The translations under genes were made by a program, and so were the position numbers. Shown piece by piece: positions 1 through 64,000 of a stretch of DNA of 64,000 nucleotides (the stretch's first letter is position 1; every line of letters starts with the position of its first letter). Origin of the DNA: Celeribacter ethanolicus (GTDB taxonomy: Bacteria > Pseudomonadota > Alphaproteobacteria > Rhodobacterales > Rhodobacteraceae); assembly GCF_001550095.1 (NCBI RefSeq), contig NZ_LRUC01000010.1, forward strand, positions 1 to 64,000. The letters run 5' to 3'. A model generated the notes under the pieces. That model ran no database searches. It was not told the origin of the DNA and saw only the letters and a program-made list of their open reading frames with translations.

Positions 1-3
1 CCC

Positions 4-1398
4 TCAAATATGCAGCGCCCGACCGTAAGCCGCCAACACCGCCTCATGCATCATTTCCGACATCGTCGGGTGCGGGAAGACCGTGTTCATCAGCTCTTCT
101 TCCGTCGTCTCCAACGTCCGCCCGATCACGTAGCCCTGGATCATTTCCGTCACCTCGGCGCCCACCATATGCGCGCCCAAAAGCTCGCCCGTCTTGGCGT
201 CGAACACGGTTTTCACCAGACCCTCGGCCTCGCCCATGGCGACGGCTTTGCCGTTGCCGATAAAGGGAAATTTGCCGACTTTGATCTCGTAACCCGCCTC
301 TTTCGCCTTGTCTTCCGTCAGCCCCACAGAGGCCACTTGCGGGTGGCAATAGGTGCAGCCCGCGATCGAGTTCGGCTTGATCGGATGCGGGTGGAGGCCC
401 GCGATCAGCTCGGCGACCATGACGCCTTCGTGCGACGCTTTGTGGGCCAGCCAAGGCGCGCCCGCGATGTCGCCGATGGCGAACAATCCGTCGACGCCCG
501 TGCGGCAGAATTCGTCAGTCACGACATGCGTGCGGTCGATTTTCACGCCCGCCTCCTCGAGGCCCAGACCCTCGACATTGCCGACGATGCCGACCGCGGA
601 AATCACCGTGTCGAACTCTTCGGTGGTGACTTTGCCGTCGGCTTCAAAATGCGCTGTGACCTTGCCTTTTGCACGGTCGAGTTTCTTCACGGTCGTCTTT
701 TGCAGGATCTTCATCCCCTGCTTTTCGAACTGCTTTTTGGCGAAGGCGGAGATGTCTTTGTCTTCGACCGGCAGCACGCGATCCATCACTTCGACGACCG
801 TCGTGTCGGCGCCCAAAGTGTTGTAAAAGCTCGCGAATTCAATGCCGATTGCGCCCGATCCGATGACCAGCAACTTCTTCGGCATCCGCGTCGGCACCAG
901 AGCGTGGCGGTAGGTCCAGACCAGATCGCCGTCGGCCTCCAGCCCCGGCAGCTCACGCGCCCGCGCGCCGGTGGCGACGATGATGTTTTTGGCGGTCAAA
1001 GTCTCGGTGCCCTTGTCGGTTTTGACCTCGACCTTGCCTTTGCCCGCGAGCTTGGCCTCGCCCATGATCGCGGTGACTTTGTTCTTTTTGAACAGGGTCT
1101 TGATGCCGCCGTTCATCTGCGCCGCGACACCGCGCGAGCGCTTGACGATGGCGTCGAGATCAAAGCCGATGTCCCCCGCCGACAGACCGAATTCCTTGGC
1201 GCGGTGCATCTGGTGATAGACTTCCGCCGAGCGCAACAGCGCCTTGGTCGGAATGCAGCCCCAGTTCAGACAAATCCCGCCAAGGTTTTCGCGCTCGACA
1301 CAGGCGACCTTGAGGCCAAGCTGCGCCGCACGAATGGCCGCAACATAGCCACCGGGGCCAGCGCCGATGACCACGAGGTCGAATGATGTGTCTGACAT
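4..1398 (-). CDS. lpdA: Dihydrolipoyl dehydrogenase (E3)
   Basis: This FAD enzyme reoxidises dihydrolipoyl groups of 2-oxoacid dehydrogenase complexes and the glycine cleavage system, making NADH in the cytoplasm. The 464-residue product has an N-terminal GAGPGG dinucleotide motif (residues 12-17), the redox pair C43-LNWG-C48, a second GSGAIG nucleotide-binding motif near residue 190 and the C-terminal HPHPTMSE active-site segment that carries the His-Glu dyad. I chose the ATG at 1398 because GGAGGA precedes it closely; an upstream in-frame ATG at 1461 would add 21 residues unlike the family. No E1 or E2 gene is visible, so which complex it serves cannot be told. A dyad at 1466-1483 lies just upstream. 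Confidence 0.95.
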   Translation of the reverse strand: MSDTSFDLVVIGAGPGGYVAAIRAAQLGLKVACVERENLGGICLNWGCIPTKALLRSAEVYHQMHRAKEFGLSAGDIGFDLDAIVKRSRGVAAQMNGGIKTLFKKNKVTAIMGEAKLAGKGKVEVKTDKGTETLTAKNIIVATGARARELPGLEADGDLVWTYRHALVPTRMPKKLLVIGSGAIGIEFASFYNTLGADTTVVEVMDRVLPVEDKDISAFAKKQFEKQGMKILQKTTVKKLDRAKGKVTAHFEADGKVTTEEFDTVISAVGIVGNVEGLGLEEAGVKIDRTHVVTDEFCRTGVDGLFAIGDIAGAPWLAHKASHEGVMVAELIAGLHPHPIKPNSIAGCTYCHPQVASVGLTEDKAKEAGYEIKVGKFPFIGNGKAVAMGEAEGLVKTVFDAKTGELLGAHMVGAEVTEMIQGYVIGRTLETTEEELMNTVFPHPTMSEMMHEAVLAAYGRALHI

Positions 1399-1465
1399 GA
1401 GGAATCCTCCCGAAACCAGTTTAGAGCGCTCCGCCCCGGTCCGAAAACCAGCAGGCAGCACAAAT

Positions 1466-1483
1466 TAGTTTGACGCTAAACTA
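1466..1483. promoter_or_regulatory. Dyad operator upstream of lpdA
   Basis: TAGTTT and AAACTA form a perfect 6-bp inverted repeat around a 6-nt centre with CG exactly in the middle. It lies about 70-85 bp upstream of the lpdA start. The TTnnCGctAAA core resembles dyads found upstream of gap1 (56146-56159) and the DUF1127 gene (59741-59756), suggesting a shared LacI-type regulator. This is inference from the pattern only. Confidence 0.45.
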
Positions 1484-1534
1484 TCTTGGGAGTCGGAGCA
1501 ACGACCGGCAGAACTTCGCAAGCGAAAGGCTGCA

Positions 1535-1562
1535 TCCCGCTCAACGCATAGCTTGAGCGGGA
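1535..1562. repeat. 10-bp stem hairpin between DUF924 gene and lpdA
   Basis: TCCCGCTCAA (1535-1544) and TTGAGCGGGA (1553-1562) are a perfect inverted repeat around an 8-nt loop. It lies downstream of the DUF924 gene and upstream of lpdA, both on the minus strand. There is no clean T-run, so it could be a weak terminator, an mRNA 3' stabiliser or part of the lpdA leader. The rest of 1399-1611 holds no further gene that I can see. Confidence 0.5.
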
Positions 1563-1611
1563 AACGCATAACTTGGGGTTTCCTTTGTAAATTTCCCTTG
1601 TAAATCAGGGA

Positions 1612-2238
1612 TCAGGCCGCCACAGGGTCCATTTCGCGCAGCAGTGCCGGATAGCCACCCCGGCTCAGGAATGCCTGTTCGCTTTCCGTCGTGGCCCGCG
1701 ACAGCGCCGCGTTGCGATAGGGGAAACGCCCGAACAGACGGATCACCTCGCGATGCGCACGGGCATGCAGCAGGTTGCCCGCTTCGCCCTTGAGACGTTC
1801 GAACATCAGCCGCACGCAGCGTTCCTGATCGGTCAGGCATTCGGAATGCATCAGCGGCAGATAGAAGAACTGCCGCGCGGGTGCGTCGATCCGCAGATCC
1901 CACCCCTTGTCCAACGCCGCCTTCGCCGCCGCCAGCGCCGCCCGGTCGGAGGCAAAGGCCCGCCCCGTTCCCCGGAACATGTTGCGCGACATCTGATCGT
2001 TCAGGATGATATAGGCCAGCGCCCCCGACGGGTAGGTGAGCCAGAGCGAATAGGCCCCTTCCTGCGCGTTCTGCCAAGTGACGAGGAACGCGTCCCGGAT
2101 CGTCTGATCGAGCGCGTCATCCACCCGATACCAATCCACCGGGCTCAGCTCATCGAGCCAGAAGGCCAGAATTTGTTCCGGGGTTTTCTCTTGCCCCCCG
2201 ATCGCGGTGTCCTGTGCTTCGGTCTGTGTGTGCGCCAT
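1612..2238 (-). CDS. DUF924 family protein
   Basis: A 208-residue soluble protein of the DUF924 family, which has a helical, TPR-like fold and no established reaction. The family signature is visible in LNDQMSRNMFRGTGRAFASD (about residues 79-98) and in the FFYLPLMHSE block near residue 125. The length fits the family. AAAGGAGCGAGGCTG precedes the ATG, giving a convincing ribosome binding site. It is transcribed in the same direction as the MFS gene upstream (86 nt apart) and lpdA downstream. No function is claimed. Confidence 0.85.
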   Translation of the reverse strand: MAHTQTEAQDTAIGGQEKTPEQILAFWLDELSPVDWYRVDDALDQTIRDAFLVTWQNAQEGAYSLWLTYPSGALAYIILNDQMSRNMFRGTGRAFASDRAALAAAKAALDKGWDLRIDAPARQFFYLPLMHSECLTDQERCVRLMFERLKGEAGNLLHARAHREVIRLFGRFPYRNAALSRATTESEQAFLSRGGYPALLREMDPVAA

Positions 2239-2324
2239 CAGCCTCGCTCCTTTCGACGGCTTGCCTTTACGAAACCGTTACAAAGACCAAAGCACAAAGC
2301 AAGTTTATTATCAGAGACACCGCG

Positions 2325-3602
2325 TCACTTTGCCAAATGTTGCTCATGAACATCAGAAGCGCCCTCTTCCGCCCGTTCTATGGCCACTTCCTGTGCCACT
2401 TCGGCCGCGACCGGCGTGGTCGAAGGCATCACCGGAACATAGCTTGCGCTGTCTTCGACCGCGATCGCCGGACGACGCGTCATCCGCCAGAGCGCATAAA
2501 GCGCCACACCGGCCATCAGCACGATCTGGAACAGCCAGTATCCCCGTGGCCCGGTCACGCTCATCAGCCAACCGGCAATGAGCGGCCCCCCCACGGCACC
2601 GACACCGTTGATGAAGATCAACCCGCCGGAGGAGGCCGCCATATCCTCGGGCGCGAGGTAATCGTTGGTATGCGCAATCAACAGGGAATAAAGCGGGCTC
2701 GACATGCCCCCCGCCACGAAGCCTGCGACCAGCACGAGAATATATGTGCCCGCGAACATCGCGCCCAGAACGCAGGCCAGCGCCCCGACACCCGCCGCAG
2801 CAAAGATGACCTTGCGGCGATCGGAATGGTCAGACAGCCAGCCGATCGGCAACTGGAACACCAGCGCCCCGAGGTAGATCGCAGCCACGAACATGGAGAT
2901 TTGCGACAGGTTGAAGGCGGCCTGCCCGCCGTATACCGCCGCCATGGCCATTTGCGAGGCGAAGACACCGCCCATGAGGAACATGCCGACACAGCCGAGT
3001 GGCGATGCCCTGAACAACTGGCGCAGGGTCATCGGTTTGGTGGTTTCGAAGGCCGGGGTGGGCGCGACCGACAACAGGATCGGCGCGAATGAGATCGACA
3101 CCAGCACGGATGGGATAATGAAGAGGACGAAGCCCGACGGATCGCCCTGCGCCAGAATCCATTGCGCCAGGATGATACCGAGGGTTTGCACCAGCATATA
3201 GGCCGACAGCACCTTGCCGCGCATCTCGTTGGTCGTCGCATTGTTGAGCCAGCTCTCCGCCGTCACATAGACGCCGGAGAAACAGAACCCCAACACGATC
3301 CGCAGCGCGGTCCAGACCCAAGGATTGGTCACCACCGGAAACAGGATGAGCGCCGCCGAGATGAACGAGGCCAGCGCCGCGAAGACCCGCACATGCCCGA
3401 CCCGGCGGATCAGCAGCGGCGCGGCCTGCGAACCGCCCAGGAACCCCGCGAAATAACCGGACATGACGATGGAGATTTCCAGCGTCGAAAACCCTTCGGC
3501 AACGCCGCGCACACCGAGCAGCGTGCCCTGAAGCCCGTTGCCGATCATCAGAAGGAGAATGCCGAGCAGCAGAGGCGAAGTATTGGCAAGAACGTAACGC
3601 AT
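2325..3602 (-). CDS. MFS transporter
   Basis: A 425-residue inner-membrane protein with about twelve hydrophobic segments in two halves, starting with a membrane helix at residues 8-30. The loop between helices 2 and 3 carries LLIRRVGHVR, a form of the major facilitator motif, and a second copy (WLSDHSDRRK) follows the central loop, as expected for two six-helix halves. The C-terminal 45 residues are polar and acidic. The substrate cannot be read from sequence; the pattern resembles the YcaD-like group of small-solute exporters. No Shine-Dalgarno sequence is obvious at the ATG. Upstream it has a repeat-containing promoter region shared with nothing else. Confidence 0.85.
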   Translation of the reverse strand: MRYVLANTSPLLLGILLLMIGNGLQGTLLGVRGVAEGFSTLEISIVMSGYFAGFLGGSQAAPLLIRRVGHVRVFAALASFISAALILFPVVTNPWVWTALRIVLGFCFSGVYVTAESWLNNATTNEMRGKVLSAYMLVQTLGIILAQWILAQGDPSGFVLFIIPSVLVSISFAPILLSVAPTPAFETTKPMTLRQLFRASPLGCVGMFLMGGVFASQMAMAAVYGGQAAFNLSQISMFVAAIYLGALVFQLPIGWLSDHSDRRKVIFAAAGVGALACVLGAMFAGTYILVLVAGFVAGGMSSPLYSLLIAHTNDYLAPEDMAASSGGLIFINGVGAVGGPLIAGWLMSVTGPRGYWLFQIVLMAGVALYALWRMTRRPAIAVEDSASYVPVMPSTTPVAAEVAQEVAIERAEEGASDVHEQHLAK

Positions 3603-3696
3603 GGGGAGAGCCTAGGGGGATTCGGTGAAGGGGGAAACCACCCGGGCGCGGGAACGGTGATGTCCGTCCCGGGCCCGGATCGGGCGGATGGTCGCG

Positions 3697-3721
3697 TTAA
3701 GGTTAATCAGATTAAGGTTAA
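3697..3721. repeat. Direct repeat TTAAGGTTAA x2 upstream of the MFS gene
   Basis: TTAAGGTTAA occurs at 3697-3706 and again at 3712-3721, giving a 15-bp period. Read on the minus strand this is TTAACCTTAA twice, placed about 95-120 bp upstream of the MFS start and close to the end of queA. TTAACC is similar to one half of a CtrA site, but the spacing is not the canonical TTAA-N7-TTAA, so I only call it a probable operator repeat. Confidence 0.5.
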
Positions 3722-3759
3722 CGCTTTGAGAAGGGGCCGAAGCTCGGCAAAGACCCGTC

Positions 3760-4821
3760 TCACGGCTCCTGCGGCAACAACAGGGATGCATCGCCATAGG
3801 AGAAGAAACGATAGCCCTCGGCAATGGCATGATCGTAGACCTGCCTGATCCGCTCCCGGCCCATCATCGCCGAGACAAGCATCATCAGCGTCGACTTCGG
3901 CAGGTGGAAATTCGTCATCAGCGCATCGGCGACACGAAACTCATAGCCCGGCTTGATGAAAATATCGGTCTCGCCCAAAAACGGTGCGATCACACCGGGC
4001 GCGGGCGCCGCACTCTCGATGAGTCGCAGCGCCGTGGTGCCCACAGGAATCACTCGCCCGCCACGCTGTTTGGTGGTGTTGATCTCGATGGCCGCACCTT
4101 CGGAAACCTCGCCCCATTCTGAATGCATCTTGTGCTGCGACACGTCATCGACCTTGACCGGCAGGAAGGTCCCCGCCCCGACATGCAGGGTCACATAGGT
4201 GAATTCGACGCCTTTGTCGGCCAGCGCCTTCAGGAGCGGTTGGTCGAAATGCAGCGACGCGGTGGGCGCCGCGACGGCACCGAGGTTCCTGGCCCAGACT
4301 GTCTGATAATCCGTCTTGTCCTGCTGGTCCGCCTTGCGTTTCGCCTCGATATAGGGTGGCAGCGGCATCGACCCCGCCGCATTCAGCGCCCGGTCGAAAT
4401 CCTCTCCTGTGAGATTGAATTCCACCACCGCCTCACCGTCTTCCTTCGCAATCAGCCTGGCCGCGAGATCGTCGGAAAACCGGACCTCCTCGCCCTCCCT
4501 GATCTTTTTCAACGGCTTGATCAGCGTTCGCCACTGGCCCGGCGTGGCCTGCGGTTCCAGAAGCGTGACCTCGATCTTCGCCTCCTGCCAACCCTGTGCC
4601 GTATCGCGCCCCCGCTTGCCCGTCAGGCGTGCGGGTAGCACCTTGGTGTCATTCAGGACCAGACGGTCGCCGGGGCGGAACCACTCCAGAAGATCCGTCA
4701 CATGCCCGTCCACGATCCGCGTCGGCGTCGCCACCAAAAGACGCGCGGACGAGCGCGGCTTGGCGGGACGGGTTGCAATCAGCCCCTCGGGCAGTTCGAA
4801 ATCGAAATCGGACAGTTTCAT
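3760..4821 (-). CDS. queA: tRNA preQ1(34) S-adenosylmethionine ribosyltransferase-isomerase
   Basis: QueA transfers and isomerises the ribosyl group of S-adenosylmethionine onto preQ1 in tRNA, forming epoxyqueuosine in the queuosine pathway. The 353-residue product has the typical family start [16 protein letters not shown], the [11 protein letters not shown] block near residue 48, [17 protein letters not shown] and the C-terminal [12 protein letters not shown] segment. The length matches the family. I chose the ATG at 4821, preceded by GAGG, rather than an in-frame ATG 27 bases upstream. The gene follows the AsmA-like gene with a 26-nt gap and probably shares its transcript. Confidence 0.95.
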
Positions 4822-4847
4822 GGAACGCCTCAGAGCTTGTGGTCGCA

Positions 4848-7800
4848 CTATTGGTCCCCGGCGGGTTTCTTGCGGAAGATATCCCGCAACGCGCCCGGGG
4901 TGAGAAGGGACAGCGGGTTGACCCCGACCGCCGGATGTTTCGCAGGACCGGTGAGCGTGTAGGTAAAGCCGAACAGACCTTCCCCCTTGCGCGATACGAC
5001 CTGGCCCAGCGCATTGAGGAAATAGACCGGCGACACCACGCCCTGCAAATCCACCGTCCCGGCGCCGCTGTCATAGAGCCCTTCCATGGAAATGCCAAGC
5101 GACGGACCTTCGGCCGAGCCCTCCCGCACCGTCAGCCGTCCGGGCTTCATGGTGAAATCGCTCTGCACATGGGAAAACAGGATACCGCCGCCGCCCGTCA
5201 TCTGCTCGATCAGCCCCACGACCGACACCGCCGAAAGCAATTCCGCCAGCGAGGGCGCGGAGAGCACCCGGATGTCACCGACCACCACCCGCCCGTCGTA
5301 GCTACCTTTCTCCGACAGCGCCGTGAGACCGATGTTCAGCGTCCCGCCCGCAGCACGTTCCAGAAGGCCCGAGGCCTGCACCACAGCCCCCGCGTCTTGC
5401 GAACTGGCGGTGATCGTGGGGCCGTGGGGGCCCGGACTCACGGTTCCTGTGAGCGGCCCCGTGCCATTGAGCAGGCCGCGAAACGATCCGGTCAGGCCGC
5501 CCGCCCCGGCCGACAGCCGCGCGGAGAACCCCGTAAGGTCCTGCGCTTCAGCGATCCGCAGCCGGTCAAGCTGCACCTCGATTGGCACAGCGGCCCCCGA
5601 AAGCGCGCCCGCACCGGAGCCGCCGAATGTGGCCCGTGGCAGGTTCAGCGTCCCGCCGGTGATCGCCACTTTCACGGGGTTGCCCTTGCCCTGCCCGATC
5701 AACACCGCAGGGACATCGAGCCAGCTCCCCAAGCGCACGCGCCCAAAGGCCAGCCGATCGAACTGCCCGCCCGTGGTCAGCGTGAGCCGTCCCTCCGTGG
5801 CTTCGAGCCCCGCGCCCTTGAGCGTCAGGGCCGTGATCTCCGGCTGCGTCCCCGCCCTGCCCTCAAGGCTCAGAAGCCCCTTGGTCCCCGCCGGTTTGCC
5901 CCATCCGAGAGGCGCAAAGGACAGGCGCAGCCCCGAGAGATCGGAGGTGAGTGCGAATGTCGGCGGTTGCCCCTGGCGCAGGGCAACCGAGAGATCACCC
6001 CAGCTCTCTCCCGCCACCATGCCCGCTGGCAATGCGATGCCGAAGGTGTCGAGCAGCGCCTGGTTGATCCGCGCCCGTCCCGTCATGTCGGATTTGCCGC
6101 GATTCTCCGGCCCGAAGGCCTTGCGCCACTGCCCCGCCATCTGCGCCGTGCCGATGCGCGCCTCGCCCGCGACCGAAAGCCCCGACGGATCCACCGTCAG
6201 CCGCAACTGATCAGCGGAGAGCACCTGTCCAGGCATGAGCTGGTCGGAGGACACGTCGCTCAACACCCCGTTCAGCAGGTAATTCACATCCGACGGCATC
6301 ACCTTCTGAATCAACGGCAGGGCGATCCGGCCGTGCAGCTCCGCCTGCCCCTTCGCCACATCCGGGCCAAAACTCGCTTCTTTCAGCACCGAGAACGGCG
6401 GCTCCGCCATCAGCGCCATGCCCGCCTCGATGCTGGAGCGGGTCTCAAGCCCGATTTCGATCCGCGCCGGTTTGGCATAAATATCCGGGATGCGCAGGGT
6501 GGTGCCCGCCACCTCGATCGCCCCGCCCGACGGGGCGGTGATCGCGCCGCCTGCCATGGTGATCGCCATCGCAGGCCCGAAAATCGCCCCATGCCCCGCC
6601 CCGCCCTCGACCGGCGGCTGGCTTTTCATGAAGCGCAGATCAAGATCCTCGAAATCCCAGTCGAGCGCCAGCACCGGCTGGCTTTGCCCCGGGTTGAACC
6701 GCAGCGCCAGATCCAGATCGCGATAGGTCGCGCTCCGAATGTTTTCCGCCATCCAGTCCCGGGTCTTGGACACGGCGGCAGGCGGCCAGAGCGCCAGAAG
6801 CTGCACGATGCTCATCTTGTCGACCGACAGATCGAGCCCCGCCTGCCATCCGTCTGGCGTGACTTCCGCCCGGCCCTTGCCGCGCAGCCAGAGGTCGCCC
6901 TCGGGCGTCGTCTGTCCCAGATCTATCTGACCGACATCAAGCCGGAAGGGGGCCAGCCTCAGCCTTGCATCGACCATGGCCTGATCGAACACCAAAGGCG
7001 CGTCGAACATCCCTTCGGGCGACACCTTGAGTTCGGAAAACTGCCATTGCCCGGTGAAACTCTGCGGCCAGTTGTTTTCGAAATCGCCCAGAAGCACATG
7101 CCCCCGCCCGGTCATCTCCAGCGCATCGGTGGTAAGCCGCAGCTCGGGAAAGTCGATCCGCTCGCGTTTCGGGTCGTAATCGAAATAGCCGCGCGCGCCC
7201 TCGAAGGCGATCGGCTCCGCGCCCTCGCCCGCCACGATCCGCCCCGGCGCAATCGCCAGCGTGCCGGTGTATTGCGACAGTTGCCCCTGTCCGTCGATCT
7301 CGGCGCGCATCGAGGCCGACAGCGGGGCATCGACCACCGAGAGAAACGACAGCGCCGGGCTTTGCAGCGCGAAATCGCGGGTCGGCGCGCGCTCCATGTC
7401 GAGCGAAATCGTCGTCGCCAGAGAGCCCTTGGCGGAGGCGAAACCAAGCGCGATGCGCGACAGCTCTTCCGTGCCGTTGAACAGTTCGAAATCGAGCGCC
7501 ATATCAAGCAGTTGGCCTGTGTTTTTCAGGACGATCCCGGCATCCGTCGCCTGCCAGATCCGCCCTGAATGCGCATCCTCGAGCGTCACGGTGATCTCGC
7601 GGGCCTCAACCCGGGAGATATCCGAAAGCGGTGCCCTGGAGAAGGCGGTGTCGATGGCTTCGAGCACTTCGATGCCCGACCCGGCCACCCCCTGCGCACC
7701 GCCGAAATCGAGCGCGAATGTGCCATCGGCACGCCGCCGCACGGTAATCTGCGCCCCCGAGAGCCGCAGCGTGTCGGGTTGCAGCCGCCCCGACTTCAGC

Positions 7801-8243
7801 GCCTCTTTCGACAGCACCGCACGCAAGCTGTTGAGCCGCCCAATTTCCGCCCCGGAGGCGTCGATGATGCCGACATTGCGGGCGGTCACACGCGGCACGA
7901 AATTGCGATCGACCACGGCGTCGATCTGGCCGATGGAGACCTGCGGCCCGTCGAGCTTGTGGTTGATCCCGGCCTCGATCCGCGACGTCAGAGCCTCGGG
8001 GAAAGTGACCACCCGCCCGGTGAAGGCCAAAACCGCCAGACCCGCAAACAGCACCATGACCAGCATCAGCGCACCCGTCCAGATCCCGATCTTGTGATGG
8101 GTCTTCAAGGGCTTGCGCTTAGGCTGTTCGGGCGTGCCCGGCGGCTCTTCGGCGTGGTTTTCGGTCTCGTCGGACAAAATCGGCTCGTTGATTTTCCTGC
8201 GGGTCGTCTTGCGGCGACGACTGTCGGTTTCATCTTGTCGCAA
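4848..8243 (-). CDS. AsmA/YhdP-like envelope protein (DUF3971)
   Basis: A 1131-residue protein with a polar, basic N-terminus (residues 1-48), a single membrane helix at about 50-75 and a long periplasmic part rich in alternating hydrophobic and polar beta-strand sequence. This layout, and the C-terminal AsmA-type segment ([20 protein letters not shown] through VDLQGVVSP), match the YhdP/TamB/AsmA superfamily, whose members bridge inner and outer membranes and are implicated in phospholipid transport. The ATG at 8243 faces the peroxiredoxin gene across an 87-bp divergent promoter region. The specific cargo is not visible. Confidence 0.8.
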
Positions 8244-8330
8244 TGCGGCCTAAAACGAAAGCCAAGCGCATTGCAACTCCCTGTGCAACATCCTGTGCAA
8301 CTCACGAATGCCTGATGAGAGGAAAACACC

Positions 8331-8789
8331 ATGATCGACGCCGGAACCATGGCCCCCGATTTCACCCTACTCCGCGATGGCGGCGACAGCGTCACCCTGT
8401 CGGCGCTGCGTGGTCAGAAGGTGGTGCTGTATTTCTACCCCAAGGACAACACCCCCGGCTGCACCACCGAAGCGCTGGATTTCACCGCGCTCAAGGACGA
8501 GTTCGCCGCCGCCGGTGTCGCGGTCTTCGGAATTTCCAAGGATTCCGTGAAGAAACACGAGAATTTCTGCGCCAAGCATTCCCTCGGCATCCCGCTCTTG
8601 TCCGATGAGGCTGGCACGGTCTGCGAGGATTACGGTGTCTGGCAGGAAAAAAAGAACTACGGCAAGACCTATATGGGCATCGTGCGGTCGACCGTGCTGA
8701 TCGACGAGACCGGCAAGGTCGCGCAGGTCTGGGACAAGGTCAAGGTTGCGGGCCATGCGGCCGATGTGCTCGAGGCCGCCAGGGCATGA
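8331..8789 (+). CDS. bcp: Thiol peroxidase of the Bcp/PrxQ family
   Basis: This small cytoplasmic peroxiredoxin reduces hydrogen and organic peroxides. The 152-residue protein has PKDNTPGCTTEALDF with the peroxidatic cysteine at C44. The usual resolving cysteine five residues later is replaced by L49. Instead, C80 in NFCAKH lies 36 residues after C44, which is the spacing of the alpha-3 subtype of PrxQ. A third cysteine, C98, is also present. GAGAGGAAAACACC precedes the ATG. The gene is divergent from the AsmA-like gene and is followed 10 nt later by the DUF455 gene. Confidence 0.92.
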   Translation: MIDAGTMAPDFTLLRDGGDSVTLSALRGQKVVLYFYPKDNTPGCTTEALDFTALKDEFAAAGVAVFGISKDSVKKHENFCAKHSLGIPLLSDEAGTVCEDYGVWQEKKNYGKTYMGIVRSTVLIDETGKVAQVWDKVKVAGHAADVLEAARA

Positions 8790-8799
8790 GCCACGCACA

Positions 8800-9627
8800 A
8801 TGACACTGACGCTTGCAGGCATGGCCGAAGAGGTGCTGCGCACCGCCGATGGCCGGGAAAAGACCGCACTGTCGCATCGCTACGCCGCGATGTGGCGCGA
8901 AAGCCGTGCCGCCGGGGCTCCGATCCCGCTCGGCACGGCCTATCCGCCGATGCAACCCGCCCGCCCCGCAAAACCCGAACTTTTGGCTCCGCGCGACGTG
9001 CCCAAACGCAAGCCCGGAAGCCCCGAGGGGCGCAAGGCGATCCTGCATGCCATTGCACATATCGAACTGAATGCCGTCGATTTGCACTGGGACATCGTCG
9101 CCCGCTTTACCGGTATCGACATGCCGCCCGGATTTTACGACGACTGGGTGAAATCGGCCGATGAAGAAAGCAAGCATTTCAATCTGGTCTGTGACCGCTT
9201 GGAGGCGATGGGGTCGTTTTACGGCGATCTGCCCGCCCATGCCGGGATGTGGCGCGCCGCCGAGGACACGGCGGAGGACATCATGGGCCGCCTCGCGGTC
9301 GTACCCATGGTGTTGGAGGCACGCGGGCTCGATGTGACGCCGGGGATGATCAAGATCTTTCAAAACGCCAAGGACCCGGAAACGGTCGCAGCCCTCGAAG
9401 TGATCTATGCCGAGGAGGTCGGCCATGTCGCCTATGGCGCGAAGTGGTTCAACTTCCTCTGCGGCCGACAGGGGCTCGATCCGAAAGACGAATTCCACGG
9501 CCTGATCCGGCGCTATTTCCCTGGCGGCACCAAACCGCCGTTCAACGATGAAAAGCGCGCCGAGGCCGGACTGCCGCCGGATTTCTACTGGCCCCTGGCC
9601 GATGAACTGCCGCCTGCCTGGAATTGA
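8800..9627 (+). CDS. DUF455 ferritin-like protein
   Basis: A 275-residue soluble protein of the DUF455 family, which adopts a ferritin-like four-helix fold. Candidate metal ligands sit in the helices: AIAHIELNAVDLHWD, SADEESKHFNLVCDRLE and YAEEVGHVAYGAKWF. The reaction is unknown. The start is uncertain: I chose the ATG at 8800, because an in-frame ATG at 8746 would overlap the end of bcp by 44 bases. Only a weak AGGG lies upstream, and the short distance to bcp suggests translation on a shared transcript, with a possible joint role in oxidative or iron stress. Confidence 0.82.
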   Translation: MTLTLAGMAEEVLRTADGREKTALSHRYAAMWRESRAAGAPIPLGTAYPPMQPARPAKPELLAPRDVPKRKPGSPEGRKAILHAIAHIELNAVDLHWDIVARFTGIDMPPGFYDDWVKSADEESKHFNLVCDRLEAMGSFYGDLPAHAGMWRAAEDTAEDIMGRLAVVPMVLEARGLDVTPGMIKIFQNAKDPETVAALEVIYAEEVGHVAYGAKWFNFLCGRQGLDPKDEFHGLIRRYFPGGTKPPFNDEKRAEAGLPPDFYWPLADELPPAWN

Positions 9628-9771
9628 CGCCCACGGCGCAGCGCGCGGCCTGCGGCAGCCCGTCGCAGCCCCTCGCCAACGCACCGAAGCGTGACCGCTA
9701 ACATCGGCGAAAAACCGCCCACATCCTGAGCTTTCCGGCTGGAATCCCCCGCATCCCACCTCCGAGGAGGC

Positions 9772-9815
9772 AAAAAAGTTGCCCCTTTGGTCCCGCTTCG
9801 CTAACAGGGGGCAAC
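9772..9815 (-). terminator. Minus-strand intrinsic terminator in a gene-free gap
   Basis: Read on the minus strand, GTTGCCCC (9815-9808) pairs with GGGGCAAC (9785-9778) around a 22-nt loop, and the stem is followed at once by TTTTTT. No minus-strand gene is visible in the 329-base gap 9628-9956 between the DUF455 and M23 genes, so either a small minus-strand RNA ends here or the structure acts as a plus-strand leader hairpin. Nothing else is recognisable in the gap. Confidence 0.4.
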
Positions 9816-9956
9816 CGCTTTCGAGTGACGGACATGAAGCTCCGCATGAGACGGATCGTCCTTTGTTTCAGGCCGGGTGCGACACGCTCCCGTCCGAGAG
9901 TACATGGTGCAAAGCGGGTCGAGGGAACGGGATAAGAGAACGGCAACGACAAGACG

Positions 9957-11261
9957 ATGATCAGAAAGCTCAATCACCTGCTTGAGCGCAGATTCCCCGA
10001 GCGTCGGGTGTTTCTGCGGTCCGACAACGACACGCGGTATCTGCGGATCACGCCCCTCACCCAAGTGGTGGCCATCACCGGGTCCACGGTGTTCGCGACC
10101 TGGATGATCATTGCCACGGCGATCCTCCTGATGGACAGCATCGGCTCCGGCAATCTGCGCGAACAATCGAGCCGCGATCTGGTCCTGTTCGAGACCCGCG
10201 TGGCGGAACTGGCCCATGAACGCGACATGCGCGCCGAAGAAGCCGCCGCCGCTCAGGCCCGGTTCAACACCGCGCTCGCCCAAATCTCAGATATGCAGAG
10301 TCAGCTTCTCGCCTCCGAAGAGCGGGTGCGCGAGCTGGAAAAAGGCGTCGACGTGGTGCAGACCAACCTGCGCCGCGCGCTCAAGGATCGCGATGCCGCC
10401 GAGGCCGACAAGGCCCAGCTCATCGCCCAACGCGACGGCGGCACGGCGGCGGCCAATGGCATGAGCGCCGAAGAGGTCGAGGCCACAGTCGACGTGCTGG
10501 CCGCAGCGCTGGCCGATACCGCCGCCGAGCGCGACGAGATGGTGGTTTCCGCCAGCCGTGCCCTTCAGATGGCCGACAATCTGGAGACCGATCTCAAGCT
10601 GATGGAAGAAAAGAACGACCGGATCTTCACCCAGCTCGAAGATGCGGTGACAATTTCCGTCGCGCCTCTGGACAAGATGTTCAAATCCGCCGGCATGGAC
10701 CCCGAGCACCTGATCGCCACAGTGAAAAAGGGCTACTCCGGTCAGGGCGGCCCCCTCACACCGATCACATTCTCCACCAAGGGCGGCATGATCGACCCGG
10801 ATTCGATGCGCGCCAATGCGATCATCGACAAGATGGACCGGCTCAATCTCTACCGCATCGCCGCCCAGAAAGCACCCTTCGCCCTGCCGCTGAAAGACGC
10901 GTTCCGCATGACCTCTCCCTTCGGACCGCGCTGGGGCCGGATGCATGAGGGACAGGACTTCGCCGCCGCCTACGGCACCCCGCTTTATGCCACCGCCGAT
11001 GGTGTCGTGACCTTCGCGGGCTGGCAATCGGGCTACGGGCGTCTCGTCAAGATCCAGCACGAATTCGGCATCGAAACCCGCTATGGCCACCAGTCCCAAA
11101 TTCTCGTGAAAGTCGGGCAAAGGGTCTCGCGCGGCGAACAAATCGGTGCTATGGGAAATTCCGGCCGCTCGACCGGCACGCATCTTCACTATGAAATCCG
11201 TGTCCAGGGCAAGGCCGTCGATCCGATGACTTATATTAAGGCTGCCAACGATGTTTTCTAA
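9957..11261 (+). CDS. Membrane-anchored M23 (LytM-type) peptidase
   Basis: A 434-residue envelope protein. Residues 1-32 are basic and cytoplasmic, 33-60 form one membrane helix, 65-240 are mostly coiled coil (Ala/Glu/Arg heptads), and residues about 320-425 are an M23 peptidase domain. The zinc ligands are present: HEGQD (H-x3-D) and THLHYE (HxH), so it is probably an active endopeptidase cutting peptidoglycan cross-links. Its stop codon overlaps the bactofilin start by 11 bases. Pairs of an M23 peptidase and a bactofilin are known in alphaproteobacteria, where the bactofilin scaffold localises the enzyme. The ribosome binding site is weak. Confidence 0.9.
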   Translation: MIRKLNHLLERRFPERRVFLRSDNDTRYLRITPLTQVVAITGSTVFATWMIIATAILLMDSIGSGNLREQSSRDLVLFETRVAELAHERDMRAEEAAAAQARFNTALAQISDMQSQLLASEERVRELEKGVDVVQTNLRRALKDRDAAEADKAQLIAQRDGGTAAANGMSAEEVEATVDVLAAALADTAAERDEMVVSASRALQMADNLETDLKLMEEKNDRIFTQLEDAVTISVAPLDKMFKSAGMDPEHLIATVKKGYSGQGGPLTPITFSTKGGMIDPDSMRANAIIDKMDRLNLYRIAAQKAPFALPLKDAFRMTSPFGPRWGRMHEGQDFAAAYGTPLYATADGVVTFAGWQSGYGRLVKIQHEFGIETRYGHQSQILVKVGQRVSRGEQIGAMGNSGRSTGTHLHYEIRVQGKAVDPMTYIKAANDVF

Positions 11262-11799
11262 AAGCAGAATCAACGAACCGGGCCCGAAACAGGGCGATGA
11301 CGCGAAGAAACCCGAGGCGGCGGCCACGAAGCCCCCTCTGCCGAAGACGCCTGTGCCCGACTATGCGGCCACGTCCGCGAAACCGAAGCCCGCAGCTTCG
11401 GTGCTGTCCTCCGACCTCACCGTCGTGGGCAATCTCAAGACCACCGGCGACATCCAGATCGAAGGTACGGTCGAGGGCGACATCCGCGCGCACCTGCTGA
11501 CCGTCGGCGAAAGCGCCACGATCCGCGGCGAAGTGATCGCCGATGACGTCGTGGTGAACGGTCGCATCGTGGGCCGCGTGCGCGGTCTGAAAGTCCGCCT
11601 GACCTCGACCGCGAAGGTCGAAGGCGACATCATCCACAAAACCATCGCCATCGAGAGCGGTGCGCATTTCGAAGGCTCCGTCCAACGGGCCGACGATCCG
11701 CTCGCCACCGGCGCGAAACCGGCCCCGTCGACTGCGCCCGCGGCGGCGCAGACCTCTGCCGCCGTGTCGAAAGCGACCGCAGCCGCCAAAGGCGAATAA
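11251..11799 (+). CDS. Bactofilin
   Basis: A 182-residue polymer-forming cytoskeletal protein. Residues 1-45 are a polar, Pro/Lys-rich tail; residues about 46-135 form the bactofilin beta-helix, with repeating strands such as LKTTGDIQIEGTVEGDIRAH, TVGESATIRGEVIADD and VVVNGRIVGRV; the C-terminus is an Ala-rich tail. It starts inside the last codons of the M23 peptidase gene, so the two are translationally coupled. By analogy with known pairs it probably forms a membrane-associated scaffold for the peptidase at sites of cell-wall remodelling. A strong terminator follows. Confidence 0.92.
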   Translation: MFSKSRINEPGPKQGDDAKKPEAAATKPPLPKTPVPDYAATSAKPKPAASVLSSDLTVVGNLKTTGDIQIEGTVEGDIRAHLLTVGESATIRGEVIADDVVVNGRIVGRVRGLKVRLTSTAKVEGDIIHKTIAIESGAHFEGSVQRADDPLATGAKPAPSTAPAAAQTSAAVSKATAAAKGE

Positions 11800-11820
11800 G
11801 CCTTCCGGCACGAGAATGCG

Positions 11821-11846
11821 AAAGGCGGTCTTCGGGCCGCCTTTTT
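11821..11846 (+). terminator. Intrinsic terminator after the bactofilin gene
   Basis: AAAGGCGG pairs with CCGCCTTT, closed by a C-UUCG-G tetraloop, and runs into six T residues. It lies 21 bases after the bactofilin stop codon and ends the M23-bactofilin operon. Confidence 0.88.
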
Positions 11847-11905
11847 TCATGCTTGAACCGCCCCGCCGCCTCCGCCATCGTGGGAAGAGACAACCCGGAG
11901 TCCCC

Positions 11906-12406
11906 ATGCCCGCCGAAGCCCTGCGCCAGCTTGAAAAAGTCGCCAATCTCTATCTTTCGGATTTTCGCATGGGGCGGTTCGACGAACGTCGCCTGACCGC
12001 GATTTTCGACGAGGGCATTCCCGGCGAACCGGGGCCTGCCCAGACCGGCAGTTCGGTGATCGACGACATCCTGGGGCCGGTTTCCGCCATCGAGGTCCGC
12101 CCCGGCTCGCGCCGCTTTACGCTTCGATTCGACGAATACGTGTCCTTCAAGATCACCGACGAGAGCCAGATGAGCAGCGATCCGGAGACGGCGGAAAGCC
12201 ACGCCAGCCTGTTTCGCGAGAACCCCTCCGCCGTTTTCCTGCGCCACGTCAAGCAGGGGCTGCATTGGGAGGATGACCGCATTCCGCTCTATCACTACTG
12301 CGTCGTGGCGCTGAACCATGTGCTCGAAGTCGTCACCTCCCTGCCCCCCGATGCGGAGATGCAGGTGCTCGGGCCGGATGATTTTCCCGACGGCACCGAC
12401 GTTTAA
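11906..12406 (+). CDS. Conserved hypothetical protein
   Basis: A 166-residue soluble, acidic protein that I do not recognise as a named family. It has no signal peptide or membrane helix. The N-terminus (LRQLEKVANLYLSDFRMGRF) looks helical and the C-terminal half contains HCVV-like hydrophobic strands (YHYCVVALNHVLEVV). GGAG at 11897-11900 sits 5 bases before the ATG and fixes this start; the open frame extends further upstream but that part overlaps the bactofilin gene. It ends 3 bases before the DMT transporter gene, so the two are probably co-transcribed. Confidence 0.75.
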   Translation: MPAEALRQLEKVANLYLSDFRMGRFDERRLTAIFDEGIPGEPGPAQTGSSVIDDILGPVSAIEVRPGSRRFTLRFDEYVSFKITDESQMSSDPETAESHASLFRENPSAVFLRHVKQGLHWEDDRIPLYHYCVVALNHVLEVVTSLPPDAEMQVLGPDDFPDGTDV

Positions 12407-12409
12407 CCC

Positions 12410-13294
12410 ATGTCCCTGTCAACGGACCCAACGGCCCTGAAAGCGGGCAATCTCAAGGGCGCGCTGCTGATGGTGCTCGCCATGTTCCTGTTTTCGCTCG
12501 AGGACATGGCGATCAAAACCGTCACCGCGCATTTGCCCGTCGGTCAGGTGCTCACCCTCTTCGGCACAGGCGGCATGGCGGTCTTTGCCGTGCTGACCGC
12601 GCGACGGCGCGAGCGGCTGATCCATCCGGTGATGGCCGAACGCGTGATGCTGATCCGCGCGGTGTTCGAGGTCATGGGACGAGTGTTCTTCACCCTGTCG
12701 CTGGCGCTCACCGCGCTTTCCACCACCTCCGCCATTCTGCAAGCCACGCCTCTGGTGGTGGCCGCCGCCGGTGTGGCGCTCTTTCACGAGCGGGTTACTT
12801 TGGGCCGCTGGGCCTTGATCGCGCTTGGCTTTGTCGGCGTGCTTCTGGTGATCCGCCCCGGTCTCGACGGGTTTACCCCGCTCTCCATCCTCGCTGTTCT
12901 CGGCATGATCGGCTTTGCCGGGCGCGATCTCGCCACCCGCGCCGCCCCCGCGGTGCTGTCCTATGCCCAGCTCGGGCTGACCGGCTTTGCCGCGCTCGTG
13001 CTCTCCGGTCTGGCGCTCACGCTTTGGAGCGGCGGCTGGCTCCTGCCCACCCTGCCCGATCTGGCCGCGCTTAGCCTTGCCGTGGCGGTCGGGGTTGGCG
13101 CCTATACCGCTTTGACCATGGCGATGCGCATGGGCGAGCTGTCGGTGGTCACACCGTTTCGCTATGTGCGGCTGCTGTTCGCGATGATCCTCGGTGCACT
13201 CGTGTTTGGCGAACGCCCGGATGCGTTTGAGCTGATCGGCGGCGCGGTCATCGTCGGCACCGGCGTGCTGTTGATGCTCACCGCGCGGCGCTGA
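12410..13294 (+). CDS. DMT-family (EamA) transporter
   Basis: A 294-residue inner-membrane protein with about ten hydrophobic helices in two EamA repeats. The first repeat begins GALLMVLAMFLFSLEDMAIK and the second near residue 155 (SILAVLGMIGFAGRDLATR). The second repeat ends with the typical FGERPDAFELIGGAVIVGTG. Such proteins usually export metabolites; this subgroup is often annotated RhaT- or YdcZ-like, but the substrate is not visible. It starts 3 bases after the previous gene. Its TGA at 13292-13294 abuts the stop codon of the convergent DUF2189 gene without a single base between. Confidence 0.87.
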   Translation: MSLSTDPTALKAGNLKGALLMVLAMFLFSLEDMAIKTVTAHLPVGQVLTLFGTGGMAVFAVLTARRRERLIHPVMAERVMLIRAVFEVMGRVFFTLSLALTALSTTSAILQATPLVVAAAGVALFHERVTLGRWALIALGFVGVLLVIRPGLDGFTPLSILAVLGMIGFAGRDLATRAAPAVLSYAQLGLTGFAALVLSGLALTLWSGGWLLPTLPDLAALSLAVAVGVGAYTALTMAMRMGELSVVTPFRYVRLLFAMILGALVFGERPDAFELIGGAVIVGTGVLLMLTARR

Positions 13295-14065
13295 TCAGAC
13301 AAGCGCCCGGCGATAGAGATGCCACGTTGCGTGGCCAAAGACCGGCAGCGCCACGAACAGCCCGAGAAACATTGGCAGCATCGCGAGAAAGGTCAGCCCG
13401 GCGATCAGCGCGGCCCAGACCAGCATGACGAACAGGTTCTCCCGCACCACCCGGAGCGAACAGAGCATGGCGGTGACGAAATCGACCTCGCGCTCCAGAA
13501 GGTGCGGCAAGGAGGTGACCGTCAGTGAGAACAGTACAAAGGCCAGAACCCCGCCAACGCCCAGCTCGACCGCGATCATCATCAGCCCGTTGGGGGTCAG
13601 GAAGACCTCGTAGGAGGAGCTGATGTTGGTCATCACCGACAGCCCCATGAAGAGCGCGAAGATCATATGGGCGAGGAAGGACCAGAACAGCACATAGATG
13701 ACGATGATCGCCCCCATCCACGGGATTTGCCGGTCGCGTTCGGCGGCCACCGAACCGAGGATCTTGCGCCAGTCCAGCGGCTCGCCACGCTCCATCCGGC
13801 GCGACACCTCATAAAGCCCGACGGCTGCGAAGGGCGCGAACATCGGGAAGGCCAGCGAGACCGCGAAGGTCCAGAGCACCGTCCCCGCGCCGAAGATCAC
13901 AAAGCCGAGCCCGATCAGCACATAAATCCCCGCGAAGAAACAGCCGAAACCGGGCGCGCGCCGAAAATCCCGCCATCCTTCCCGAAGCGCCGCACCGAGA
14001 TCGGCAAGCGTCAAACGTGCCACATCTGGCAACGGGGCCGCCGCCACCGCCGTCATATCTGTCAT
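13295..14065 (-). CDS. DUF2189 integral membrane protein
   Basis: A 256-residue membrane protein of the DUF2189 family, with about six helices after a cytoplasmic N-terminus (LTLADLGAALREGWRDFRRAPGF is split over the entry to helix 1). Characteristic features include RMERGEPLDW in the loop after helix 2 and LLEREVDFVTAML near residue 190. Its function is unknown. I chose the ATG at 14065, which has GGAGGA eight bases upstream; an in-frame ATG at 14167 would add 34 residues without family resemblance. It converges with the DMT gene with no spacer. Confidence 0.82.
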   Translation of the reverse strand: MTDMTAVAAAPLPDVARLTLADLGAALREGWRDFRRAPGFGCFFAGIYVLIGLGFVIFGAGTVLWTFAVSLAFPMFAPFAAVGLYEVSRRMERGEPLDWRKILGSVAAERDRQIPWMGAIIVIYVLFWSFLAHMIFALFMGLSVMTNISSSYEVFLTPNGLMMIAVELGVGGVLAFVLFSLTVTSLPHLLEREVDFVTAMLCSLRVVRENLFVMLVWAALIAGLTFLAMLPMFLGLFVALPVFGHATWHLYRRALV

Positions 14066-14176
14066 TGAAATGTCCTCCCTGCCGGACTTGCCGCCGGTCT
14101 GCCTCAAAGAGAGGACAAAATGTCGCGCCCTGTCAAGCATCGCCCCCGCCGCAGCGCGGCGAGGCAAGAGACGGAT

Positions 14177-15598
14177 TTACAGGGGCGTGCGGCTCAAAAG
14201 ATAGGACAGCGGCACCATGGTTACGGTCGCGGCGCGGTTGCCCAGCGACCATTCCGCAAGCGCCTGTAGCGTCTCTTGGCGTGAGCGCCCCAAAAGCACC
14301 ACGGTCTTGCCGGTGCCCGCCTGAAATGCCGCCTGATCGAGGAAGCGCTTGATCGCCGCCACATCCTGCCCCTGCCCGTCGAGATCGCGGAATACGAGGG
14401 CCGCGGGCGCCTTGGCGCGCTGTGCTTCCTGTTCCATCGCGTTCAGCCCGCGCGGGAAGGTCACAAGACCCCGCCCGCTGTCCTGCGCGGTCGCGACCAC
14501 CTGAGCCGCGACCTGACGCGACGTCTGGAACGTGCCAGAAGGCACATCGAGGAAACCGATGGAGACCGGCACCAGTTCGGCGGCCTGCGACAGCGTCACG
14601 GCGGCATCCTGCGGCGTCGCACCTTCGGGCAGACCGATCATCGCCATCACTTCGAGCCCCTTGTCACGATAGGCCATGGCGCGCTCTCCGGCCTGTCGGG
14701 CCAGCGCATCGACCGCGAAGCTCACCGGGAACGGCAGGTTCGCAAGCGTCTTGTCCTCCGGGCCAAGCTCCCCAATGTCCATCAGGATCACGCTCATCAC
14801 CGGCCCCGGCGGGGTGGCGGTGTAATTGGCGGAATAGGCCAGAAGGGCGGGCAAATCGTCGGCGATCACCACCGGGGCACTCGCCTCGGCTTGCGAAGTC
14901 GAAGAGCCGGAAATCGACGGCAGGCGAGAGGAAACGCGGCTGTCCGCGCGGTCGGTGAAACTGCCAGCCTGATGGCCGGGCATCACCGCCGTGGCCGGTC
15001 CCTCTTCGAGCGCGGCGTTCGGGGCAGGTTCCATGTCGACCCCGTCGAGCATGATCTCCGGCGTGGCCGTCTCTGTGCCGACCTCAGGCCTCTCCGGCGC
15101 TTCGGGTGCGACATCCGTCCCCTCGGGCAGCGGGGCCGCCTCCGGAAGAGCCTCCTCGGCAGAGGGCAAGGCCTCAGGCGCGGAGGCTTCCGGCGCCATA
15201 GCCTGCGGCGGTGTCAGGACCGGATCGCTTGGCGTGCTCACGACCGCGCCCAGCTCTCCGGCCTCGGGAGTTTCGAGCGCCTCAGGCACGGTGATCGCCG
15301 GGGCCTCGGCCGCTTGCTCGGACACCTCCGGGCGGAGTTCCGTCCCTTCCGGCGCCTGCATCTCAGGCTGCGCTTCGGCGCGATGCGGATCGGCGGCGGG
15401 CGCATCGGGCGTCACCTCTGTGCTGCGCTCTGTCGCGCGTTCTGCCCCGGCTTCCGGCGCGTCTGGCAGATTTTCCGTCACGGCGGGCGCAGGTACGGGC
15501 GTCAGGTTGACCGGAGCGGCGATTTCATTGGCGAGTGTCAGGATGCCGAACCCCACGATCGCCCCCCAGATCACCCCTGTCAGAACTCCACGCCCCAT
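14177..15598 (-). CDS. Divergent polysaccharide deacetylase family protein (YibQ-like)
   Basis: A 473-residue protein with an N-terminal membrane helix or uncleaved signal (residues 4-27), a long Ala/Pro/Glu-rich linker (about 30-225) of low complexity, and a C-terminal divergent polysaccharide deacetylase domain (about 240-470) that includes ILMDIGELGPEDK, LPFPVSFAVDALARQ and FRDLDGQGQD. The YibQ family belongs to the NodB-like deacetylase fold but its reaction is uncertain. The protein is probably periplasmic. It is divergent from trpG across 217 bases; yibQ-type genes are reported beside trp genes in Rhodobacter, so the neighbourhood fits. Confidence 0.85.
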   Translation of the reverse strand: MGRGVLTGVIWGAIVGFGILTLANEIAAPVNLTPVPAPAVTENLPDAPEAGAERATERSTEVTPDAPAADPHRAEAQPEMQAPEGTELRPEVSEQAAEAPAITVPEALETPEAGELGAVVSTPSDPVLTPPQAMAPEASAPEALPSAEEALPEAAPLPEGTDVAPEAPERPEVGTETATPEIMLDGVDMEPAPNAALEEGPATAVMPGHQAGSFTDRADSRVSSRLPSISGSSTSQAEASAPVVIADDLPALLAYSANYTATPPGPVMSVILMDIGELGPEDKTLANLPFPVSFAVDALARQAGERAMAYRDKGLEVMAMIGLPEGATPQDAAVTLSQAAELVPVSIGFLDVPSGTFQTSRQVAAQVVATAQDSGRGLVTFPRGLNAMEQEAQRAKAPAALVFRDLDGQGQDVAAIKRFLDQAAFQAGTGKTVVLLGRSRQETLQALAEWSLGNRAATVTMVPLSYLLSRTPL

Positions 15599-15815
15599 TG
15601 CGCACTCCTTGCCTGTTGCACACCGCCTTTGCGGCCCTTTTCAACCGCGTGAAAGCCAAGGCATCCCCTTGACCCTCTGCGGCCCTTGTGAACATGTATA
15701 ACCCGGCTTAAAGGCGGGATCATCCCCCTTTGAGCGCTTTGCCGCCCGGCGTGCGAAACACCGCGCCCGGGTGGCTTGATTTCCGGCGTTTGCACGCACG
15801 TAAAGGACTGCGACC

Positions 15816-16403
15816 ATGCTGCTTCTGATCGATAACTACGACAGTTTCACCTATAATCTCGTGCATTACATCGGCGAGATCGGGTGGCAGGCCAATGTGG
15901 TCCGCAATGACGCGCTGAACGTGCAGGAGGCCATGGCGCTGCGCCCTTCCGGCATCGTTTTGTCGCCCGGGCCGAAAACGCCGACAGAGGCTGGCATCTG
16001 CGTGCCGCTCATCCATGCCGCAGCCGAAGCGAAGATCCCACTCTTTGGCGTCTGTCTGGGCCATCAGGCCATCGGCGAGACCTTCGGTGGCAATGTCGTG
16101 CGCTGTCATGAGATCGTCCATGGCAAGATGGGCGAGATCTACCATGAGGACAAAGGCGTGTTCAAAGGCCTGCCCTCGCCGCTTCAGGGCACGCGCTATC
16201 ACTCGCTGGTCGTGGATCGCGCCACCCTGCCCGACTGCCTCGAAATCACGGCGGAGCTGAAAGACGGCACGATCATGGGGCTGCGCCACAAGGAGCTGCC
16301 CATCGAAGGGGTGCAATTCCACCCCGAAAGCATCCGCTCCGAGCACGGCCACGAGATGTTCGGCAATTTTCTGAACCAATTGAAAGAGGACCAACCGGCA
16401 TGA
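15816..16403 (+). CDS. trpG: Anthranilate synthase component II (glutamine amidotransferase)
   Basis: TrpG supplies ammonia from glutamine to TrpE for anthranilate synthesis, the first step to tryptophan. The 195-residue class I amidotransferase has [13 protein letters not shown] at the start, the nucleophile cysteine in [12 protein letters not shown] (about residue 84) and the His-Glu pair in QFHPESI near the end. TAAAGGA precedes the ATG. Its last four bases overlap trpD (ATGA), so the two are coupled. The synthase subunit gene trpE is outside the window. The protein may also serve as PabA, as in many bacteria with a single amidotransferase. Confidence 0.95.
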
Positions 16404-17416
16404 GCGATGCGATGAAACCCCTGATTTTCGCGGCCTCCGAAGGGCCGCTGAGCCGGGCGCAGGCCGAAGCCGCTTTCGAGCTTCTGTTCAATGGCGAGGC
16501 GACGCCCGCACAGATGGGCGGACTGCTCATGGCGCTCAGGGCACGCGGCGAGGCCGTCTCCGAATACGCCGCCGCCGCCAAGGTCATGCGCGATCACTGT
16601 GTCCATGTGAACGCCCCCGAGGGCGCGATCGACATCGTCGGCACCGGCGGTGACGGGCTTGGCACACTCAACATCTCCACCGCCTCGGCTTTCGTCGTCG
16701 CGGGCGCGGGCGTCACCGTCGCCAAACACGGCAACCGCAACCTCAGCTCCAAATCCGGCTCGGCGGATGCCATGTCGGTCAACGGCATCAACGTCATGGT
16801 CGGCAAGGATGTGGTCGAAGAGGCGATCAACGAGATCGGCATCGGTTTCATGATGGCGCCGATGCACCACCCGGCGATGAAATATGTCGGCCCCGTGCGG
16901 GTCGAACTGGGCTGCAAGACCATCTTCAACATCCTCGGACCGCTGACCAATCCGGCGGGCGTCAAACGCCAGCTCACCGGCGCTTTCGCCCCCGACCTGA
17001 TCTGGCCGATGGCGGAAACGCTGCAAATGCTCGGCTCCGAGAAAGCCTGGCTGGTCTATGGTCACGACGGCATGGACGAGGTCTCGATCACCGGCGCGAC
17101 ATCTGTCGCCGCGCTCGACAATGGCAAGATCGGCTCGATGGAAATCCATCCGGAAGATGCGGGCCTCCCGGTTCACCCGCTCAAGGACATCCTGGGCGGC
17201 ACGCCGGAGGAAAACGGCGCCGCGATGATGAACCTGCTCAAGGGCGAAACCGGCGCGTATCGCGATGCGGTCCTGATGAACTCCGCCGCAGCACTTGTGG
17301 TGGCCGACAAGGCCACGAACCTCAAGGAAGGCGTCGAGATCGCGTCTGAGAGCATCGCCTCCGGCGAAGCACTCAAACGCCTGCAAGCCCTGGCGGAACT
17401 GACCTCTCGCCACTGA
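16400..17416 (+). CDS. trpD: Anthranilate phosphoribosyltransferase
   Basis: TrpD joins anthranilate to phosphoribosyl pyrophosphate, the second step of tryptophan synthesis. The 338-residue product has the family's GTGGDG loop (about residues 78-83), [15 protein letters not shown] (about 108-122) for PRPP and metal binding, and the ILGPLTNP signature near residue 170. It overlaps trpG by four bases. trpC, which usually follows directly, is displaced by about 9 kb by the TRAP/P450 block. A large inverted-repeat terminator begins right at its stop codon. Confidence 0.96.
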
Positions 17417-17417
17417 G

Positions 17418-17500
17418 TTTCCTTTGCTGATCAAAATACTCACGGCGCGCCCTCTCAACCGGGTGCGCCGTTTTCATTTGAGTATTTTGCGCACAAAGGA
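17418..17500. repeat. Inverted-repeat element enclosing the trpD terminator
   Basis: TCCTTTG (17420-17426) pairs with CAAAGGA (17494-17500), and CAAAATACTCA (17432-17442) pairs perfectly with TGAGTATTTTG (17479-17489). The GC-rich terminator hairpin lies inside. This is the most complete copy of a dispersed 3'-end element with the core CAAATACTCA that recurs at 26480, 35504, 38114 and 50696 in this window. Confidence 0.75.
17442..17475 (+). terminator. Intrinsic terminator of trpGD
   Basis: ACGGCGCGCCC (17442-17452) pairs with GGGTGCGCCGT (17461-17471) with one G-T wobble around an 8-nt loop, followed by TTTTCATTT. It sits inside the larger inverted repeat 17418-17500. Confidence 0.8.
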
Positions 17501-17507
17501 GACGAAA

Positions 17508-17527
17508 AAGGGGCCCTAAGGCCCCTT
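17508..17527 (-). terminator. Terminator of the TRAP operon
   Basis: AAGGGGCC and GGCCCCTT form an 8-bp perfect stem with a CTAA loop. On the minus strand the stem runs into TTTTTCG, so it terminates transcription after dctM, whose stop codon is 24 bases away. Confidence 0.8.
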
Positions 17528-17550
17528 AAACTTGTCCAGATCGAACACTC

Positions 17551-18945
17551 TTACTTCGTGATGATCTCCGGCCCCATCAGTGTCGTGGGCAGGTAGGTCG
17601 AGATCCATGGCACATAGGTGACGAGGATCAGGAAGACGAAGAGGATCGCGAGGAACGGCAGGGCGGCGCGGACCACGGCCATCATCGGCATCCCCGCAAC
17701 GCCCGAGGTCACGAAGAGGTTGAGGCCCACCGGCGGGGTGATCATCCCGATCTCCATGTTCACCACCATGATGATGCCCAGGTGGATCGGATCGACGCCG
17801 AGTTCCATGGCGATCGGGAAGACCAGCGGTGCGACGATCACGATCAGCCCCGAGGGTTCCATGAACTGGCCACCGATCAGAAGGATGACGTTGACCATGA
17901 TCAGGAACATGATCTTGCCGAAGCCCGCCGACAGCATGGCATTGGCGATCTGCTGCGGGATTTGTTCGTCGGTCAGCACATGTTTCAGGATCAGCGCGTT
18001 GGCGATGATGAACATGAGCATGATCGTCAGCTTGCCCGCATCGAACAGCGTGTGACGCGTGTCCTTGTGGAAGAAGGCGGTGATCAGCGCATAGGGTTTC
18101 GCCAGAAGGGATTTCGGCCCGGTGCCGTCGCGATCCGCCAGCGGCCCCATGTCGCGGTAGATGAAAGAGGCGACAAGGAAGGCATAGACGGAGGCCACCG
18201 CGGCGGCTTCGGTCGGGGTGAAGATCGCACCGGTGATGCCCGGAATGCCGTAGATGCCGACCATGATGATGACGATGAGCATCAGCCCCCAGAAGGCTTC
18301 GCGGAAGGAGCGGCCGATTTCGCTCCAGCCGGCCCAGTCGCCTTTCGGCAGGTTCTTGACCCGCGCGATGACATAGATCGCCAGCATGAGCATGGTGCCG
18401 GCCAAAAGCCCCGGAATGACGCCCGCAAGGAACATCCGCCCGACGGAGACGTCTGTTGCGGAGGCATAGACCACCATAACGATGGACGGCGGGATCAGAA
18501 TACCCAAGGTGCCCGCGTTGGCGATGACACCGGCGGCGAAATCCTTGGTATAGCCCATCTGGCGCATCGCCGTGATGACGATGGAGCCGATGGCCACCAC
18601 GGTTGCGGGCGACGAGCCGGACAGAGCGGCGAAGATCATACAAGCAAACACGCCCGCAATCGCCAGACCGCCGTGGAAATGCCCGACACAGGCGATGGCA
18701 AAGCGCACGATGCGTTTCGCCACACCGCCCGTCGACATGAACGACGAGGCGAGGATGAAGAAGGGGATGGCCAGAAGCGTGTAGTGACCGGCCATGGCCT
18801 GATAGAGCGACTGCGCCACGGAGGCCAGCGAAGTGTCGGAGAACACCAGCAGGAAGATCATGGAGGACAGGCCGAGAGAGACCGCGATCGGCACACCGAT
18901 CAGCAACAGGCCCACCACCATGACGAAAAGAAAGACGACGTCCAT
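17551..18945 (-). CDS. dctM: TRAP transporter large permease (DctM family)
   Basis: The large membrane subunit of a tripartite ATP-independent periplasmic transporter, which moves the substrate using an ion gradient. The 464-residue protein has about twelve hydrophobic helices, beginning with DVVFLFVMVVGLLLIGVPIAV, and the DctM signature regions FAALSGSSPATVVAIGSI and GVIANAGTLGILIPPSI (about residues 110-165). A somewhat long cytoplasmic insert occurs around residues 245-290. Five bases separate it from the small permease gene, so dctP, dctQ and dctM form one operon read leftwards. Confidence 0.93.
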   Translation of the reverse strand: MDVVFLFVMVVGLLLIGVPIAVSLGLSSMIFLLVFSDTSLASVAQSLYQAMAGHYTLLAIPFFILASSFMSTGGVAKRIVRFAIACVGHFHGGLAIAGVFACMIFAALSGSSPATVVAIGSIVITAMRQMGYTKDFAAGVIANAGTLGILIPPSIVMVVYASATDVSVGRMFLAGVIPGLLAGTMLMLAIYVIARVKNLPKGDWAGWSEIGRSFREAFWGLMLIVIIMVGIYGIPGITGAIFTPTEAAAVASVYAFLVASFIYRDMGPLADRDGTGPKSLLAKPYALITAFFHKDTRHTLFDAGKLTIMLMFIIANALILKHVLTDEQIPQQIANAMLSAGFGKIMFLIMVNVILLIGGQFMEPSGLIVIVAPLVFPIAMELGVDPIHLGIIMVVNMEIGMITPPVGLNLFVTSGVAGMPMMAVVRAALPFLAILFVFLILVTYVPWISTYLPTTLMGPEIITK

Positions 18946-18950
18946 TGGGA

Positions 18951-19640
18951 TTATTCCTCGTATTCGCCGTGCGCCACGCGCTCGACTTCGTCTTCGGCCT
19001 CGTGGGACACGATAAGGCTGGATTGTTTGCCCGCCAGAATGCGGATCGTGGCCTGCACCACGCGCAAAAGCATCAGCGCCGCCGAGAAGGGGATGATGAC
19101 ATAGGGGACCACGCGCGGCAGCTTGTCATAGCTGTCGCCATAGTTGATCGCATCTTCGAGCCAGCGGAAGATGCCGAGCATGGGCACCTGATCGGTGATG
19201 TAAAACGCCCGGTCGCGCACGTTCTCGGTGAAGCCCAGCGGGAACCAGCGGCCTTCGGTCGGCTGCAACGCGGCAAAGGGGGCCCAGTAATCCCAGGCGC
19301 CTTTCATCAAGAGCATCGCATAGGCGAGACAGGCCAGCGCCGAAAGCACCGCCATGAGCCGCTGCCCCCGCGTTGGCAGCACGTTGATCAACGCGTCGAC
19401 GCCCAGATGCGAGGTCTTCTTGAACCCGTAGGAAATTCCCAGAAGCACGAGCCAGGCGAAGAGGATCAGCACCACTTCGAGGCCCCAGATCAGGGAATGG
19501 TTGAACACGTAGCGCAGCACCACGTTGACGAAGGTGATGAGCGTCATCACGCCAAGGATCGCCGCGATGACGTTTTCCTCGAGCCCGTCGAAGAACTTCG
19601 CCACCGCCGATTTCGGCAGGTTGTCCTGATATTGTGTCAT
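18951..19640 (-). CDS. dctQ: TRAP transporter small permease (DctQ family)
   Basis: The small membrane subunit that docks the large permease. The 229-residue product has four hydrophobic helices; the central part LIWGLEVVLILFAWLVLLG is characteristic of the family (E-x-x-R-like loop after helix 2 and the W-x-V-LG-x-x-Y pattern). It is longer than typical DctQ proteins (about 170) because of a 50-residue loop between helices 3 and 4. I chose the ATG at 19640; another in-frame ATG at 19712 would add a polar 24-residue lead. The gap to the binding-protein gene is 115 bases. Confidence 0.88.
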   Translation of the reverse strand: MTQYQDNLPKSAVAKFFDGLEENVIAAILGVMTLITFVNVVLRYVFNHSLIWGLEVVLILFAWLVLLGISYGFKKTSHLGVDALINVLPTRGQRLMAVLSALACLAYAMLLMKGAWDYWAPFAALQPTEGRWFPLGFTENVRDRAFYITDQVPMLGIFRWLEDAINYGDSYDKLPRVVPYVIIPFSAALMLLRVVQATIRILAGKQSSLIVSHEAEDEVERVAHGEYEE

Positions 19641-19755
19641 GGAGATTGACCCCTGTTGTCCCTCTGTCGGGTCCGGGGGACCCGTGGCATCCGGCATTGC
19701 GGATGCAGGCAAGGCCCCATCGTCATCGACGGGACCCTGCCATGATGATCAGCGC

Positions 19756-20763
19756 TCAGTGTTTGGCGTTGATTTCCTGCGCCAGCGCGATGTTGTCGGC
19801 GCCCACGTCATCGGTGAATTTCTCCCAGACGGGTTTCATCGCATCGACCCAGTCCTGACGCTGCTCCGGCGTCAGTTCGCGGATCACGCCACCGGCATCG
19901 AGAAGCGCCTGACGGTTGTCGGCGTCGACCTCGTTGATCGCGGCGTTGCGCTCGACGGTCACCTCGTGGAGGATGGTCGCAAGCTGGTCGCGGATGTCGG
20001 CGTCAAGCCCTTCCCACCAGTCGACGGAGGTCACAACCATGTAGTCCAGCAGACCGTGGTTGGTCTCGGTCACCCCGTCCTGCACTTCGAAGAACTTCTG
20101 GCCGTAGGTGTTGGACCAGGTGTTTTCCTGCCCGTCCACGACACCGGTTTGCAGCGCGCCGTAGACCTCGGAGAAGGCCATCGGCTGCGGGCTGGCGTCC
20201 AGCGCGTCCATCTGGGCGACGAGCACGTCGGAGGGCATCACGCGGAACTTGAGACCGGCGGCATCCATCGGTTCCAGAAGCGGTTTGTTGGCGGAGAATT
20301 GCTTCATGCCGTTGTGCCAGAACTCGAGGCCCAGAAGGCCGCGGCGCACCATCGATTCCTTCATCGCCTGACCGGCGTCGGAATTCTGGAATTCCTCGAC
20401 AGCATCCATGTTCTTGAACATGAACGGCAGGTCGAAGATGCGGAACTGCTTGGTGAAGGTCTCGAATTTCGACAGCGACGGCGCGGCCATCTGAACGTCG
20501 CCCTGAAGCATCGCCTCGAGCACCTGGTCATCGTTGTAGAGCGTGGAGTTCGGATAGACCTCGACACAGGCCTTGCCGTCCATCTCGGCATTCACGCGAT
20601 CGGCAAAAAGCTGGGCCGCGATGCCTTTCGGGTGCTTGTCGGTGTTGGTGACGTGGCTGAACTTGATCACCATCTCGCCGTCGTCGCAGCCCGCGGAGGC
20701 GAAAGCGGTGGTGGCGGTCACGGAAAGTGCCAGGGCGGTGGCGGCGGTAGCCAGGAATTTCAT
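19756..20763 (-). CDS. dctP: TRAP substrate-binding protein (DctP family), paralogue 1
   Basis: The periplasmic solute receptor of the TRAP transporter. It has 335 residues with a cleavable signal peptide ending near residue 23 (TAFASA). The binding fold shows FSHVTNTDKHPKG, MLQGDVQMAAPSLSKF, FDLPFMF and the ligand-carboxylate arginine in LKFRV (about residue 172). The overall pattern fits the C4-dicarboxylate group. It is very similar to the neighbouring paralogue at 21065-22066, including long identical stretches, so the pair arose by tandem duplication. It begins the dctPQM operon; tandem DctD-like dyads lie 200-250 bases upstream. Confidence 0.93.
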   Translation of the reverse strand: MKFLATAATALALSVTATTAFASAGCDDGEMVIKFSHVTNTDKHPKGIAAQLFADRVNAEMDGKACVEVYPNSTLYNDDQVLEAMLQGDVQMAAPSLSKFETFTKQFRIFDLPFMFKNMDAVEEFQNSDAGQAMKESMVRRGLLGLEFWHNGMKQFSANKPLLEPMDAAGLKFRVMPSDVLVAQMDALDASPQPMAFSEVYGALQTGVVDGQENTWSNTYGQKFFEVQDGVTETNHGLLDYMVVTSVDWWEGLDADIRDQLATILHEVTVERNAAINEVDADNRQALLDAGGVIRELTPEQRQDWVDAMKPVWEKFTDDVGADNIALAQEINAKH

Positions 20764-20898
20764 GTCTGTCCTCCCATCATGAAATCATATGTCGGTGGGG
20801 TGATCGGGCGGATTTCACCCGCTTCACTCTGCGACAGAGGAAACAAACCCGCCTGCGATCCGACAAGTATTCCTGTGAGATAGATGAAACTTTCTTGA

Positions 20899-20912
20899 AA
20901 ACCATTTGGTTT
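20899..20912. promoter_or_regulatory. Dyad in the dctPQM promoter region
   Basis: AAACCA and TGGTTT form a 6-bp inverted repeat with a 2-nt centre, about 140 bases upstream of the dctP start. It could be a second operator of the operon. No regulator is assignable. Confidence 0.35.
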
Positions 20913-20964
20913 CAGATTGTTACATGAAGGCAAAGACGCATAGCAGGCATGCATCTCACGCAAG

Positions 20965-21015
20965 TGTGCGATTTTCCGCACGCAAGAAAATTGCGTATGT
21001 GTGGAAAATCGCACA
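20965..21015. promoter_or_regulatory. Tandem DctD-like upstream activator sites
   Basis: Two dyads of the form TGTGyG-N6-CGCACr occur at 20965-20982 and 20998-21015. Their centres are 33 bp apart, about three helical turns. The outer halves also form a perfect 12-bp inverted repeat (GTGCGATTTTCC and GGAAAATCGCAC) and the middle contains CGCAA-N5-TTGCG. Tandem sites upstream of a dicarboxylate transport gene are the classic layout for DctD. No GG-N10-GC sigma54 promoter could be found between here and dctP. Confidence 0.6.
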
Positions 21016-21064
21016 GTTCGACTCACGGCGCCTCTCGCGGCCCGGATCGCGCCGCGCAGCCTGT

Positions 21065-22066
21065 TCAATGCCGAGCGTTGATCTCCTGCGCCGCAGCGAT
21101 ATTCTCCGCCCCGACTTCGTCCTCGAACAGGCTCCAGACCGGTTTCATCGCTTCGACCCAGGCCCCGCGCTGTTCATCCGTCAGTTCGCGCACCACGCCA
21201 CCGGCGTCGAGGATGCCCTGTTTCGCCTCCATGTTGACCCGCTCGGACTCGCCGTTGCGCGCCTGGGTCACCTCATGCAGGATCGTCGCGAATTGCGTGC
21301 GCACATCGTCCGGCAGGCTGTCCCACCAATCGACCGAGGTCACCACCATATAGTCCAGAAGAAGGTGATTGGTCTCTGTCACCCCGTCCTGAACCTCGAA
21401 GAATTTCTGGCCGTAGATGTTGGAATAGGTGTTCTGCTGGCCGTCCACCACGCCGGTCTGCAACGCGCCGTACACTTCGGGAAAAGCCATCGGCTGTGGG
21501 TTGGCTTTCAGCGCTTTCATCTGTTCGATGATCACCTCGGCGGGCTGCACCCGCATCTTCAGCCCTTCGAGATCGGAGGGCCAGAGAACCGGCCGGTCCG
21601 CCGTGATCTGTTTCAGCCCGTTGTGCCAGAACTCAAGCCCCAAAAGCCCGCGCCGCACCATGCCTTCTTTCATCGCCTGCCCGGTCTCCGAGCTCTGGAA
21701 CTCGTCCACCGCGGCGATGTTCTTGAACATGAAGGGCAGATCGAAGATGCGGAACTGTTTCGTGAACGTCTCGAATTTCGACAGACTGGGCGCGGCCAGT
21801 TGCACATCGCCCTGCAACATCGCCTCAAGCACCTGATCGTCATTGTAGAGCGTGGCGTTCGGATAGATCTCCATACAGGCCTTGCCGTCCATTTCCGTGT
21901 TTACCCGATCCATCAACAGATTGGCCGCAATGCCTTTCGGATGCTTGTCGGTATTGACGATATGGCTAAACTTGATGACGATCTCGCCCGGATCGCAGGC
22001 CGCCACGGCCATGCCAGCAGACGAAACGAAGACGCCGGTCGCCAGCGCGCAAGTCAGAAATTTCAT
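21065..22066 (-). CDS. TRAP substrate-binding protein (DctP family), paralogue 2
   Basis: A second periplasmic binding protein of 333 residues, with a signal peptide ending near residue 22 (GMAVAA) and the same family blocks as paralogue 1: FSHIVNTDKHPKG, MLQGDVQLAAPSLSKF, FDLPFMF and the arginine in LKMRV. Much of the middle and C-terminal part is identical to paralogue 1; differences cluster around residues 150-190, which line the binding pocket in this fold, so the ligand may differ. It has its own 123-bp promoter region and no permease genes of its own, so it probably feeds the same DctQM permease. Confidence 0.92.
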   Translation of the reverse strand: MKFLTCALATGVFVSSAGMAVAACDPGEIVIKFSHIVNTDKHPKGIAANLLMDRVNTEMDGKACMEIYPNATLYNDDQVLEAMLQGDVQLAAPSLSKFETFTKQFRIFDLPFMFKNIAAVDEFQSSETGQAMKEGMVRRGLLGLEFWHNGLKQITADRPVLWPSDLEGLKMRVQPAEVIIEQMKALKANPQPMAFPEVYGALQTGVVDGQQNTYSNIYGQKFFEVQDGVTETNHLLLDYMVVTSVDWWDSLPDDVRTQFATILHEVTQARNGESERVNMEAKQGILDAGGVVRELTDEQRGAWVEAMKPVWSLFEDEVGAENIAAAQEINARH

Positions 22067-22103
22067 GATGTACCTCCCAAGGTTCCCCGGACCACTCCCT
22101 CCC

Positions 22104-22151
22104 GGGTTACGCTCAGAAGACAGGTGGACGTAGCGTCAAGCAATGTAACCC
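22104..22151. promoter_or_regulatory. Separated inverted repeat upstream of the second dctP
   Basis: GGGTTAC (22104-22110) and GTAACCC (22145-22151) are perfect inverted repeats 34 bases apart in the 123-bp region between dctD and the second dctP. They could be half-sites of a looping regulator or chance. No DctD-like TGTGCG dyad is present here. Confidence 0.3.
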
Positions 22152-22189
22152 AAGGTATCGGGTCATGCTTTTGCAGAACGCAAAGGACG

Positions 22190-23425
22190 TCAGGCGCGAT
22201 ACTCCTCCGCCCTCACCCCATGCCGCGTCAGCTTGTCGTAGAAGGTCTTGCGCGGCAGTTTGAGACCCTTGGCCGCCTCCGTCGCATTGCCCTTGTGACG
22301 TTGCAGCGACGCGATCAACAGAGACCGCTCGACCTGCGCCAGTTGCTCCGCAAGCCCCAGCTCCTCCTGCGCCTCCCCCTCCGTCAGCCCCATGGCGAAC
22401 CGCATCGCCGCGTTCATCAGGGAGCGCGCATTGCCCGGCCAGTCCTGCGCCATCAGGCGGGAGATGACATCGGGCGTAATTTCCGGCACCGGCAGGTCGC
22501 TCTGTTCGCAGGCGATGTTGACGTAATGCCGGAACAGCACCGGAATGTCCTCGCGCCGCTCGCGCAGCGGCGGAATGCGGATCACCGCCGCCTCCAGCCG
22601 GTAAAACAGATCGGGCGAAAACCGCCCCGCGCCCGCCTCAGCCGAGAGATCGGCATAGGTCCCGGCGATGAGACGCGGCCGATCGTGGGTTTCCAAAAGC
22701 TCCAGCAGCGCGAATTGCGCCGGGCTGGTGAGCTGTACGATCTCGTCGAGGAACACCGATCCGCCCTCCGCCTGAGCAAAAGCCTGCACCAGCGTATCGG
22801 GCGTCATCGCCGAGGCGGAGAATTTCAGGAAAGGTGCCATCGAACCCGCCGACAAAAGATGCACCACCTCGGCCATCTTCGCCGTCCCCACCCCCGGCTC
22901 GCCGGTCACCAGAACGTCGGAGGCCGAACGCGCCACGGTTCGCGCCGCATCCCGCATCTTTACCGACATCTCGGAGGTACCCCGGAGCAGGCGCGCAGCG
23001 GCATCGCCCTGCTCCACCTGCCGCTTGAGGCGACGGTTCTCCAACACAAGCGCGCGGGTTTTCAACGCCTTCTCGACCACCGCGATCAGGTCCTTGGGCG
23101 CGCAGGGTTTTTCCAGAAAATCGAACGCGCCCGAGGAAATCCCCCGCACCGCCATCGGCACGTCGCCCTCTCCGGTCAGCAGGATCACCGGCAGTTCCGG
23201 GTCCACCTTCTGGGCGAAGTCCAAAAGCGCAAAGCCATCCTTGCCGGGCATGCGGATGTCGGACACCACCACACCGGGAAACTCGCGCGAAATGTGATCT
23301 TTGGCCTCGATGTAACTGCCCGCCAGCGTCGGCACCAGATCGGCCAGTTCCAGCGTCTGCCCCAAGGCCTCACGCACCGAGGCGTCGTCATCGACCAGAA
23401 GTACGCGTTCAATATGTGCCATCAT
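22190..23425 (-). CDS. dctD: DctD-like response regulator lacking the GAFTGA segment
   Basis: A 411-residue two-component response regulator. Residues 5-122 are a receiver domain with phosphoacceptor D56 and conserved T84 and K106. Residues about 145-330 are a reduced AAA+ domain: the Walker A region reads GEPGVGTAK (175-183) with the key lysine displaced, Walker B is kept (GGSVFLDEI, 221-229), and the roughly 20 residues between them that should carry ELFGHE and GAFTGA are missing. A Fis-type helix-turn-helix ends the protein. Without GAFTGA it should not remodel sigma54 polymerase. AGGAGG precedes two adjacent ATGs; I chose 23425. It overlaps dctB by 17 bases. Confidence 0.88.
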   Translation of the reverse strand: MMAHIERVLLVDDDASVREALGQTLELADLVPTLAGSYIEAKDHISREFPGVVVSDIRMPGKDGFALLDFAQKVDPELPVILLTGEGDVPMAVRGISSGAFDFLEKPCAPKDLIAVVEKALKTRALVLENRRLKRQVEQGDAAARLLRGTSEMSVKMRDAARTVARSASDVLVTGEPGVGTAKMAEVVHLLSAGSMAPFLKFSASAMTPDTLVQAFAQAEGGSVFLDEIVQLTSPAQFALLELLETHDRPRLIAGTYADLSAEAGAGRFSPDLFYRLEAAVIRIPPLRERREDIPVLFRHYVNIACEQSDLPVPEITPDVISRLMAQDWPGNARSLMNAAMRFAMGLTEGEAQEELGLAEQLAQVERSLLIASLQRHKGNATEAAKGLKLPRKTFYDKLTRHGVRAEEYRA

Positions 23426-25235
23426 GGACCTCCTGCCCGCCCATAGTTCCGCTGACATCGGCGGGCTGCAATTCGATGGTGAACACCGCCCCGCCCTCGG
23501 GGCGGTTCTCGCCGCGGATGCGCCCTCCGAAGCTCTGCACCAGCCCGTAGGAGATCGACAGACCAAGCCCCATGCCCTGCGCCGCGCCCACCTCTTTCGT
23601 GGTATAGAACGGGTCGAAGATCTTTTCCGGCTCGGCAATCCCCGGCCCGCTGTCCGCCACCGTGAGGCGCGTCGGATCGCCACCCGTCTCGCCCTCAACA
23701 GCCCCCGGGACCAGACGGATCGTGATGTGCTTGTCTTCCACATCCATCATCGCGTCGACCGCGTTCGACAGAAGGTTCATCACCACCTGCTGAAGGCGCA
23801 CCTCGCCGCCCCGCACCCAGACCTGCGCCACCGGCGTCCAGTCAAGCGTCACGCCCGCCCGCGAAATCTTGCCCTGCGTCATCTCCAGCGCCGCCTCGAT
23901 CACACCGGTCAGTTCGACATTGGTCGCGGTCTCCGGTTCCTGGCGGGCAAAGGCACGCAGGTTCTTGATGATCCGTCCCATCCGGCGCGCCAGTTCGGAA
24001 ATGCGCCCGAGATTGTCGGCGGCCTTTTCCGGCCTGTCGCGTTCGAGAAAAGCCTGGGCATTCTCGGCAAAGGACCGGATCGCCATCAACGGCTGATTGA
24101 GCTCATGGCTGATCCCCGCCGACATCTCGCCCAGCGCCGAGAGTTTCCCCGCCTGCACCAGATCGGCCTGCGCACGCTTGAGCCGGGCCTCTGCCTCGTG
24201 ACGTTCATGCACCTCGTGCTGCAACTCCCGGTTGGCGATCTCAAGTGCCTCGGTCCGCGCCGCCACCCGTGCCTCAAGCCGGGCATTGGCCTCCGCAAGC
24301 GTCCGCCGTCGTTCCATGGTGAAGAACAGAAAAGCCGCGAAGACCAAGGCCAGAGCGGCGGCCAGCCCCGCCTGCAACCCCGCCTGCGCGATGACCGGGT
24401 GCAGATCCAGCAAAAGCTCCGCAGTCAGCCCGACGACCGGCAGAGGTTTCGTCAGATGCAGCGCCGGTGACGGGATGTAGGGGCCCATGTCATGGGTCCA
24501 GATGTCGTGCCCTGCCAGAAGATGCGTCCCCCGCACCGGCAAAGCCCCGCCCAGGCCGCCCCTGAGGATCAACTCGGAGCGATTGGCCACGAAGATCACA
24601 CCATAGTCATCGGTGAAATAGATTGCCGACGGCTCCGACGGCCAGCCCCATTCCAGTAATCCGATGTCGACGGACACCAGAACGGCGGCCACCGGCGGCC
24701 CCTCGGGCGAGAACACCGGGGCTGCGAACATGTAGCGGCGGCGTGCTTCCGGATCTACGAAATGCGCGATGCCCAGCGCTCCGTCCAGCGCCCGCGTCAG
24801 CGCTGCCTGCGCGCCTTTCGGCAAGTGGCTTTCGCCTGCGCTCGCCAGCACCTCTCCCGTGGTCGAGACCACCATCATCGACGACGCCCCGGTCTTGTCC
24901 ACCACCCCCTGCAACAGGGCATCGGCGTCAAGCGCCCCGCCATCGGCAGGCGCCGTAACCCGCGCCGTCACCGTCGGGTGATCGGACAAGAACACCGCCA
25001 GCTCGCGATAGCGTTGCAGCCCGGTGGTCAGACGATCTGCGGAAAGCGTCAGATCCGACGTGCCCCGCGCCGCCGCCTGATCGAGGGCGGCGCGAAAGGA
25101 AAACCCGAACACACCCAACCCGAAGATCGCCACGACAATCAGCCCGGCAAGAGCCGTAAACACCCGGCGGCGGGCGGCATGGCGCTCGGCCTCCGCAGAG
25201 GGCGCGCCGGCATGAGGCATTTCCTGTGACGTCAT
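23409..25235 (-). CDS. dctB: DctB-like sensor histidine kinase
   Basis: A 608-residue membrane sensor kinase. Two membrane helices (about residues 25-47 and 305-325) enclose a 260-residue periplasmic PDC/Cache-like sensor domain containing YFTDDYGVIFV and the block before LSLLDLHP-like sequence, as in C4-dicarboxylate sensors. A coiled coil follows, then the HisKA domain with the phospho-acceptor histidine in GISHELNQPL (about residue 385) and a HATPase domain with NLLSNAVDAM, DSGPGI and GLGLSISYGLV. It is co-transcribed with dctD and should report external dicarboxylates to it. The ribosome binding site is weak at the chosen ATG, and 60 bases separate it from the divergent P450 gene. Confidence 0.9.
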   Translation of the reverse strand: MTSQEMPHAGAPSAEAERHAARRRVFTALAGLIVVAIFGLGVFGFSFRAALDQAAARGTSDLTLSADRLTTGLQRYRELAVFLSDHPTVTARVTAPADGGALDADALLQGVVDKTGASSMMVVSTTGEVLASAGESHLPKGAQAALTRALDGALGIAHFVDPEARRRYMFAAPVFSPEGPPVAAVLVSVDIGLLEWGWPSEPSAIYFTDDYGVIFVANRSELILRGGLGGALPVRGTHLLAGHDIWTHDMGPYIPSPALHLTKPLPVVGLTAELLLDLHPVIAQAGLQAGLAAALALVFAAFLFFTMERRRTLAEANARLEARVAARTEALEIANRELQHEVHERHEAEARLKRAQADLVQAGKLSALGEMSAGISHELNQPLMAIRSFAENAQAFLERDRPEKAADNLGRISELARRMGRIIKNLRAFARQEPETATNVELTGVIEAALEMTQGKISRAGVTLDWTPVAQVWVRGGEVRLQQVVMNLLSNAVDAMMDVEDKHITIRLVPGAVEGETGGDPTRLTVADSGPGIAEPEKIFDPFYTTKEVGAAQGMGLGLSISYGLVQSFGGRIRGENRPEGGAVFTIELQPADVSGTMGGQEVHDGTY

Positions 25236-25295
25236 GTCCGGGACTCTAGAAACTCCCGCTTGCAAAGGGAAGCGCTTGCGATCACCTTCCCGGCC

Positions 25296-26477
25296 ATGAA
25301 ACGCTTCGCCCTCTCCCCCTCCGACCCCGATTTCGTCCAAAACCCCTACCCGTTCTACGACCGTCTGCGCGCGGGCGGCAAGATGGTGTTCTGGGAGGAC
25401 CTGAACCTGCCCGTGGTGGCGGGCTATGACGGGGTGTCGATGGCCTTGCGCGACAACCGCTTTGGCCGGGAGGCCCCCGAGGGCTTCGAACCCGACATCC
25501 CCGCCCATCTGCGCGCCTTTTACGACATCGAGGATCACTCGATGCTGGAACTCGAAGGCGAGCGGCACACAAGGCTGCGCTCGCTGGTGCTCCGCGCTTT
25601 CACCTCGCGGCGGATCAAGGCGCTGATCCCGGACCTCGAAGAGATCACCAACGATCTCATCGACCGCTTTCCCGATGAGGAATTCGATCTCATGCCCGCC
25701 TTTGCGAAAATGGTGCCGGTGCGGATCATCTGCCGCCTGCTGGGCGTGCCCGAAGAAATGTCGGACCAGCTCCTGACATGGTCCAACGCCATGGTCGCGG
25801 TCTACACGCCCAATCGGACCCGAGAGATCGAAGACGCCGCCGCCAGAGCCGCCACCGAGTTTTCCGACTTCATGCGCTCCTACGTCGAGGAGCGGCGTTC
25901 CAAACCCGCCGATGATCTGATCACCTCACTGATCGCCGCCGAACAGGATGGCGAAAAACTGACCACCGATGAGCTGATCACCACCTGCATTCTCCTGCTG
26001 AACGCCGGTCACGAAGCCACCGTCCACAGCCTCGGCATCGCGGTGAAAACCCTTCTGGAACAGAACACGCCGCGCGAATTCCTCTCGGATGACAAGATCG
26101 ACGGCACCATCGAAGAGCTCCTGCGCTTCGATCCGCCACTGCACCTGTTTCAACGCTGGGTCTATGAGGACACCAGTTTCCTAGGCCAACCGCTCAAACG
26201 CGGCGACAAGATCGGGCTTCTGCTCGGTGCCGCCAACCGCGACGACGACACATGGGACGATCCCGACCGCTTCGATCCGACCCGCAAGGTGAAACAGAAC
26301 ACCTCCTTCGGCGCGGGCATCCATTTCTGCGTCGGCGCGCCTCTCGCCCGCTTGGAGATGCGCGTTGCCCTGCCGCTCCTGTTCGAGCGCTGCCCGAATA
26401 TCTACCTCACCGAACCACCGGTCTACGCCGACACATGGCATTTTCACGGCCTAGCACGTCTCAGGGTACGCACCTAG
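25296..26477 (+). CDS. Cytochrome P450
   Basis: A 393-residue soluble bacterial P450 haem monooxygenase. It shows the N-terminal [20 protein letters not shown], the I-helix oxygen-activation motif LLNAGHEAT (about residue 235), the ExxR of helix K in EELLRF, and the haem-ligand loop [10 protein letters not shown] with the cysteine near residue 341. The substrate is unknown and no ferredoxin or reductase partner is in the window. I chose the ATG at 25296, where family similarity begins; a TTG at 25260 is an in-frame alternative. It is divergent from dctB and is followed by an inverted-repeat element before trpC. Confidence 0.93.
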
Positions 26478-26479
26478 GC

Positions 26480-26534
26480 TTTCTGATGGCCCAAATACTC
26501 ATGGCGCAACAGTGAGTATTTACCCCATCAGAAA
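26480..26534. repeat. Inverted-repeat element between the P450 gene and trpC
   Basis: Two 22-base arms (26480-26501 and 26513-26534) pair except for three central bases, around an 11-nt loop. Each arm contains AAATACTCA/TGAGTATTT flanked by CTGATGG/CCATCAG. It is a member of the same dispersed element family found after trpD, so both ends of the TRAP/P450 block carry a copy. It begins 3 bases after the P450 stop codon and may serve as its terminator. Confidence 0.7.
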
Positions 26535-26595
26535 ACCCTCAAAGTGGCCCTTTGCCATCTTCCCTAAATCGCCCCTGCAAGGTATCTCTGCCCCC

Positions 26596-27396
26596 ATGTC
26601 CAACGTTCTCGATAAAATCAAAGCCTATAAGCTCGAAGAAGTGGCCGCGGCGAAGCAATCCGTGAGTCTGTCCGATCTTGAAGCCGAAGCCTCCGCCCAA
26701 AGCCCCACGCGCGGCTTTGCCAAGGCGCTGCAAACAGCCGCACAGACCGGCTACGGGTTGATTTCCGAGGTCAAGAAAGCCTCCCCGTCCAAGGGCCTCA
26801 TCCGCCCGGATTTCAATCCGCCTGCCATCGCCCGCGCCTATGAGGCCGGCGGCGCGACCTGTCTGTCGGTCCTGACCGATGCGCCATCGTTTCAGGGCGC
26901 GCCCGAGTTCCTGAAAGCCGCCCGCGCCGAGGTCTCCCTGCCGGTTCTGCGCAAGGATTTCCTCTATGACACCTATCAGGTGGCCGAGGCCCGCGCCTGG
27001 GGTGCCGATGCGATCCTGATCATCATGGCCTCCGTCGACGATGCGCTGGCCGCCGATCTGGAAGACGCCGCTTTCGGTTACGGCATGGACGTTCTGATCG
27101 AGGTGCATGACGCAGAGGAGCTGGACCGCGCGCTCAAGCTCAAATCCCCGCTTCTGGGCGTCAACAACCGCAACCTCAAGACTTTCGAGACCACGCTCGA
27201 CACCACGCGGGAGCTGTCGAAACTCGTCCCGGCGGATCGCACGCTGGTCTGCGAAAGCGGGCTGTTCACGCCTGCGGACCTCGCCGATATGGCGGGTTAC
27301 GGCGCGCGCTGTTTCCTCATCGGCGAAAGCCTGATGCGTCAGGACGATGTCGAGGCCGCGACCCGCGCGCTTCTCGCCAATCCGGTTCCGGCATAA
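26596..27396 (+). CDS. trpC: Indole-3-glycerol phosphate synthase
   Basis: TrpC closes the indole ring of indoleglycerol phosphate in tryptophan synthesis. The 266-residue (beta/alpha)8 protein contains [43 protein letters not shown] and CESGLF, which hold the catalytic Lys and Glu residues of the family. I chose the ATG at 26596, which matches the family's N-terminus, over one 84 bases upstream inside the repeat. Its TAA overlaps the moaC ATG by one base (TAATG), so trpC, moaC and moeA are coupled. Confidence 0.95.
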
Positions 27397-27884
27397 TGGC
27401 GGAGCTGACGCATTTCGACGGGGAAGGCCACGCCCATATGGTCGATGTCTCCGGCAAGGCCGTGACCGACCGGCTGGCCACCGCCGAGTCCGCCATAAAA
27501 ATGACGCCCGAAACACTGGCGCTGGTGACCCAGGGCACGGCGAAAAAGGGCGACGTTCTTGGCGTGGCGCGGCTTGCGGGGATCATGGGGGCGAAACGCA
27601 CCTCCGATCTGATCCCGCTCTGCCATCCGCTGCCGATCACCAAGGTAACGCTCGATCTGGAGCCGGACGAAAGCTTGCCCGGCATCCGCATTCGCGCCAC
27701 CGTCAAGACCTCCGGCCAAACGGGTGTCGAGATGGAAGCGCTGACCGCCGCCACTGTCGCCGCGCTCACCGTCTATGACATGTTGAAGGCCGCCGAGAAG
27801 GGCATGGAGATCGTCCAGACCCGGCTTCTGCGCAAGGAAGGCGGCAAATCCGGGACTTATGAGATTTCTGGTGAGGCCAAGTAA
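27396..27884 (+). CDS. moaC: Cyclic pyranopterin monophosphate synthase
   Basis: MoaC makes cyclic pyranopterin monophosphate together with the radical SAM enzyme MoaA in molybdenum cofactor synthesis. The 162-residue protein has [38 protein letters not shown] (split here at the ends), LCHPLPI and [20 protein letters not shown], all family hallmarks. It starts inside the trpC stop codon and ends flush against the moeA start codon. Confidence 0.96.
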
Positions 27885-29057
27885 ATGATCACCGTCGATG
27901 AAGCGCTTGAAAACGTGTTCAAACTTTGCCATCCGCTCGGCACCGAACGCGTTCCTCTGCGCGAGGCATCGGGGCGGGTTTTGGCCGAAGATGCGATTGC
28001 GATGCGCGATCAGCCGCCCTTCGCCTCCTCCGCCATGGACGGCTACGGCGTTAAGGCCGATCATCCCTCGGTTGGCGACACCTTTACCGTCATCGGCGAA
28101 AGTGCCGCCGGTCATGGCTATGCGGGTCCGCTCAGTGATGGAGACGCGGTGCGCATCTTCACCGGCGCGCCGGTGCCAGAAGGCGTCACACGCGTGATTA
28201 TTCAGGAAGACGTCTCCCGCGACGGCGATGTCATCACCGTCGCGGAAACGCTCTCCGGGAACCGTAACATCCGGCCCTTGGGGGGCGATTTCAAATCCGG
28301 TGACCGGCTGGCCGCCCCGCGCCGCCTGACGCCGCAGGACATCAACCTTCTCGCCGCGATGAACATCCCCGAGGTGACCGTCACGCGCCGCCCGGTCGTG
28401 GCGCTCATCGCCACTGGCGACGAATTGGTGATGCCCGGCGAGACGCCCGGCCCCTCGCAAATCATCGCCTCCAATTCCTTCGGCCTCGCCGCACTGATCG
28501 AAGCGGCGGGCGGCGTCGCCCGCATGCTGCCCATCGCGCCGGATGACGAAGATATGCTGGCCGCCACTTTCGCCATGGCCGAGGGGGCCGACATGATCGT
28601 CTCCATCGGCGGCGCCTCCGTGGGCGATCACGATCTGGTCGGCAAGGTGGCCGAAAAACTCGGCCTCGCGCGCGCCTTCTACAAGGTCGCCATGCGTCCC
28701 GGCAAACCGCTGATGGCGGGGTCGCTGAACGGGGCGGTGATGCTCGGCCTGCCCGGCAACCCCGTCTCGGCCATGGTCACGGCCCAGCTTTTCCTGCTGC
28801 CTGCGCTTACTGCGCTCTCAGGGCTCCCCCCTGCCCCGGCCCCACGCAGCAAAGCCTTGCTGTTGCAGGATATTTCCGAAAACGGCCCGCGCGAACATTA
28901 CATGCGTGCGATCCTGACCGAGGACGGCGTGCAACCTTTCGACCGTCAGGACAGCTCGCTCATGTCCATCCTCTCGCAGGCCAACGCGCTCCTGGTGCGC
29001 CCGGTCGGCGATCCGGCGCGCAAGACGGGTGAAACCGTCGACGTGATCCGCCTGTAA
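27885..29057 (+). CDS. moeA: Molybdopterin molybdenumtransferase
   Basis: MoeA inserts molybdate into adenylated molybdopterin, finishing the molybdenum cofactor. The 390-residue protein has the family blocks [52 protein letters not shown] and [19 protein letters not shown]. The first base of its ATG follows the moaC stop codon directly. moaA is not in the window. It ends the trpC-moaC-moeA operon. Confidence 0.96.
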
Positions 29058-29174
29058 AAAACCGTCTGCTCCCGACAAAATTAACTCCGTTTTAACCAAG
29101 CTGCACTCAACTCTCCTCAAAGGCGCAACAGATCGCTTTCTGGTGAGACGGAGAGGAACATTGACACATTTCGG

Positions 29175-29200
29175 GAACAGCGGTAGAACATTTTCAGAAC
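29175..29200. promoter_or_regulatory. Two overlapping LexA (SOS) boxes upstream of lexA
   Basis: GAAC occurs at 29175, 29186 and 29197 with exactly 7 bases between copies, making two overlapping GAAC-N7-GAAC boxes. This is the reverse complement of the alphaproteobacterial LexA site GTTC-N7-GTTC. It lies about 240-265 bases before the lexA start, so the transcript probably has a long leader. The remainder of the 382-base gap 29058-29439 shows nothing else I can name. Confidence 0.8.
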
Positions 29201-29439
29201 ACACGCAAAAACCCGTCTGGGGACTGACGGAAAGCGGTGGCCCCGTGGCCTTTGGTCGGAAAAGCGTCGGGACGAGCACTCCTCCCTCCGCCACCCCGAT
29301 CAGAATGCGCATTTCCGGCCCCGTGGCTCCCATGCCGGTGCATTACATCCGGCGCTCAGACACAGGCTGGGTCACACAAGAGACAAACACCCTCTCGATG
29401 GCCGCGCCAGAACAGAGGACGGGACAGAGGAATGAGCCG

Positions 29440-30159
29440 ATGCTGACGAAAAAACAGCTCCAGCTGCTGGACTTCATCAACACCAGACTTCAAAGGGACG
29501 GGGTTCCGCCCTCCTTCGATGAAATGAAAGAGGCGCTCGATCTGCGCTCTAAATCCGGGATTCACCGGTTGATCACGGCGCTGGAAGAGCGCGGCTTCAT
29601 CCGCCGCCTTGCGCACCGTGCACGCGCCATTGAGATCGTCAAACTGCCTGAAAGCCTCGGCGGCGCGCCCACCGCGCCGACTGCGGCCCAGTCTGGCGGT
29701 TTCACGCCCCGCGTGATTGATGGCGACCGCCCGGATCACACGCCCCCCGCCGCGATGGAGATCGAGGCGGTGACCGCGATCAACCTCCCGATCATGGGCA
29801 AGATCGCCGCCGGCCTGCCGATCGAGGCGATCTCCGACGGGGCAATGAACGTGGCCGTACCGGGGTCGATGCTTTCGGGGCGCGGCAATCACTATGCGCT
29901 TGAAGTCAAAGGCGATTCCATGATCGACGCCGGGATCAACCACGGCGACATCGTGGTCATCCGCGAAACCAGTCAGGCCAGCAACGGCGACATCGTCGTT
30001 GCCATGGTCGAGGGCTACGAGACCACGCTCAAACGCTATCAACGCCAGGGCGACACGATCGCGCTTGAAGCGGCGAACCCGGCGTTCAAGACCCGCGTCC
30101 TGCCCGCCGATCTGGTCGAGGTGCAGGGCAAACTGGTGGGGCTGATCCGCAGCTATTGA
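29440..30159 (+). CDS. lexA: LexA repressor
   Basis: LexA represses the DNA-damage response and cleaves itself when RecA is activated. The 239-residue protein has a winged-helix DNA-binding domain (residues 1-65; [20 protein letters not shown] holds the recognition helix), a linker rich in Pro/Ala, the cleavage-site Ala-Gly in GKIAAGLPI, the catalytic serine in GDSMIDAG and the lysine in TTLKRYQ. I chose the ATG at 29440, the family start, with AGAGGAA upstream. The frame stays open to 29143, but that extension has no similarity to LexA. Tandem SOS boxes upstream indicate autoregulation. Confidence 0.96.
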
Positions 30160-30180
30160 GGCTCAACGCCCAAACGTCAG

Positions 30181-30212
30181 GAACCGCCGCAGTCAAATGT
30201 GGCGGTTTTCTC
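30181..30212 (+). terminator. Terminator after lexA
   Basis: GAACCGCC pairs with GGCGGTTTTC around a 12-nt loop and ends in TTTTCT, 21 bases after the lexA stop codon and just before the end of the convergent comEC gene. Confidence 0.7.
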
Positions 30213-30216
30213 ATGT

Positions 30217-32382
30217 TCACGGTGCGCCGCGCAAAGCCAGACGACCCATCCCGGTCCCCGCCTCATGGAACCGCAATCCCATGGCGGCGGGCAAAAGCCC
30301 GGCCCTCACCTCCCGCGCGGAGGGCGCATGTGCCCCACGCAACGCCGGTGTATTCCAGAGCCGCAGGCCCGAGGCGGCATAGGCGGTACGGATCGTGACC
30401 GTCTCGCCCGTCTGGGACACCGCGAGCGAGCCGCTCTGCCGCAACATGCCGAGATCGGCCAAAAGGCATCCCTCTGGCATATCCTCGTCCCAAAGCTGGT
30501 TCACAATGACCAGATCGGCCTCGGCGCAGGCCGCCCGCACCGCCTCCTGCCAGCCACGTCCGGTGACATGACGCACCCGGAGCGGCCCGACGTCCAAGGG
30601 CGGCATAGTGCGTGCAGCGGCACGTTCCTGATCCGGCAGATCGCCGTCATTCTCCAGCCAGACCGTTGCGGCAAACCCGCTGCCCTGCGCTTTCGACAGC
30701 GCACGTCCGTCCAGCCCCATCCGCCCAACCAGCGCCCCGTCGTCGGAGATCAATAGCGCCGGACGTTCGGCGACGCTCCAGAGCCAGAAGCCCCAGAGCA
30801 CCGCGATCAGCCCGACATGCTGCGCCCGCCCGCGCCAGAGGATGACGAACAGCGCCCCCAGCGCAATCAACGGCAATGTGGCGTGCGGCGGCGACGGCAA
30901 ACGGCTGACCGCACCCTCCCATGAGGACACGGTCTCGGCCACGAACAGAATCCAGCGGATGCCCCAGCCCATCACCGCCAGCCCCAGCGATTGCAGCCCG
31001 ATGGGCGTCAGCACCAGCGCCAGCACCGCCGCCGGGATCACCATCGCCCCCATCAAGGGCACAGAGACCACATTGGCGATCAGCCCGAAATCCGCGATCC
31101 GGTTGAAATGCGCGGCGGCGACCGGCGCGGTGGCGATGCCCGCCACGCCGGAGGAGATCACGACCGTCGCGAGGCTGCGAAGCCACGACGGCCAAGACCA
31201 CATCAGCCGCAACCGCCGAATGATGGAGAACACCGCGACGAGCGCCGTGGTGGCGGCAAAGGACATCTGGAAACCGGGTTCGGGGAGCACTTCGGGCTGG
31301 AGCGTCAGCAGGATCAACGCCGCGATGGCGACCGTGCGCAGCGAAATCGCCTGCCGGTCCAGCAGCACGGCGATCAGGATGACCGAGACCATGACAAAGG
31401 CCCGCTCGGTCGCGACATTGAACCCCGACAGCGCCAGATAGAACGCGCCCGCGAGGAGCGCCCCCCCGGCCGCCAGTTTCTTGATCGGCCATTTCAGCAC
31501 CGCGCCGGGGATCATCGCGAGGCCCAGCCGCAGAGCAAAGAACACCACCCCGGTCAGAAGCCCCATGTGCAACCCGGAAATCGCCAGAAGATGCGATAGA
31601 TTGGCACCCCGAAGCGCCTCCGCCGTGTCCTGTGAAATGCCCGCGCGATCCCCGGTCAGGATCGCGGCGGCGAAAGCGCCGGTCTGGCCGGGCAGTTTGG
31701 CTTGCAGATCCTGCGACAAAATCTGCCGCAGCCGGTGAATCCAGAGAACAGGGCTTGGATCGACCGGGGCGGCGCGCAAAACCGGCGTGCGCGTGTAGCC
31801 CACCGCGCCGAGGCGGTCGAACCAGGCCATGCGCTGAAAATCGAAGCCGCCCGGCTCGGTCGGCCCCGGCGGCGGCGAGAGATGCGCCGTCATGGCGAGG
31901 CGCAGCCCGGGTTCAGGAGCGACAAACGGCTGATCGCCATGCAGCGACACCCGCACCCGCGCGGGCGTGCGCCCCGGTGCCGTATCGCGCAGCACCACCC
32001 GGTCGAGCGTCAGGCGCAGCGCATCGGAGGCGGAGCGGTCGATCTTGATCACCCGCCCCTCCACCGGACCGTAATAGCGGTAATTCAGCACCGGTGCGGC
32101 GACACTCTGCGTGCGAAACCCGGCGATGAGCAACCCGGCCAGCACAAGCAGAAGCGCGGTTACGAAGGGCGCAATCTGCGGCGGCACACGCCAAAGCAGC
32201 AGGCCAAGCGCAACCGCACAGGCCAGCAAGACCACCAGCAGCGCACGCGAAGGTTCATTCGGCAGCGTGAAGAACAGGCCGATCCCCATGGCGTAAAACA
32301 CCGGCGTCCAGAGGAACAGCCGCCCGCGTTGACCATCGACGATGTCGAGGGGGATCTGTGCCAGTTTCCTGAGGGCGCGCAC
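30217..32382 (-). CDS. comEC: ComEC/Rec2 family membrane channel protein
   Basis: A 721-residue inner-membrane protein with an N-terminal DUF4131-like part (two to three helices then a beta-rich OB-like domain, about residues 25-190) and the competence domain (about 225-510), which includes [15 protein letters not shown] and [17 protein letters not shown]. ComEC homologues form the channel for single-stranded DNA in transformation. The C-terminal 170 residues lack the HxHxDH metal-binding motif of the beta-lactamase-like nuclease domain found in many ComEC proteins. It is divergent from gltX and convergent with lexA, a conserved placement. Confidence 0.9.
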
Positions 32383-32463
32383 CCTTGTTTCCCCTTCCGC
32401 CTTCCCTTATGCCCGGTGACGAAAAGCATCCGCCAACATGGTTACCAAAAGGTTAATCTTCCC

Positions 32464-33906
32464 ATGTCCGATACCGCCGCCAAACCCGTCGTCACCCGCA
32501 TCGCCCCTTCGCCCACCGGCGACATGCATATCGGCACCGCCCGCACGGCGCTGTTCTCCTGGCTCTATGCCCGGGGCCGTGGCGGCAAGTTCCTGCTTCG
32601 GATCGAGGACACGGACCGGGTGCGCTCGACCGACAGCGCGACCCAGGGCATTCTCGACGGCATGGCGTGGCTCGGGCTTGATTACGACGGCGAAGCGGTG
32701 AGCCAGTTCGAGCGCGCGGAGCGGCACGCCGAGGTGGCGCGCGAGATGTTGGAGATGGGCAAGGCCTATAAATGTTTCTCGACTCAGGACGAGATCGAAG
32801 CCTTCCGCGAAGAGGCCCGCGCCAGGAAGGAGAGCACGTTGTTCCGCTCGCCCTGGCGCGATGCCGACCCGTCGAGCTACCCGGACATGCCCTATGTGAT
32901 CCGGGTGAAAGCGCCGCGCAAAGGCGTCACCGTGGTCAAGGACCGGGTGCAGGGCGACGTGACCTTCAAAAACGATCAGCTCGACGACATGATCCTGTTA
33001 CGTTCGGATGGGACACCGACCTACATGCTGGCTGTGGTTGTGGACGATCAGGACATGGGCGTGACCCATGTGATCCGGGGTGACGATCACCTCGCCAATG
33101 CCGCACGTCAGATGACAATCTACAACGCGATGGGCTGGCCGGTGCCGGTCTATGCTCATATCCCGCTGATTTTCGGGCCGGACGGCAAGAAAATGTCGAA
33201 ACGTCACGGCGCGGTCGGCGTGAAGGAATATCAGGCCATGGGCTACCCGGCGGCAGGGATGCGCAACTACCTCGCGCGGCTCGGCTGGTCGCATGGAGAT
33301 GACGAATTTTTCACCGATGCGCAGGCGCAGGCATGGTTCGATCTCGATGGAATCAACAAGGCTCCGGCGCGGTTTGACACCAAGAAACTCGAAAACATCT
33401 GCGGCCAGCATATCGCGATCATGGCGGATGCTGAAATCTTGAGCGAAATCGAGGGCTACCTCGCGGCGGCGGGCGAACCCGCCCTGACATCGCAGCAAAA
33501 AGAGCGACTGGGCGCGGCGCTCGATTGCGTCAAGGGGTCGAGCAAAACCTACCCGCAACTTCTTGAAAAGGCACGTTTTGCACTGATATCGCGGCCCGTC
33601 GACATGGACGAGAAAGCGGAAAAACAACTGGGGTCTGTATCCAACGGTATACTGGAAGAATTGACGCCGCACCTGCAAAGTGCTAGCTGGGAGCGCGACG
33701 CATTGGAGGAGGCTGTCGGCCGCGTGATGGAAGCAATGGAGCTCGGGTTCGGCAAGGTCGCCGGCCCCTTGAGATCCGCCCTCGCCGGCCGTGCGGTCAC
33801 CCCGAGCGTGCTCGACATGATGCTGGTACTTGGCCGCGAGGAGAGCCTCGCCCGGATCGGCGATTTCATGAGGATCAGCGCGCAGGCGGCGGCGCAAGAG
33901 GAGTGA
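32464..33906 (+). CDS. gltX: Glutamyl-tRNA synthetase
   Basis: The class I synthetase that charges tRNA-Glu. The 480-residue product has the HIGH-type motif in [18 protein letters not shown] (residues 14-31) and the KMSKS-type motif in [13 protein letters not shown] (about residue 245). The length is normal. I chose the ATG at 32464 with AAAAGG upstream; the frame is open much further back, but that part is the antisense of comEC. Alphaproteobacteria often have two gltX genes, one acting on tRNA-Gln; the sequence alone does not tell which this is. Confidence 0.95.
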
Positions 33907-33944
33907 CCGGGGCGTTCTAGAGACGGTCACGTGCGAAATTCAGG

Positions 33945-34072
33945 CCGGAACCCCGTTCCGGTCAGGCCCCGGCCCAGAAGCGCTTCCGGCGCTCTGGCCC
34001 AAGGCTCGGAATCGGTCCCTCCCGAGTTTACGGGACGGGACCTAGCCAAGACGGTGTCCGGGATCCGCCCGG
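33945..34072 (+). promoter_or_regulatory. GC-rich, hairpin-dense leader upstream of gltA
   Basis: The 246-base gap 33907-34152 contains several stems: CCGGAAC-ccc-GTTCCGG (33945-33961), AGCGC-ttccg-GCGCT, an 11-bp stem with one bulge at 34014-34042 (GGTCCC-TCCCG against CGGGACGGGACC), and CCGGG-atccg-CCCGG (34058-34072). No T-runs follow, so they are not obvious terminators. This looks like a structured 5' leader of citrate synthase mRNA. I do not recognise a known riboswitch class. Confidence 0.4.
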
Positions 34073-34152
34073 GCGTCCGCGTGACCACCAGCGGAATTTC
34101 CGCCGCCTGCAAAAGCAGCGCGGGGAAGTCACCGCCAACCGAAGGAACCACC

Positions 34153-35451
34153 ATGGCAGACACTCAGAAGACTGCGACCCTGACGCTCGACGGAACCTCT
34201 TACGAGCTTCCCGTCCTTTCCCCGACCGAGGGGCCCGACGTCATCGACATCCGCAAGCTTTACGGCCAGGCCGATGTGTTCACCTTTGACCCCGGCTTCA
34301 CCTCCACCGCCTCCTGCGAAAGCTCGATCACGTTCATCGACGGCGAAGAAGGTGTGCTTTTGCACCGCGGTTACACGATCGGCGATCTGGCCGAGAAATC
34401 CCACTTCCTCGAAGTCTGCTTCCTGCTTCTCTACGGGGAACTGCCGACTGCGGCCCAGATGGAGAAATTCGAGAACACTGTGACGCGCCACACCATGGTG
34501 CACGAACAGATGCTCAAATTCTTCACCGGCTTCCGTCGTGACGCCCACCCGATGGCCATCATGGTCGGTGTCGTTGGCGCCATGTCCGCCTTCTACCACG
34601 ACTCCATCGACATCGCCGATGCGCATCAGCGCGAAGTCGCGACCATCCGTCTGATCGCGAAAATGCCGACCATTGCCGCGATGGCTTACAAATACACCAT
34701 CGGCCAGCCCTTCGTGTATCCGCGCAACGATCTCGATTACGCCTCGAACTTCCTGCACATGTGCTTCTCGGTTCCGGCCGAGACCTATGAGGTGAACCCG
34801 ATCCTGTCGCGCGCCATGGACCGTATCTTCACGCTCCATGCCGATCACGAACAGAACGCCTCGACCTCGACCGTGCGTCTCGCGTCCTCCTCGGGGGCCA
34901 ACCCGTTCGCCTGTATCGCGGCTGGCATCGCCTGCCTCTGGGGTCCGGCACACGGTGGCGCCAACCAGGCCTGCCTCGAGATGCTGCGCGAGATCGGCAC
35001 CGTGGATCGCATCCCGGAATACATCGCCCGCGCGAAAGACAAGAACGATCCGTTCCGCCTGATGGGCTTCGGCCACCGCGTCTACAAAAACTTCGACCCG
35101 CGCGCGACCGTGATGAAACAGTCCGCCGACGAAGTTCTGGAACTCCTGGGCATCGAGAACAACCCGACGCTTCAGGTCGCCAAGGAGCTTGAAAAACAAG
35201 CCCTGCAAGATCCGTATTTCGCCGAGAAGAAACTCTTCCCGAACGTCGACTTCTACTCCGGCATCATTCTCGAAGCGATGGGCTTCCCAACCGCGATGTT
35301 CACCCCGATCTTCGCCCTGTCGCGCACCATCGGCTGGATTTCCCAGTGGAAAGAACAGATCGAGGATCCGGCGATGAAAATCGGCCGTCCGCGTCAGCTC
35401 TACACAGGTCACGCCCAGCGTTCCTATGTGAACGTCGAAGACCGCGGCTGA
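34153..35451 (+). CDS. gltA: Citrate synthase (type II)
   Basis: Condenses acetyl-CoA and oxaloacetate to start the TCA cycle. The 432-residue protein is the length of the hexameric type II enzyme. It has the N-terminal small beta domain, then [18 protein letters not shown], the active-site histidine in [15 protein letters not shown], the second in [14 protein letters not shown] and the catalytic aspartate in FYSGI. I chose the ATG at 34153, with AAGGA upstream, as the family start. It follows gltX but has a long GC-rich leader of its own and ends at a strong terminator. Confidence 0.97.
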
Positions 35452-35474
35452 TCTTTCTCAGCCTTCGAAATTGG

Positions 35475-35505
35475 AAAACCCGCCGGAAACGGCGGGTTTT
35501 TCTTT
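35475..35505. terminator. Strong bidirectional terminator between gltA and a convergent gene
   Basis: AAAACCCGCCG and CGGCGGGTTTT form a perfect 11-bp stem with a GAAA tetraloop, followed by TTTTTCTTT on the plus strand and by TTTTCC on the minus strand. It should stop both gltA and the convergent membrane protein gene. A copy of the CAAATACTCA element (35504-35530) abuts it, oriented with the minus-strand gene. Confidence 0.9.
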
Positions 35506-35530
35506 GAGTATTTGCGCCATCGGAAAACCC
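35504..35530 (-). repeat. CAAATACTCA 3'-end element
   Basis: Starting right after the stop codon of the minus-strand gene, the minus strand reads TTTTCCGATGG then CGCAAATACTCA before the terminator. It matches the copy arms at 26480-26534 closely and the trpD copy in its CAAATACTCA core. Confidence 0.65.
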
Positions 35531-35983
35531 TCAGGCGGCAGAGATCCGACGGCGGCCAAGCCGTATCCCGTCGCGCATATTCAGGCCCAGAAGCGTGATA
35601 TTCGTCGCGCCCGCGAGCAATTCGACGCTCTGAATCACATAATAGACCGCCCCGCCCTGCCCCTGCATCGCAAGTGGCACAAGGATCAGGGCCGAGGGCA
35701 CGAGGAACACCAGACCGTTGAACGCGATGAGCTTCATCCGCTTTTGTTTTGCGGCGATCAAAGGCCCGCGCATCCGCTGGCCGAGACGGTTGCCGCTGAA
35801 CCCGGCCAAGATCAGCATCGGAATGAGCGCCAGAAGGCCCCAGGCGATGGAGAGCTTGGTCAGGGCGATCACGTATTTGTCGCCGATGATCAGAGTGATA
35901 ACCGTGGCGCTCCAGTTGGCCAGAACGATCAGAAGCCCGGTTGCGCCGAAAAGCGCGTGAAGTTTGGGAAGGAAAGTCGGCAT
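35531..35983 (-). CDS. Small integral membrane protein, unknown function
   Basis: A 150-residue protein with four hydrophobic helices (about residues 12-32, 42-60, 83-105 and 108-130), a basic loop before helix 3 (LIAAKQKRMK) and a basic C-terminus. I do not recognise a named family. GGAG lies upstream of the ATG at 35983; an in-frame ATG at 36037 would fall within the MarR operator region and is unlikely. The gene is divergent from a MarR regulator with two perfect operator copies between them, so it is probably the regulator's main target. Confidence 0.75.
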   Translation of the reverse strand: MPTFLPKLHALFGATGLLIVLANWSATVITLIIGDKYVIALTKLSIAWGLLALIPMLILAGFSGNRLGQRMRGPLIAAKQKRMKLIAFNGLVFLVPSALILVPLAMQGQGGAVYYVIQSVELLAGATNITLLGLNMRDGIRLGRRRISAA

Positions 35984-36000
35984 GATGAGTCTCCACTTAT

Positions 36001-36035
36001 ATAGCTTGCTATCTAATATTGCATAGCTTGCTATC
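36001..36035. promoter_or_regulatory. Two identical MarR-type operators
   Basis: ATAGCTTGCTATC occurs at 36001-36013 and 36023-36035, 22 bp apart, which places both on the same face of the helix. Each holds the dyad ATAGC-TT-GCTAT. They fill the space between the divergent membrane-protein gene and the marR-like gene, so binding would block both promoters. Confidence 0.75.
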
Positions 36036-36053
36036 ATGCGTCAGACAAGCCCC

Positions 36054-36494
36054 ATGACAGAGAGAGATTTCACCCGCACCTGTTCCGAAGGCTATCAGGT
36101 CAACCTGATGGCCCGCCTCTTCGCCCGCGCGCTTCAGGCACAGATCAAGCCTCTGGGGCTCTCGACCGGCACGTTTCCGGTGCTTCTGGCGCTTTGGGAG
36201 CGGGAGGGGCAGACCCAGCGCGAGCTGGTCACGGAGCTGGGCGTCGAGCAGGCGACCATGGCCAACACCCTGTCGCGGATGGAGCGCGACGGGCTGATCA
36301 CGCGCCGCGCCCATGAGGCGGATGCGCGGGTTCAGACCGTGTGGCTCACGGAGCGGGCGAAGGGGTTGGAACAAGCGGCGACGGCGGCGGCGGGCGAGGT
36401 CAACGACCGGGCCATGGCCGGGCTGACGGAGCAAGAGCGCCAGACCTTCGCGGCGCTCCTGTCCCGTGTGATCGGCAACCTGTCAGATCATTGA
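36054..36494 (+). CDS. MarR family transcriptional regulator
   Basis: A 146-residue winged-helix regulator. The DNA-binding region shows TQRELVTELGVEQATMANTLSRMERDGLITR followed by the wing AHEADARVQTVWLTERA (both are shown in parts of the family's usual layout at residues 55-100). MarR proteins are dimers that release DNA on binding a small ligand. I preferred the ATG at 36054 to one at 36036, because the latter directly abuts an operator and has no ribosome binding site. It probably represses itself and the divergent membrane protein gene. The ligand is unknown; the downstream PaaG-like gene is convergent and not obviously part of the regulon. Confidence 0.88.
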   Translation: MTERDFTRTCSEGYQVNLMARLFARALQAQIKPLGLSTGTFPVLLALWEREGQTQRELVTELGVEQATMANTLSRMERDGLITRRAHEADARVQTVWLTERAKGLEQAATAAAGEVNDRAMAGLTEQERQTFAALLSRVIGNLSDH

Positions 36495-36501
36495 GAGGGC
36501 G

Positions 36502-37278
36502 TTAACGCCCCTCGTATTTCGGTCTGCGCTTTTCAAGGAACGCCAGCACGCCCTCCTTGAAATCCCGCGTCTGGCCGCAATGGTTTTGCAGCTTCGCCTC
36601 AAGCGTCAGTTGCTGCTCCAGCGTATTGTCATAGGAGGCGTGCATCGCCTCCTTGATGTGGCGATAGGCCACCGTCGGCCCCTTCGCGAGATGTGCCGCA
36701 CGAGCCTGCCAATGCGCCGAGAAATCCCCATCCGGCACCGCCTCGTAGATCATGCCCCAGCGCTCGGCCTGCGACGCCGTGACCTCATCGGCGAACAGCG
36801 CCGACCCCATGGCCCGCGCCATGCCGATGGTGCGTGGCAGGATATAGGTCCCGCCCGCGTCCGGCATGAGGCCGATGCGCGAAAACGCCTGTAGGAAGAT
36901 CGCCGATTGCGTGGCGATCACCACATCGCAGGCCAGCGCCAGCGACGCCCCTGCTCCCGCCGCCACGCCGTTGACGGCGGCGATCACCGGCACCGGGCAT
37001 TCGTGGATCGCGTAGAGCATCGGCTCGTATTCGTCGCGCAGCGTGCGTTCGAGATCGGCCGTCGCCGCATCCACCCCGTCGCCGAGATCCTGACCCGAAC
37101 AAAACGCGTTGCCCTCCCCGGTCAGAACGATCACCCGCGCAGATCGCCCGGCATCGCGCACCGCATGGGTGATCTCGGCGCGCATCTGGGTGTTGAGCGC
37201 GTTTTTGACCGCCGGACGGTTGAGCGTCACGGTCGCGATGTCGTTGTCCAGCGTAAAGCGGATGGTCTCGTACTGCAT
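36502..37278 (-). CDS. paaG: Enoyl-CoA hydratase/isomerase, PaaG-like
   Basis: A 258-residue crotonase-fold enzyme. The oxyanion-hole block AFCSGQDLGD, the VNGVAAGAGASLALACD segment and LMPDAGGTYILPRTIG (with the catalytic aspartate of PaaG) resemble 1,2-epoxyphenylacetyl-CoA isomerase closely, as do AERWGMI and the C-terminus LEKRRPKYEGR. PaaG acts in aerobic phenylacetate breakdown. No other paa gene is present, so the role here could be another enoyl-CoA reaction. I chose the ATG at 37278 with GGGAGAGAG upstream. It converges with the MarR gene. Confidence 0.82.
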   Translation of the reverse strand: MQYETIRFTLDNDIATVTLNRPAVKNALNTQMRAEITHAVRDAGRSARVIVLTGEGNAFCSGQDLGDGVDAATADLERTLRDEYEPMLYAIHECPVPVIAAVNGVAAGAGASLALACDVVIATQSAIFLQAFSRIGLMPDAGGTYILPRTIGMARAMGSALFADEVTASQAERWGMIYEAVPDGDFSAHWQARAAHLAKGPTVAYRHIKEAMHASYDNTLEQQLTLEAKLQNHCGQTRDFKEGVLAFLEKRRPKYEGR

Positions 37279-37357
37279 GCGCGTCTCTCTCCCTGTTTGC
37301 GCGCCCAAGATAAGGGCTTGGCGGACAAAAGAAAGAGAGACGCTCCGTCAAATGCGC

Positions 37358-37921
37358 TCAGAGACCATAGAGAGACGAGGTCCGTTCCGGCACGCTCGGA
37401 TTGGCGCTGCGGCGGCGGAGCACCTCGCGGATCACCGCCTGCGCCGTCGCATCGGGTTTCGCTTCAAGCCGGACATAGCGCGAGCCGTCGCGGTTGCGCT
37501 CCAGAAGCCCGTCCTCGATCAGCGAGCGCCGGATCTGCGCCGGATCACGGAAAGCGGTCATGCCGTCGAACAGTTCGGAAATCATCTTCTCGGTGAACAC
37601 GGTACGCGGCGGCACCTGCGCCCAGAGCGCCCAAAGGCAATGCTGGCGCACCTTGCGTTTGGTGGACCAGCTCTCCAGCAAGCCCTCGGGCGTAAACCGC
37701 GCCAAAGCACGAGACACGGCCCGGCCCTCGACGGGTTCGACCGGGTCGGTGCCGGTTTGCGTGGCCTTAAGGTGCTGGAAATTGCGATACCCGCCCGCGC
37801 GGGCGATGGCATTGAGCAAACTCTGATGGCCGGGGATCGCGCCGCCATCGAATTCGGATTTCAGCACCCGCGCAAAGGCGGACACATCGGGAAGGGTGAG
37901 AGAAATAGTCTCACGAGTCAT
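37358..37921 (-). CDS. DUF2087 domain protein
   Basis: A 187-residue soluble protein. Residues about 1-60 form an alpha-helical part (SLLNAIARAGGYRNFQHLKA resembles a small nucleic-acid-binding or glyoxalase-associated region) and residues about 90-165 match DUF2087, with VFTEKMISELFDGMTAF, DPAQIRRSLIEDGLLERNRD and GSRYVR in family order. DUF2087 is winged-helix-like and often attached to regulators. The function here is unknown. It is monocistronic, with 79 bases to paaG and a 233-base gap (37922-38154) upstream that contains its promoter and the ccmH terminator. Confidence 0.8.
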   Translation of the reverse strand: MTRETISLTLPDVSAFARVLKSEFDGGAIPGHQSLLNAIARAGGYRNFQHLKATQTGTDPVEPVEGRAVSRALARFTPEGLLESWSTKRKVRQHCLWALWAQVPPRTVFTEKMISELFDGMTAFRDPAQIRRSLIEDGLLERNRDGSRYVRLEAKPDATAQAVIREVLRRRSANPSVPERTSSLYGL

Positions 37922-38082
37922 CGGTTCACTCCGTGGATCGCGTCAGATGTCGTGCGGGGAGCTGCCCTTGGCCCACGCCTGAGACGCGCGGAAAGACCGG
38001 AAGGTTTTATAAGAGCAGGTTCAGCTTACCCAAAAGGGCGGCAGCGACTCGGTGAACTGCGGACCGTGCGGACTGTATAGAA

Positions 38083-38113
38083 AACCCGCCGCTTTGTGTC
38101 CAGCGGCAGGGTT
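38083..38113 (-). terminator. Terminator of the ccmFH operon
   Basis: On the minus strand AACCC-tg-CCGC pairs with GCGG-c-GGGTT around a 10-nt loop, followed by TTTTCTAT. It is preceded by a copy of the 3'-end element (38114-38138). Confidence 0.7.
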
Positions 38114-38138
38114 CCCGAGTATTTGCAGCAGCAAAGGA
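38114..38138 (-). repeat. CAAATACTC 3'-end element after ccmH
   Basis: The minus strand reads GTTTCCTTTGCTG then CTGCAAATACTCG between the ccmH stop codon and its terminator. It is almost the same as the trpD and purL copies (GTTTCCTTTGCTG plus CAAA-TnCTCA). Confidence 0.65.
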
Positions 38139-38154
38139 AACGCAAAGCGGTGCG

Positions 38155-38607
38155 TCACTCCTGCATCAGGCTCTCAAGCCGGGTCTTTTCCTCGTCGGTC
38201 AGTTCCGGGACGACCTCGCTCTCCTGCCCCCGGCGGCGGATGAAGGAAATGCCGATGCCAAGCGCGAGGATCAGCATCACCGGCCCCGCGATCCAGAGCA
38301 CCTTGTTGGCGCCATTCATCGTCGGTTTCAGCAGCACGAATTCGCCGTAGCGGTCGACCACATAGTCCACCACCTCATCGTTCGTATCCCCCGCGACGAG
38401 ACGTTCACGCACCAGAAGCCGCAGGTCTTTGGCGAGCGTGGCGTTCGATTCGTCGATATTCTCGTTGCGGCAGACGAGGCAGCGCAGACCTTGGGAAATA
38501 TCGCGCGCACGGGCCTCCATCGCCGGGTCCGGCAGCACCTCGTCGGGCTGCACGGCCAAAACCGGCGTGGCGATCAGAAGTGCGAGGGCAAGAAGCAGAC
38601 GTTTCAT
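38155..38607 (-). CDS. ccmH: Cytochrome c-type biogenesis protein CcmH (CycL)
   Basis: A 150-residue thiol-disulfide protein that reduces the cysteines of apocytochrome c before haem attachment. It has a signal peptide (residues 1-18), the redox motif LRCLVCRN (about residues 41-48), the helical domain NATLAKDLRLLVRERL and a C-terminal membrane helix (about 104-123). Four bases of its start overlap the ccmF stop codon (ATGA), so it is coupled to ccmF. No CcmI-type extension is present. Confidence 0.95.
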   Translation of the reverse strand: MKRLLLALALLIATPVLAVQPDEVLPDPAMEARARDISQGLRCLVCRNENIDESNATLAKDLRLLVRERLVAGDTNDEVVDYVVDRYGEFVLLKPTMNGANKVLWIAGPVMLILALGIGISFIRRRGQESEVVPELTDEEKTRLESLMQE

Positions 38608-40574
38608 TCGGCGGGCACTCCCTTCGCTGCGCCATGGGCTTTGCGCGCGCCGACGCCGACGCGGTAGCGACGATCCGTGAGCGACAGCAGCCCACCGAAG
38701 GCCATGATGATCGTGCCGCCCCAGATCCAGTTGGCGAGCGGCTTGATATAGGTGCGCACCGCCCAGCCGCCATTCGACTGCACATCGCCGATCACCAGAT
38801 AGACGTCACGCAGAAACCCGTTGTCGATGCCCGCTTCGGTCGTGGGCATCTGCGCCACCGGGTAGTTGCGTTTCTCCGGGTGGAGCGTCGCGACCTTCTT
38901 GTCGCCCTCGAACACCGACATGGTCGCCATGGTGGTGATATAGTTCGGCCCCTGCGCCCGCTCGACCTTTTCGAGCGCGATGGTATAGCCCGCCACCTCG
39001 AAGGTCTCGCCGACCTGCACCACGCGGATGTCTTCGACCGTCCACGCCGTCAGCCCGGCGATCCCCGCCATGGTGATGCCAAGCCCGCCATGAGCCAGCA
39101 GACGCCCCCAATCGGCCCGCGGCAGACGGGTGAGACGACCGAGATTAACGGTCTTGCCGGTGCGCAGCAAAAGATCCTGCACCGCCCCCGCCAGAAGCCA
39201 TGTGCCAAGCGCGATGCCGACCGGACCCAAGAGCGTTTTCTCTGTCTGGATCGACCAGATCAGGCCAAGAACGGCGAAGGCGAGGACCATCGAGGGGATG
39301 AGTTTTTTCACGGTCGCCCCCATCCGCGCGCGTTTCCACGGCAGGATCGCCCCGATCGGCAAAAGGATCGCCAGAGCGACGAAAAACGGCGTAAAGGCGG
39401 CGTTGAAGAACGGCGCGCCGACGGAGAGTTTACGGCCCCAGAAGGCTTCTGCGATGAGCGGCCAGATCGTGCCGATGAAGACGACGAAGGACGACACCGC
39501 CAGCAGGATGTTGTTGATCACCAAGGCGCTTTCGCGGGAGACCAGTGAGAACACGCCCTTGGCCTGCATCGCATTGGCACGAATCGTGAAAAGCAGAAGC
39601 GCGCCGCCCATGAAGATCGCGAGGATCAAAAGAATGAACACGCCGCGCTCCGGATCGTTGGCAAAAGCATGGACGGAGGTGATCACCCCCGAACGCACGA
39701 GGAACGTCCCGATGAGCGAAAAGCCAAAGGCCATGATCGCCAGAAGGATGGTCCAGCTTTTCAGCGTCTCGCGTTTCTCGACGACGATGGCGGAGTGCAG
39801 CAAAGCGGCGGCAAAAAGCCATGGCATCAGCGAGGCATTCTCCACCGGGTCCCAGAACCAGAATCCACCCCAGCCAAGCTCGTAATAGGCCCACCAGGAG
39901 CCGAGCCCGATACCGATTGTCAGGAACACCCAGGCGGCCAAAGTCCACGGCCGGACCCAGCGGCCCCATGCGGCATCGACACGGCCTTCGAGCAGGGCGG
40001 CGACGGCGAAGGAGAAGGTCATGGAGAGGCCGACATAACCGAGATAGAGAAACGGCGGGTGAAAGGCGAGGCCGGGGTCTTGCAACAGCGGATTGAGATC
40101 GTCGCCGTTCATCGGCGGCATGGCGAGGCGCAGGAACGGGTTCGAGGTAAAGAGGATGAAGGCCAGGAACGCGACGCCGATCGAGCCCTGAACGCCGATC
40201 ACCCGCGCCCGCAGTGTTGCGGGAAGATTGCCGCCAAACAGCGCCGCCGCCCCGCCGAACAGAGCAAGGATCAACACCCAGAGGAGCATCGAGCCCTCGT
40301 GGTTCCCCCAGACGCCCGAGACCTTGTAAAGCATCGGTTTGAGCGTGTGCGAGTTCTCGACCACCACCTTGAGCGAAAAGTCCGAGGTGACGAAGGCATA
40401 GGTCAGCGCGCCGAAGGAAAAGGCGATCAGCACAAGCTGGATCATCGCCGCCGGTTCGCCCACGGCCATCATGGCGCGGTTGCCGCTCTGCGCGCCCCAA
40501 AGCGGCAGGACGGTCTGCGCCAGAGCCACGAAAAAGGCCATGACGAGGGCAAAATGTCCGAGTTCTACAAGCAT
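38604..40574 (-). CDS. ccmF: Cytochrome c haem lyase subunit CcmF
   Basis: A 656-residue inner-membrane protein with about fifteen helices, the core of the System I haem lyase. The haem-handling tryptophan-rich WWD domain reads GSWWAYYELGWGGFWFWDP (split across about residues 233-251), and periplasmic histidines are conserved (GNHEGSMLLW near residue 85). I chose the ATG at 40574 with GGGAGG upstream; an in-frame ATG at 40691 would add 39 polar residues. It overlaps ccmH. In this genome the lysis cassette lies between this gene and ccmE. Confidence 0.95.
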   Translation of the reverse strand: MLVELGHFALVMAFFVALAQTVLPLWGAQSGNRAMMAVGEPAAMIQLVLIAFSFGALTYAFVTSDFSLKVVVENSHTLKPMLYKVSGVWGNHEGSMLLWVLILALFGGAAALFGGNLPATLRARVIGVQGSIGVAFLAFILFTSNPFLRLAMPPMNGDDLNPLLQDPGLAFHPPFLYLGYVGLSMTFSFAVAALLEGRVDAAWGRWVRPWTLAAWVFLTIGIGLGSWWAYYELGWGGFWFWDPVENASLMPWLFAAALLHSAIVVEKRETLKSWTILLAIMAFGFSLIGTFLVRSGVITSVHAFANDPERGVFILLILAIFMGGALLLFTIRANAMQAKGVFSLVSRESALVINNILLAVSSFVVFIGTIWPLIAEAFWGRKLSVGAPFFNAAFTPFFVALAILLPIGAILPWKRARMGATVKKLIPSMVLAFAVLGLIWSIQTEKTLLGPVGIALGTWLLAGAVQDLLLRTGKTVNLGRLTRLPRADWGRLLAHGGLGITMAGIAGLTAWTVEDIRVVQVGETFEVAGYTIALEKVERAQGPNYITTMATMSVFEGDKKVATLHPEKRNYPVAQMPTTEAGIDNGFLRDVYLVIGDVQSNGGWAVRTYIKPLANWIWGGTIIMAFGGLLSLTDRRYRVGVGARKAHGAAKGVPAE

Positions 40575-40695
40575 AGGCGCCTCCCTTTTGTCCGGTTTTA
40601 CCCGCTCGCGGGCCGTCCGCCAATGGGCTGCGCGCGCGTGTCGCAAGGAAATGAAGGCCGGGGCACCGGGCCGTTCCCATCGCTCTGCCATAAAG

Positions 40696-40719
40696 AAAGG
40701 GGCCGCCCCCGGCCCCTTT
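40696..40719 (-). terminator. Terminator after the lysis cassette
   Basis: AAAGGGGCC and GGCCCCTTT form a 9-bp stem with a 6-nt loop, followed on the minus strand by TTTCTTTA. It separates the lysis cassette from ccmF. The rest of 40575-40746 holds only the ccmF promoter region. Confidence 0.8.
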
Positions 40720-40746
40720 CGCGTCCCTTCCCACCAACTTTTGCCC

Positions 40747-41181
40747 TCAGAGGATCAAAAGCACCCCGAAAGAGACGATCACCGCGCCGAACACCGGCCA
40801 GAGGAATTTGAGGCCCGAAAGCCCGAAGGTCCCCTGTATCACCGAAAAGTGAAGCACCGCGCCGGAGATCAGGAGCGACAGGAACAGAAACAGCGCCGCC
40901 GCCTCGATCCCCGCCACAGGGCCACAGAGCGGGCTTTGCAGGACCTGCATCGCCCACCACCAGCCGGTGGTCAGACCCGATCCGGCCCAGCTCAAAGACA
41001 TGCCCAGCGCCAGAGGCGTGGCCCGCACCTGCCAGAGCCACAGAAACGTGCCGGAGATCATCAGCGCCATCAACGCGATGGCCCCGAAGCTCAGCACAAG
41101 CGCCTCCGCCACACCGAACATCGCCACCGCAACCGCCAAAACGCCCAGCACGACGCCATAGAGAGTAAGAACCTGTTTCAT
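40747..41181 (-). CDS. Small membrane protein at the end of the lysis cassette
   Basis: A 144-residue protein with four strongly hydrophobic helices (about residues 5-25, 28-48, 83-108 and 118-143) and few charged residues. I do not recognise a family. AAGGAGA lies upstream of the ATG at 41181. Its ATG overlaps the TGA of a 48-aa gene (ATGA), which places it as the last gene of the endolysin-holin operon. It could be an additional holin-like or accessory membrane protein, or an unrelated passenger; the overlap is the only evidence. Confidence 0.72.
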   Translation of the reverse strand: MKQVLTLYGVVLGVLAVAVAMFGVAEALVLSFGAIALMALMISGTFLWLWQVRATPLALGMSLSWAGSGLTTGWWWAMQVLQSPLCGPVAGIEAAALFLFLSLLISGAVLHFSVIQGTFGLSGLKFLWPVFGAVIVSFGVLLIL

Positions 41182-41324
41182 TGCTTCAACATCTCCTTCA
41201 CGACGGCGTCGAGCGCATCCGCCGCTTCCCGGTTCCGTCTCAGCGCCGCGGTCAGGGCCTCGCCCAGCCATAGCTCCCGCAACGCCGCTTTCATCCTGTC
41301 GCAACGCATCCCGAACCTCCGCAT
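41178..41324 (-). CDS. 48-residue protein in the lysis cassette
   Basis: A short ORF encoding 48 residues (MRRFGMRCDRMKAALRE... ending EMLKQ), basic and predicted mostly helical. It has a strong GAGGAGG ribosome site, its ATG shares one base with the TGA of the 60-aa gene upstream (TGATG), and its TGA overlaps the ATG of the downstream 144-aa gene (ATGA). Precise coupling on both sides argues that it is real despite its size. The function is unknown; it is a good candidate for a small accessory or spanin-like factor, though no signal peptide is visible. Confidence 0.62.
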   Translation of the reverse strand: MRRFGMRCDRMKAALRELWLGEALTAALRRNREAADALDAVVKEMLKQ

Positions 41325-41506
41325 CACGATCCTCCTCGGGGCAGACGCTCCCGGATCATCGTCGTCATCTCGATCAGGATCTGCGTGTTCTTATCCAGAA
41401 CCCGCCGCGTCGCCTGATCCTTTTGCAGGTCGCGATAGAGCAGAAAAAACACCATGAGCACCCAGGGCCCGTGTTCAGCCAAAGCGCCAATCAGAGCCTC
41501 ACTCAT
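41324..41506 (-). CDS. 60-residue membrane protein in the lysis cassette
   Basis: A 60-residue protein with one hydrophobic helix (about residues 4-24, ALIGALAEHGPWVLMVFFLL) followed by a helical, charged tail (DLQKDQATRRVLDKNTQILI). GGAGGGAGGGACGTG precedes the ATG at 41506. The first 8 bases overlap the end of the holin gene and its stop shares a base with the start of the 48-aa gene. Single-helix proteins of this layout next to holins can be anti-holins or pinholin-like partners; that role is an inference. Confidence 0.72.
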   Translation of the reverse strand: MSEALIGALAEHGPWVLMVFFLLYRDLQKDQATRRVLDKNTQILIEMTTMIRERLPRGGS

Positions 41507-42098
41507 CACGTCCCTCCCTCCAGGCCGCAAGCGCAGGGTTCGGCGCCTCGGCACCCGGCACATCGACCTGAGCCTCCACGTCTGTGGCAGCCCATCCCGA
41601 GCCGGACGCAAGCCCCTGCCCCTGCGCGCCCGCATCGAGCGCCCGCAACGCGGCGATATTGGCCTGCACCACCGGGGCCTGCGCCATGGTCGAGGCGACA
41701 GAGCGTTGGAATTCCTGCGATTTCACCTGGTAACGCGCGCCGAAATAGAAGGACACGATGGTGCCCAACAGCCACCACAGAGGCTCCGGCACAAGCGCGA
41801 TCCCCTGCATCCGCGAGGCAAACCAGATCGGATCGACCATGGCCGAGACGCAAAGCCCGATGGTGCCAAAAGCCATCAGCGGGCGCGGCACCCGGTTCAA
41901 GGCATCCATGAACCGGTCGAAATAGCCGGTGCGCGCCGTCGCGAATTCGCCCGCGAATTGCTGCATCGCCGCCGCGCGATAACCCGCTTCCCGCGCGCCG
42001 GCGTTTTCCTTGTTCTCAAAGAACACTTCGGCCGTGTCCTTCACCACATTGCGCCCGTCGCCGAACAGCGCGTCAAAAATCCGCCCAATCAGCCCCAT
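41499..42098 (-). CDS. Holin family protein (3TM type, GTA-associated)
   Basis: A 199-residue protein with an N-terminal amphipathic segment (GLIGRIFDALFGDGRNVV), a cytoplasmic helix and two to three hydrophobic helices (about residues 72-92 and 100-122), then a polar, Ala-rich tail. This matches the holin family that accompanies the GTA endolysin in Rhodobacteraceae. It should permeabilise the inner membrane so the muramidase can reach the wall. It overlaps the endolysin gene by 10 bases. Confidence 0.82.
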   Translation of the reverse strand: MGLIGRIFDALFGDGRNVVKDTAEVFFENKENAGAREAGYRAAAMQQFAGEFATARTGYFDRFMDALNRVPRPLMAFGTIGLCVSAMVDPIWFASRMQGIALVPEPLWWLLGTIVSFYFGARYQVKSQEFQRSVASTMAQAPVVQANIAALRALDAGAQGQGLASGSGWAATDVEAQVDVPGAEAPNPALAAWREGRDE

Positions 42099-42700
42099 GC
42101 CGCCACCCGCGCGGCATGCTCGGCCTCCGTCAGGTGATAGCGCGAGGAAATGAACTCTTCGGCGCGGGTGATCCAGCCGCCTTTGCCGCCATCCCGGCGT
42201 TTGGCATATTTGCGCGATCCCGGACGGCGATCCGCCAGCGCGTAATAGTAGTTGCGCCGGGCGATGCCGTAAGCGTCCGCAAGGTAATTCGGCGCCAGAG
42301 ACTGGGCGATAAACGCCGCCTCGATGGTCTGCGGCCCGACCGCCCCGTCGATGGCGATGCGCTGACCCATGTCATTAAGAAGCCTCTGCAAAATCCGCAC
42401 CGCATTGGCGCCCGCGTTGACATACATGTCGAACACGCTGGCTTGCAGCACTGGCGGCAATTCGTCGATCCGCGGTCCGTGAAAGTAATATTCGACAAAG
42501 ATGTCCCGCGCCTTGTCGCGCGTCAGCCGTTTGACATCGGTCTCGCTCACCCGTCCGTTGCCATCGAGATCAAGCCCGATCCGCTGCATCGTACCAAGCG
42601 TCACCCCGTATTTCGTCGCCCCGCCCGGATCGTCGGGGTCGTTGACGTAGCCACCCTCGCGGGCGACGATTTCCATCGCGATTTGCTGTACTGTTTTCAT
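42089..42700 (-). CDS. Holin-associated N-acetylmuramidase (GTA-type endolysin)
   Basis: A 203-residue soluble enzyme of the glycoside hydrolase 108 type with a C-terminal peptidoglycan-binding helical part. The catalytic glutamate region is EIVAREGGYVNDPDDPGGATKYGVTL (shown here in family order: E near residue 12, then GGYVNDPDDPGG and TKYGVT). QRIAIDGAVGPQT matches a peptidoglycan-binding repeat. No signal peptide is present, in line with export through the holin. In R. capsulatus the equivalent endolysin/holin pair releases gene-transfer-agent particles. I chose the ATG at 42700 with GAGG upstream. Confidence 0.87.
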   Translation of the reverse strand: MKTVQQIAMEIVAREGGYVNDPDDPGGATKYGVTLGTMQRIGLDLDGNGRVSETDVKRLTRDKARDIFVEYYFHGPRIDELPPVLQASVFDMYVNAGANAVRILQRLLNDMGQRIAIDGAVGPQTIEAAFIAQSLAPNYLADAYGIARRNYYYALADRRPGSRKYAKRRDGGKGGWITRAEEFISSRYHLTEAEHAARVAAWG

Positions 42701-42781
42701 CTGCCTCAATCCCACCAAATTGATGAGTTGAGGCTCGCGCAAAAAGGTTAACGCAGCCGGAGTTGGGCGTTCGGACAGCCT

Positions 42782-42807
42782 TTTAAAGGCAATTAACCGC
42801 CTTTAAA
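42782..42807. promoter_or_regulatory. Inverted repeat with three TTAA units upstream of the lysis cassette
   Basis: TTTAAAGGC and GCCTTTAAA are perfect 9-bp inverted repeats around AATTAACC. The same stretch contains TTAA three times at 10-bp intervals. It is about 80-105 bases before the endolysin start. CtrA sites are TTAA-N7-TTAA, so the spacing is one base short; CtrA and related factors are known to control GTA lysis genes, which makes the location suggestive. Confidence 0.45.
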
Positions 42808-42848
42808 CGCGGGAGAAAAAGCCGCGCATCGTGAAGAGATTGCAGTTC

Positions 42849-43451
42849 TCACTCGCTCTCTTTGCGCGCTTTCTGTTTGGCCTCAAACTTCTCCCAAACC
42901 TGCATCCGCCCCTTTTGACGCGCATCCGCAAGCCAGAGCTTTTGACGAACATCCGGCAGCTCCATGGATCTGTATGCTCCCCCTGAGAATTTCGCCCAGT
43001 CGATTGCGAGGCCCTGCTTGACCATCTCAGCCGACAAGTCCCGCCCATCGGGCAAGTAACACCGCGCAACCGTGCGGCCATGAGTGTCCACATCCGTCAC
43101 CTCGGCGCGTATGGACTGACCTTTGCAAAGCTTAACCAAGGCCCATTTCGCTTTTTTGCCATAAGGATGGTTAAGCTCCGGCGCATCGACACCAAAGAGA
43201 CGGATTTGGGTCTTGGCGATGGTCAGCGTATCGCCATCGACGACATAAGCGGTGCCCCGCAAGACGGGCTTTTCCAAAGCCTCTCTGGCCGTTTTTTCAT
43301 TGAAGGGTGCAGGCTTCGGTGTTGGCCGATAGAGCGGCTTAGGCTCTGCCGGTTTAAACGCGCGACGCACGGCACGCCTCGCCTCTTTCCTGGCATTGCG
43401 AATGAAAAGACCGCCAATGACGATGGCCACGGCAAAAAGAAATTCAAACAT
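42849..43451 (-). CDS. Membrane-anchored thermonuclease (SNase) family protein
   Basis: A 200-residue protein with an N-terminal membrane helix (about residues 3-18), a basic Pro-rich linker and a staphylococcal-nuclease-like domain (about 65-180). The calcium and catalytic residues of the family are present: VVDGDTLTI, IRLFGVDAPEL (Arg and Glu) and GRTVARC (second Arg). It should cut DNA or RNA at the outer face of the membrane. It lies upstream of the lysis cassette on the same strand, separated by 148 bases, and downstream of a terminator that ends ccmE transcription. Confidence 0.87.
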   Translation of the reverse strand: MFEFLFAVAIVIGGLFIRNARKEARRAVRRAFKPAEPKPLYRPTPKPAPFNEKTAREALEKPVLRGTAYVVDGDTLTIAKTQIRLFGVDAPELNHPYGKKAKWALVKLCKGQSIRAEVTDVDTHGRTVARCYLPDGRDLSAEMVKQGLAIDWAKFSGGAYRSMELPDVRQKLWLADARQKGRMQVWEKFEAKQKARKESE

Positions 43452-43504
43452 GCTTCATTCCCCCCGGAATAGCGGGAATTGAAGGGGAGATTTTTTAAGA
43501 TTTC

Positions 43505-43532
43505 AAGAAAAACACTTGCTGCGCTTGCAGCA
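43505..43532 (-). terminator. Terminator after ccmE
   Basis: On the minus strand TGCTGC-aagc-GCAGCA is followed by TGTTTTTCTT. It would end the argC-ccmE transcript before the thermonuclease gene. Confidence 0.55.
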
Positions 43533-43545
43533 GCAGAACAGAGGC

Positions 43546-43998
43546 TCAGCTCTCCGGCTCTTTATAGACCCCGGTCTCTTTCAGCGAGTCCATCACCTCT
43601 TTCGGCATATAGGTCTCGTCGTGTTTCGCCAGAATCTCGGTCGCCACAAAGGTGCCGCCGACCATCGACCCGGTGCCGATCATGCCCTGATTTTCGCCGA
43701 AGAGATCCGGCAACACGCCCTCGAAGGTCACCGGAATGGTCTCCGCCCCGTCGGTCACGGAGAAGGTCACATGGGTACCCTCGCCGCGCACCAGAGTGCC
43801 GTCTTCGACAAGCCCGCCCAAGCGGAAAATCTCGCCCGCACGCGGCGGCTCGGCCTTCACCTTCGACGGGTCGCGGTAGAGGTTGATCCCGTCGCGCATC
43901 GCATAGCCGATCATGCCGGTGGACAGCGCCAGCGCCACGGCGGCGACGGCAAAGACCTGAATGCGGCGCGTCTTTTTAAGGTTTTTCAAACCGGCCAT
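43546..43998 (-). CDS. ccmE: Cytochrome c haem chaperone CcmE
   Basis: CcmE carries haem covalently to the CcmF/H lyase. The 150-residue protein has an N-terminal membrane anchor (about residues 13-32), an OB-fold beta barrel and the haem-binding histidine in KHDETYMP (about residue 125). GGAGGAGATCCC precedes the ATG. It follows argC with a 21-base gap. The other ccm genes of the window (ccmF, ccmH) lie 3 kb further on, beyond the lysis cassette. Confidence 0.95.
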   Translation of the reverse strand: MAGLKNLKKTRRIQVFAVAAVALALSTGMIGYAMRDGINLYRDPSKVKAEPPRAGEIFRLGGLVEDGTLVRGEGTHVTFSVTDGAETIPVTFEGVLPDLFGENQGMIGTGSMVGGTFVATEILAKHDETYMPKEVMDSLKETGVYKEPES

Positions 43999-44019
43999 GG
44001 GATCTCCTCCTCAGCTCCC

Positions 44020-45048
44020 TTACGGATACATGGGCACATTCATGAGACCCATGGTCTCATCGAGCCCCAGCATCAGGTTGGCGTTCTGAATGGCCTGACC
44101 GGACGAGCCTTTGGTCAGGTTGTCGATGGTGCCGATGACGATGGTGCGGCCCGGAATGCGGTCCTCCACCACGCCGATATGGCAGAAATTCGAGCCGCGC
44201 ACATGTTTCATCGCGGGGGCCTGGCCGAAGGGCAGCACATGGATGAAAGGCTCGTTCATATAGGCATCGGCCAGCGCATAATGCACCGCGCTCGCTTCGC
44301 CCTGCACGTAAGCCGTGGCAAGGATGCCGCGCGTCGCGGGGATCAGGTTCGGTGTGAACTGGATGCGCACATCGCGGCCCGCGATCTTGGAAAACTCCTG
44401 ATCGAACTCGCCCAGATGCCGGTGCTTGCCGCCGATGGAATAGCCGAAGGCGTTGTCTTCCAACTCGCCGTAAAGCAGGTGTTCCTTGAGCGAACGCCCG
44501 GCACCCGACACCGCCACCTTGAGATCGAGAATGATCTGGTCCAGATCAATCACCCCCGCCGCAATCAGCGGGCGCAGGATAAACTGGCCCGTCGCGGCAT
44601 TACACCCGGTCCCGGCCACCAGACGCGCGGATTTGATCTCGTCGCGGTAGAATTCCGTGAGGCCATAAACGGCCTCTTTCTGGATCTCCACGGCGGAGTG
44701 CGGCTTGCCATACCATTTTTCGTATTCGCCCGGGTCGCGCAGCCGGAAATCCGCCGACAGATCGACCACTTTGGTGGTCGGCGGCAGCTCCTTGATCACC
44801 GCTTGCGAGGTCGCATGCGGCAGCGCGCAAAACGCCAGATCGACCGTGGCGAAATCAATGTCCTCGATCTTGCACAGCGCCGGAAGATCCATGTGACGCA
44901 GGTGCGGATAGACCTCAGCCATTTCCATCCCCGCCTTGCGGTCGCCAGACAGCGCCACGATCTCCATCATCGGATGGGTCGCGATCAGGCGGACAAGTTC
45001 GGCGCCCGTATAGCCGGAAGCTCCAAGAATGGCGATTTTATAGGTCAT
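44020..45048 (-). CDS. argC: N-acetyl-gamma-glutamyl-phosphate reductase
   Basis: ArgC reduces N-acetylglutamyl phosphate in arginine synthesis. The 342-residue protein starts with the NAD(P) motif [20 protein letters not shown], has [11 protein letters not shown] and an active-site cysteine in [12 protein letters not shown] (about residue 151), and ends with the [10 protein letters not shown] and [19 protein letters not shown] blocks. The active-site sequence GTGCNAATG is not the common PGCYPT form, but the rest is clear. It sits upstream of ccmE in one operon. Confidence 0.94.
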
Positions 45049-45176
45049 GTCGGTCGTCTCTCACATCGGCCCTGTCATGCCCTCACCAGCCGACAGGAGC
45101 CCTCAACTTAGAAGGATTCTGAATTTATCGCAATTGCGACGGGTGGGCGCAGGGCAAAGCCCCTCTCCCAAACCCG

Positions 45177-45989
45177 TCACGCCTTGGTGAACTCGACTTT
45201 TCGTCGCAGGAATTGCGTCGCGCCGCGGGCGACCTTCACCGGATCGCCCGTGGTCAGGAACATCGACTCGGTGCCCGGCCCGACCATCTGCGGATGGCGC
45301 GTCAGGTAATCGGCGAGCGACGAGGCCACCAGGTTGGCCTGGCTGAACACCTTCACATCCGCGCCCAAAGCCTCCTGAAAGGCCTCCTGCATGATCGGAT
45401 AATGGGTACAGCCCAGAATGGCCGCGTCCGGCGTCGGCATCTTGCGTTTGAGCGCATCGACATGCGACCGCACCAAAGCGTCCGCCAGGATCATGTCGCC
45501 CTCTTCGATGGCATCGACGACACCACCACAGGCCTGCGCCTCGACATCGACGCCAATCGCCCGAAACGCCAGCTCACGCTGAAACGCGCGGGATGCCACG
45601 GTGGCGGGAGTCGCAAAAAGCGCCACGTGTTTCACCTCGACCTCGCGCGGTGGCGAGTTGTCGCCCCATTGCCGTTCGGTCAAAGCCTCGATCAGCGGCA
45701 CGAAAACGCCCAACACCCGCTTGTCGCGGGGAATCCAGCTTTCCTGCATCCGTCTGAGCGCCGCCGCCGAGGCCGTGTTGCAGGCGAGGATCACAAGATC
45801 GCAGCCCGCCTCCCAGAGACGTTCCACCGCCGTCGTCGTCAGGTTGTAAATGTCATCGGCGGTGCGCACCCCGTAAGGCGCATGCGCATTGTCGCCGAAA
45901 TAGACAAAGGGCACATCGGGAAGCCGCTTCGACACCGCATCGAGCACCGTCAACCCGCCCAAACCACTGTCAAAAATACCGACTGCCAT
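45177..45989 (-). CDS. murI: Glutamate racemase
   Basis: Converts L- to D-glutamate for peptidoglycan. The 270-residue protein has [16 protein letters not shown], the first catalytic cysteine in LACNTASA (about residue 74) and the second in ILGCTHYP (about residue 187). I chose the ATG at 45989 with AAGGATCGG upstream; an in-frame ATG at 46061 would overlap the upstream acyltransferase gene. One base separates the acyltransferase stop codon from this start, so the two are co-translated. Confidence 0.93.
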
Positions 45990-45990
45990 C

Positions 45991-46962
45991 TCAATACCGA
46001 TCCTTAAGGCCTCTACGGTCCTGAGTGCGGAGCCGCGCGCCATGTTTCGCTTCGAATTCAAAGCCCAGCCCGGCCTGCGCCAAAGGCTTTGACGATAGTG
46101 AATAGGTCTCGGCGCGCAGAAAATCCATAAGCTTTTTGCTGTCGCCGCGGAATTCGGCCAGCCGCTCCGGACCGATCGGATCGCCGATCGCCACCCGCAC
46201 CGGCGCGCCGAGGCTGCGACGGAATTCCCGGATCAAGAGCCCCATGCGCAGCGTCGCATGGACATGGCTCGCAAGTTGAAACAGCCGCGAATTGGCCCCG
46301 TCGAAACAAATCGGCACCACGGTTGCCCCGGATTTCGCCACCATTTTCGCGGTAAACGCCCGCCAGACCGGATCCAGCGGCGGCCCCAAAGGTGTCGCGG
46401 CAGTCGACACCGTGCCGCCCGGAAACACCCCGATACAGCCGCCCTCCCCAAGATAGCGCAGCGCCTCCTTGCGGGTCTCCAGATTGAGCGCCAGCGCCTC
46501 TTTCGTCTCGTCGAAGGAAATCGGCAGGATCACCTTGTCGAGATCCTCGGCCCGGCGGAACACCCGATGCGCCAGAATGCGAAAGTCGCCCCGCGTCAGC
46601 GACAGGATATGGCCCAGCATCAGCCCGTCGAGAATGCCGTAAGGATGATTGGCCACCACGACAAGCGGCCCCTCGGTCGGGATATTGTCCAACGCGCCGC
46701 GCGCCACTTCGAGCGTCAGCCCGTAGCGGGCCGCCATCACCGCCCAGAAATCGCCCCCCGCCGCCACATCCGCGTCGTATCCACGGGCGCGTTTCATCAG
46801 GCTGAGCCGCCCCGTGGCGTTCTCCATCACCCGGATCAGCACCCGCCCGGTGCGCGTCGCCGCCGCGCTGGCATATGAAATGTCACGGGCCACCTGGCGC
46901 GCATTCAAAGCCCGCGTGCTCAGCCCCTCCTGTGGCCCCGAATGTGGTTCCCCGATCTGCAT
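45991..46962 (-). CDS. Lysophospholipid acyltransferase (PlsC-like) family protein
   Basis: A 323-residue acyltransferase. The catalytic HX4D motif is in [10 protein letters not shown] (about residue 100) and the substrate-binding block in [13 protein letters not shown] (about 175-188). There is no strong membrane helix, so it is probably a peripheral membrane enzyme that acylates a lysolipid or ornithine-lipid precursor. I chose the ATG at 46962 with GGGAGGGG upstream. It is the first gene of an operon with murI and is divergent from the LysR regulator across 224 bases. Confidence 0.85.
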
Positions 46963-47186
46963 GCGCCCCTCCCGAACGAATTCCATTAAGCCCGGCACTT
47001 TGCCCGCGATCAACCATCTCTGCCCGAAATCTTTGCAATTGCTTCATATCCTTGCGTCAATTTGTGTTCGCGCAAGGCATTCCCCTTGCGATCTGTGCGA
47101 AAACAAAGAATGAAGCGGCCAAAATTCCTTTTCGGGCTAGGTTTCGTGTAAACTGTCCGAAAGAGGAGGAGGAGCAGGTGACGGGT

Positions 47187-48092
47187 ATGGATTGGGACAA
47201 GCTGAGAATTTTTCACGCGGTGGCGGATGCCGGATCGCTCACCCATGCGGGGGATGCGCTGCATCTGAGCCAGTCCGCCGTCTCGCGACAGATCCGGGCG
47301 CTCGAGGAATCGCTCTCCACGACACTGTTCCACCGCCATGCCCGCGGGCTGATTCTCACCGAGCAGGGTGAATTGCTCTTCGAGGCGACCCGCGCCATGG
47401 CGAAACGGCTCGACGCCGCCGCCGCACGCATTCGAGACAGCGAAGAAGAGGTCTACGGCGAATTGCGCGTCACCTCCGCCACCGGCTTCGGCACGCTCTG
47501 GCTCGCGCCGCGCCTTTCCAAGCTTTATGAGAAATACCCTGAGCTCAACATCGACCTGATGCTTGAGGAGCGTGTGCTCGATCTGCCGATGCGCGAGGCC
47601 GATGTGGCGATCCGGATGAAAGAGCCATCGCAGGCCGATCTGATCCGCAAGCGTCTGATGAACATCCGCATGCGCCTGTTCGCGACGCCGGAATATCTGG
47701 CCGAGCATGGCATGCCCGAAACCATGGACGATCTGACGAAGCACCGGCTGATCTGTCAGAACCCGAACGCCCATCAGGTCGCCGCAGGCGCCCGTCTGGT
47801 CGAGGAACTGAACGATCACAACATCCGCTCGAAGCTTTTCGTGAACAACTATTTCGGCGTGTTGCAGGGGGTTCTGAACCATCTCGGCGTCGGCGTTCTG
47901 CCCGATTACCTCGTGGAGACCTCGCCGCATCTCGTCCGGGTCCTGCCCGAAGTGGAAAGCGGCGAAGTACCGGTGTTTCTCGCCTATCCCGAAGAGCTGC
48001 GCCACTCGAAACGCATCGAGGTGTTCCGCGATTTCATCATCGAGGAAATCAACGCCCACCGCCGCGTCATGCGCAAGGACGAATTGCTCTGA
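47187..48092 (+). CDS. LysR-type regulator of the LsrB/VtlR group
   Basis: A 301-residue LysR regulator. Its helix-turn-helix region (MDWDKLRIFHAVADAGSLTH, then AGDALHLSQSAVSRQIRALE, LFHRHARGLILTEQGELL) is of the LsrB/VtlR type, a group conserved across alphaproteobacteria that in Rhizobiales activates AbcR small RNAs or stress genes. Residues 90-300 form the effector domain. A ribosome site GGAGGAGGAGCAGG lies upstream. A dyad TTGCAATTGC at 47033-47042 lies in its promoter region and similar GCAAT dyads precede the small RNA candidate directly downstream, which suggests it controls both. Confidence 0.88.
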   Translation: MDWDKLRIFHAVADAGSLTHAGDALHLSQSAVSRQIRALEESLSTTLFHRHARGLILTEQGELLFEATRAMAKRLDAAAARIRDSEEEVYGELRVTSATGFGTLWLAPRLSKLYEKYPELNIDLMLEERVLDLPMREADVAIRMKEPSQADLIRKRLMNIRMRLFATPEYLAEHGMPETMDDLTKHRLICQNPNAHQVAAGARLVEELNDHNIRSKLFVNNYFGVLQGVLNHLGVGVLPDYLVETSPHLVRVLPEVESGEVPVFLAYPEELRHSKRIEVFRDFIIEEINAHRRVMRKDELL

Positions 48093-48170
48093 TCGCCCCA
48101 TCGCACGCGTCTCGCAAACAGTCTCGCATGCGGGAATGCAGGACGACAGGTCCGCGATGGACATAAGGAT

Positions 48171-48201
48171 ATGCAATTTCTGCATGGCGGCATTGCAATG
48201 C
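48171..48201. promoter_or_regulatory. LysR-type binding dyads upstream of the sRNA candidate
   Basis: ATGCA-atttc-TGCAT (48171-48185) contains a T-N11-A LysR box, and GCATTGCAATGC (48190-48201) is a perfect 12-bp palindrome. Relative to a predicted transcription start near 48252 they are centred at about -74 and -56, the usual positions for LysR recognition and activation sites. Confidence 0.55.
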
Positions 48202-48217
48202 ATGCGCAGAAAATCCC

Positions 48218-48245
48218 TTGAACGATTCACAAACCGCCCTTAAAT
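48218..48245 (+). promoter_or_regulatory. Predicted sigma70 promoter of the sRNA candidate
   Basis: TTGAAC (48218-48223), 16-base spacer, TTAAAT (48240-48245). It points at a start near 48252, about 80 bases before a strong terminator. Confidence 0.55.
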
Positions 48246-48251
48246 GCAGCA

Positions 48252-48332
48252 ATGAAGCCGCTGATTGAGGCAACTCTTTGCGGTTTTACCTCCCTGTTGG
48301 ACTTAGGCCGAGCTTTGCTCGGCCTTTTTTTT
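48252..48332 (+). ncRNA. Candidate trans-acting small RNA (about 80 nt)
   Basis: Between the LysR gene and purL lies a self-contained unit: LysR-type dyads, a promoter, then an 80-nt transcript with a 5' stem (AAGCCGC 48255-48261 with GCGGTTT 48280-48286, inner GAG-GCAA-CTC), an unpaired ACCTCCCTGTTGG stretch that is complementary to Shine-Dalgarno sequences, and a terminator stem AGGCCGAGC-ttt-GCTCGGCCT with eight T residues. This is the architecture of Hfq-dependent, AbcR-like small RNAs. A 63-codon ORF (48252-48443) overlaps it but has no ribosome site and crosses the terminator, so I do not call it. Confidence 0.55.
48305..48332 (+). terminator. Strong intrinsic terminator
   Basis: AGGCCGAGC (48305-48313), TTT loop, GCTCGGCCT (48317-48325) and a T8 tract. 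It is 213 bases beyond the LysR stop codon, too far to be an ordinary terminator for that gene alone. Bases 48333-48536 upstream of purL contain no further feature that I can name. Confidence 0.92.
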
Positions 48333-48536
48333 GCTTTTATCCCGGTTTTGTGTCGCAAGACGGGCTCACCCCGGACAATCCCGGCCAAATCCGACGAAAC
48401 ATCGGGAATCCATGCGCTTTGGCCGTACTCCGCATTGCTTTAGCCCCTTTCCCAAAACCGCCAAACGTCCTAAGAGGGCGCGGTATGACGCTGCCGCCCA
48501 CGGGGGACAAGCCCGGGGACATTCGAGGGGACACTC

Positions 48537-50696
48537 ATGACCGAACCCGCCATCACCGAAGAGATCATCGCCGCCCACGGTCTCAAGCCGGAAGAATACG
48601 CTGAGATCCTGCGCATTCTGAACCGCGAGCCGAGCTTTACCGAGCTGGGCATTTTCTCGGCCATGTGGAACGAGCACTGCTCCTATAAATCCTCGAAACT
48701 CCACCTGCGCAAACTGCCCACCACTGGCCCGCAGGTCATCTGTGGCCCCGGCGAGAACGCGGGCGTTGTGGACATTGGCGACGGTCAGGCCGTGGTCTTC
48801 AAGATGGAAAGCCACAACCACCCCTCTTATATCGAACCCTACCAAGGTGCCGCGACCGGTGTCGGCGGCATCCTGCGTGACGTGTTCACCATGGGCGCGC
48901 GCCCGATTGCGGCGATGAACGCGCTGTCCTTCGGCGTCAAGGATCACCCGAAGACCAAACAGCTCGTCCACGGCGTGGTCGAAGGTGTCGGCGGTTACGG
49001 CAACTGTTTCGGCGTTCCGACCGTGGGCGGCGAAGTGCGCTTCCATGCCGCCTATAACGGCAACTGCCTTGTGAACGCTTTCGCAGCGGGCCTCGCAGAC
49101 GCCGACAAGATCTTCTATTCGGCCGCCTCCGGCGTCGGCATGCCCGTCGTCTACCTTGGCGCGAAAACCGGTCGTGACGGCGTCGGCGGCGCGACCATGG
49201 CGTCGGCCGAATTCGACGACAGCATCGAAGAGAAACGCCCCACCGTTCAGGTCGGCGACCCGTTTACTGAGAAATGCCTGATGGAAGCCACGCTGGAGCT
49301 GATGCAGACCGGCGCCGTGATCTCCATTCAGGACATGGGGGCCGCCGGTCTCACCTGTTCCGCCGTGGAAATGGGCGACAAGGGCGGCCTGGGTGTGCGT
49401 CTGGACCTTGAAAACGTGCCGCAGCGCGAACCCAACATGACCGCCTATGAGATGATGCTCTCCGAATCTCAGGAACGCATGCTCATGGTGCTGAAGCCCG
49501 AGAAAGAGGCCGAAGCCCGCGCCGTCTTCGAGAAATGGGACCTCGATTTCGCCATCGTCGGCGAGACCATCGAAGAAGACCGCTTCCTGATCATGCACAA
49601 CGGCAAATGCATGGCCGATCTGCCGCTCTCCACACTCGCCTCCTCCGCGCCGGAATACGACCGCCCGTGGGTGCCGACGCCCGAGGCCGAACAGGTCGCT
49701 GAGGTGCCCCAGATCGACGGCATCGACGGGCTCAAAGGCCTGATCTCCTCGCCGAACTACGCCTCCAAAGCCTGGGTCTATGAACAATACGACACGCAAG
49801 TGATGGCCGACTCGGTGCGGACTCCCGGCCTCGGCGCCGGCGTGATCCGCGTCCATGGCACGCCGAAAATGCTCGCCTTCACCTCTGACGTGACGCCGCG
49901 CTACGTGCGCGCCAACCCGGTCGAGGGCGGCAAGCAAGCCGTGGCCGAAGCCTATCGCAACCTCTCCGCCGTCGGCGCCCTGCCCTTGGCGACCACCGAC
50001 AACCTGAACTTCGGCAACCCTGAAAAGCCCGAAATCATGGGCCAGTTCGTCGGCGCGCTCGACGGCATCGGCCAAGCGGTGTCCTTCCTCGATATGCCGA
50101 TCGTCTCCGGCAACGTCTCGCTCTACAACGAGAGCTACGGCGAAGGCATCCTGCCCACCCCGACCATCGGCGCCGTGGGGCTTATCGCCTCCGAAGACGA
50201 TCTGATCGCCGGTCTGGCGAACGAAGGCGATGTCGCCCTGCTGATCGGCGAGACCAAGGGCCTCCTCGGTCAATCCGCCCTCCTCTACGAAGTGTTCAAT
50301 CGCGAAGACGGCGACGCGCCGCATGTCGATCTCGCCGCCGAGAAGCGCAACGGTGAGTTCATCCGCGCCAATGGCAAACTGATCGGCGCCGTGACCGACC
50401 TCTCCGACGGCGGGCTTGCGCTTGCGGCCTTCGAGATGGCCGAAGCCGCCGGTGTCGGCGTCACGCTCGACGCAGAGGACACACCCACGCTGTTCGGCGA
50501 AGATCAGGCCCGCTATCTCATCGCCTGCTCCTTCGACCAGGCCGAGGCCCTGATGGCCGCCGCCGCTCAGGCCGGTGTGCCGATCGCGACCGTCGGCAAA
50601 TTCACCGGCGACGCGGTCAAATTCGGCGCTTCCGAGGCCCCGCTCGCCGAACTCTCCGCCATCTATCGCGGCACCTTTACCGAGATTTTCGGCTGA
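48537..50696 (+). CDS. purL: Phosphoribosylformylglycinamidine synthase II
   Basis: The synthetase subunit that turns FGAR into FGAM in purine synthesis, using ammonia from PurQ with PurS. The 719-residue small-type PurL has two ATP-grasp-like AIRS halves: [11 protein letters not shown] and [23 protein letters not shown] (shown in family order), the [13 protein letters not shown] block, and the second half [13 protein letters not shown] and [11 protein letters not shown]. The length fits the two-gene-plus-PurS system rather than the large fused enzyme. GAGGGGACACTC precedes the ATG. purS and purQ are not in the window. Confidence 0.96.
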
Positions 50697-50722
50697 GTTT
50701 CCTTTGCTGGACAAATCCTCAA
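50696..50722 (+). repeat. 3'-end element after purL
   Basis: Directly from the stop codon the sequence reads GTTTCCTTTGCTG then GACAAATCCTCA, a one-base variant of the CAAATACTCA element found after trpD and ccmH, again followed by a terminator. Confidence 0.6.
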
Positions 50723-50724
50723 AG

Positions 50725-50753
50725 AAAGGCCCGCCCCCTCGCGGGCCTTTTGC
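50725..50753 (+). terminator. Terminator of purL
   Basis: AAAGGCCCGC and GCGGGCCTTT form a 10-bp stem with a 6-nt C-rich loop, followed by TTTTGCTTT. Confidence 0.88.
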
Positions 50754-50767
50754 TTTATGAGAGACAC

Positions 50768-51253
50768 ATGACTGACACGCCCGACCTCACCTCCGATTGT
50801 TCCCGCTGCGCCGCGCTCTGTTGCGTGGGACTGACACTCGACAAGGGCGATCTGTTTTCCTTCGACAAACCGGCAGGCACCCCCTGCCCCAATCTCTCCA
50901 GCCATCTCTGCTCCTGTCACGACCAGCTCGAAACCATCGGCAACCGCGGCTGTGTGCTCTACGATTGCGCGGGCGCGGGCCAGCGCGTCACGCAGATGCG
51001 CTTCAACGGCGAAAGCTGGCGCGACGACCCGACGCTGCTGCCCGCCATGCTCCGGGATTTCGACCGGCTCAAACCACTGCACGAGCGGATGAAGCAACTG
51101 GTCGAGGCCGCGGCCCTCGACCTGCCCGACGATCTGGCGGCCGAACGCCTGCGGCTCCTACGCAAATGCGCCCGTCTCTGGGCCGACACCGAGACATTGG
51201 CCGCCGATTTCGACGCCTTTCTCGACGCACTTGCCCAAAGATCCGGCGCGTAA
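50768..51253 (+). CDS. Cysteine-rich conserved protein
   Basis: A 161-residue soluble protein. The first 75 residues carry about nine cysteines in the order CSRCAALCC, TPC, LCSCH, RGC and YDCAGAGQRV, a pattern suggesting a zinc or iron-sulfur site; the rest is helical and charged. A similar Cys-rich lead occurs in front of some pentapeptide-repeat (McbG-like) proteins, but no pentapeptide repeats are seen here. The reaction is unknown. I chose the ATG at 50768; it follows the purL terminator so it needs its own promoter or read-through. Confidence 0.75.
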   Translation: MTDTPDLTSDCSRCAALCCVGLTLDKGDLFSFDKPAGTPCPNLSSHLCSCHDQLETIGNRGCVLYDCAGAGQRVTQMRFNGESWRDDPTLLPAMLRDFDRLKPLHERMKQLVEAAALDLPDDLAAERLRLLRKCARLWADTETLAADFDAFLDALAQRSGA

Positions 51254-51259
51254 GCCTGC

Positions 51260-51303
51260 CCGACAAAAGTCCGACAGAAGTCCGACGCAAATCCGACAGG
51301 AAA
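51260..51303. repeat. Four tandem 11-bp repeats upstream of bolA
   Basis: CCGACAAAAGT, CCGACAGAAGT, CCGACGCAAAT and CCGACAGGAAA follow one another without spacer. The period equals about one helical turn, so a protein could bind in a row on one face. They end about 80 bases before the predicted bolA transcription start. Confidence 0.6.
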
Positions 51304-51348
51304 AACCGCTCTGCAAAGCCACACAAAGCCCCTCTCCGGTTTGAGCGC

Positions 51349-51376
51349 TTGCAGCGCCCCGGTGCAGAGCTTACAT
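51349..51376 (+). promoter_or_regulatory. Predicted promoter of bolA
   Basis: TTGCAG (51349-51354), 16-base spacer, TTACAT (51371-51376), with the bolA ATG 40 bases further and TAAGGAG as ribosome site. Confidence 0.5.
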
Positions 51377-51415
51377 TCCACTCCGACCCAATCACGACGC
51401 TAAGGAGCGCCCTTC

Positions 51416-51646
51416 ATGGCCATCACCGCCTCTGACATCGAACACCTGATCCGCGCAGGTCTGCCCGACGCCCAGATCATCGTTCAGGGCGACGACGGCC
51501 AGCATTTCGCCGCCGAGGTGATCGACCCGTCTTTCAAGGGCATGAACCGCGTCCAGCAACAACGCGCGGTGAACGCGACCCTCAAAGCCCAGCTCGAAAG
51601 CGGCGAGCTGCACGCCCTGGCGCTCACCACCCGCGCGCCGGAATAA
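51416..51646 (+). CDS. bolA: BolA family protein
   Basis: A 76-residue BolA/IbaG-like protein, which forms [2Fe-2S]-bridged heterodimers with CGFS glutaredoxins and takes part in iron-sulfur trafficking. It has the helix-turn pattern and the conserved FKGMNRVQQQRAVNATLKAQL block, with the histidine in GQHFAAEVID and in ELHALALTT. The downstream gene encodes exactly such a glutaredoxin, so the two partners are adjacent. TAAGGAG lies upstream. Confidence 0.93.
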   Translation: MAITASDIEHLIRAGLPDAQIIVQGDDGQHFAAEVIDPSFKGMNRVQQQRAVNATLKAQLESGELHALALTTRAPE

Positions 51647-51799
51647 GTGGAACTTCTGGCCGGGGCACTGGAGACGCTCTATATAGTGTTCAACCGCCTG
51701 CCCCGGCTTTTCAAATACGGCCTTCGCGGACTCCGTGAAGACCACCCAAAGGACATTGATCATGACTGCGCAAGACACCATCCAGAAAACCGTCGATGA
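51647..51799 (+). CDS. Possible 50-residue ORF between bolA and grxD
   Basis: A GTG directly after the bolA stop codon opens a 50-codon frame that overlaps the first 38 bases of grxD. The first 35 residues (ELLAGALETLYIVFNRL, then PRLFKYGLRG) look like an amphipathic helix, but there is no good ribosome site and the C-terminal part is merely the other frame of grxD. I list it as a weak candidate only. Confidence 0.2.
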   Translation: MELLAGALETLYIVFNRLPRLFKYGLRGLREDHPKDIDHDCARHHPENRR

Positions 51800-52121
51800 G
51801 AACGATGTCGTTCTCTACATGAAGGGCACGAAACTCATGCCGCGCTGCGGTTTTTCGTCGAAAGTGGCGGGCATCCTGAACTTCATGGGTGTCGATTATC
51901 TCGACGTCGACGTGCTCTCCGACGAGGAAGTGCGTCAGGGAATCAAGGAGTTCTCCGACTGGCCGACGATCCCGCAGCTTTACGTCAAAGGCGAATTCGT
52001 CGGCGGCTGCGACATCGTGATCGAGATGACGCTCTCGGGCGAGCTTGACCAGATGCTCGCGGACAAGGGCGTCGCGTTCGACACCGAGAAAGCCGACCAG
52101 ATCCGCGCCGCGAACGCCTGA
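51762..52121 (+). CDS. grxD: Monothiol glutaredoxin (Grx4/GrxD type)
   Basis: A 119-residue CGFS glutaredoxin that binds a [2Fe-2S] cluster with glutathione and passes it on, in partnership with BolA. The motif is MPRCGFSSK (about residues 26-34), followed by WPTIPQLYVKGEFVGGCDI. I chose the ATG at 51762, with AAAGGACAT upstream, over one at 51735. It forms an operon with bolA and ends at a strong terminator. Confidence 0.95.
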   Translation: MTAQDTIQKTVDENDVVLYMKGTKLMPRCGFSSKVAGILNFMGVDYLDVDVLSDEEVRQGIKEFSDWPTIPQLYVKGEFVGGCDIVIEMTLSGELDQMLADKGVAFDTEKADQIRAANA

Positions 52122-52143
52122 TCTCCGGTCTTTGAAAATGACG

Positions 52144-52171
52144 AAAGGCGCGGGCTGACCGCGCCTTTTTT
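52144..52171 (+). terminator. Terminator of bolA-grxD
   Basis: AAAGGCGCGG and CCGCGCCTTT form a 10-bp stem with a GCTGA loop and run into six T residues. Confidence 0.9.
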
Positions 52172-52188
52172 GCTGTCTACTCAGAGTT

Positions 52189-52389
52189 TTATTTGATCGA
52201 AAACCAACAATCCCCGGCAATCAGACGGGCCTCATCTCCGTTCTGGAAGATCAGCCGTGTCTGCCCGTCCGGACCTTCGAAAGAGCGTCATCCCTGCGCG
52301 TCGCCGACATCAGGTGTAAAAAGCGAATTCCCGTCCGGCGCCACGTCTGCCATGACGACAGACAGCCCAAGCGCGACGGACCGAAGCAT
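52189..52389 (-). pseudogene. Small exported-type ORF interrupted by an in-frame TGA
   Basis: The zapA stop codon shares a base with the ATG at 52389 (TGATG). From there a 67-codon frame runs to TAA at 52189, broken only by TGA at codon 34. Part one starts with a hydrophobic MLRSVALGLSVVMADV; part two (RSFEGPDGQTRLIF, then QNGDEARLIAGDCWFSIK) reads like a folded C-terminal half. A single CGA-to-TGA change would explain it. Either it is a recent pseudogene, or the short 33-residue product is the real one. I do not recognise a family. Confidence 0.5.
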
Positions 52390-52805
52390 CACGCCTCATC
52401 CAGCGTATCGGTGACGCCCAGACGTTCCTCGAAGGCCGCCGCCATCGCCTCCGCCCGCGCCGCCATCTCTGCCAGCGTGTCGGTGACATCGGCGGGCACC
52501 ACCGGCACCTCGATCTTCTGCGGTTCCGGGGCGGGGCGCGCCCGCATCTCCTCGATCAGCGCCTCCTGTGCGCCAAGCTTGCTCTCCAGCGCGCGCATCT
52601 GCTCTTCCATCCCGGCCGTCTTGTCCGCAAGCATAAGCCCCGCCATCAACAGCATGCGTTCGGAGGGCAAACGCCCGATCTGGCTCGACAAGACCGAGGC
52701 CTCGTTGTCCAGAAGCTCGGCGGCGGATTTCAGGAAATGTTCCTCACCCACCTGACAGGCCACATCGAATTCGCGTCCACCGATGGAGATTTTCACTTCG
52801 GGCAT
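52389..52805 (-). CDS. zapA: Cell division protein ZapA
   Basis: ZapA bundles FtsZ filaments at the division site. The 138-residue protein has the family's N-terminal domain (VKISIGGREFDVACQVGEE, HFLKSAAELLDNEASVL, ERMLLMAGLMLADK) and a coiled-coil C-terminus (about residues 65-100). It is co-transcribed with an upstream coiled-coil gene 3 bases away and overlaps the interrupted small ORF downstream by one base. Confidence 0.93.
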   Translation of the reverse strand: MPEVKISIGGREFDVACQVGEEHFLKSAAELLDNEASVLSSQIGRLPSERMLLMAGLMLADKTAGMEEQMRALESKLGAQEALIEEMRARPAPEPQKIEVPVVPADVTDTLAEMAARAEAMAAAFEERLGVTDTLDEA

Positions 52806-52808
52806 CGT

Positions 52809-53357
52809 TTACACCTCCTCGCTCGGCTGCGCACCGGTCGCTCGCGCCATCACCGCGCGCAGCTCCGTCAGGATCGCATCGAGCTCTGTCACATCCACCT
52901 CACGCGCCACCTTGAGCGCCTCGAGTTCCGCGCGCATGCCTTCGTCGATCAGACCCGCGTCGCCCAGCCCTTCGGCATTGGCGGCCCGCAGCGCCGCGTT
53001 GTTCTCACGCAGTTGCGCATTCACATGGCGCAACTTCTGCATTTCCCGGTCGTGATCCATCAACTGACGCCGCAGCGTCTCGACCTCGTCTTCGAGCGCC
53101 GCAACATGGCTCTCCTGACGGTCGTGAATGGCCTTCACCCGCTCCTCGAGCTGGGCATTCGCGCTCTGTTCTTCGGCCAGCGCATCGTTCAGACGGGCGA
53201 CCTCGGCCTCAAGCACCTCGCTCGCGACTCCTCCGCCGACCAGGGCGTCGGCCTGGAACTGTGCCGCCTCGGCGCGCTCTTCGGCCACCGCCACCGCACG
53301 CCCGATCCGCTCAAGCGCCGCTGTGATCCGGGCCTCGAAATCGGAAATCTCGCTCAT
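52809..53357 (-). CDS. Coiled-coil protein upstream of zapA
   Basis: A 182-residue acidic protein made almost entirely of heptad-like helices (about residues 5-145), without signal peptide or membrane helix. I do not recognise a named family. Its place directly before zapA, 3 bases away, suggests a partner in Z-ring organisation, similar in style to ZapB, but this is inference from context. I chose the ATG at 53357; a GTG two codons upstream is the alternative. Coiled-coil composition makes sequence matches unreliable. Confidence 0.72.
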   Translation of the reverse strand: MSEISDFEARITAALERIGRAVAVAEERAEAAQFQADALVGGGVASEVLEAEVARLNDALAEEQSANAQLEERVKAIHDRQESHVAALEDEVETLRRQLMDHDREMQKLRHVNAQLRENNAALRAANAEGLGDAGLIDEGMRAELEALKVAREVDVTELDAILTELRAVMARATGAQPSEEV

Positions 53358-53692
53358 TGCCACCTACTCACATTCTGCTTTGTCACCACGAGCCTGCTCT
53401 GCCCCCCCTGCCCTAACCTCCATGAAAGCCGAAACTTCCTTTGTCCTCAAGGGCGAAGCGCGCGGGCCTCATGTTCTGTCCTTTGATTCGCGAGACTATC
53501 TCATAGGGCCGGATTTACCAACATGCCTCCTGATCCGGGGCCGGAAAGCGCCCACCATCCCCCGAATGCGCGCGCACAATAGCGTCGCAGGCGTGCCTCG
53601 CCGCTTGCACTTTGCCGTCACATCGTTATCAGGAGGCCCGAAAGGCCGGAATTTCCGTGGATTCCACGGGGTCCGGCCCAGTTTGGGAGCCT

Positions 53693-53700
53693 AAAGGAGA
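53693..53700 (+). promoter_or_regulatory. Ribosome binding site fixing the tkt GTG start
   Basis: AAAGGAGA with a 7-base spacer to GTG. No ATG in frame follows within the first thirteen codons (the first Met is residue 14, WMRAAA), so the GTG is needed to give the family's N-terminus. Confidence 0.85.
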
Positions 53701-53707
53701 TCCGCCC

Positions 53708-55729
53708 GTGGATATCGCAACCCTGCGCGAGGCGCACCCCGATCACTGGATGCGTGCCGCCGCCATCCGCACCCTGACGCTCGATGCCGTCGCCGGTGCC
53801 AACTCCGGTCACTCCGGCATGCCGATGGGCATGGCCGATGTGGCCACCGTGCTGTTCGGCAAGCATCTGAAATTCGATGCCTCCGCACCGCTCTGGCCGG
53901 ATCGCGACCGCTTCATCCTGTCGGCGGGCCACGGCTCCATGCTGATCTACTCCCTGCTCTACCTCACCGGCTACAAGGAAATGCCGCTGGAAGAGATCAA
54001 GAACTTCCGCCAGATGGGCGCGAAGACCGCCGGTCACCCGGAGAACTTCCTGCTGGACGGTGTCGAGACCACCACCGGCCCGCTCGGTCAGGGCATTTCC
54101 AACGCCGTCGGTTTCGCCATGGCCGAAGAAAGCCTGCGGGCGCGCTTCGGCTCCAAGCTGCAAAACCACTTCACCTATGTGATGGCCGGTGACGGCTGTC
54201 TCATGGAAGGGGTCAGCCAGGAAGCCATCGCGCTCGCCGGACGTCAGAAGCTCTCCAAGCTCATCGTCTTCTGGGACAACAACAACATCACCATCGACGG
54301 CACCGTGGACATCGCCGACCGCACCGATCAGGTGGCGCGCTTCAAGGCCGCGGGCTGGCATGTGCAGGCGATCGACGGTCATGATCCGGACCAGATCGAC
54401 GCCGCCATCGAGGCCGCGAAGAAATCCAAGAAACCGTCGATGATCGCCTGCAAGACTCATATCGCTCTGGGTCACGCCGCGCAGGACACGTCCAAAGGCC
54501 ACGGCGCGCTCACCAACGCCGACCAGCTCGCCGCCGCGAAAGCCGCTTATGGCGTCAACTGGGGCGCTTACGAGGTTGCCCCCGAAGTGAAAGCCCAGTG
54601 GGAAGAAATCGGTTCCAAAGGCCGCCACGAGCGCGTCGCATGGGAAGCCCGTTTCGAGGAGCAGTCCGAGCGCCGTCAGGCCGAGTTCAACCGCGTCTTC
54701 GCGGGGGATGCGCCGAAGAAGCTCTCCGCCACGATCAAGGCGTTCAAGAAGCAGGTCTCCGAAACCGCGCCGAGCCTCGCCACCCGCGCCTCCTCGCAAA
54801 AGGTGCTCGAAGTGATCAACCCGATCATGCCCGAGACCATCGGCGGCTCCGCCGACCTCACCGGCTCGAACAACACGCTCACCGCTGACATGGGCGTGTT
54901 TGACGAGACCAACCGCAAGGGGCGTTACGTCTATTACGGCATCCGCGAACACGGCATGGCCGCCGCGATGAACGGCATGGCGCTGCACGGTGGCATTCGC
55001 CCCTATGGCGGCACCTTCTTCTGCTTCACCGATTACGCGCGCCCGGCGATGCGTCTGTCGGCCCTGATGCGCATTCCGGTGACCTATGTCATGACCCATG
55101 ACTCCATCGGTCTGGGCGAAGACGGGCCGACGCACCAGCCGGTCGAACATCTCGCGATCTGCCGCGCGACGCCGAACACGCTGACGATCCGTCCCTGTGA
55201 CACGGTCGAAACCGCCGAAGCCTGGGAAATCGCACTCACCGCGCAGAAGACCCCCTCCGTCCTCGTCCTGACCCGTCAGAACGTCCCGACGCTGCGGACC
55301 GAACACAAAACCGCCAACCTCGTCTCGAAAGGCGCCTATGTGCTGGCCGAGGCCGAAGGCAAGCGCGACGCGATCCTGATTGCCACCGGCTCCGAAGTGG
55401 CCATCGCCATGGAAGCCCGCAAGATCCTGCAGGAGAACGGCATCGGCACCCGTGTCGTGTCCATGCCCTGCATGGAGCTCTTCGCCGAGCAGGACGAAGC
55501 CTATCGCCGCAAGGTGCTTCCGGCCGGTCCGGTGCGCGTCGGCGTCGAAGCCGCGATGCGCGCGGGCGGCTGGGACCGCTGGCTCCTGGGCGAGCGTGGC
55601 CGCGAAGCGAAACAGGCTTTCGTCGGCATGGACCGCTTCGGCGCTTCTGCCCCGGCCGAAGAACTCTACGAGAAATTCGGCATCACCGCCGAGAACATCG
55701 TGGCTCAGGTCAAGGCTCTGCTGGGCTGA
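53708..55729 (+). CDS. tkt: Transketolase (GTG start)
   Basis: A thiamine diphosphate enzyme moving two-carbon units in the pentose phosphate pathway. The 673-residue protein shows [19 protein letters not shown], the ThDP motif [13 protein letters not shown]...NNITIDG (about residues 155-190), and the second-domain [16 protein letters not shown] and [16 protein letters not shown]. The start is a GTG at 53708, decided by the near-perfect AAAGGAGA seven bases upstream. The 350-base region 53358-53707 before it, shared with the divergent zapA operon, holds no gene or known RNA that I can identify. Confidence 0.95.
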
Positions 55730-55750
55730 GTGCCACGCCCCTGATGCGAT

Positions 55751-55787
55751 ACAAACGCCCGCGCCCCTTGCGCGGGCGTTTGTTTTA
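55751..55787 (+). terminator. Terminator of tkt
   Basis: A perfect 14-bp stem (ACAAACGCCCGCGC with GCGCGGGCGTTTGT) around a 5-nt loop, followed by TTTTAT. Confidence 0.92.
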
Positions 55788-55890
55788 TGTCCTGCCCCCA
55801 CGTTACTCTTGCCAGACAGCGCCCCCTGCCGTGAAATCTGCGCCGTGCTGCCCTCGACGGACAGCCAAACCAACAGGGAAGGAGACCAAG

Positions 55891-56076
55891 ATGACTTCAG
55901 AGACCACCAGAATGCGCACTCGGCTGGCCCCGACCGTGGCCCTGCTTTTGAGCATGGGCGTGCTTGCTGCCTGCGAGACCACCCCGCAGGAATATCCGGT
56001 CACTCACGAAACCTGCGCGCCCGGCGATCCGGTGCAAACGCTCGATTCGAACGATTGCAAACTGCCCGGCATGTAA
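55891..56076 (+). CDS. Small lipoprotein
   Basis: A 61-residue protein with a basic N-terminus, a hydrophobic stretch (PTVALLLSMGVL) and a lipobox LAAC with cysteine at about residue 28, so it should be a lipid-anchored envelope protein. The mature part has three further cysteines (ETCAPGD, NDCKLPGM). AAGGAGACCAAG precedes the ATG. It is not a family I can name. It lies alone between the tkt terminator and the gap1 promoter. Confidence 0.75.
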   Translation: MTSETTRMRTRLAPTVALLLSMGVLAACETTPQEYPVTHETCAPGDPVQTLDSNDCKLPGM

Positions 56077-56145
56077 CCTGAAATGCGACGGGCTTTCGGT
56101 CGGGGGCCCCCCGGGCCCCCGAAGTGCTGTCGCGATGTTTCACCC

Positions 56146-56202
56146 TGTTATCGCTAAACCGTCTCTTTTAACGATGTTTGCGCGAACATGTTGGCGTTAA
56201 AT
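56146..56202. promoter_or_regulatory. Cluster of CG-centred dyads in the gap1 promoter
   Basis: Three LacI-type dyads with a central CG lie within 57 bases: TGTTATCGCTAAAC (56146-56159), TGTTTGCGCGAACA (56175-56188, nearly perfect) and TGTTGGCGTTAAAT (56189-56202). They are about 80-135 bases before the gap1 start. The same core occurs upstream of lpdA and the DUF1127 gene. A central-carbon regulator of the CceR type is a reasonable guess. Confidence 0.55.
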
Positions 56203-56279
56203 GCTTTTCCAAAACGGCACACCGCCGTATACCGACCTGCGACTCCCCTCCTCAACAGAACATCAGCCGGAGACGCAAT

Positions 56280-57275
56280 ATGACCATCAAACTCGGGATC
56301 AACGGATTTGGCCGCATCGGGCGCTGCACGCTGGCGCATATCGCAGAGGCCGGGCTGAACGAGATCGAGGTGGTCAAGATCAACGCCACCGGCCCGATCG
56401 AAACCAACGCGCACCTGCTGAAATACGACAGCATCCATGGCCGGTTCGGCGGCACGGTGTCGGTCGAAGGCAACACCATGGACCTCGGCAACGGCCCGAT
56501 TCAGGTGATGTCGACCTACAACCCGGAAGAACTCGACTGGGAAGGTGTGGACGTGGTGCTCGAATGCACCGGCAAGTTCAACGACGGCCACAAGGCCAAC
56601 ACCCACCTCGAGCGCGGTGCGCGCAAGGTGCTGATCTCGGCCCCGGCGAAAAACGTCGACCGTACCGTGGTGTTCGGCGTGAACCACCGCGACCTGCGCG
56701 AAAACGAGCGGATGATCTCGAACGGCTCCTGCACCACGAACTGCCTTGCCCCGCTTGCCAAAGTGCTCAATGACGCCATCGGCATCGAGAGCGGCATCAT
56801 GACCACGATCCACAGCTACACCGGCGACCAGCCGACGCTGGACCGTCGTCACAAGGATCTGTACCGCGCCCGCGCCGCCGCCATGGCGATGATCCCGACC
56901 TCCACCGGTGCCGCCAAGGCGATCTCCGAAGTGCTGCCAGAACTGGCGGGCAAGCTCGACGGCTCCGCGATCCGCGTGCCCACGCCGAACGTCTCCGCCG
57001 TCGACCTGACCTTCCAGGCCTCCAAGGATGTGACCGTCGCCGACGTCAACGAGATCGTGCGCGAAGCCGCCGACGGCCATATGCGCGCCGTTCTGGGGTA
57101 TGATCCGGAACCGAAAGTGTCGATCGACTTCAACCACACGGTGCAGTCCTCGATCTTTGCCCCCGATCAGACCAAGGTGATCGGCCGCACCGTGCGCGTT
57201 CTCGCCTGGTACGACAACGAATGGGGCTTCTCGGCACGCATGGCCGATGTGGCCACTGCCATGGGCCGGCTCTGA
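56280..57275 (+). CDS. gap: Glyceraldehyde-3-phosphate dehydrogenase, paralogue 1 (GapB-like)
   Basis: A 331-residue type I GAPDH. It has the NAD(P) motif INGFGRIGR (residues 7-15), catalytic cysteine in NGSCTTNCLAP (about 152), [10 protein letters not shown] and the C-terminal WYDNEWGFS. The residue that normally selects NAD, an aspartate in IND, is alanine here (INATGP), as in the NADP-using GapB of Bacillus, so this paralogue may work in the gluconeogenic direction or with NADP. The promoter carries several CG-centred dyads. Confidence 0.93.
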   Translation: MTIKLGINGFGRIGRCTLAHIAEAGLNEIEVVKINATGPIETNAHLLKYDSIHGRFGGTVSVEGNTMDLGNGPIQVMSTYNPEELDWEGVDVVLECTGKFNDGHKANTHLERGARKVLISAPAKNVDRTVVFGVNHRDLRENERMISNGSCTTNCLAPLAKVLNDAIGIESGIMTTIHSYTGDQPTLDRRHKDLYRARAAAMAMIPTSTGAAKAISEVLPELAGKLDGSAIRVPTPNVSAVDLTFQASKDVTVADVNEIVREAADGHMRAVLGYDPEPKVSIDFNHTVQSSIFAPDQTKVIGRTVRVLAWYDNEWGFSARMADVATAMGRL

Positions 57276-57356
57276 AGCCTTTCGAGGCCAGACCAGACGC
57301 CCTTCGGGGCGGGGGAAGAGGAGCCCCCGTCCTGTCACTTTTTTCGGCAGAGACAT

Positions 57357-57399
57357 GAGCCCCGTAAGCTATCTTACGGGCTCAATTTTGTTTTTTTTG
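57357..57399 (+). terminator. Terminator of gap1
   Basis: CCCGTAAG-ctat-CTTACGGG (57361-57380) is extended by GAGC/CTC with a bulge and followed by AATTTTGTTTTTTTT. Confidence 0.85.
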
Positions 57400-57467
57400 A
57401 TAACCCCCCTTTTTTTCTTCACACCCCTGTCGCATTGTGCCCCCAAGACAGACGTTAGCGCGAGAAT

Positions 57468-57611
57468 ATGACCAATCAGATTGCCCTGGGCCTCGCCATC
57501 GTGATTTTGATCGCGCTCGGCCTCGATTTCGGGCTGACCGGGGGCGCAGGATCCTTGTTTCTGGCCCGGGAATGGCTCCGGCTGATTCATTGGATCGCAT
57601 TCTGGCGCTGA
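57468..57611 (+). CDS. 47-residue membrane protein between the gap genes
   Basis: A short ORF of 47 residues: a hydrophobic helix (QIALGLAIVILIALGLDF), a glycine-rich turn (GLTGGAGS) and an amphipathic C-terminus ending HWIAFWR. Composition is far from random frame translation, and it sits between gap1's terminator and gap2, so it is probably a real single-span inner-membrane protein. I believe similar proteins occur at this place in related genomes, but cannot check. The ribosome site is weak (GCGAGA). Confidence 0.6.
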   Translation: MTNQIALGLAIVILIALGLDFGLTGGAGSLFLAREWLRLIHWIAFWR

Positions 57612-57730
57612 TCGCTGTCATGGGGCCGGTGAGGTCACATTATACATATTTGCGCAAGGGGCGGGTCTCCTTGCGGATCACTTGAGATGGGACTGGGTCC
57701 CATCAGCCAAAGCGTCAAGGAGGTGCTGTT

Positions 57731-58732
57731 ATGGCCGTGAAAGTCGCAATTAACGGATTTGGTCGGATCGGGCGCAATGTGCTGCGCGCCATTGTCGAAT
57801 CGGGTCGGACCGATATCGAGGTGGTGGCGATCAACGATCTGGGGCCGGTGGAAACCAACGCGCACCTGCTGCAATTCGACTCGGTGCATGGCCGGTTCCC
57901 GTCCGAGGTGAAATTCACCGAAGACACGATCGACGCCGGTCGCGGCCCGATCAAGGTGACCGCCATCCGCAATCCGGAAGAGCTGCCCTGGGGCGATGTC
58001 GACATCGCGCTGGAATGCACCGGCATTTTCACTGCCAAGGAAAAGGCCGCCCTGCATCTTAAGAACGGCTCCAAGCGCGTTCTGGTCTCCGCCCCCGCCG
58101 CAGGTGCCGACAAGACCGTAGTCTTCGGTGTGAACGACGACGTGCTGACCGCCGATGACATCATCGTCTCGAACGCCTCCTGCACCACCAACTGCCTCTC
58201 GCCGGTCGCCAAGGTGCTCAATGACGAGATCGGTATCGTGAAAGGCTTCATGACCACGATCCACTCCTACACCGGCGACCAGCCGACGCTCGACACGATG
58301 CACAAGGACCTGTATCGCGCCCGCGCCGCCGCGCTTTCGATGATCCCGACCTCGACCGGGGCCGCCAAGGCCGTGGGGCTCGTGCTCCCGGAACTGGCCG
58401 GCAAGCTCGACGGTGTCGCGATCCGCGTGCCGACCCCGAACGTCTCGGTCGTCGACCTGACCTTCGAGGCAGCCCGCGAAACCACCGTGGAAGAAATCAA
58501 CGAGAAAATCCGCGCCGCCGCAAACGGTCCGCTCAAAGGCATTCTCGGCTACACCGACCGCAAGCTCGTGTCTTCGGATTTCAACCACGATCCGCACAGC
58601 TCGATCTTCCACACCGATCAGACCAAAGTCATGGAAGGCACCATGTGCCGTATCCTGACCTGGTACGACAACGAATGGGGGTTCTCGAACCGTATGGGCG
58701 ACACCGCCGTCGCGATGGCGAAATTCCTCTGA
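57731..58732 (+). CDS. gap: Glyceraldehyde-3-phosphate dehydrogenase, paralogue 2 (NAD type)
   Basis: A 333-residue type I GAPDH with [11 protein letters not shown] (residues 7-17), the NAD-selecting aspartate in AINDLGP, catalytic cysteine in [11 protein letters not shown] (about 154) and WYDNEWGFS at the end. It is clearly a paralogue of the gene 455 bases upstream, sharing [12 protein letters not shown] and [11 protein letters not shown], and is the better candidate for the glycolytic, NAD-linked enzyme. GGAGG lies upstream of the ATG. The gene has its own leader (57612-57730). Confidence 0.95.
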
Positions 58733-58740
58733 AGCGATCC

Positions 58741-58760
58741 GGCGGGGTGAAAGCCCCGCC
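58741..58760 (+). repeat. Hairpin after gap2
   Basis: GGCGGGG-tgaaag-CCCCGCC directly follows the gap2 stop codon by 8 bases. It lacks a T-run, so it may protect the 3' end of the mRNA before the true terminator 100 bases later. A further inverted repeat GAAACGC-catcaaa-GCGTTTC lies at 58782-58802. Confidence 0.5.
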
Positions 58761-58857
58761 GCACGCAAGAGCCTCGCGCATGAAACGCCATCAAAGCGTT
58801 TCGCAAAACCTGAATGAGGCATCGCGAAAAACGTTTATCCCGCGCGAACGGGGGATG

Positions 58858-58890
58858 AACGCCCCGGAGCCCCCTCCGGGGCGTTTTTCT
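58858..58890 (+). terminator. Terminator of gap2
   Basis: AACGCCCCGGAG and CTCCGGGGCGTT form a perfect 12-bp stem with a CCCC loop, followed by TTTTTCT. Confidence 0.92.
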
Positions 58891-58980
58891 GTACCCCCAC
58901 ACCTTAAGAGGCTTGTTCCCGGCAAAGCGCATGTTATCTGATCCCGAAGCCTCTCCTCCCAGCGTGCAGTCACAGGTTCC

Positions 58981-59631
58981 ATGCCCAGCCTCTCGACCAT
59001 CCTCAGCGAATTCATCACCCTCTGGGTCGTCATCGACCCGATCGGCACCCTGCCCGTCTTCATCGCGGGCACAGCGGGCCTGTCGCCGCATCTCGCACGC
59101 ATGGCCGCCGCCCGTGCCGTGATCATCGCGTTTTTCATCCTGCTGGCCTTCATCCTTCTGGGACAGGTGGTGCTTGAGGCTTTGGGCCTCGGCCTCCCGT
59201 CCTTTCAGATCGCTGGCGGGCTGGTGCTGTTCCTCTTTGCGCTGACGATGATCTTCGGCGACGGCAAACCCTCGCATGAAGCCGCGCAGGTCGAGAAGCC
59301 GCAAAGGGATCAACAGACCCAGGCCCGGCGTGTGGCGGTGTTCCCCCTGGCCATGCCCTCCATCGCCTCCCCCGGCGCGATGCTGGCGGTGGTGATGCTG
59401 ACCGATAACGACCGGTTTTCCATGGCGCATCAGGCGATGACCGCCTCGATCATGGTGGTCGTTCTGCTGATCACCCTTCTGATCCTGATCGCCGCCCAGC
59501 CCATCCTGCGTGTCATCGGGGAAACCGGCGCGGCCATCGTCTCGCGCGTCATGGGCATGGTTCTCGCTGCCGTCGCCGTCGACGCCGTGCTCAAGGGGTT
59601 TGTCGCAATCGGGATCATTCCGGCATTCTGA
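58981..59631 (+). CDS. MarC family integral membrane protein
   Basis: A 216-residue protein with six hydrophobic helices. The MarC family blocks are FITLWVVIDPIGTLPVF (residues 11-27), FQIAGGLVLFLFALTMI and FPLAMPSIASPGAML. Despite the name, the family's role is uncertain and it is not an established drug pump. It is preceded by the gap2 terminator. No clear ribosome site is visible in front of the ATG. It ends 176 bases before the DUF1127 gene. Confidence 0.87.
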   Translation: MPSLSTILSEFITLWVVIDPIGTLPVFIAGTAGLSPHLARMAAARAVIIAFFILLAFILLGQVVLEALGLGLPSFQIAGGLVLFLFALTMIFGDGKPSHEAAQVEKPQRDQQTQARRVAVFPLAMPSIASPGAMLAVVMLTDNDRFSMAHQAMTASIMVVVLLITLLILIAAQPILRVIGETGAAIVSRVMGMVLAAVAVDAVLKGFVAIGIIPAF

Positions 59632-59740
59632 ACCGGCCTTCGGCCTCCGCCGCCGACTTCAAGACATATTGCAAAATAGAAATGCGTTTCGCGCAGAACC
59701 CATGCACAAGCCGCATATCGAGCTTGGCGAACCGGCATTG

Positions 59741-59756
59741 GTGTTAGCGCTAAAAC
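59741..59756. promoter_or_regulatory. CG-centred operator in the DUF1127 promoter
   Basis: GTGTTAGCGCTAAAAC contains the perfect palindrome TTAGCGCTAA and lies between a possible -35 (TTGGTG, 59738-59743) and -10 (GCATAT, 59761-59766). It shares the TTAnCGCTAAA core with the gap1 promoter sites. A bound repressor would block the polymerase here. Confidence 0.5.
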
Positions 59757-59807
59757 GGGTGCATATCAGGGCTATCGAAACGCTTACGCCCTGAAAGGAC
59801 CGGCATC

Positions 59808-59966
59808 ATGAAAACGCTTGCTTCCCTCGCCACCGCCGCCCGCAAACGGGTCGCCTATCGCCGCACTCTGGCCGAGCTTGACGGTCTCTCCGACAAGGTC
59901 AAGGCCGATCTGGACATCGACGCCGCCCGCGCCCGCCAACTGGCGCATGACGCGATCTACGGCTGA
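59808..59966 (+). CDS. DUF1127 family small protein
   Basis: A 52-residue protein with an Arg/Lys-rich middle (ATAARKRVAYRRTLAELD) and a helical tail ending ARQLAHDAIYG, which matches the layout of DUF1127 (YjiS-like) proteins. In alphaproteobacteria such proteins affect phosphate uptake, RNA turnover and stress responses. AAAGGACCGGCATC precedes the ATG. It is monocistronic, with an operator in its promoter and a terminator right after it. One helix can bind RNA in relatives; whether it does here is unknown. Confidence 0.75.
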   Translation: MKTLASLATAARKRVAYRRTLAELDGLSDKVKADLDIDAARARQLAHDAIYG

Positions 59967-59988
59967 CGCTTCCCCGCGCCCGCGTATG

Positions 59989-60016
59989 AGAAGGCCCCCG
60001 CGAAGGGGCTTTTTTC
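59989..60016 (+). terminator. Terminator of the DUF1127 gene
   Basis: AAGGCCCC and GGGGCTTTT (one G-T pair) around a short loop, followed by a T6 run. Also close to the end of the convergent coaD gene. Confidence 0.75.
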
Positions 60017-60046
60017 ATGTCTGGCTCTGTTCAGCGAGACGCGGGC

Positions 60047-60541
60047 TCAGCGACCAAACTTGGCCAGTAGCCGCGCTTCCACTTCGGGCGACACGAATTT
60101 GGAGATCTCGCCATCGAGACGGGCGATTTCCTTGACGAGTTTCGACGCGATCGCCTGATGCCGCGCATCGGCCATCAGGAACACGGTCTCGATCTTGTTG
60201 TCGAGCGCGCGGTTCATGCCGACCATCTGATATTCATATTCGAAATCCGCCACGGCGCGCAGCCCGCGAATGATGATCGAGGCGTTCACATCTCGGGCGC
60301 ATTGGATCAGGAGGTTCTCGAACGGGTGCACCACGATCTCGCATCCGGTGTCAGCTGAAAACCCCGCCGTGTAGTCCTGAAGCATCTCGACACGCTCGTC
60401 GAGAGTAAACAAGGGCCCCTTGTCGCGGTTGATGGCCACACCGATGACGAGCCGGTCGACAAGCGCACAGGCTCGTCGGATGATGTCGCCATGTCCATGG
60501 GTCACCGGGTCGAAAGTGCCGGGATACAAGCCGATACGCAT
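60047..60541 (-). CDS. coaD: Pantetheine-phosphate adenylyltransferase
   Basis: CoaD makes dephospho-CoA from 4'-phosphopantetheine and ATP, the penultimate step of coenzyme A synthesis. The 164-residue protein has the nucleotidyltransferase motif GTFDPVTHGH (residues 9-18), IIRGLRAVADFEYE and the C-terminal ISKFVSPEV. The length is typical. I chose the ATG at 60541, with GAGGAGGAAGACCCC upstream, which removes a 28-residue unrelated extension. Confidence 0.96.
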   Translation of the reverse strand: MRIGLYPGTFDPVTHGHGDIIRRACALVDRLVIGVAINRDKGPLFTLDERVEMLQDYTAGFSADTGCEIVVHPFENLLIQCARDVNASIIIRGLRAVADFEYEYQMVGMNRALDNKIETVFLMADARHQAIASKLVKEIARLDGEISKFVSPEVEARLLAKFGR

Positions 60542-60673
60542 GGGGTCTTCCTCCTCTTCCTCTGGCGCACGCAACAATATTGCAGGTGCGAAATCAAGAG
60601 GATTGGGGCGCGAACGCCCCGTCACCCATGATAATTTCCTTGTCGCCCGGCATTTCTCCCGGCACGGATCGGC

Positions 60674-61108
60674 TCAATGCCCCATGATCATGCCTTCGAG
60701 CGCGGTGTTCTCCATGGCGAGCTGATCGAGCCGCGCCTGGACCACATCGCCAATCGACACAAGGCCGATCATCTCCTCGCCATCCATCACCGGCATGTGA
60801 CGGAACCGTCCCGCGCTCATCCGCTCCAGCACAGCAAGCGCGGTATCGTCCGCGCGGCAGCTCACCAGCTTGCGCGTCATGAAATCCGCCACCTTGTGGG
60901 TCAGCACCTCGGCTCCGGTCCGACCCAGTTCGCGCACGATGTCACGCTCCGACAGGATGCCTTCGGGGCGTTTCGGGTCGGAGGCGACGATCACCGCCCC
61001 GATCCGGCGGGACGACAAAAGCTCCGTCGCCTCCCCCACCGTCATGTCCGGCCGAATGGTCACGGTTTCCGCAATCGCCTTGGCTTTCAAAATTTGTCCA
61101 ACGAGCAT
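60674..61108 (-). CDS. CBS-domain protein
   Basis: A 144-residue protein consisting of two CBS domains (about residues 8-68 and 75-138), a module that binds adenosyl ligands such as AMP or SAM and regulates partners. Motifs include DMTVGEATELLSSRRIGAVIV and GRFRHMPVMDGEEMIGLVSIGDVV (both shown within the domain limits of the family, about 20-residue cores). GGAGGAACC precedes the ATG. No partner is evident; it is transcribed alone, leftwards, 132 bases from coaD. Confidence 0.87.
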   Translation of the reverse strand: MLVGQILKAKAIAETVTIRPDMTVGEATELLSSRRIGAVIVASDPKRPEGILSERDIVRELGRTGAEVLTHKVADFMTRKLVSCRADDTALAVLERMSAGRFRHMPVMDGEEMIGLVSIGDVVQARLDQLAMENTALEGMIMGH

Positions 61109-61198
61109 GGTTCCTCCCTTTTTATCAATTGGCTGCCGCAGGTGCAGCCCTCTCCCTTGTCTCCCTTCCCTCAGCCTCTCCCGGGGTGCGACAATCTG

Positions 61199-62092
61199 TC
61201 AAGCCTCGGCTTCGAGTTTCTCGACCACCTCCCGCATCTGCCGGGTGAAAATCTCGCAGAACCGCGACAGCCGTTCGACCTTGCGGTCGTCGGCATGTCG
61301 CACCAGCCAGAAGGCACGTTTGAGCCGCACAAGCTCCGGCAGGACTCTGCGCATACGTGGAACATAGGGCAGACAGAAATCGTGCACGATGCCGAGACCC
61401 AGCTCGGCACGGATCATGTTGAGCTGCACGGAAACCGAATTCGACGTGTAATCCACCCGATTCACGCCGATTTCCTCAAGATAGTCGAGTTCCTTGTCGA
61501 AAATCAGATCGGGCACATAGCCAACCATCTTGTGCGCCCCGAGGTCCCCGAGAGCACCGATTGCCGGATGTCGACGCAGGTAGGGGCGCATGCCCGCGAG
61601 CGACAGATGGTAATCGGTGATCTTCTGCACCAACAGCCGCCCCGACGTCGGCGCGGACACGCTCACCACAAGATCCACCTCGCGCTTCGACAGGTTGAAA
61701 AGCCGGGGCTGGGCGATGACCTGCATTTCCAGATCCGGGTGTTCCCGAGCGATTCGCGCAATCACGCGGGGCAGAACATAGTTGGCGCAGCCATCCGGCG
61801 CACCGATGCGGATCACGCCCTTGAGACCCGCCTCGCCCTCTTCCGAAAGAGTTTCGGCACCGAGTGTCACGGCCTGTTCCGCCGCCTCCGCATGAGCCAG
61901 CAGCCGCCCGCCGTCACGGGTCAGTTCATAGCCCTGCGGCGATTTCGCAAAAAGCGTGACGCCAAGCCCCTCTTCCAGCCGGGAAATCCGTCGCCCCACC
62001 GTCGCCGGGTCGATCTTCAATTGCCGTCCCGCCCCCGAGAGGCTTTCGGTCCGCGCCACAGCCAGAAACACCCGCAGATCATCCCAGTTCAT
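61199..62092 (-). CDS. LysR-type regulator divergent from mmsA
   Basis: A 297-residue LysR regulator with the helix-turn-helix MNWDDLRVFLAVARTESLSG, then GRQLKIDPATVGRRISRLEE, and an effector domain to residue 295. This group (DPATVGRRI instead of QPAVSRQI in the recognition helix) is common in proteobacteria. AAGGGAGCCAAG lies upstream of the ATG at 62092. It faces mmsA across 106 bases and probably regulates it; the inducer could be a branched-chain intermediate. Confidence 0.88.
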   Translation of the reverse strand: MNWDDLRVFLAVARTESLSGAGRQLKIDPATVGRRISRLEEGLGVTLFAKSPQGYELTRDGGRLLAHAEAAEQAVTLGAETLSEEGEAGLKGVIRIGAPDGCANYVLPRVIARIAREHPDLEMQVIAQPRLFNLSKREVDLVVSVSAPTSGRLLVQKITDYHLSLAGMRPYLRRHPAIGALGDLGAHKMVGYVPDLIFDKELDYLEEIGVNRVDYTSNSVSVQLNMIRAELGLGIVHDFCLPYVPRMRRVLPELVRLKRAFWLVRHADDRKVERLSRFCEIFTRQMREVVEKLEAEA

Positions 62093-62198
62093 CTTGGCTC
62101 CCTTCATTTTGCAAAAACGCAAAATATTTTTGAAATCTTCGCCCTTTTGAACCCATTTCCGCAAGACTAACTTTAAGACAAGTCAGATGGAGGACCCC

Positions 62199-63698
62199 AT
62201 GCAAGAGCTCAAACATTACATCAACGGTGCATACGTCGCTGGCACCTCCGGCCGTTTCTCAGAAGTGCGCAACCCGGCCACTGGTGAAGCCATCGCCAAG
62301 GTGCCGCTCGCAACGCCCGCCGAGCTGGACGATGCCGTCGCGAAAGCCGCAGTGGCGCAGGTCGAATGGGCCAGGGTCAACCCGCAGCGCCGTGCGCGCG
62401 TAATGATGAAATTCGGTCGCCTGATCGAGGACAACATGGACGCGCTGGCCGAATGCCTGTCCCGCGAGCATGGCAAGACGTTGCCGGACGCGAAGGGCGA
62501 CATTCAGCGTGGGCTTGAAGTGATCGAGGTCTGCATGGGCGCGCCTGCGATGCTCAAGGGCGAATTCACCGGCGACGCTGGCCCTGGCATCGACCTTTAC
62601 GCCATCCGCCAGCCGCTTGGCGTCGTTGCGGGCATCACGCCATTCAACTTCCCGGCGATGATCCCGCTGTGGAAAATGGGCCCGGCGCTGGTCTCCGGCA
62701 ACGCCATGATCCTGAAACCCTCCGAACGCACGCCGATGACCTCTCTGATGCTCGCCGAGCTGGCCACCGAAGCCGGTGTGCCCGCGGGCGTGTTGCAGGT
62801 CGTCCATGGTGACAAGGAAACGGTCGACGCGATCCTCGACAATGAGGTGATTCAGGCCGTGGGTTTTGTCGGCTCCACCCCGATCGCGCAATATATCTAC
62901 GGCCGTGCGGCCACCAACGGCAAGCGCGCGCAGTGTTTCGGTGGTGCGAAAAACCACATGATTATCATGCCGGACGCCGATCTCGACAAGGCCGCCGACG
63001 CGCTGGTCGGCGCGGGTTTCGGCGCCGCTGGCGAACGCTGCATGGCCGTCTCCGTGGCGGTACCGGTCGGCAAGGAAACCGCCGACAAGCTGATCGAGAA
63101 ACTCGTTCCCAAGATCGAGAAACTCAAGGTCGCGCCCTATACCGCCGGTGACGACACCGATTACGGCCCCGTCATCACCGCGCAGGCGAAAGCGCGCATC
63201 GAAAGCCTGATCACCTCCGGCGTGGACCAGGGTGCGACGCTTGTGACCGATGGGCGTGGCATGAGCATTCAGGGCTATGAGAACGGCTATTTCGTCGGCC
63301 CGACCCTGTTCGATGACGTCACCCCGGAGATGGACATCTACAAGGAAGAGATCTTTGGCCCGGTCCTGAGCCAAGTCCGCATGGAGACCTATGAAGAGGC
63401 GCTTCAGCTCATCATCGACAACGATTACGGCAACGGCACGGCGATCTACACCGCCGATGGTGACACCGCGCGCGACTTCGTGGCGCGTGTGAATGTCGGC
63501 ATGGTCGGCGTCAACTTCCCGATCCCGGTGCCGCTGTCCTATTATTCCTTCGGCGGCTGGAAAAAATCGGCCTTCGGCGATCTCGACCAATACGGGCCGG
63601 ACGCGTTCAAGTTCTACACCAAGACCAAAAAGGTCACCTCACGCTGGTTCTCCGGTATCAAGGATGGTGTGGCGCTGAACTTCAAGGCGATGGACTGA
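62199..63698 (+). CDS. mmsA: Methylmalonate-semialdehyde dehydrogenase (CoA-acylating)
   Basis: Oxidises methylmalonate semialdehyde and malonate semialdehyde to propionyl-CoA and acetyl-CoA in valine, inositol and beta-alanine breakdown. The 499-residue aldehyde dehydrogenase has ITPFNFPAMIPLWKMGPAL, GAKNHMIIMPDAD and the active-site cysteine in GAAGERCMAVSV (about residue 285), with the CoA-type features RVNVGMVGVNFPIPVPLSYYSFGG in the last quarter. The ATG at 62199, with GGAGG 8 bases upstream, is preferred to the ATG at 62187. Confidence 0.95.
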   Translation: MQELKHYINGAYVAGTSGRFSEVRNPATGEAIAKVPLATPAELDDAVAKAAVAQVEWARVNPQRRARVMMKFGRLIEDNMDALAECLSREHGKTLPDAKGDIQRGLEVIEVCMGAPAMLKGEFTGDAGPGIDLYAIRQPLGVVAGITPFNFPAMIPLWKMGPALVSGNAMILKPSERTPMTSLMLAELATEAGVPAGVLQVVHGDKETVDAILDNEVIQAVGFVGSTPIAQYIYGRAATNGKRAQCFGGAKNHMIIMPDADLDKAADALVGAGFGAAGERCMAVSVAVPVGKETADKLIEKLVPKIEKLKVAPYTAGDDTDYGPVITAQAKARIESLITSGVDQGATLVTDGRGMSIQGYENGYFVGPTLFDDVTPEMDIYKEEIFGPVLSQVRMETYEEALQLIIDNDYGNGTAIYTADGDTARDFVARVNVGMVGVNFPIPVPLSYYSFGGWKKSAFGDLDQYGPDAFKFYTKTKKVTSRWFSGIKDGVALNFKAMD

Positions 63699-63724
63699 TC
63701 CAAACCTTCATAAATCGAACATTC

Positions 63725-63758
63725 AGGCGGGCTTTCACATGAAAGCTCGCCTTTTCTT
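63725..63758 (+). terminator. Terminator of mmsA
   Basis: AGGCGGGCTTTC and GAAAGCTCGCCT pair with one G-T wobble around ACAT, followed by TTTTCTTGTC. Confidence 0.8.
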
Positions 63759-63798
63759 GTCTTATTTCAATATTCGCTCGTCTCTCACGGTCCTGCAG

Positions 63799-63827
63799 CA
63801 CATCCGTCAACATATATGACGGATGTG
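63799..63827. promoter_or_regulatory. 11-bp inverted repeat upstream of the DUF2892 gene
   Basis: CACATCCGTCA (63799-63809) and TGACGGATGTG (63817-63827) are perfect inverted repeats with an ACATATA centre. It is about 75-100 bases before the DUF2892 start and should bind a dimeric regulator. I do not recognise the motif. Confidence 0.6.
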
Positions 63828-63868
63828 AGTTTGTTACAGACAGACGCCTGACGTCGCAGTAGCGTGGT

Positions 63869-63884
63869 TCTTGGTTAACCAAGA
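63869..63884. promoter_or_regulatory. 16-bp palindrome before the DUF2892 gene
   Basis: TCTTGGTTAACCAAGA is a perfect palindrome ending 16 bases before the start codon, at the position of a transcription start or operator. Together with the repeat at 63799-63827 it suggests tight control of this gene. Confidence 0.55.
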
Positions 63885-63900
63885 CTCACTGGAGAGTTCC

Positions 63901-64000
63901 ATGTTGAAAAAGAACGTCGGCGGCCTTGACCGCATCCTGCGCATCGTGATCGGCCTTGCCCTCATCCTCGGGTTCTTCCTGAACACCGAAGCTTCGCTGC
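63901..64000 (+). CDS. DUF2892 membrane protein, truncated by the window end
   Basis: The first 33 residues (MLKKNVGGLDRILRIVIGLA, then LILGFFLNTEASL) match the YgaP-like DUF2892 family of small two-helix inner-membrane proteins. GGAG lies 6 bases before the ATG. The gene runs off the right edge. Relatives are often linked with rhodanese-type sulfur transferases or with ArsR-type regulators, but nothing of that kind is visible here. Confidence 0.75.
   Translation, partial: MLKKNVGGLDRILRIVIGLALILGFFLNTEASL

Follow-up and report, generated by a model that had tools for sequence, protein, structure and literature searches.

Activation through sigma54 and activation through sigma70 are usually viewed as separate mechanisms. 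Regulators of sigma70 promoters without the GAFTGA motif are already known: in HupR of Rhodobacter capsulatus, TyrR, DhaR, VpsR, and Caulobacter NtrC, the motif is lost or changed, and passages of two papers tie these proteins to sigma70 promoters (PMC3162934, PMC10274813). R. capsulatus NtrC, like other Rhodobacterales NtrC and the DctD described here, is an NtrC-type response regulator without the GAFTGA loop; excerpts of PMC10274813 report that it activates via sigma70 and that both phosphorylation and ATP binding are needed. Classical DctD has GAFTGA, a sigma54 box, and dctA, whereas the DctD locus analyzed here has none of these and carries dctPQM instead. Among titles and abstract openings in the open-licence literature, we found no report of a GAFTGA-less DctD.

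The window is a 64,000-nucleotide stretch of the Celeribacter ethanolicus genome, in which the gene beside the regulator is dctPQM, not dctA. The locus is laid out as follows:

17551..18945, minus strand: dctM, TRAP large permease
18951..19712, minus strand: dctQ-type TRAP small permease
19756..20763, minus strand: dctP2, TRAP solute-binding protein
21065..22066, minus strand: dctP1, extra TRAP solute-binding gene, without the palindrome pair in front
22190..23425, minus strand: dctD-type response regulator, GAFTGA-less, 411 aa, with a receiver, a degenerate AAA+ domain, and a Fis helix-turn-helix
23409..25235, minus strand: dctB-type sensor histidine kinase, overlapping dctD, with a tentative start at 25235

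The neighboring operon is of the DctP-family TRAP type, with C4-dicarboxylate as its putative substrate. Its dctP gene is duplicated in tandem, and dctP1 and dctP2 are 72.5% identical.

The sequence-only reading had described the 411-aa product of 22190..23425 (minus strand) as a DctD homologue with a degenerate Walker A motif (GEPGVGTAK), an intact Walker B, and a loss of about 20 residues holding ELFGHE and GAFTGA; each of these points was confirmed. A domain search assigned the AAA+ domain to the Sigma54_activat type with a lid, and the Pfam Sigma54_activat model matched in two stretches (model positions 3-67 and 89-167 of 168) that skip the GAFTGA part. The alignment with GAFTGA-bearing DctD that had been proposed as a check revealed a 19-column gap spanning the part from LFGHE to GAFTGA, together with a second gap before sensor I, which is 12 columns long in most rows (range 8-13). 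On this alignment, the landmarks of the window protein are placed as follows:

22877..22903, minus strand: degenerate Walker A GEPGVGTAK, residues 175-183, with T at the lysine position
22786..22787, minus strand: junction at about residues 213/214, without some 19 residues that include the GAFTGA loop
22742..22747, minus strand: retained Walker B, D227 and E228 (FLDE)
22684..22685, minus strand: junction at about residues 247/248, without some 12 residues before sensor I

An AlphaFold model (mean pLDDT 86.6) has one short helix (209-218) between the strand at 199-203 and the Walker B strand; a fold search with this predicted model led to NtrX and NtrC1 and added little. The receiver closely resembles that of the DctD in PDB 1l5y (E 1.9e-34), and its phosphorylation residues and the neighboring dctB-type gene are those of a DctD. 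The best NCBIfam match was PgtA (NF047793), which aligned at full length in one stretch and has a model similar in length to the window DctD (414 positions vs 411 aa); PgtA membership was rejected at 276.6 bits against a cut-off of 650.

We then compared 66 aligned proteins of the window type, the window's own DctD counted in (clade A); residue counts exclude L149, a DctD with an internal stop. The GAFTGA gap is common to all 66. The Walker A lysine is replaced throughout (T in 33, I in 24, N in 4, V in 4, and S in 1), while the three P-loop glycines and a K or R two residues past the lost lysine are retained in 66/66. Walker B keeps D in 63 and E in 64, the sensor II arginine is present in 65, and the receiver aspartate is conserved in every protein. 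At the positions that we take to be the arginine fingers, the first is lost in 66/66, and the second reads R in 44, K in 21, and L in one. By this pattern, the nucleotide site is remodeled rather than simply decaying. With the loop, the lysine, and the first arginine finger gone, the sequence lends strong support to the earlier expectation that such a protein would be unable to activate sigma54 polymerase. Its proposed precedent, R. capsulatus NtrC, is apt in being GAFTGA-less and acting with sigma70, but the parallel ends at the nucleotide site, since ATP binding is needed there according to excerpts of PMC10274813 and the P-loop lysine is lost here, with K/R two residues on; R. capsulatus NtrC also serves another pathway.

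Close matches of about equal length were found in 124 of 295 family genomes. Sixty-six of these carriers entered the alignment, and the other 58 were judged by match length, including G009, which was counted despite an internal stop in its match; contig-edge matches in G079 and G220 were left out. Among the best 80 of 571 relatives, same-length carriers include Celeribacter, Pacificibacter, Ruegeria, Roseovarius, Yoonia, Thioclava, and Octadecabacter, and the nearest protein is that of Celeribacter persicus (96% identical). Compared with C. persicus, the whole gene gave a dN of 0.025 and a dS of 0.68 (dN/dS about 0.04), and the AAA part gave dN/dS values of 0.033/0.82; the dctD-type gene is under purifying selection. 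The order dctB-dctD-dctP-dctQ-dctM is kept in 62 of the 66 clade A loci.

A dctP upstream region was obtained for 63 of these loci; no dctP was found in the stretches of L078, L124, and L131. When 55 regions were aligned, two 18-bp palindromes emerged, with the consensus TGTGCGG-N4-CCGCACA; they are followed by an IHF-like element rich in A and T (TAA-N5-TGa), then by CTTGag, and, ahead of the start, by TGGGAGGA, with unconserved columns flanking the aligned motifs. The window entered this alignment as its dctP1 gap, which is without the conserved elements; its conserved control region is instead in the dctP1-dctP2 gap, ahead of dctP2:

20998..21015, minus strand: predicted distal DctD-type operator, TGTGCGATTTTCCACACA
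20965..20982, minus strand: predicted proximal DctD-type operator, CGTGCGGAAAATCGCACA, 33 bp from the distal one
20910..20922, minus strand: IHF-like element, TAACAATCTGAAA
20861..20866, minus strand: predicted -35, TTGTCG, preceded by C, 107.5 bp from the proximal operator center
20838..20843, minus strand: predicted -10, TTTCCT, after a 17-bp spacer
20769..20775, minus strand: Shine-Dalgarno sequence of dctP2, GGGAGGA

With the window taken as the dctP1-dctP2 gap, the site pair was present in 63/63 clade A loci. The spacing was 32 in 19 loci, 33 in 43, and 34 in one, and a small scoring bonus for 32/33 left these counts unchanged. The pairs scored 19-24 of 24, whereas neither 315 randomized sequences nor a decoy pattern exceeded 17. 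In the window's own genome, the palindrome with up to three mismatches occurred at nine places (none in a backward control), and none of these except the two in the window are arranged as a pair. Duplicated dctP, with the pair ahead of the second copy, is also found in C. persicus and C. baekdonensis (L184, L185); in C. litoreus (L197), one dctP copy was found, and the pair lies some 2.5 kb beyond dctD.

Motif discovery by expectation maximization (EM) gave 1103.5 bits for the IHF-like element and 978.7 bits for the promoter, vs 658-692 and 589-610 bits in eight randomized sets each at equal effort, totals that overstate independence because the randomized sets ignore the relatedness of the loci. 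For scoring sigma54, IHF, and alphaproteobacterial sigma70 sites, we used what we take to be their consensus sequences. The IHF consensus was matched at no fewer than seven of nine positions on the expected strand in 49/59 loci and on the other strand in 33/59. The -35 column reads TTG in 59/63 loci and CTTG in 42/63, and the last -10 position is T in 51/63; -35 TTG was found in 18/18 loci from rpoN-bearing genomes and in 41/45 from genomes without rpoN. The window's own -35, TTGTCG, is less typical, and its predicted -10 is weak. CTTGa with a 17-bp spacer fits the alphaproteobacterial housekeeping sigma consensus. Although the -35 was picked by EM independently of the palindromes, its distance from the proximal site center was 104.5-110.5 bp in 51 loci, 93.5-99.5 bp in 11, and another value in one; in 62/63 loci, these distances form two clusters about one helical turn apart. 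Period-wise phase statistics did not single out 10.5 bp, and the phasing claim is that of the two-cluster histogram. Clade A has a conserved operator pair phased to a predicted sigma70-type promoter. Activators of the RcNtrC/HupR kind have tandem sites more than 100 bp upstream of a sigma70-type promoter; clade A shows such sites and such a distance, next to a promoter that is a prediction.

The absence of a GG-N10-GC promoter before dctPQM, as stated in the sequence-only reading, proved true in front of dctP1 (no match in 123 bp); the dctP1-dctP2 gap contains two GG-N10-GC matches, both upstream of the palindromes. The best sigma54 score was 0.68 of the maximum in this gap and 0.55 in the dctP1 gap. 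In the 63-region scan, which used the window's dctP1 gap (the other gap being scored separately), no clade A dctP upstream region reached 0.85; the best, L104 (0.83), was the only one with p ≤ 0.05. The threshold was reached in none of three intermediates, none of three GAFPGA-type loci, and one of ten clade B loci (L173, 0.89, without GC at -12). With the same scoring, 8/11 G[AS]FTGA loci had a box of 0.89-1.0 close to dctB, on the strand divergent from it (L156, L157, L158, L159, L161, L162, L163, and L165; L158 and L159 only in a wider search window). Matches at that level in L164, L166, and L174 lie kilobases away, as do chance matches elsewhere.

We also searched for rpoN by matches over the cut-off of PF04552 and PF04963. 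Among the 295 family genomes, PF04552 was found in 93, PF04963 in 90, and either in 94, leaving 201 (incomplete genomes included) with neither over the cut-off. Carriers of the regulator had rpoN by either model in 29/124 and by neither in 95/124, five of the latter with a PF04552 match below the cut-off; at 98% completeness or more (n = 106), rpoN was detected in 25 carriers and not found in 81. The window's own genome has rpoN, and it was not found in G260 (99% complete), the only other genome of the genus that was searched. Two of nine clade B family genomes had rpoN, as did G206 and G263 but not G057 among the genomes of the intermediates. All 12 outgroup-locus genomes checked had it, ten with a GAFTGA-type DctD, G356 with a motif-less DctD, and G400 with a clade B protein. 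The lack of detected rpoN in most carriers and the result of the 63-region scan give further support to the view that the regulator is not expected to act on sigma54 polymerase.

A tree of 57 proteins, including 24 of the 66 clade A rows (midpoint root; L149 and L159, a near-copy of L158, excluded), supported clade A (100/99), clade B (100/100), and A+B (100/98), with L137 and then L135 + L136 branching between A+B and the GAFTGA-type rows. These three have an eroded loop and keep both Walker motifs and both arginine fingers; their site pairs scored 23 (L135), 20 (L136), and 16 (L137), the last within the random range. Clade B (L138, L139, L140, L142, L143, L145, L147, L148, L155, and L173) is a GAFTGA-less sister clade of ten loci with a divergent dctPQM that shares both gaps with clade A. 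Its Walker A position is K in eight and R in two, and Walker B and the sensor II arginine are lost in 10/10. Single palindromes prevail, most loci having one good palindrome and an IHF-like element, and when the 107-bp distance was applied to clade B and the intermediates, a nearby TTG was found in only some loci. Since the eroded-loop intermediates retain the Walker motifs and the two clades differ, the loop seems to have been lost first and the ATPase site afterwards in two ways. Eight loci have GAFPGA/GAFAGA-like or otherwise altered loops; an excerpt of PMC3162934 notes Pro at that loop position in general.

The operator is not confined to GAFTGA-less regulators. Seven of 11 GAFTGA-type loci, from five genera (L156, L157, L158, L159, L161, L162, and L163), have a dctA homologue beside dctB, a sigma54 box, and the palindrome pair; PF00375 confirms the dctA homologue for L162. 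Their pairs are spaced at 32 or 34 and scored 18-22, values reached by 0/100 randomizations (1/100 for L163). The recognition core PRKT[FL]YDK is common to these seven and clade A, with PRKT in all 66 clade A proteins. The pair was not found in the other four GAFTGA-type loci (L164, L165, L166, and L174), which differ in the recognition core. Thus, the likeness to classical DctD extends from the receiver to the operator and recognition core of the dctA-linked proteins. Unlike in HupR, TyrR, DhaR, VpsR, and Caulobacter NtrC, the operator has been retained here, and related loci from both sides of the proposed switch are available for comparison. L160 (G356, outside the family) has lost GAFTGA, and its pair before dctA scores 21 (0/100 randomizations); no sigma54 box of at least 0.85 was found at this dctA, though the genome has rpoN, and L160 perhaps represents a separate, independent switch.

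We consider it probable, at roughly 0.8, that the DctB-DctD system left sigma54, kept its operators and DNA-binding domain, and acquired a sigma70 promoter; the 29 rpoN-bearing carriers, the window's own genome among them, count against this reading. In such a system, DctB would probably phosphorylate the intact receiver of DctD, and DctD would bind the two tandem palindromes via its conserved Fis-type helix, a step with good support from the sequence. A bend at the IHF-like element and the phased distance of about 107 or 97 bp could bring DctD to RNA polymerase, which presumably carries the housekeeping sigma70 at the CTTG-N17-TTtncT promoter of dctP(2)QM. DctD would then activate by contact or recruitment, rather than by ATP-driven remodeling. 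The AAA+ domain probably serves as an assembly platform that may bind nucleotide and hardly hydrolyzes it. In evolution, the sigma54 contact loop and the -24/-12 promoter would have been lost, and a sigma70 promoter would have taken over.

Several other explanations deserve weight. The GAFTGA-less DctD might be mainly a repressor or be active when unphosphorylated, in the inverted manner of HupR, with phosphorylation relieving or removing its effect; part of PMC10274813 states that VpsR works without phosphorylation, and the title of a reference in PMC3162934 mentions a phosphorylated state of HupR that is inhibitory. Against this, fitness values reported in part of PMC10041152 for Ruegeria pomeroyi in co-culture are all negative for SPO2630, a C4-dicarboxylate TRAP regulator and putative ortholog, and for dctQ/dctM (SPO2627/2626). 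Moreover, most loci have their sites some 100 bp or farther upstream of the predicted -35 rather than on top of the promoter, and the phased distance is one that would suit an activator. We regard this explanation as unlikely, and hardly more likely than one in which another sigma70-family factor, such as RpoH, reads the promoter: the CTTG core found at -35 in 42/63 loci is also typical of RpoH, but the same core with its spacer agrees as well with the housekeeping factor.

The remaining explanations are weaker. The palindromes often directly follow the dctD stop, and their stretch in the window, taken as a single DNA strand, gives a good fold (z -6.2), as sites of another regulator or a transcript hairpin (terminator or attenuator) after dctD might. 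Yet the sites stay near dctP where the dctD-dctP gap is 0.6-4.1 kb (L089, L099, L103, L105, L107, L114, L123, L128, and the window, with its dctP1), and 7/11 GAFTGA-type loci have the pair placed between dctB and dctA, which makes this improbable. Still less credit goes to the idea that DctD works with sigma54 in rpoN-bearing genomes through a different surface; the presence of rpoN in the window's own genome speaks for it, but none of the 63 dctP upstream regions holds a box at 0.85, vs eight of 11 GAFTGA-type loci, and -35 TTG is kept in all 18 loci from such genomes. Motif loss by itself would favor a pseudogene or a sequencing or assembly deletion, the latter named beforehand as a possible refutation. 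We rejected the pseudogene on the dN/dS of about 0.04 to C. persicus, and the deletion on the same gap in 66/66 aligned proteins and on a layout common to C. persicus and dozens of genera, so that both can be set aside as refuted.

The departure from sigma54 that we favor may be one case of a lineage-wide enhancer switch, a broader proposal with about even odds: the tandem operators and IHF bend would have persisted as activator and promoter jointly exchanged sigma54 for sigma70, through stepwise losses and with polymerase contact on one face. The loop would have eroded first, as in the intermediates with intact Walker motifs, followed by loss of the loop, the segment before sensor I, and the arginine finger; in the last step, the two clades would have lost opposite parts of the ATPase site, the Walker A lysine in clade A and Walker B with sensor II in clade B. 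On this proposal, the two-cluster spacing would mean that the activator has to lie on one helix face and contact polymerase directly, without ATP hydrolysis. Because regulators with the same operator stand on both sides of the change, with apparent intermediates between, the change of partner can be tested step by step, and this regulator may record how a gene switch changes its polymerase partner. For a TRAP uptake system of the DctP type, whose C4-dicarboxylate substrate is putative, the analysis also supplies a concrete predicted operator and promoter. In a plasmid search, homologue records (matches below 60%, not of the window type) were labeled "sigma-54 dependent transcriptional regulator", a label that would mislead for the window-type group if our reading is true.

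Two further observations concern other regulators. At about 7866 of L141, which encodes a GAFPGA-type regulator and comes from a genome in which rpoN was not detected, the same pair precedes a gene whose beginning resembles a TAXI-type TRAP binding protein. Among seven other sigma54-activator-like proteins examined in the window's own genome, only L002, on the rpoN contig, has an intact GAFTGA; the loop is eroded or lost in NtrX (L003), in the NtrC-like L008, and in L004-L007.
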